A stretch of 20,974 nt of DNA from a virus. A model generated the notes under the pieces. It searched no databases, was not told the origin of the DNA, and worked only from the letters and a program-made list of their open reading frames with translations. Below, in pieces: positions 1-20,974 of this stretch. The position numbers and the translations under genes are program-made. Position 1 is the stretch's first letter. Each line of letters opens with the position of its first letter. The stretch spans positions 1 through 20,974 of IMG/VR virus record IMGVR_UViG_3300029448_000540. One strand, 5' to 3'.

Positions 1-189
1 ATACAAGGTGGTCCAACAGTTCTAGCAGCAGCGGACGTTGACGGTAGTGAGACTGAGATCTCTGGTAAGATTGGACTTAAGCATAAAACTACTGACAATT
101 TAGCTTTATACACTGAGTTCAAAGGTATCACAAATGGAGATGAAGATAATAAGTACAACGTGAAAGCTGGAGCTAAGTATAGTTTCTAA
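1..189 (+). CDS. C-terminal fragment of a beta-barrel-like protein
   Basis: Only the last 62 codons are present; the gene begins before the window and ends with TAA at 187-189. The fragment has alternating polar and hydrophobic residues in strand-sized stretches (ISGKIGLKHKT, LALYTEFKGI, YNVKAGAKYSF) joined by short acidic turns (TNGDEDNK), and it ends in Phe. That pattern is typical of the last strands of outer-membrane beta-barrels, where a terminal aromatic residue is the assembly signal. A T7-like phage would normally carry the scaffold gene just upstream of the capsid gene, but T7 scaffolds are acidic and helical and this does not resemble one. Function is unknown; an envelope-modifying protein or a beta-rich virion protein are both possible. 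The stop codon overlaps the next start (TAATG). Confidence 0.6.
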   Translation: MQGGPTVLAAADVDGSETEISGKIGLKHKTTDNLALYTEFKGITNGDEDNKYNVKAGAKYSF

Positions 190-329
190 TGTCACATCAA
201 AACTCTGGTAATCCAGCAAAGCTGACTAGGTTACAACTAGAGCAGCACATGAAAGATGAACACCCTGAAGAGAAGACAGAGAAATTTGATGAGGACATCT
301 CATTAGAGGAAGCACTGTCTACCTTGTGA
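189..329 (+). CDS. Small hypothetical protein, 46 aa, with capsid-like N-terminus
   Basis: The ATG overlaps the stop of the upstream gene (TAATG), and TGA is at 327-329. The 46-aa product is strongly charged and predicted helical after residue 12 (LQLEQHMKDEHPEEKTEKFD), with no membrane segment. Its first residues, MSHQNSGNPAKLTR, closely resemble the first residues of the capsid protein 386 nt downstream, MAHQNSNEPLADLTR, including near-identical DNA for the first five codons. I do not recognise the family. The tight coupling on both sides (TAATG before, GTGA after) supports real translation. Confidence 0.55.
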   Translation: MSHQNSGNPAKLTRLQLEQHMKDEHPEEKTEKFDEDISLEEALSTL

Positions 330-448
330 AGAAGTTCAATGAACTATGGCTAGTAGTCTTATTGACTCTAGCCTTCTTCATACATATAGAAGTTCTTCAT
401 GTGAACTTCCATAGCAGAGAGGCACCTCAGTGTCGGACCTCTCTGTAA
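326..448 (+). CDS. Small single-span membrane peptide, 40 aa
   Basis: A GTG start overlaps the preceding TGA as GTGA, a classic translational-coupling arrangement; TAA is at 446-448. The N-terminus MKKFNE is positively charged and is followed by a hydrophobic helix at about residues 7-20 (LWLVVLLTLAFFIHI), then a polar tail with two Cys or basic positions (SREAPQCRTSL). This is the layout of a bitopic inner-membrane peptide. A short charged helical ORF followed by a one-span ORF just before a structural gene recalls small holin-like or lysis-accessory pairs, but nothing proves that role. The 3' end overlaps a stable RNA hairpin (415-445). The ORF is too short for statistical certainty. Confidence 0.45.
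   Translation: MKKFNELWLVVLLTLAFFIHIEVLHVNFHSREAPQCRTSL
414..446 (+). promoter_or_regulatory. Stable RNA hairpin at the end of the 40-aa ORF
   Basis: CAGAGAGG (415-422) pairs perfectly with CCTCTCTG (438-445), and a G-U pair (414/446) can extend the stem. The loop is 15 nt and can gain two inner pairs (CC 425-426 with GG 435-436). The nearest T-run (CTTTT) lies about 10 nt downstream, too far for a standard intrinsic terminator. An RNA-processing site or leader structure upstream of the capsid mRNA is as likely. Confidence 0.5.
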
Positions 449-574
449 TTTGGCTTTTGACCTCTACGGAGATACTCATCAGCCGTCTAGACGGTGGGAT
501 AGACCACAAAACTTCGAATTAAAATTGTGCACGATGATGATTTATACATTCAATACATTTTAAAATACATATAA
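449..574 (+). promoter_or_regulatory. Capsid gene 5' leader, structured, probable promoter region
   Basis: These 126 nt are the longest non-coding gap in the window and precede the most highly expressed gene of T7-like phages, where T7 places promoter phi10. The segment contains a perfect 12-nt palindrome CCGTCTAGACGG (483-494) and an overlapping, mutually exclusive hairpin GTGG-GATAGA-CCAC (494-507). It is followed by an AT-rich tract running to the ATG. No ORF and no convincing sigma-70 or T7-consensus promoter is seen. No Shine-Dalgarno sequence precedes the capsid ATG (ATACATATAAATGG). Confidence 0.35.
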
Positions 575-1949
575 ATGGCACATCAAAATAGTAACGAGCC
601 GTTAGCTGATTTAACGCGCCCCGGCTCGCTCAATGGTGCGGCTGATTCTAGAGCATTGCTACTCAAGCTGTTCTCTGGAGAGATGTTTAAAGGATTCCAG
701 AACAATGCAATAGCAAGGGATCTTGTGATGAAGCGTACCCTTAAAAATGGTCGCTCTTTACAGTTCATCTACACAGGTCGCACCAATGCCGAGTTCCATG
801 TCCCAGGTCAAAGTATCTTAGGGAACAGTGACGGCGCACCTCCAGTAGCCGAGAAGACAATAACTTGCGACGACCTCCTTATCAGTTCAGCCTTTGTGTA
901 TGAGCTAGATGAGACATTGACTTAAAATAATGGGTCAATTAAAATTGGAAGAATTGCTGGAACCCTTTAAAATGGCAATCAGCAGCCGAGCCTCTTACGC
1001 TTAAGAGGAAGGTTCAGAGACTAGGTGGTTTAGGAAGCGTCCTATGTAATACACCAATAGCATCCAACACCGAAAGGTGAAGATATAGTCCAAGCCCTTT
1101 GGAAACACTGGGATTTAGCATTATGAGTTGAGAGGAGAAATAAGTAAAAAAATCGGCTACGCTTTAGCTGAAAAATATGACCGCCTAATCTTTAGAGCTG
1201 TTACTCGTGGAGCAAGAGCTAAGTCTCCTGTTCAGAAGACTAACTTCGAAGAGCCAGGTGGAACACAGATTCGTGTAGGTACAACTACAAACGCATCTGA
1301 TGCATACTCAGCTACTGGAATAGTGAACGCATTTTATGATGCTGCAGCTGCTCTAGATGAGAAGGGTGTTTCTAGTGAGGGACGTGTAGGTGTTCTTAAC
1401 CCACGCCAGTACTATGAACTAATCCAACAGGTTGGTGAGAACGGTCTAGTTAACAGAGACTCACAAGGTTCATCCCGTCAGAAGGGTAATGGAATTGTGG
1501 AGATAGCTGGTATCAAGATCTACAAGTCAATGAACATTCCATTCTTCAGTCAGTACGGTACTAAGTATGGTACTGGTTCAGCTACTAACCCTGGTGTTAC
1601 CGATCCTGGTAATACTGGTGACTTCGTAGGTGAAGCACAGGAAGATGGACGTAACTCTGTTACAGGTATCAACAACGACTATGGTCAAGCATCTAACTTC
1701 GCTAACTCTTGTGGACTTATCTTCCAGAAAGAAGCTGCAGGTGTAGTGGAAGCAATGGGACCACAGGTCCAAGTAACGTCAGGTGATGTCTCCGTGATTT
1801 ATCAGGGTGATGTTATCCTTGGTCGCTTAGCAATGGGCGCAGACTACTTGAATCCAGCTGCCGCTGTTGAGCTTTATGCAGGTACTGCTACAGCACCAGC
1901 TCAGTTTGGTACTGTTCAATCTGCAACCAACAACGCTGGTTATCAGTAA
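575..1949 (+). CDS. Major capsid protein (T7 gp10-like), interrupted by a group I intron
   Basis: The coding sequence is join(575..922, 1119..1949), giving 392 aa that assemble the icosahedral head shell. Exon 1 (116 aa) starts MAHQNSNEPLADLTRPG and covers the N-arm and the E-loop region (about residues 50-85), ending SSAFVYELDETLT. Exon 2 resumes with HYELRGEISKKIGYALAEK, which forms the long spine helix of the HK97 fold. T7-like marine capsids read continuously through this point (DETLxHYELRGEIS), so the join restores the expected protein exactly and in frame. Unspliced RNA would meet TAA (923-925) at the first intron codon and yield only a 116-aa fragment. The apparent TTG-initiated ORF at 1128 is an artefact of starting inside exon 2. 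The length is slightly above T7 gp10A (about 345 aa) and near the cyanopodovirus size. A strong terminator follows at 1970-2000. Confidence 0.93.
923..1118 (+). ncRNA. Group I self-splicing intron, IA-like, ORF-less, 196 nt
   Basis: The core elements are visible: P (AATTGCTGG, 952-960), Q (CAGCAGCCGAG, 980-990), R (GTTCAGAGACTA, 1012-1023) and S (AAGATATAGTCC, about 1080-1091). Helices drawn by hand are: P1, exon ATTGACT (916-922) with GGTCAAT (933-939), placing the obligatory U-G pair at the 5' splice site; P3, TTGGA (945-949) with TCCAA (1063-1067); P4, TGCTGG (955-960) with TCAGCA (979-984); P6a, CCTCTTA (991-997) with TAAGAGG (1002-1008); P7, GACTA (1019-1023) with TAGTC (1086-1090); P8, CACC-GAAA-GGTG (1068-1079); and P10, ATAATG (927-932) with exon 2 CATTAT (1119-1124). 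Extra hairpins between P7 and P3 (GGTG/CACC around TAGGA-AGCG-TCCTA, 1024-1055) match the P7.1/P7.2 hallmark of subgroup IA. The intron ends in G1118 (omega-G). It has no homing-endonuclease ORF. Confidence 0.96.
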
Positions 1950-1969
1950 ACAATATTTGTTATTCACAT

Positions 1970-2000
1970 GGGGAGGCTTCGGTCTCCCTTTTTTTTATTT
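1970..2000 (+). terminator. Intrinsic terminator after the capsid gene
   Basis: GGGAGGC (1971-1977) and GTCTCCC (1982-1988) form a 7-bp stem with one G-U pair, closed by a C(TTCG)G tetraloop (1978-1981), one of the most stable RNA loops known. Eight consecutive T (1989-1996) follow, then ATTT. The position between the gp10-like and gp11-like genes is that of T-phi in T7, where partial termination makes capsid mRNA more abundant than downstream tail mRNA. Confidence 0.93.
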
Positions 2001-2009
2001 ACAAAACTT

Positions 2010-2657
2010 ATGAACCCCAATTTCAAGTATATCGATACAGAACTATCCGCAATAAATACAGTATTGGGGACGATAGGTCAGGCTCCAATTCAGAAAGTAG
2101 ATCTAGAGAACCCAGAGGTCAACCTTATCTACAACATCTTACAAGAAGCAATCATAGATGTATTAGGTGAAGGTTGGTCTTTTAATAAAGAGGATCACAT
2201 AACACTTACACCTGATTCAAATGGATACATAACAGTTCCAAACAACGCACTACACTATGACATAACTGATGGTCAACGTCTAAGAAGTAAAGATGTAACC
2301 GTTAGGAATGGTAGACTATATGACAAGGTAGATCATACAGATGTATTTACTAGTGATGTAGATGTAGATGTTGTATGGTTATTTGGTTTTGATTTGGACC
2401 TAGCTAATAAAGCTCAAGTAGGAGGATCAATACCACAAGTATTCAAGAGATATATAACAGCTAAAGCAAGTACTAGAGCAGCTACTCAGCTATTAACTAA
2501 TGCTGATTTAACTAAAATCTTAGCTAGTCAGGAAGCAATCTCTAGATCAATTTGTATGGAGTATGAATGTAATCAAGGTGATCATAGTTTCTTTGGATTA
2601 CAGCACAACACTTCTTACGATTCATATCAACCTTATAAAGCATTATCTAGAATCTAA
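2010..2657 (+). CDS. Tail tubular protein A (T7 gp11-like adaptor)
   Basis: The 215-aa product matches the T7 gp11 family, which forms the dodecameric ring between portal and nozzle. The N-terminus (FKYIDTELSAINTVLGTIGQ) is the conserved opening of cyanophage and T7-like tail tube A proteins. The segment ILQEAIIDVLGEGWSFN and the C-terminal helical part (KRYITAKASTRAATQ) also fit the family, as does the length (T7 gp11 is 196 aa). I chose ATG 2010 because the in-frame ATG at 1968 would translate through the terminator hairpin and add a low-complexity extension (PFFLFTK). No Shine-Dalgarno sequence precedes the start (ACAAAACTTATG). The stop overlaps the next start as TAATG. Confidence 0.92.
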   Translation: MNPNFKYIDTELSAINTVLGTIGQAPIQKVDLENPEVNLIYNILQEAIIDVLGEGWSFNKEDHITLTPDSNGYITVPNNALHYDITDGQRLRSKDVTVRNGRLYDKVDHTDVFTSDVDVDVVWLFGFDLDLANKAQVGGSIPQVFKRYITAKASTRAATQLLTNADLTKILASQEAISRSICMEYECNQGDHSFFGLQHNTSYDSYQPYKALSRI

Positions 2658-5600
2658 TGGCAGGAATTACTCAGACAGTACCAAATTATATACAAGGCAT
2701 CTCACAACAACCTGATGAATTGATGTTACCAGGACAGGTTAAGGATGCTTTGAATGTTCTACCTAATATCACAAAAGGATTAGAGAAGAGACCAGGGTCT
2801 GAGTTTCTTAAGACTTTGACTTTATGTGAGAATGTATTAGAAGAAGGGAAGTATTTTATAATTGATCAGGATGATAAGTACATAGGCAGAGTCAGTAAGA
2901 CAGGTAAGATTCAAGTTTGGGATCTTAGTGGAAATGAATGTGAGGTGATGCAAGGTACACGTTTAGATGGTAAAAGTCTTTATGAAGATGTACCTTTATC
3001 ACCAGAGTTTTATACCTATAAAGTACAAGCTATAAATATAACAAATGGAGGTAGTGGTTACACCAGTACACCTACAGTGACTATTACTAATACATCTGGT
3101 TCTACGGGGTCTGGAGCTACTGCTACTGCAGTTGTTGCAAGCGGTGTTATTACTAGTATTAATATTACTAATAACGGTAGTGGTTATTCAGCTGGAGCTT
3201 CAGTAGCTATCAGTGGTGGTGGTGGAAGTAATGGTGCAGCTACAGCAACAATAGGAAATCTACCTTATCTCGAACATTCTAATTCTGACTCTATCCAAGC
3301 TCTCACTATTAATGACTATACGTTTTTCACTAACCGTGAAAGATCTACAAAGTTAAGCGATGAAGTAAAAGACACATTAGCTGATGATTCAAGAATATCT
3401 GGTGATGGTGTTGAAAGCTTTGCTCAAACTGAAGGTGGTAAAAACTGGGTTAATTATGCTGATAATATAAGACCTTATGAAGCATTCGTAGAATTAAAAT
3501 CAATTGCTTATAACAAACAATATGCTTTAAATTTCCACCAACCAGGTGGAGTAAACTTAGAGCAACATGTAGCTACAAAGTTAAGTGTTGAATGGATCGG
3601 TGACAATAGCAGTACTTATAGTGAAGGTGGTACAGATAAAACAACAGCAACAGTTGATTGGACTAAGAAGGAAGATCTGAAAACTAAAGATGGAACTTGT
3701 AAGTTTACAGCTAGAGAAATTTATACAATCAACCCAACAGGAAAAACTGTTTACAATCAAGAAGAAGGTGATAGACGAAAGTATGGAGAGTTACTTTTAA
3801 ATCCCACAGCTAATAGAACATTAGAGACAAGTGGAGCTGATTATAATCCTCACCCTAATACTAGAGGTAATCAAAATAACCTACGTTTTGAATTAGAAAA
3901 TATAGGAACACCTGCAGCTGTTGGTGATAAATATGAATGCATGTATCAGATAAATATTACTTTGATGCATGGTGGAGAAGGTTGGAGAAAAGGCGATAAC
4001 TTCATTGTCGTTATGGAAGGTACTAACTATAGAGTCACAGTTGAAGAACATGAAACTGTTGTAACTCAGGCTAGTATTGCAGCTGTTAGACCAGCCCCTA
4101 CCTCAGCACAAGGTGATGCAATAATTACAGCAGATCAAATACTAGATAGCATTACAGCTGAGTTTGATCGTAGAGCTAATTTAAAAGATACAACAAACAC
4201 ACCTGCTAAGTCTGGTCCTGGTTGGCCATGGACAGTTAAAAAAATAGGCAATGGTTTATATATAAGATTCTATGATGCAGCACATATAGATGGCTTAACT
4301 AACGGTCTTACGTCTGTACCATTCTCTGTTACTGCTCCTAACAAATCACTATTCAATATTCTCACATCAGAAATTGATGATGTTGGAGACTTACCATCTC
4401 AATGTAGGCATGGTTATGTAGTGAAAGTTTTAAATAGTAATAGTGAGAAAGATGATTATTACTTACAATTTAAATCTAACAATGCTCCTGCAGATGGAGA
4501 TGGAGTATGGGAAGAATGTCCAAAGCCAGGTATTAGAACACAGTTTGCAGCTGATACTATGCCTCATCAGCTTGTCCAATCAGGCACTGGATCGAGTGCA
4601 AAGTTTTATCTAGAAACTATCCCATGGGAAGCAAGGTTAGTAGGTGATGATACAACCAACCCTAAACCTAGTTTCAGTTCTAATCATGCAATTCAAAACA
4701 TAGCTTTCTATAGGAATCGATTAGCACTGCTATCTAACGATAGTGTTATCTTGTCTCAATCTGGTGACTTCTTTAACTTCTGGGCTAAGACTGGAATGAC
4801 TATCAGCCCAGCTGATTGTATAGATGTCTCAGTTAGTTCTACTACTCCAGCCACACTGTTAGATGCTATAGCTGTACAACGTGGACTATTGATGTTCAGC
4901 AAAGAGCAGCAATTCATGCTCACAACTGATAACGATGTACTCGCACCTGATACAGCTAAGATTGCAAACATATCTACCTACTCATATAACTCATTAGTTA
5001 AACCTTTTTCATTAGGTACGTCTGTTGGTTTTACCAATAACAACAATACTAATACTAGGTTTATGGAGATGACTAGGATAGCAGTAGGTCAACCTCCTGA
5101 CATATTAGAGCAAAGTAAACTAGTCCAATCACTACTACCTCCTACTATAGATACAGTTGCTGAATCTAAAGAACAAGGGTTAGCCCTATTCGGTACTAGT
5201 GATGCTTCAGATATAGTCTATGGTTATAAATGGTTTAACAGTGGAGAAAAGAGATTATTATCATCTTGGTTTAAATGGCAATTACACGGTAATGTTATTT
5301 ATCATGCGATTATAGATGATGTTTACTACGCTGTTATTAGGACAGATGATTTCTCTGTACAACTAGAGAAGATAGATATTAAGAATCAACCAAAGATAAC
5401 TACTGTTAGTGGTGACTATATGATCCACTTAGATAATATGACACTGGTAACAGGTATGTCATATTCATCATCAACAAAGAAAACAACTATAACTATACCT
5501 AGTAACTTTACTGTTACAGGTGCTAAACGGTTTGCAATCTTTGCAACTGCAGGGACTATGGCAGGTCAAACAGAATACCCAGAAATAACTAACGGTAGTA

Positions 5601-6022
5601 CAACTACTGTATCTGGTGACTGGTCTAGCTCAACAGTCTATGCAGGTTATATCTATAAAATGAAAGTACAGTTTCCTCAAAACTTCTTTAAGCAAGCTGA
5701 TGGTGAGAATGTCAGATCAGATACCAGAGGTTCTACTATTGTCCATAGAGTCAACTTAAACTTTGGTTCAATCGGATATTTCCAAACAAGATTAGAAAGG
5801 AAGTGTAGACCAGATTGGATACATGACTATGAGATAGCAGCTAACTGCAATTTTGAATCTAACTGTTTTGGGATATTACCTAATGCTAGAGAGACAGTAC
5901 CAATTTATTCAAGGAATGAGGATTATAGATTATATCTAGAATCTAATCATACCTCCCCTTGCACATTACATTCATCCAGTTGGGAAGGTGATTACAACGA
6001 AAAGTATTACAAAAAAGTCTAA
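2657..6022 (+). CDS. Tail tubular protein B (T7 gp12-like nozzle)
   Basis: The 1121-aa protein opens with GITQTVPNYIQGISQQPDE, the signature start of gp12-like nozzle proteins, followed by LPNITKGLEKRPGSEF. The middle contains the conserved NIAFYRNRLALLSNDSVILS and DCIDVSVSS regions typical of this beta-propeller family. The nozzle is hexameric, closes the tail tip and helps anchor fibers. At 1121 aa it is much longer than T7 gp12 (794 aa). Part of the excess is a Gly/Ser/Thr-rich cassette at residues 126-198 (GGSGY repeats), inserted into the N-terminal region and shared with the long fiber downstream. The start overlaps the gp11-like stop (TAATG), implying coupled translation; the 3' end overlaps the next gene by 35 nt. 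Confidence 0.92.
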   Translation: MAGITQTVPNYIQGISQQPDELMLPGQVKDALNVLPNITKGLEKRPGSEFLKTLTLCENVLEEGKYFIIDQDDKYIGRVSKTGKIQVWDLSGNECEVMQGTRLDGKSLYEDVPLSPEFYTYKVQAINITNGGSGYTSTPTVTITNTSGSTGSGATATAVVASGVITSINITNNGSGYSAGASVAISGGGGSNGAATATIGNLPYLEHSNSDSIQALTINDYTFFTNRERSTKLSDEVKDTLADDSRISGDGVESFAQTEGGKNWVNYADNIRPYEAFVELKSIAYNKQYALNFHQPGGVNLEQHVATKLSVEWIGDNSSTYSEGGTDKTTATVDWTKKEDLKTKDGTCKFTAREIYTINPTGKTVYNQEEGDRRKYGELLLNPTANRTLETSGADYNPHPNTRGNQNNLRFELENIGTPAAVGDKYECMYQINITLMHGGEGWRKGDNFIVVMEGTNYRVTVEEHETVVTQASIAAVRPAPTSAQGDAIITADQILDSITAEFDRRANLKDTTNTPAKSGPGWPWTVKKIGNGLYIRFYDAAHIDGLTNGLTSVPFSVTAPNKSLFNILTSEIDDVGDLPSQCRHGYVVKVLNSNSEKDDYYLQFKSNNAPADGDGVWEECPKPGIRTQFAADTMPHQLVQSGTGSSAKFYLETIPWEARLVGDDTTNPKPSFSSNHAIQNIAFYRNRLALLSNDSVILSQSGDFFNFWAKTGMTISPADCIDVSVSSTTPATLLDAIAVQRGLLMFSKEQQFMLTTDNDVLAPDTAKIANISTYSYNSLVKPFSLGTSVGFTNNNNTNTRFMEMTRIAVGQPPDILEQSKLVQSLLPPTIDTVAESKEQGLALFGTSDASDIVYGYKWFNSGEKRLLSSWFKWQLHGNVIYHAIIDDVYYAVIRTDDFSVQLEKIDIKNQPKITTVSGDYMIHLDNMTLVTGMSYSSSTKKTTITIPSNFTVTGAKRFAIFATAGTMAGQTEYPEITNGSTTTVSGDWSSSTVYAGYIYKMKVQFPQNFFKQADGENVRSDTRGSTIVHRVNLNFGSIGYFQTRLERKCRPDWIHDYEIAANCNFESNCFGILPNARETVPIYSRNEDYRLYLESNHTSPCTLHSSSWEGDYNEKYYKKV
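3032..3250 (+). repeat. GGSGY beta cassette inside tail protein B
   Basis: The cassette encodes two degenerate half-repeats of about 36 aa: INITNGGSGYTSTPTVTITN with a Ser/Gly/Ala-rich tail, then [20 protein letters not shown] with GGGGSNGAAATA. The same two-half module, with the same order of elements, recurs in the long fiber at 15511-15729. It reads as a small Gly-rich beta domain, probably surface exposed. T7 gp12 lacks such a segment, so I infer a domain insertion. Confidence 0.8.
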
Positions 6023-6479
6023 GTATATACATGACGTAACTCCAGAGGCTGCTATGCAAGTAGCCTCTAACTTGCGTCCAGATGACCTCAGAGAGGTGGT
6101 AGAGGGACATGGGTTAAATCCTATGCTCATACCATCATGTATTAACAACGGCTTCTGTGTATCGTTCACAGTGCCAAACGGCAGGACTGCTGGATTGGCA
6201 GGTATTGAAAAGGATGGACGTGTATGGATGTTAACTACACCGGATATCCATGACTACCCAGTAACCTTTGCTAGAGAAGCTAAACGTTTCATTGACTCAA
6301 GAACTGAGCCATTACTATGGAACATTATTGATAAACGAAATACTGTACATTTAAAGCTACTAAGATTCTTAGGTTTTAAATTTCTTAGAGAGATTAAGTA
6401 CGGACCAAATAATTTAACCTTTATAGAATTTTGCTATGTGCGTACCTCCAGCTGCTTTAGGAGCGATATCAGCACTTAG
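5988..6479 (+). CDS. Internal virion protein (T7 gp13-like)
   Basis: The product is about 163 aa from a GTG start lying inside the nozzle gene. The opening of the conserved part (HDVTPEAAMQVASNLRPDDL, then REVVEGHG) and the central DGRVWMLTTPDI and FAREAKRFIDS segments fit the small gp13-like family, which has an acetyltransferase-like (GNAT) appearance and is needed for T7 head morphogenesis. T7 gp13 is 138 aa. The GTG start is a choice: it is preceded by a GGGAAG purine stretch, but initiation a few codons later is possible because homology seems to begin only near residue 13. The gene overlaps the upstream gene by 35 nt and the downstream one by 44 nt. Catalytic activity is not implied. 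Confidence 0.75.
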   Translation: MITTKSITKKSKYIHDVTPEAAMQVASNLRPDDLREVVEGHGLNPMLIPSCINNGFCVSFTVPNGRTAGLAGIEKDGRVWMLTTPDIHDYPVTFAREAKRFIDSRTEPLLWNIIDKRNTVHLKLLRFLGFKFLREIKYGPNNLTFIEFCYVRTSSCFRSDIST

Positions 6480-7170
6480 TGGCTTCATGGGCGGGATGAA
6501 TTCCCGTCGAGCTGCTAAGGCTAGAAACCGAGAAAAGATGCGTTCTTATAACAATAAGATGACGCTAAGAACGGCTCAAAATAGAACTGATAGAGCCAAT
6601 ATAAAACAACAAATAGAAGCTAGTAAGGGTTCTGCTTTTGATGCTGCAGCCTCTGAACAACTAGTAACAAATGAAGTATTAAAGAAGATTAGATTTAAGC
6701 AACAAGCTTCATTGATCAAAGCTCAACAAGCTGCAACCCCTATCAGTTCAGGTGTGTCAGCTAAACGTGCATTAAACAAACCATGGCAACAGCTAGGGTT
6801 TGAAAACAGAATGTTTGCTGCTGAGTTTGCAAGTCGTATAGGTCAACAAGAATCTAAGAATCAAACTACATTTAACAAGCTTTATCAAAGTAACTTACAA
6901 AGTTGGCAAGGTGGTAAACCTCTTATCTTTGATCAGAAACCAGCTATGGATAAGGTACCTTCATTCTTTAGTGCGTTATTAACTGGTGCATCGGCTATAC
7001 CACTAGGTGCTGTACCTGGACAAGAACAAAGTGGTTTAAAAACACAGGATAATTCTATTAATTATCAAACATTTACACCAGCTGCAACTAGCAATTTCAA
7101 CTATTCAGATTCATCAACATCAATATCTACTAAACAAGCCTTTGGCGGTGGAACATTCTTAGATTATTAA
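6436..7170 (+). CDS. Internal virion protein B (T7 gp14-like)
   Basis: The 244-aa protein starts MCVPPAALGAISALSGFMGG, a hydrophobic Ala/Gly-rich helix, followed by a long Arg/Lys/Gln-rich helical region (about residues 23-140, e.g. RRAAKARNREKMRSYNNKM). The C-terminal third is low complexity and rich in Ser, Thr and Asn. This is the layout of gp14-type ejection proteins, which leave the capsid first and form the pore in the host outer membrane; T7 gp14 is 196 aa. The start lies 44 nt inside the gp13-like gene, and the next gene starts 2 nt after the stop, so the four internal-protein genes form one tightly packed block. Confidence 0.82.
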   Translation: MCVPPAALGAISALSGFMGGMNSRRAAKARNREKMRSYNNKMTLRTAQNRTDRANIKQQIEASKGSAFDAAASEQLVTNEVLKKIRFKQQASLIKAQQAATPISSGVSAKRALNKPWQQLGFENRMFAAEFASRIGQQESKNQTTFNKLYQSNLQSWQGGKPLIFDQKPAMDKVPSFFSALLTGASAIPLGAVPGQEQSGLKTQDNSINYQTFTPAATSNFNYSDSSTSISTKQAFGGGTFLDY

Positions 7171-7172
7171 CT

Positions 7173-9329
7173 ATGGCTTATCAATCACATACTACTAGCA
7201 AGGGATTTGAGCCTATTAATACTCTTGATCCTGCACAAAGAGCTAGTGACAAACTATATTCACAACTTGAAAGAGGTGAAGAGTATAGAAAACAAAACGA
7301 ATTATCACGTATTCAATCTGAAAAAGATAATTCTATATGGAAATCTTTAGGTGCTTTCTCTGAAAAAGCTACCCAGTTTGCAGTTAAGAAAAAGGAGGAG
7401 AAAGATAAAAAAGACTTTGCTGAAGGTTTAAATCTTGCATTTACAGAGGGGTTCTCTAAAGATGCTGTAATAGATTTTGAGAATACAGAAAAGCAAATAA
7501 AAGATGCTGATACTTCTATCCATAAAACAGCTTCTGAATATCAAAAGAAAGGATATAGCCAAGAGGTTGTAGATAGAATTAAAGCTATGTCTCCCATGAA
7601 GGGATATGGATATGCTCAGGGATTAGCACAACGTGCAGGTGCTGGTTATGGGATGTGGTTAGATGAACAGTTATCTAATAACGACACATTACAAATTGAC
7701 CTAACAGCACAAGGTGGAAGAGTAGTTACACCAAAAACAGCACAAACCAACTCAGAGAAAGCTGCCGTTATAAATGAGCTAAGGAAGCAATACTTTGCTG
7801 AGACAGGTCTAGCAGAACTAAATCCTATCTTGGTTAATAAGTATGCCTTTAACGATATACGAAAGTATGACGGTAAGATCATGGCTGCTACTAGAAAGCA
7901 GAACAGGATCGAAGCAAGCCTCTTAGAGCAGACTGAAATCAATCAGCAGTTTGATAATGATCTCATTTCAGCAGAAGAGGATGTACAAAAAAACTCATTA
8001 AATAATGCTCTCTTAAAGCTAGGAACAACCGTAGACGATAGGGACAATAAGCTTGGTATGTCTGGTGCTATTGATCATGTAATAACACACCTAAAAGCTA
8101 AGGCAGATGCAGGTGAGTTAACTGATGAGATGATAGATAATTTATTAAGTCAGAAACCTACACACGCTGGAGGGAAGACTTATGGCGAGCTTACTAACTT
8201 TAGAACCAAGCTAGAAGAAGTAAGGACATATAATTATAAAGCTAAAGTAGAAAGAAACAACGCAAGAAGAAAAGAGAAAGAGGAAGAAGGTAAACAAATC
8301 GAAGAGAACTTTGCAGAAGCCGTTAAAGAGAAAGGTGACGGAGTATTTACTGATGCAGAGCTTCAATGGTATGCAGATGAGTACAACAGTAAGACTGGTA
8401 ACAGTGGTATGCCTAAATTCCTAGAGGACTATCACACAGTTGAAGATGAGGTAAGAGCTGATGAACAAGAAGAACTTGAAAGATTAAGATCTCGTAGAGG
8501 TTATCTACTTAAAAGTGATCTAGTTGGGTTGTCTTATCAAACAAGAAATTTATACCTTGACAGAGTTAAAGAAGATAAACCATTAGCTGAAGCTTCTTTA
8601 AAGGGAGTTACAACTGAGACTGATGCTTTAATTAAATCTTTTGTATCGTCAGCAACTGGTATAGCTATGGGTGATAAGAGTAAAAGTAGCCCTGACTTTA
8701 ATCGTATTTATATGAGAGCTAGTGCTGACTTTGAGAAAGTATTTATGGATAAAGTTAGACGTGGTGAAACTATTGCTGACGCTCAAGAATTTGCAATAGC
8801 TCATGTAAGAGATAAGCTACAAGTACCAGCAGCTGGTGAAAAGATTAATGCTAAAACTCAGTTAAAAGATATTCCATATAATGCTCCGTTTGAAAAAAAA
8901 GATAGAGGTTCTCAAGCGTGGCACATTAGTATTGCTCGTGATCAGATAAAAGCTGATGTTAGAGTCCTTGATACTGAAGTCTTAGTAGGTAGCGATGAAT
9001 ATTTAGAAGAACTTAAAAACAATATAGACAATGGTAATGAAACCATACCTTCATACTACAAAGTTATCTCAGATTCATTTCCTAATTTAACTGATTGGGA
9101 ACTAGCTGATATGCAACTTAAGGCATCAGGTCATCCAGGTTTAAACCCTAATCCAGTTGTGGAGGAATTAAATAACCTACCTGAATTAAAGAGATACTTT
9201 TACTACCGCCTAACTCCTAACCGAGTACAACAAAACATAGGTAAAACAGAAGACATTAATAGTCCACAAGAGATTTCTTATTTTAACCGCAACCAAGATG
9301 TATTACTTCCTGGTTTATCAATAGCTTAG
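7173..9329 (+). CDS. Internal virion protein C (T7 gp15-like)
   Basis: The 718-aa protein is highly charged and almost wholly alpha-helical by composition, with long Lys/Glu-rich stretches (residues about 55-80, and about 355-390 with RRKEKEEEGKQIEENFAEA). There are no Cys and no membrane segments. Length and position match T7 gp15 (747 aa), a component of the internal core and of the periplasmic channel built during DNA ejection. The motif SPMKGYGYAQGLAQRAG near residue 136 is a useful anchor for alignment. The start is AACTATGG without a Shine-Dalgarno sequence, 2 nt after the upstream stop. Confidence 0.82.
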   Translation: MAYQSHTTSKGFEPINTLDPAQRASDKLYSQLERGEEYRKQNELSRIQSEKDNSIWKSLGAFSEKATQFAVKKKEEKDKKDFAEGLNLAFTEGFSKDAVIDFENTEKQIKDADTSIHKTASEYQKKGYSQEVVDRIKAMSPMKGYGYAQGLAQRAGAGYGMWLDEQLSNNDTLQIDLTAQGGRVVTPKTAQTNSEKAAVINELRKQYFAETGLAELNPILVNKYAFNDIRKYDGKIMAATRKQNRIEASLLEQTEINQQFDNDLISAEEDVQKNSLNNALLKLGTTVDDRDNKLGMSGAIDHVITHLKAKADAGELTDEMIDNLLSQKPTHAGGKTYGELTNFRTKLEEVRTYNYKAKVERNNARRKEKEEEGKQIEENFAEAVKEKGDGVFTDAELQWYADEYNSKTGNSGMPKFLEDYHTVEDEVRADEQEELERLRSRRGYLLKSDLVGLSYQTRNLYLDRVKEDKPLAEASLKGVTTETDALIKSFVSSATGIAMGDKSKSSPDFNRIYMRASADFEKVFMDKVRRGETIADAQEFAIAHVRDKLQVPAAGEKINAKTQLKDIPYNAPFEKKDRGSQAWHISIARDQIKADVRVLDTEVLVGSDEYLEELKNNIDNGNETIPSYYKVISDSFPNLTDWELADMQLKASGHPGLNPNPVVEELNNLPELKRYFYYRLTPNRVQQNIGKTEDINSPQEISYFNRNQDVLLPGLSIA

Positions 9330-9334
9330 ATATT

Positions 9335-12300
9335 ATGCAAAGCGAAATAGATCCTACGGGATTCAAATTAGGCACAGCCGAAGAAGATATAGATGCAGGT
9401 CAACGATTAATAGACGAACAAGCAGAAGCTGATAGGCTTAAACGCCAACAGGAAATTCAACAAGAACAACCTACAGCTCAACCTCAACAACAGGAACCTT
9501 CTACGGAGGGTAATGACTTTGGTGAGGAGCTTGGATCTGCAATAGGCAAAGGTGTTCTAGGTGCTGTGCAATCAGTAACAACTGCACCTGAGCGATATTA
9601 CGATATGGTCACATCTGGTAATTCAGATGATAAGGATGAAGTAGATGCTGACTGGAAACCAGATTTCGATCCACTAGGAATTAGTGATGTAAAAGACCCA
9701 CTAGTTGATACTTGGTGGGGAAACATGGTTGAACGCGTAACTCATTATGGTGTATTAACAGGTGGTGTATTTGCTGCAGGAGCTGCAGTAACCGCTGGTG
9801 CTCCTATAACTTTACCTGCTTTAGCCGTTGGAGCTATTGTCGGTGGTACAGCTGCAGCCATATCTCATTACTCACAAAGAGAAGATAATATCTCTAGTCT
9901 TGTTGTAGAGAAGATACCTCAACTAAGTCCAATATTCGGTCATACAGCTATTAAAGAAAAGGATCATCCATTGATGAAAACTTTCAAGACAGTTGTAGAA
10001 GACATGGGAGTTGGGATGATAGTTGATAAGATCTTCACACAGATTGGTGGCAATGGAGCTGAGATTGCTGCAAAGAGAGCAAAGAATGTAGACGACCTAA
10101 CCTTAGAGAAGGCGAAGGTAGAAATGGAAGACCCTGGATTTAGAGGTCATAAGAACAAACCAATTGCTGATAGTTCACAAGGTAGTCCTAACTCAACTGG
10201 TACACCTGGACGAGTATATAAACAGTTAAATCTAATTGAGGATCTTGGAGAGGATCTTGGATCTACGGATGCAGTATTCACACCAACTCAATTAGAGAGG
10301 ATGGTTCAATCTAATGATTTAACAGATGTTGAATATAAACAGTTAGCTCAAAAGCTAGTTGGTGATACTAAATATCAACAGCTGGTTGCATCTGCTAAGA
10401 AGCAAGGTATGACGTTTGCAGAGGTGCATAAGCATACTCTTATGCGTACTCAAGAGGTTCTTGGTAGACATACAACAGGTATGACACCAGAGGAGTTCTG
10501 GGAACCATTACTTAAGAATCCTGACAAAACATTAGGTCTTGATAATTTGTCACCAGCTGATATGGCTACAGCTGATTTGGTAAATGCAAGTCTATTTAAA
10601 AAGTTAAGAGATCACGGTATAGCTGGAAGAGAACTATTTGATTATCAAGATGTCTTTGCTGAAGATGGAATGATGAAAACCATCGCTGATCAACTAGTTG
10701 TTGGTCTAGGACAAGCAAAGAAAACTAGATATCTATGGGGTGTATCAGGTCAAGTTATGCAGAAAACTGATCCAGCTGCACGCTTCAAAGAGATGCAAAA
10801 GGTTACTAAGAACTTAGCTGACATACATGACGAGACTGTTGATGGTGTACGTCTAATGATGCAGTTCTTGAAAGATAGTCCATCTGATGAATTAGCTCAG
10901 GGGATATTAGAAGTCTTCTCTATGAACAACAAAATTCATAATATGACTGACTTCAATGCATGGATGAGACAGAAGATAGTTGGTGGTGAGTTTAACAATA
11001 AAGCTCAAACTGGCCAGATGATTAAAGAGCTACAGGGGATGATGGTTAACAGTGTTCTTAGTGGTCCTAAAACACCACTCAGAGCGATCATGGGAACCAC
11101 AAGTAATGCTTACCTTAACTCTTTCAACACAGCACTTGGAGCGTTGGTTAGAACGCCATTTACAGGTGATACAACAACCTTAAGAGCTAGTGCAGCATCG
11201 TTAAAATCGATGGCTGAGATTATCCCAGATGCTTGGAAAGTATTTAAAACTAAAGTTGATGCCTACTGGACTGGTGACATAGCCACTATTAGAAATAGAT
11301 ACCAAGAATATCAACCACTAGATGTTAACTGGGAGTTAATGGGTAAGTGGGCGCATGAGCAAGGAACACGTGGTGAACAAGCTGCTTTTAATATTGCTAA
11401 TGCTGCTAGATGGGTTAACTCTCAAACCTTCTTTACCTACAGTACAAGGATAATGGCTGCTACTGATGACACCTTTAGGTACATCATGGCTAAGTCTAGG
11501 TCTAGAGAGAAAGCACTAAGAGAAGCACTCGATGCAAAAGCTGCAGGAGATATATTCGATATCACTCCTGACATACTTAAGCAAGCTGAGGATCTTGAAT
11601 ATAAGAAACTACTTACACCTGATGGAGATCTAGATTTAGCAAAGGATTCTTATCTAAATAGTCAATTTAAAGAAGTCACCTTAACTAGTGAGCTAGGTGT
11701 AATGGGTAAAAACCTAGATCAGGTATTTAACGATGCACCATTTTTAAAACCATTCTTCCTATTTGCACGTACTGGTATTAATGGTCTAAAGGTATCTGCT
11801 AAGAACTCACCACTAATGTCACTACTACTAAAAGAGAGTAGAGATATAGCTTTTGGAAGTGTTGATGATCTACCTAAGTTAGCCAAGTACGGTATTGAAA
11901 CTGCAGAGGATTTGGCTCAGGCTAAGGCGTTATTTGCTGGGAGACAAGCTCTTGGTATAACAGCGACAATACCAATTACTCAAAAATATCTAGCTGGTGA
12001 ATTAACTGGTAATGGTCCTGTTGATCATTCAATGAAACAAACTTGGATTGATACAGGTTGGCAACCTAGAAGTATGAAGATAGGTGATGCATGGGTTTCT
12101 TATGACTCATTTGAACCTTGGAACCTTGTCCTTTCCAGTATTGCTGATATAGGAGATAACCAAAAATTAATGGGTGATGAATGGGCTGAAGATAGATTAT
12201 GGAGAACAGCTATGGCTGTTGGTCTTTCTAATCCTGCAAGTAAAACATATCTACAAGGTCTTAACCAACTCATTGATTTTGCACGTGGACAACCTGGTAG

Positions 12301-13015
12301 TGGTCAAAGAGTTATAGCTAACTTGGCAAACAACACCTTTCCAATGTCTAGTCTTAGAAATGAGATAGGTAAGGTATTAACTCCATATATGCGTGAGTTA
12401 AACTCTGGTGTTGGTCAATCAATAAGAAACAGAAACCTAACCTTTGAACATCTTACAAAGGATGAGTTACCTATTAAGTACGACATGCTTAATGGAGAAC
12501 CAATCAAGAATTGGAACTTCATGCAACGTATGGTTAACTCTATATCACCTGTCACTTTCAACATAGATAAGAAAAGCAAAGGTAGAACTTTACTTTGGAA
12601 CAGTGGTTACGATCTAAGACTTACAACCTTCTCAGCACCTGATGGTACATCTCTAGAAGATAGCCCCAGAATTAGATCCATGCTTCAGAAAGCAATGGGA
12701 GATTACAACCTAGAAGAGGTATTAAATCAACTAGCCGAAAGAGATGATGTAAAAGCTTCTATGGCAAGGATGGATAAATTAAGAAGAAGTGGACAGTTTG
12801 ATCTGAATCCTTCTGACTCATTCTTACATCTTGATCTCATTAGTATGCACATAGAAGAAGCTAAGAGACAAGCTTGGGCTTCAATACAACATGAAGAAGA
12901 AGTACAAGACCTCTTACAAAAGAGAGAAGAGTTAAAAGGTCGTCAACGTGTAGAGAAATACAACACCCAGAACTATTCATCCGAAAAAGATCCCTTAACA
13001 ATGAGGAATAAATAA
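9335..13015 (+). CDS. Internal virion protein D (T7 gp16-like)
   Basis: The 1226-aa protein occupies the gp16 position; T7 gp16 is 1318 aa and forms the core and the inner-membrane part of the ejection channel. The N-terminus is a Gln/Glu-rich helical linker (residues 20-60). Residues 138-177 form an Ala/Gly-rich hydrophobic stretch (GGVFAAGAAVTAGAPITLPA, then ALAVGAIVGGTAAAI) long enough to insert in a membrane. The rest is helical, with NSVLSGPKTPLRAIMGTTSN near residue 570, a segment typical of cyanophage gp16-like proteins. I do not see the lytic transglycosylase domain that T7 gp16 carries at its N-terminus. The start (TATTATGC) lies 5 nt after the upstream stop; the stop overlaps the fiber ATG (TAATG). 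Confidence 0.85.
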   Translation: MQSEIDPTGFKLGTAEEDIDAGQRLIDEQAEADRLKRQQEIQQEQPTAQPQQQEPSTEGNDFGEELGSAIGKGVLGAVQSVTTAPERYYDMVTSGNSDDKDEVDADWKPDFDPLGISDVKDPLVDTWWGNMVERVTHYGVLTGGVFAAGAAVTAGAPITLPALAVGAIVGGTAAAISHYSQREDNISSLVVEKIPQLSPIFGHTAIKEKDHPLMKTFKTVVEDMGVGMIVDKIFTQIGGNGAEIAAKRAKNVDDLTLEKAKVEMEDPGFRGHKNKPIADSSQGSPNSTGTPGRVYKQLNLIEDLGEDLGSTDAVFTPTQLERMVQSNDLTDVEYKQLAQKLVGDTKYQQLVASAKKQGMTFAEVHKHTLMRTQEVLGRHTTGMTPEEFWEPLLKNPDKTLGLDNLSPADMATADLVNASLFKKLRDHGIAGRELFDYQDVFAEDGMMKTIADQLVVGLGQAKKTRYLWGVSGQVMQKTDPAARFKEMQKVTKNLADIHDETVDGVRLMMQFLKDSPSDELAQGILEVFSMNNKIHNMTDFNAWMRQKIVGGEFNNKAQTGQMIKELQGMMVNSVLSGPKTPLRAIMGTTSNAYLNSFNTALGALVRTPFTGDTTTLRASAASLKSMAEIIPDAWKVFKTKVDAYWTGDIATIRNRYQEYQPLDVNWELMGKWAHEQGTRGEQAAFNIANAARWVNSQTFFTYSTRIMAATDDTFRYIMAKSRSREKALREALDAKAAGDIFDITPDILKQAEDLEYKKLLTPDGDLDLAKDSYLNSQFKEVTLTSELGVMGKNLDQVFNDAPFLKPFFLFARTGINGLKVSAKNSPLMSLLLKESRDIAFGSVDDLPKLAKYGIETAEDLAQAKALFAGRQALGITATIPITQKYLAGELTGNGPVDHSMKQTWIDTGWQPRSMKIGDAWVSYDSFEPWNLVLSSIADIGDNQKLMGDEWAEDRLWRTAMAVGLSNPASKTYLQGLNQLIDFARGQPGSGQRVIANLANNTFPMSSLRNEIGKVLTPYMRELNSGVGQSIRNRNLTFEHLTKDELPIKYDMLNGEPIKNWNFMQRMVNSISPVTFNIDKKSKGRTLLWNSGYDLRLTTFSAPDGTSLEDSPRIRSMLQKAMGDYNLEEVLNQLAERDDVKASMARMDKLRRSGQFDLNPSDSFLHLDLISMHIEEAKRQAWASIQHEEEVQDLLQKREELKGRQRVEKYNTQNYSSEKDPLTMRNK

Positions 13016-14607
13016 TGTCTTTAGTTTCTCCAGTTGCTCCAGTGGAGTACAAAGGGGATGGAACTAAAACTCAATTTACTTTCCCATTCCCTTACGATGA
13101 TAAAAAAGATGTAGTTGTAGAGCTATGTACTTATGGTACTAATAATTGGATAAAACAAAATGAAGGTGGTAGCTATAGATTTTTAAATGACAATACAATC
13201 GTATTTAAGGTTGCACCTAAGAATGTAGGTGGAGGTGATTCACAGAATGCAATTAAGATTTCTAGACAGACCTACGCTAGAAGGATACTAGCTAATACGT
13301 TTGCTACATCTAGACCTGAATGTGAAGTAGTTGATATTACTTGCAGAGGTAATACTGATGGCACAAATGGCACCTTTACTGATGATAGAGATGAAGCAGC
13401 AAGACCATATAAAGTAGGAGATACAATTACATACAATTCTCCATGTGATGATGGAGCTAATGTTTATTGGTATACAACACCTACCTCTGGTGGTTCAGCT
13501 ACTTTAATTAGAACTGATTTTGTAAGAGGGTTAACTAAAACAACTTCCTTAGTCTTAGATTCTACTCATATAGATAAGAGAATCAGTGTCAAAGTTAAAT
13601 GTATAGGTTGTGGTCCTCCAGATGGTTTATGTTGTGAATGGACTGTCAATACTGATAATGACGTATTAGATAGTAATGGCTGTGGATTAAGTGCAGTTAT
13701 TGGTTCAACAGCTAAGAAGATGTTGCATCATATTCAATCAGGATATGGTGTTATAAAACTTACTCTTACCAGTCCTGATATTGGTAGAACATTTAATGTA
13801 GCCTTTCCAGATGGTACAAGTTATGACTATATAGTTGGAGGTGGTAGTACACCATCCGCTGAGAAGGTTATACCTAAGCCAGATGATTCTGCTTATGTAA
13901 TCATCACTGTACCTGATGCTTCTAGTAAGGGTTGGCAATACTCTTTACGATGTACTGAAGCTGTAGACACTTCTAAATATAAATATTGTAGATTTGTAGG
14001 TGATATAAAAAGCTATTACGGCGGAAGATGGAGTGGTGGTGCTTGGGGATGGGGTACTCGTTATTGGATACCTGGAGAAGATACTTCTTCACAAAACCGA
14101 TCAACATGGAAATTTCCTAAGAAAAGCGGCTGGTTAGAATATAACCCTGGTACAAAAACTGATGGTTACGCAACTATCAATGGTCCAGGTATAGCTGAGT
14201 TTAATGCCTATGCAATAAGTGTATTCATGTATGGTTCATTTTATTTTGGTGATCAACCTTCAAGGGGTATTTATGAATACCAACCAGTGCCTTGGAGATC
14301 TTCTTATACTGTTATGGGAATGCATAATGGTGTAGGTATATATTTTGGGTCTTTAAGTGTTAATAGTAAAGGCTGTCCAGATTGCTCACCTGATGGTACT
14401 AGAACATATGTTAAACATTTTTCCTTATCAAATGATAGCTGGATGACCGTAGCTGGTTATTGGGAATTTTCTAACGATACAGCATTAGATAAAGTAGTCG
14501 AAGCAAGCTGGGATGGATATAGAGGGGATGCGTATAGGACAATGGACACTGAAGGAGAAGTAACAGTAGACGATTCATATATGCCAAATTTAACAGACAT
14601 CAATTAG
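13015..14607 (+). CDS. Tail fiber with T7 gp17-type attachment domain, Cys-rich body
   Basis: The first 80 or so residues contain the hallmark of the T7 fiber N-terminal domain (YKGDGTKTQFTFPFPYDDKK), which docks fibers to the tail, followed by NAIKISRQTYARRILANTF. Then comes a region with Ig-like character (residues about 100-225: KVGDTITYNSPC, VYWYTTPTSGG, RISVKVKCIGC), and a Trp/Tyr/Gly-rich C-terminal body (RWSGGAWGWGTRYWIPGED, MGMHNGVGIYFG). The 530 aa contain 13 Cys, in clusters such as KCIGCGPPDGLCCEW and GCPDC, which is unusual for a podovirus fiber. The second half of the canonical attachment domain is absent here and instead begins the next gene. The product is likely a host-binding fiber or an adaptor for the long fiber. 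Confidence 0.82.
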   Translation: MSLVSPVAPVEYKGDGTKTQFTFPFPYDDKKDVVVELCTYGTNNWIKQNEGGSYRFLNDNTIVFKVAPKNVGGGDSQNAIKISRQTYARRILANTFATSRPECEVVDITCRGNTDGTNGTFTDDRDEAARPYKVGDTITYNSPCDDGANVYWYTTPTSGGSATLIRTDFVRGLTKTTSLVLDSTHIDKRISVKVKCIGCGPPDGLCCEWTVNTDNDVLDSNGCGLSAVIGSTAKKMLHHIQSGYGVIKLTLTSPDIGRTFNVAFPDGTSYDYIVGGGSTPSAEKVIPKPDDSAYVIITVPDASSKGWQYSLRCTEAVDTSKYKYCRFVGDIKSYYGGRWSGGAWGWGTRYWIPGEDTSSQNRSTWKFPKKSGWLEYNPGTKTDGYATINGPGIAEFNAYAISVFMYGSFYFGDQPSRGIYEYQPVPWRSSYTVMGMHNGVGIYFGSLSVNSKGCPDCSPDGTRTYVKHFSLSNDSWMTVAGYWEFSNDTALDKVVEASWDGYRGDAYRTMDTEGEVTVDDSYMPNLTDIN

Positions 14608-14628
14608 TTCTTATACATTACAAACAAT

Positions 14629-17600
14629 ATGACGAATTCATTTCAACCAGGCAATGCTATAAGAGCAGATGCTCTGAACGAAAACTTTGACCAAGTACTT
14701 CTAGCAATACAAGAATTAGAAGGTAACGTTACAAACGCATCAGGGACCATGAAAGGTCCACAAGGAGATAGAGGGTTACAAGGTCAAACAGGTGCAACAG
14801 GTGCAACTGGGTCTACAGGTCCAACAGGACCAACTGGTGCAACTGGTGCTACAGGTGCAACTGGTTCAAAAGGTGATACCGGTGCTCAAGGTCCAATAGG
14901 TCCAGCGGGTCCAACAGGAGCAACCGGCTCTACTGGTCCTACTGGTCTAAAAGGTGACATGGGGACAGGTTTATTACTTAAAGGTTCCTATGCTTACACA
15001 GGTGCTCCAAATACATCTACAGCTGGCAGTAGTCCTAGTCAAGGTGATTTATGGAAGTCTAGTAATAATGATTGCTGGGCTTATGATGGGACAGCTTGGA
15101 CTAATGTAGGAGCCATCGCAGGTACTACTGGAGCACAAGGTGCGACAGGTGCGGCGGGAGCTACAGGATCTACAGGTGCTCAGGGAGCTACTGGAGCTAC
15201 AGGTGCTCAAGGAGCTACAGGTCAAACAGGTGCTCAAGGTCCAGCTGGTGTTCAAGGTCCAAAAGGAGATACTGGAGCTACTGGTACAACAGGAGCTACT
15301 GGTCCTCAAGGTGCTACTGGTTTACAAGGTCCAGCTGGTACAGCTACCACTATGGAGTCGCTTACTAATGTAAGTATTTCTAATGCATCTGCTTTAGATA
15401 GACTTGAATATGATGGTACTAACTGGATTAATAGAGGACATAATGAAGGTGATACTAATTATACGGTTTTAGCTAACGTAGCTGCTATACCTAATTTTAC
15501 TATAGCTAGTATATCCGTAACTAATGGTGGTTCTGGATATTCAAGTGCACCTACAGTAACTATCACAAATACCTCTGGAAGTGCAGGATCAGGATGTGCA
15601 GCGACAGCAGTATTATCAGGTAATACAGTACAAAGCGTAACCATAACTAATGCTGGTTCTGGTTACTCAGCTGGTGCAACTATTGCCTTCTCAGGAGGTG
15701 GTGGTACAGGAGCTGCAGCAACAGCTACTACTAATCCAACAAACGGTACAGCAGTAGAGGTAACAGATTCATCTGGTATTCAATCGTTTACTCCTTTGTC
15801 TGGAATGCCATCAGGCTTTACAGGCGATTCAGGTTTATCAGTAAGAATACAGTATGATACGAGTGGTACTGATACATGGAAGTGGAAGAGATATTTCGCT
15901 AATACTCCAGAAACTAGATATGCATCAATAGGTGGTGAGACATTTACAGGTGCAGTTAATCTTGATGAGAACTTAACCGTAAAAGACGGTAAGCAAGTAC
16001 GAATCAGTGAAGAGTCTGGAAATGGAAGTAACTTTATAGCTTTAAAAGCACCTGCATCATTAGGTGCAAGTGTTACCTATCAACTACCTGTTGATGGTAC
16101 AAATAACCAAATCCTTAAAACTGATGGTGCTGGTACTTTATCTTTTGCAAGTGCATCAGATTTAACTCAGTCTGGTATTACTCAATTAAGAGAGGACTCA
16201 TCTCCTCAACTAGGTGGTGATTTAGATGTTAATGCTAACTCAATTATCACTGCTACAGGTAGTAATGCGAGTATAAACATCACTCCACACGGTACAGGTA
16301 ACGTTGTACTTAGTGGTCAGAAGTTCCCTAACACCGACGGTAGCAACGCTCAACTACTACAGACTGATGGTAACAATAATCTAAGTTGGGTAGCTGGTTA
16401 CACCATAGGTACAGATCTTCTTGATGAAGATAATATGGCTAGTAACAGTGATGCGAAAGTAGCTAGTCAACAATCTATTAAAGCCTATGTAGATGCTAAT
16501 GATTTGTCTTTGATTGATGAAGACAATATGGCTACTGATAGTGCTGCACGTCCTCCTAGTCAACAGTCAGTTAAAGCTTATGTAGATGCTAAAAGCTATC
16601 CTGCTAATTTAGGTAACGCTGCATCAGGTACAGCTTTAACAGTTACATCTAGTTCAGGTACAAACACTGATCTTCCAGCTGCCACAACTTCAGCTTGGGG
16701 TGTGATGACAGATGATGATAAGACAAAGTTAGATGGTATTGAAACAGCAGCCACAGCTGACCAGACTGATGCAGAAATAAAAACTGCATACGAGAATAAC
16801 AGTAATACAAATGCATATACTGATGCAGAGAAAACTAAGTTATCTGGAATAGCTACTTCAGCTAATAACTACACACACCCTAACCATAGTGGTGAGGTTA
16901 CATCTACTGCAGATGGAGCTACAGTTATTACTGATGATACTGTTGATGAAGCTAATTTAAAGATTAGTAATGCTGGTAGTAATGGACAGTTCTTATCTAA
17001 ACAATCTGGTAATACAGGTGGTTTAACTTGGGCTACACCAACTGATACTACATATACAGCTGGTACAGGTATATCTATTAGTGGTACGACTATTTCAGCA
17101 GGTGCTTTAGCATTAACGACAGTACAGACAGCTGCAAACCAATCGGCTCATCTAGCACTAACTGCACAAGAAGGTGATGTAGTTGTTAGATCTGACGAGA
17201 ACAAATCATATGTTCATAACGGTGGTTCAGCTGGTTCAATGGCTGATTACACATTACTTGCTACACCTACAGATGCTGTATTAAGTGTTAATGGAAATAC
17301 AGGTGCTATCTCAGCTGCACAAATAGCTGGAGCAGTTGAAGCAGCGAGTGATTCTAATACTTTCACTGATGCAGATCATACGAAGCTAAATGGTATTGAG
17401 GCTAGTGCAACTGCTGATCAATCAGCTTCTGAAATTGTTGCTCTTGTAGCTGATCAAACTATTGCTCCTTCAACAATTGATATGGAGGACAATGAAAAGA
17501 TCAAGCTTGGAGCTGGGGATGATTTAGAGATCTACCATGATGGAACTAATTCATTTATTAATAACACTACAGGCAGATTAAGGTTTGAAACTGACAGTTA

Positions 17601-18900
17601 TGGCTACGGTTTCTATAAAGCCACTGGAACTGAATGGTTAGCTAAATTGGATGTTGACGGAGCCGTAGAACTCTATTACGACGGCGTTAAGAAGTTTGAG
17701 ACAAGTTCAACGGGTGTCACTGTAAATGGTGCCGCTGTTGTTGGTGGAAATATAGAAATAAATACAGATGCTTATTTAAAAATTGGTGCATCAAATGATC
17801 TCCAGATCTATCACAATGGAACGGATTCTTTCATCGATAACCAAGGAGCTAACGCAGGTAATTTTTATATAAGAGGTGCAGGTGCTGATGTAGATAAATG
17901 GTTAATTATTCAAGCTAAAAGTGGTGAAGATTCTATTGTCTGTAAAAGAGATGCTGAAGTTTATCTTGCATATGATGGCGTTAAGAAGTTAGAGACGACA
18001 AGTTCGGGCGTTTCTGTAACTGGTGCTTTAGGTTTTGCAAATACAGGTCAATGTATATCTTTAGGTGATAATAAAGAATTACATTTCGGAACTGGTGATG
18101 ATCTCAAGATCTACCATTCAGGCAGTTTATCAATGATTGATAATACTGAAGGTAATTTACATATAAGAAACCAAGCAACTAGTGGTCAAATAAAAATACA
18201 ACCCAAGAGTGGTGAAGATGGTATTAATGTAATTCAAGATGGAGCCGTAGAACTCTATTACGACAACGCACGTAAATTATCTACTCATCAATATGGTGTA
18301 GACATAGATGGGAATTTATACATAGGTGATTCAGGAGAAGGTAAACTTCTTATTGGTGCTGGTGAAGATCTCCAGCTCTGGCATGATGGCTCTAATTCAT
18401 ACCTTCAAAATGCAACTGGTGAATTACATGTCCAAAGTAATACTTTAAAACTAACTGATTATAATTCATCGCATACTTATTTCAGAGGTTTAGCAGGTAA
18501 TACAGCTGAACTCTATTACGACAACAGTAAGAAGCTTGAGACGACGAGTTCAGGCATTACGGTAACTGGAACGGTATCAGACAGCAAAGGCAACGTACGT
18601 AAAATACCTTATCAAGACGAAACAGGTTCTACACATACATTAATTGCTACTGATTCAGATAAAGTTGTTGGTGCTAATAATGGGGTCACGATCCCTGCAA
18701 GCGTCCTAGGTGTGGGTGATGCAGTCACTATTATTTGTCATAGCAGTTCTGATATAACTTTAACGCAAGGTAGTGGTTTGACTTTATACAACACAGCAGA
18801 TGGAACTACGGGAAATCGCACACTTGCTGCGAGGGGAATGGCGACTATCTATTTTGTATCAGCAACTATTGCTTACATCTCAGGTGCGGGGTTAACTTAA
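14629..18900 (+). CDS. Long collagen-like, modular tail fiber
   Basis: The 1423-aa protein opens [20 protein letters not shown], matching the end of the T7 fiber attachment domain (GSAIRAxDLNxNF). Two collagen-like Gly-X-Y blocks follow: residues about 43-111 (23 triplets) and 165-236 (24 triplets), separated by a compact aromatic module ([19 protein letters not shown]). Next come a GGSGY cassette (295-367), a tandem 31-aa repeat (DEDNM..QQS.KAYVD, 597-658), LDGIE.xATADQ coil motifs, and four copies of a roughly 75-aa module ([23 protein letters not shown], 958-1314). The C-terminal 110 residues ([24 protein letters not shown]) look like a trimerisation or tip domain. The Gly-X-Y blocks imply a trimeric shaft. 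It is likely a receptor-binding fiber; the receptor is unknown. Confidence 0.85.
14755..15336 (+). repeat. Collagen-like Gly-X-Y repeat blocks in the long fiber
   Basis: Two runs of uninterrupted Gly-X-Y triplets, dominated by GAT, GPT, GST and GAQ, flank a roughly 50-aa globular spacer (about 14965-15120). The DNA is a degenerate 9-nt repeat (GGT-GCA-ACA and relatives), prone to slippage and length change. Spurious ORFs in other frames over this stretch are by-products of the periodicity. Confidence 0.9.
15511..15729 (+). repeat. GGSGY beta cassette inside the long fiber
   Basis: The encoded module ([20 protein letters not shown], a Ser/Gly/Ala-rich link, [31 protein letters not shown]) has the same two halves as the cassette in tail protein B at 3032-3250. 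At DNA level the copies are clearly diverged, so the sharing is not recent. Confidence 0.8.
16417..16602 (+). repeat. Tandem 93-bp repeat (31 aa, DEDNM motif)
   Basis: Two adjacent 93-bp units (16417-16509 and 16510-16602) encode [20 protein letters not shown] + IKAYVDAND and [20 protein letters not shown] + [10 protein letters not shown] recall this motif recurring in fibers of marine phages. It is predicted helical and may form a trimeric coil between beta segments. Confidence 0.85.
17500..18570 (+). repeat. Four diverged copies of a 75-aa fiber module
   Basis: The copies span 17500-17730, 17776-18024, 18079-18312 and 18346-18570. Each starts with a GxGDDLxIYHDG-like motif and ends with an [25 protein letters not shown] motif, with a variable middle. 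The coding DNA of the conserved ends stays very similar between copies: the 24 bases at 17659-17682 and 18241-18264 are identical, as are shorter stretches at the other copies. The middles differ freely. Confidence 0.88.
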
Positions 18901-18901
18901 T

Positions 18902-20887
18902 ATGCCTATACAACAAATGATGCTCGGTGGTGGCGGTGCAGGTGCTACGAAGACCTACATTGACGATATATTCAGCATGGACGTTTGGAGAGGAACTAAT
19001 GCAACTAAAACTATTACTAATGGAATAGATTTATCAGGTGAAGGTGGTATGACATGGATAAAAACTAGAGATGTAGGTCATAGTGGTCGCTATCATGCTT
19101 TGGCTGACACAGTACGTGGTACTAATAAACTAATCCGAGCTAATGATAATGATGAACAAAAAACAGTAAGTAGTAGTGTACAAGGGTTTAACAGTGATGG
19201 TTTTGAATTAGGTGGTGCACAAGAGGTAAATTGGAATACAGTAGGAGGTTCAGGAGACAAATATATTGGATATACATTCCGCAAAGCACCTGGGTTTTTT
19301 ACAATAAAACAGTACACAGGATCAGGTAGTACTCAAACCTTAACTCATGATCTTGGCAGTATTCCTGGTGCTATTTTTGTTAAAAAACTTTCTGGTTCTC
19401 CAAAGAATTGGGGTGTGTATCATCGAGGTCAAAACAACGGTTCAGATCCAGAAGATTACAGATTAAGACTTGATACTATTGCTGCAGAAAGCGACCAAAC
19501 TTATTGGGGTGATACTGCTCCTACAGCTACTCATTTTACTGTTGGAGATGCACATGATGAAGTTAATGTATCTGGAGAAACCTATATAGCTTATCTTTTT
19601 GCACATGAAGAAGCAACTTTTGGAGAGTCTTCAAATAAGAGCGTAATATCTTGTGGTTACTACAGTGGAAATCAAGTAGTAGGACGAGAAATAGCACTTG
19701 GTTATGAACCTCAATGGTTACTTATTAAACGTGCTGATTCCTCTGAGAGTTGGTTTTTATGGGATACGATGCGTGGACTAGTTTCTGATGGTAGTGAGCC
19801 AAAATTCATAGTTAACGCTTCCACCCAAGAACAAAATAATAATTGGGTTTCTGTAAGTCCAAACGGTTTCAAACTAGATACGTCAGTAGCAGAAGTTAAT
19901 AGTTGGGCAAAGTATGTCTACATCGCAATCAGAAGACCTGATGGATACGTTGGCAAGCCAGCCGAACTTGGTACGGATGTATTCGCTATGGATACGGGTG
20001 CCGGTAGTTCTACAATTCCTAACTTTGATAGTGGATTCCCTGTTGATTTTGCGTTTATGCGTAATCCTACTAGCACCATGGGCTGGTACACCTATTCACG
20101 TTTAACACAAAAAAAAGAACTTACACTTAATAGTACTGATAGTGAAGGAGGAGCAAGTGACTATACTTTTGACAGTAACGTTGGTTGGGGTAAAGGAGGA
20201 GATTCAAGTTCTATACAGTCATGGATGTTTAAACGCCACGCTGGTTTTGATGTGGTGACTTACACAGGAAATTCAACTAGTGATTATAGTGGTGCCTCCC
20301 AAGTTATATCGCATAATTTAGGCAAAACTCCTGAAATGATTTGGGCTAAGAAGAGAAATGGTAGTGGTTATTGGGGGGTATATCATAAAGATTTAAATGG
20401 TGGAACTAACCCTGCAAATTATCGTTTGCTTTTAAACGATACTCATGCTGAAAGTGCGGCTAGTGGTAGTTATACAAATTGGTATTGGAATAATACTGCT
20501 CCAACTGCAACACAATTTTCTGTAGGAGAAGTACCAAATGTTAATGATAATAATCTGAACCATATAGCCATGCTCTTCGCCAGCGTTGACGGCATCAGCA
20601 AAGTTGGTAGTTATACAGGATCAAGTTCGACAGTTACCGTAACTACAGGGTTTCAACCAAGGTTTGTCATTATAAGAAGAGTAGAGGCAACTGATGAATG
20701 GGTTTTACTTGACACTCTTAGAGGATGGGGTTCAGGTAATGATGCGTTCTTACACCCCAATACGTCAGGTGCTCAAAATTCAAATATGGACCTTGGAGCA
20801 CCTACTTCAACAGGTTTTACCGTTACAACTACTTACAACACTCTTAATACTAATGGAGAAAATTTCATTTATTATGCACACGCCTAA
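18902..20887 (+). CDS. Modular tail fiber / receptor-binding protein, duplicated A-B-C domains
   Basis: The 661-aa protein starts with a short Gly-rich leader (MLGGGGAGATKTYIDDIF). The rest reads as two copies of a three-domain unit: A1 21-132, B1 133-236, C1 246-346, then A2 358-449, B2 450-561, C2 565-661. The domains align by motif: A, DIFSMD / DVFAMD; B, YTG..HDLG..P..I..KK....WGVYH / YTG..HNLG..P.MIWAKK....WGVYH, with APTATHFTVG / APTATQFSVG; C, YEPQWLLIKR...WFLWDTMRG / FQPRFVIIRR...WVLLDTLRG. Similar arrays occur in marine phage fiber genes. The high Trp/Tyr/Gly content and beta-rich pattern suggest carbohydrate contact. It follows the long fiber after 1 nt, so the two are almost certainly co-translated and may act together. 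Confidence 0.78.
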   Translation: MPIQQMMLGGGGAGATKTYIDDIFSMDVWRGTNATKTITNGIDLSGEGGMTWIKTRDVGHSGRYHALADTVRGTNKLIRANDNDEQKTVSSSVQGFNSDGFELGGAQEVNWNTVGGSGDKYIGYTFRKAPGFFTIKQYTGSGSTQTLTHDLGSIPGAIFVKKLSGSPKNWGVYHRGQNNGSDPEDYRLRLDTIAAESDQTYWGDTAPTATHFTVGDAHDEVNVSGETYIAYLFAHEEATFGESSNKSVISCGYYSGNQVVGREIALGYEPQWLLIKRADSSESWFLWDTMRGLVSDGSEPKFIVNASTQEQNNNWVSVSPNGFKLDTSVAEVNSWAKYVYIAIRRPDGYVGKPAELGTDVFAMDTGAGSSTIPNFDSGFPVDFAFMRNPTSTMGWYTYSRLTQKKELTLNSTDSEGGASDYTFDSNVGWGKGGDSSSIQSWMFKRHAGFDVVTYTGNSTSDYSGASQVISHNLGKTPEMIWAKKRNGSGYWGVYHKDLNGGTNPANYRLLLNDTHAESAASGSYTNWYWNNTAPTATQFSVGEVPNVNDNNLNHIAMLFASVDGISKVGSYTGSSSTVTVTTGFQPRFVIIRRVEATDEWVLLDTLRGWGSGNDAFLHPNTSGAQNSNMDLGAPTSTGFTVTTTYNTLNTNGENFIYYAHA

Positions 20888-20974
20888 GTGAAACTACCAT
20901 CCATAAAACTGACCAACGCTTTAGACATGCCTAGCATCCCTCTAAAGCAACCGTCAGCTGAGATGCCAGTGTTT
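20888..20974 (+). CDS. Start of an unidentified gene (partial)
   Basis: A GTG start immediately follows the TAA at 20885-20887 and stays open for 29 codons to the window edge. The visible peptide begins MKLPSIKLTNALDMPSIPLK and is rich in Pro, Leu and Ser, without charge clusters or a membrane segment. Proline-rich starts of this kind occur in small virion-associated proteins next to phage fibers, but no family can be named from this much. The gapless junction supports translational coupling. Confidence 0.5.
   Translation, partial: MKLPSIKLTNALDMPSIPLKQPSAEMPVF

Follow-up and report, generated by a model that had tools for sequence, protein, structure and literature searches.

The group I introns described so far in phages offer several points of comparison for the locus considered here. 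In the mycobacteriophage LittleE, splicing of an intron from the capsid gene was demonstrated by RT-PCR and N-terminal protein sequencing (PMC3706429), and a group I intron in the capsid subunit gene of the lactococcal phage Tuc2009 is cited in the same paper. Among cyanophages, the psbA intron of S-PM2 has its target site recognized by the adjacent free-standing endonuclease F-CphI, in a case of collaborative homing (PMC6083498), and the splicing of the S-PM2d psbA intron has been reported to be light-dependent (PMC5931967). The paper on S-SRM01 likewise discusses one psbA intron (PMC8557907). We observed three apparent group I introns in that gene of this freshwater cyanophage (L088, MW015081.1; ~633–1540, 2018–2226 and 2480–2690 of the locus). 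An endonuclease ORF is present in one of them and absent from the other two, and the psbA annotation of the record is limited to two pieces. Further, DNA polymerase introns are known from T7-like phages, one of which is a freshwater cyanophage (PMC3428280), and the huge Jug phages have essential genes interrupted by numerous short group I introns of about 206 nt, with splicing of 37 out of 76 supported by metatranscriptomes (PMC12363816).

Identification of a group I intron in the capsid gene

The DNA that we analyzed, hereafter the window, is a 20,974-base IMG/VR fragment of an uncultured virus. On its plus strand, the first part of a major capsid gene (exon 1, 575–922, 116 codons) ends in ...YELDETLT, and its ORF is closed by a TAA at 923–925 that constitutes the first codon of an insert. 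The remainder (exon 2, 1119–1949, 276 codons plus stop) starts with HYELRGEIS. The frame joined across 922/1119 translates into a stop-free capsid protein of 392 aa, the gene being interrupted at codon 116/117, and the same codons run continuously across this junction in an intron-free allele (L001). In tblastn comparisons, the joined capsid is 80.8% identical to that of Synechococcus phage S-SBP1 and 74–81% identical to those of cultured P-SSP7-type Synechococcus and Prochlorococcus podoviruses. These relatives point to a marine T7-like podovirus and, as the record is a 20,974-base IMG/VR fragment, it is from them that a cyanobacterial host is read.

The insert (923–1118, plus strand) is 196 nt long, opens with the in-frame TAA and closes with a terminal G1118. 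Its longest open stretch in any frame is 45 codons, and no endonuclease ORF of the kind that marks a homing intron lies within it. The Rfam group I model RF00028 matches 913–1112 over its entire length (model positions 1–253 of 253) with 70.2 bits (cut-off 50 bits) and an E-value of 2.9e-16; this is the sole Rfam match in the 20,974-base window and the one match in the whole record. All pairs of the pseudoknotted P3–P7 core, along with P4–P6 and P8, are present, and the P7.1 and P7.2 stems that typify subgroup IA are found between P7 and P3. By all its sequence-level features the insert is a group I intron with predicted catalytic activity. The minimum free energy by itself is mildly unusual (z −2.08), and this z-score was excluded from the evidence as weak.

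The original prediction, made from the letters of the window, holds up well in these respects. Its 196-nt intron at 923–1118 with exon ends DETLT and HYELRGEIS is exact to the base and yields the 392-aa joined capsid, the absence of an ORF agrees with the 45-codon maximum, and the covariance-model search that it had suggested as a check returned the full-length RF00028 match given above. Each element that it had named, namely P1 with its U-G pair, P3, P4, P6a, P7, P8 with a GAAA loop, P10 and the terminal G, lies where it had been placed; the subgroup IA-type P7.1 and P7.2 stems are both present with compensatory changes among 13 introns (see below), and the assignment of the host gene to a T7-like marine capsid is borne out by the 74–81% identity to the cultured podoviruses.

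No intron is present in the capsids of cultured cyanopodoviruses among the matches listed by tblastn, and every introned T7-like capsid that we found comes from an uncultured IMG/VR contig. An intron in the P-SSP2 capsid gene, hinted at by two tblastn pieces (P-SSP2/P-SSP3), was rejected, as that gene is a single open CDS with no RF00028 match and its insertion is coding. A mention of a group I intron for PA-SR01 proved irrelevant, being merely an endonuclease annotation.

Covariation within the intron and with its exons

We aligned 13 introns, each extended by 20 exon bases at both ends, without reference to structure, and scored 57 named pairs. Across the 13 introns 96.5% of these are kept; however, since these very sequences contributed to the reading of the named structure, it is the controls rather than this raw percentage that carry weight. 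Nineteen pairs are changed on both sides as against 8.8 in column shuffles (0 of 500 shuffles reach 19), and when the partners are slid by 1–3 columns the number of doubly changed pairs drops to 0–3. Doubly changed cells, including those in P1 and P10, number 54 versus 15 in the shuffles.

The helices that contact the exons are the most telling as regards the splice sites. P1 (917–938, plus strand, as are all helices below) is formed by exon bases 917–922 with 933–938, and the U922–G933 wobble at the 5' splice site is found in 13/13 introns, as is the terminal G1118. Within P1, the Leu codon of the exon and the guide base covary, TTG going with A and CTN with G (U-A in 5/13, C-G in 8/13). The 5' strand of P10 (927–932) pairs with exon 2 positions 1119–1124, and three of its 6 bp show compensatory exon-intron changes: Tyr TAT is matched by an intron A and TAC by a G, with a single exception (L082), and in L102, where the exon Tyr has become Phe (TTT), a U-to-A change in the intron restores the match. 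That the intron keeps pace with coding changes in the capsid would not be expected unless splicing across 922/1119 were of consequence.

In the core, P3 (945–1067; 945–949 with 1063–1067) and P7 (1019–1090; 1019–1023 with 1086–1090) are invariant in 13/13. Also invariant is P4 (954–985; 954–959 with 980–985), which encloses P5 (963–964 and 966–967 with 971–972 and 974–975); the outer pairs of P5 do not vary and its innermost pair (967/971) is formed in 3/13. P6 (986–987/1011–1012, within 986–1012) is followed by P6a (991–997/1002–1008), in which 4 of 7 pairs show changes on both sides. Compensatory changes are likewise seen in two pairs of P7.1 (1024–1027/1052–1055), three pairs of P7.2 (1031–1035/1040–1044) and 3 of 4 pairs of P8 (1068–1079; 1068–1071 with 1076–1079, capped by the GAAA loop). 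P9 (1095–1112; 1095–1097 with 1110–1112) is the least supported helix, with 79.5% of its cells paired and two compensatory pairs.

Seven insertion sites in the capsid gene

The same insertion does occur in capsid genes of relatives, where the original prediction had suggested looking for it: in pattern scans, 19 further IMG/VR contigs proved to be interrupted by an intron at codon 116/117, and RF00028 recognizes 20 of the 20 records, window included. These introns are 195–217 nt long, which leaves no room for an endonuclease, and each opens with an in-frame TAA or TGA. Between them, the capsids that host these introns span close relatives of that in the window and a separate group near S-CBP1 and S-CBP3, and contigs of near-genome length (40.4 and 43.6 kb) are among the 20. 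Intron-free alleles of this site are commoner in IMG/VR by at least about nine times (at least 120 versus 14 introned ones with the same exon-2 pattern).

The view of a single insertion nevertheless had to be corrected. Scanning for the shared 3' core where it immediately precedes other conserved capsid codons, and mapping the capsids by tblastn, we obtained a total of 67 introns in 59 contigs at seven sites, with two introns in eight of the contigs. In the numbering of the window capsid, these are site A at 35/36 (between LFSG and EMFKG; 14 contigs), F at 73/74 (2 contigs), B, the site of the window, at 116/117 (20 contigs), G at 212/213 (2 contigs), C at 342/343 (7 contigs), E at about 343/344 (1 contig) and D at 346/347 (21 contigs). 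RF00028 matches 35 of the 39 records with introns at sites other than B; the remaining four (L230, L249, L254 and L255) have the 3' pattern ~80–115 bases from the locus end, so that the intron is cut down to its 3' portion there. At the junctions read for A, C, D, E, F and G, too, the exon ends in U and the intron in G. For site B, the lack of an ORF was read from the sequence itself; for the others, it was judged by the insert length (about 190–230 nt). Sites A, B, G, C/E and D fall in protein stretches of above-average conservation (74th–98th percentile), whereas F does not. With introns in no fewer than 58 uncultured virus sequences besides the window, at seven sites, we term the T7-like capsid gene a hot spot that group I introns have repeatedly entered or left. 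As ORF finding splits the introned capsids, that of the window included, surveys using the capsid as a marker may misread them.

Two individual contigs deserve mention. The only site-E intron, in L243 (IMGVR_UViG_2667527327_000001), lies within the Tyr codon of VYQGD, and the form of this identifier, unlike the metagenome ones, possibly indicates a genome or single-cell project as its source. For a phage with an intron at site D (L263, G035:C1:20596-20837), RF00028 finds another match ~5 kb upstream, flanked by ORFs of a gene other than the capsid.

Patchy distribution and lateral transfer

In a tree of 50 capsids, the presence of the site-B intron entails at least 11 gains or losses, all of them forced by well-supported branches, and a single clade of intron-bearing capsids is rejected (p-AU 4e-56). 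Over the 13 introns the mean identity is 85% versus 67% for the exon DNA. The introns of L084 and L085 are identical at 205/205 positions, with exons that are 80.8% identical and third codon positions that are 63.5% identical. The capsids of L083 and L262 are 99.6% identical over the compared residues (exon DNA 94–100% by stretch), yet one of the two has the intron at site B and the other has introns at A and F. The excess of intron-free alleles at site B does not tell gain from loss. We regard the patchy distribution and the transfer of introns between lineages as established.

Gene neighborhood and the search for a mobility agent

The 20 site-B records were searched with the Pfam models HNH_3, GIY-YIG, Endonuclease_7 and HNH, and 18 records with other capsid introns with the first three of these. 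HNH_3 and GIY-YIG had no match in any record searched, and no homing endonuclease linked to the capsid gene was recovered by Pfam from these mostly partial contigs, or seen in the neighboring genes that we read (portal, scaffold, psbA where present, small ORFs and tail tubes). The only matches are HNH and endonuclease VII-like genes, seen in a small number of records and far from the capsid gene. Homologs of the HNH gene are found in many cultured cyanopodoviruses with no capsid intron, and in G015 the endonuclease VII-like gene lies just behind the apparent end of the DNA polymerase ORF. A search of GTDB genomes for a cellular source gave no exact match to the intron core. With no homing endonuclease seen in the introns or around them, the likeliest drivers of their movement are an endonuclease acting in trans, free-standing and encoded elsewhere or in a co-infecting phage, or else ordinary allele replacement during co-infection.

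The neighborhood has other features of note. A small secreted-looking protein of about 116–133 aa, with a signal-peptide-like start and an AGAKYSF or VGVKYNF end, is encoded upstream of the capsid in the window (1–189) and in L084 (3288–3689), L085 (82–444) and L224 (3255–3605); it resembles outer-membrane or porin-like proteins. Glutamine-II riboswitch aptamers (RF01704), unexpected in a late structural region, sit between psbA and the capsid gene in L082 (626–681), L084 (3147–3198) and P-SSP2 (L086, 1143–1196). Farther along the window, a Gly-rich stretch of ~70 residues (NGGSGY...VTITNTSGS...GSGYSAGA) is common to a tail tube B-like protein (2657–6022) and a collagen-like fibre protein with Gly-X-Thr repeats (14629–18900), which suggests a shuffled domain.

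Proposed mechanism and alternatives

We favor, with a probability of about 95%, the reading that this is a putatively self-splicing intron, of a seven-site family moving by DNA-level recombination, whose removal restores the capsid frame. In the folded transcript, UUGACU of exon 1 would pair with the guide sequence of the intron, guanosine would attack after U922, and P10 would hold exon 2 such that joining after G1118 restores the capsid frame. As the intron opens with TAA, RNA left unspliced would yield only a 116-residue fragment. The family would have entered the capsid gene at the seven sites and would spread among lineages via DNA-level recombination. The fold, the splice sites as marked by exon-intron covariation, and the shared insertion sites are secure as features of the sequences; that splicing takes place in vivo, how efficient it is and what mobilizes the introns are our inferences.

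A virion needs capsid protein in hundreds of copies; hence, an intron in this gene must either be spliced out with high efficiency or hold production back. A wider scenario, to which we give a low probability, is that the capsid gene of marine cyanophage-type T7-like podoviruses is a general landing zone in which endonuclease-free group I introns are kept mobile by a trans-acting nuclease of other phages, that the presence of the intron decides which alleles survive co-infection, and that splicing may gate capsid production with the light or energy state of the host, as reported for psbA. Slightly less probable is that the intron is primarily regulatory, with splicing efficiency gating capsid output in response to, e.g., light or the energy state of the host: its closest known DNA relatives are the cyanophage psbA introns, and that of S-PM2d is reported to splice light-dependently (PMC5931967), but its scattered occurrence in phages that are nearly identical makes the intron look dispensable. 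The psbA analogy is a ground for testing regulation and not evidence for it in the capsid intron.

That the insert is a splicing-dead relic, with the gene disrupted and the lineage defective or supplied with capsid otherwise, appears very improbable. Splicing of the capsid intron does rest on prediction, but both exons are open and no core helix is broken, the guide sequence changes along with the exon codons, and the arrangement is kept in 20 contigs, including those of 40.4 and 43.6 kb. We give scant credence to ribosomal bypass or frameshifting over an untranslated insert in the manner of T4 gene 60, which would accommodate an in-frame stop as the first codon but would need none of the pseudoknotted group I core, 5' U-G, terminal G, P10 and covariation, exactly the features of a ribozyme, and as little to an assembly artefact or chimera, conceivable for a contig from an uncultured virus but at odds with the presence of the insert at this codon in a further 19 contigs, drawn from different datasets, and with the correlated exon and intron changes.

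With 67 capsid introns at seven sites and no linked endonuclease, the spread of ORF-less introns becomes a testable question, and whether cyanophages time their late genes through splicing is a second one.

Comparison with known systems

A capsid intron in a phage is not new as such, given the experimental demonstration of splicing in LittleE and the case of Tuc2009, which qualifies the original prediction. In the open literature that we searched, no T7-like or marine cyanophage is described as having a capsid intron, and a marine T7-like hot spot of laterally moving, endonuclease-free introns appears undescribed there. LittleE shares with the window an interrupted major capsid gene, an exon ending in U and an intron ending in G. 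However, it is a single case of an 819-bp insertion with a LAGLIDADG reading frame in an actinobacterial siphovirus, whereas the T7-like capsid introns are about 200 nt long, ORF-less, and found at seven sites in many lineages. Tuc2009, going by its citation, differs in being a siphovirus of a Gram-positive host. The DNA polymerase introns of T7-like phages occupy another host gene, and that of Pf-WMP3 has an HNH endonuclease. The Jug introns, in turn, belong to gut jumbo phages with genomes rich in endonucleases and interrupt terL, nrdD and polymerase genes.

The psbA introns of S-PM2 and S-SRM01 come closest. Like the intron in the window, they are small, ORF-less, of cyanophage origin and have in-frame stop codons, and they are 72–75% identical to it in DNA over about 82% of its length, the best match spanning most of the window intron in the phage collection being 75%. 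They differ in residing in psbA and in myoviruses, and S-PM2 has F-CphI, while no partner was found for the capsid introns. Our interest lies in the spread of mobile, endonuclease-free introns over seven sites of one essential gene, for which the collaborative homing of the S-PM2 psbA intron (PMC6083498) is the nearest known precedent of spread without an internal endonuclease.
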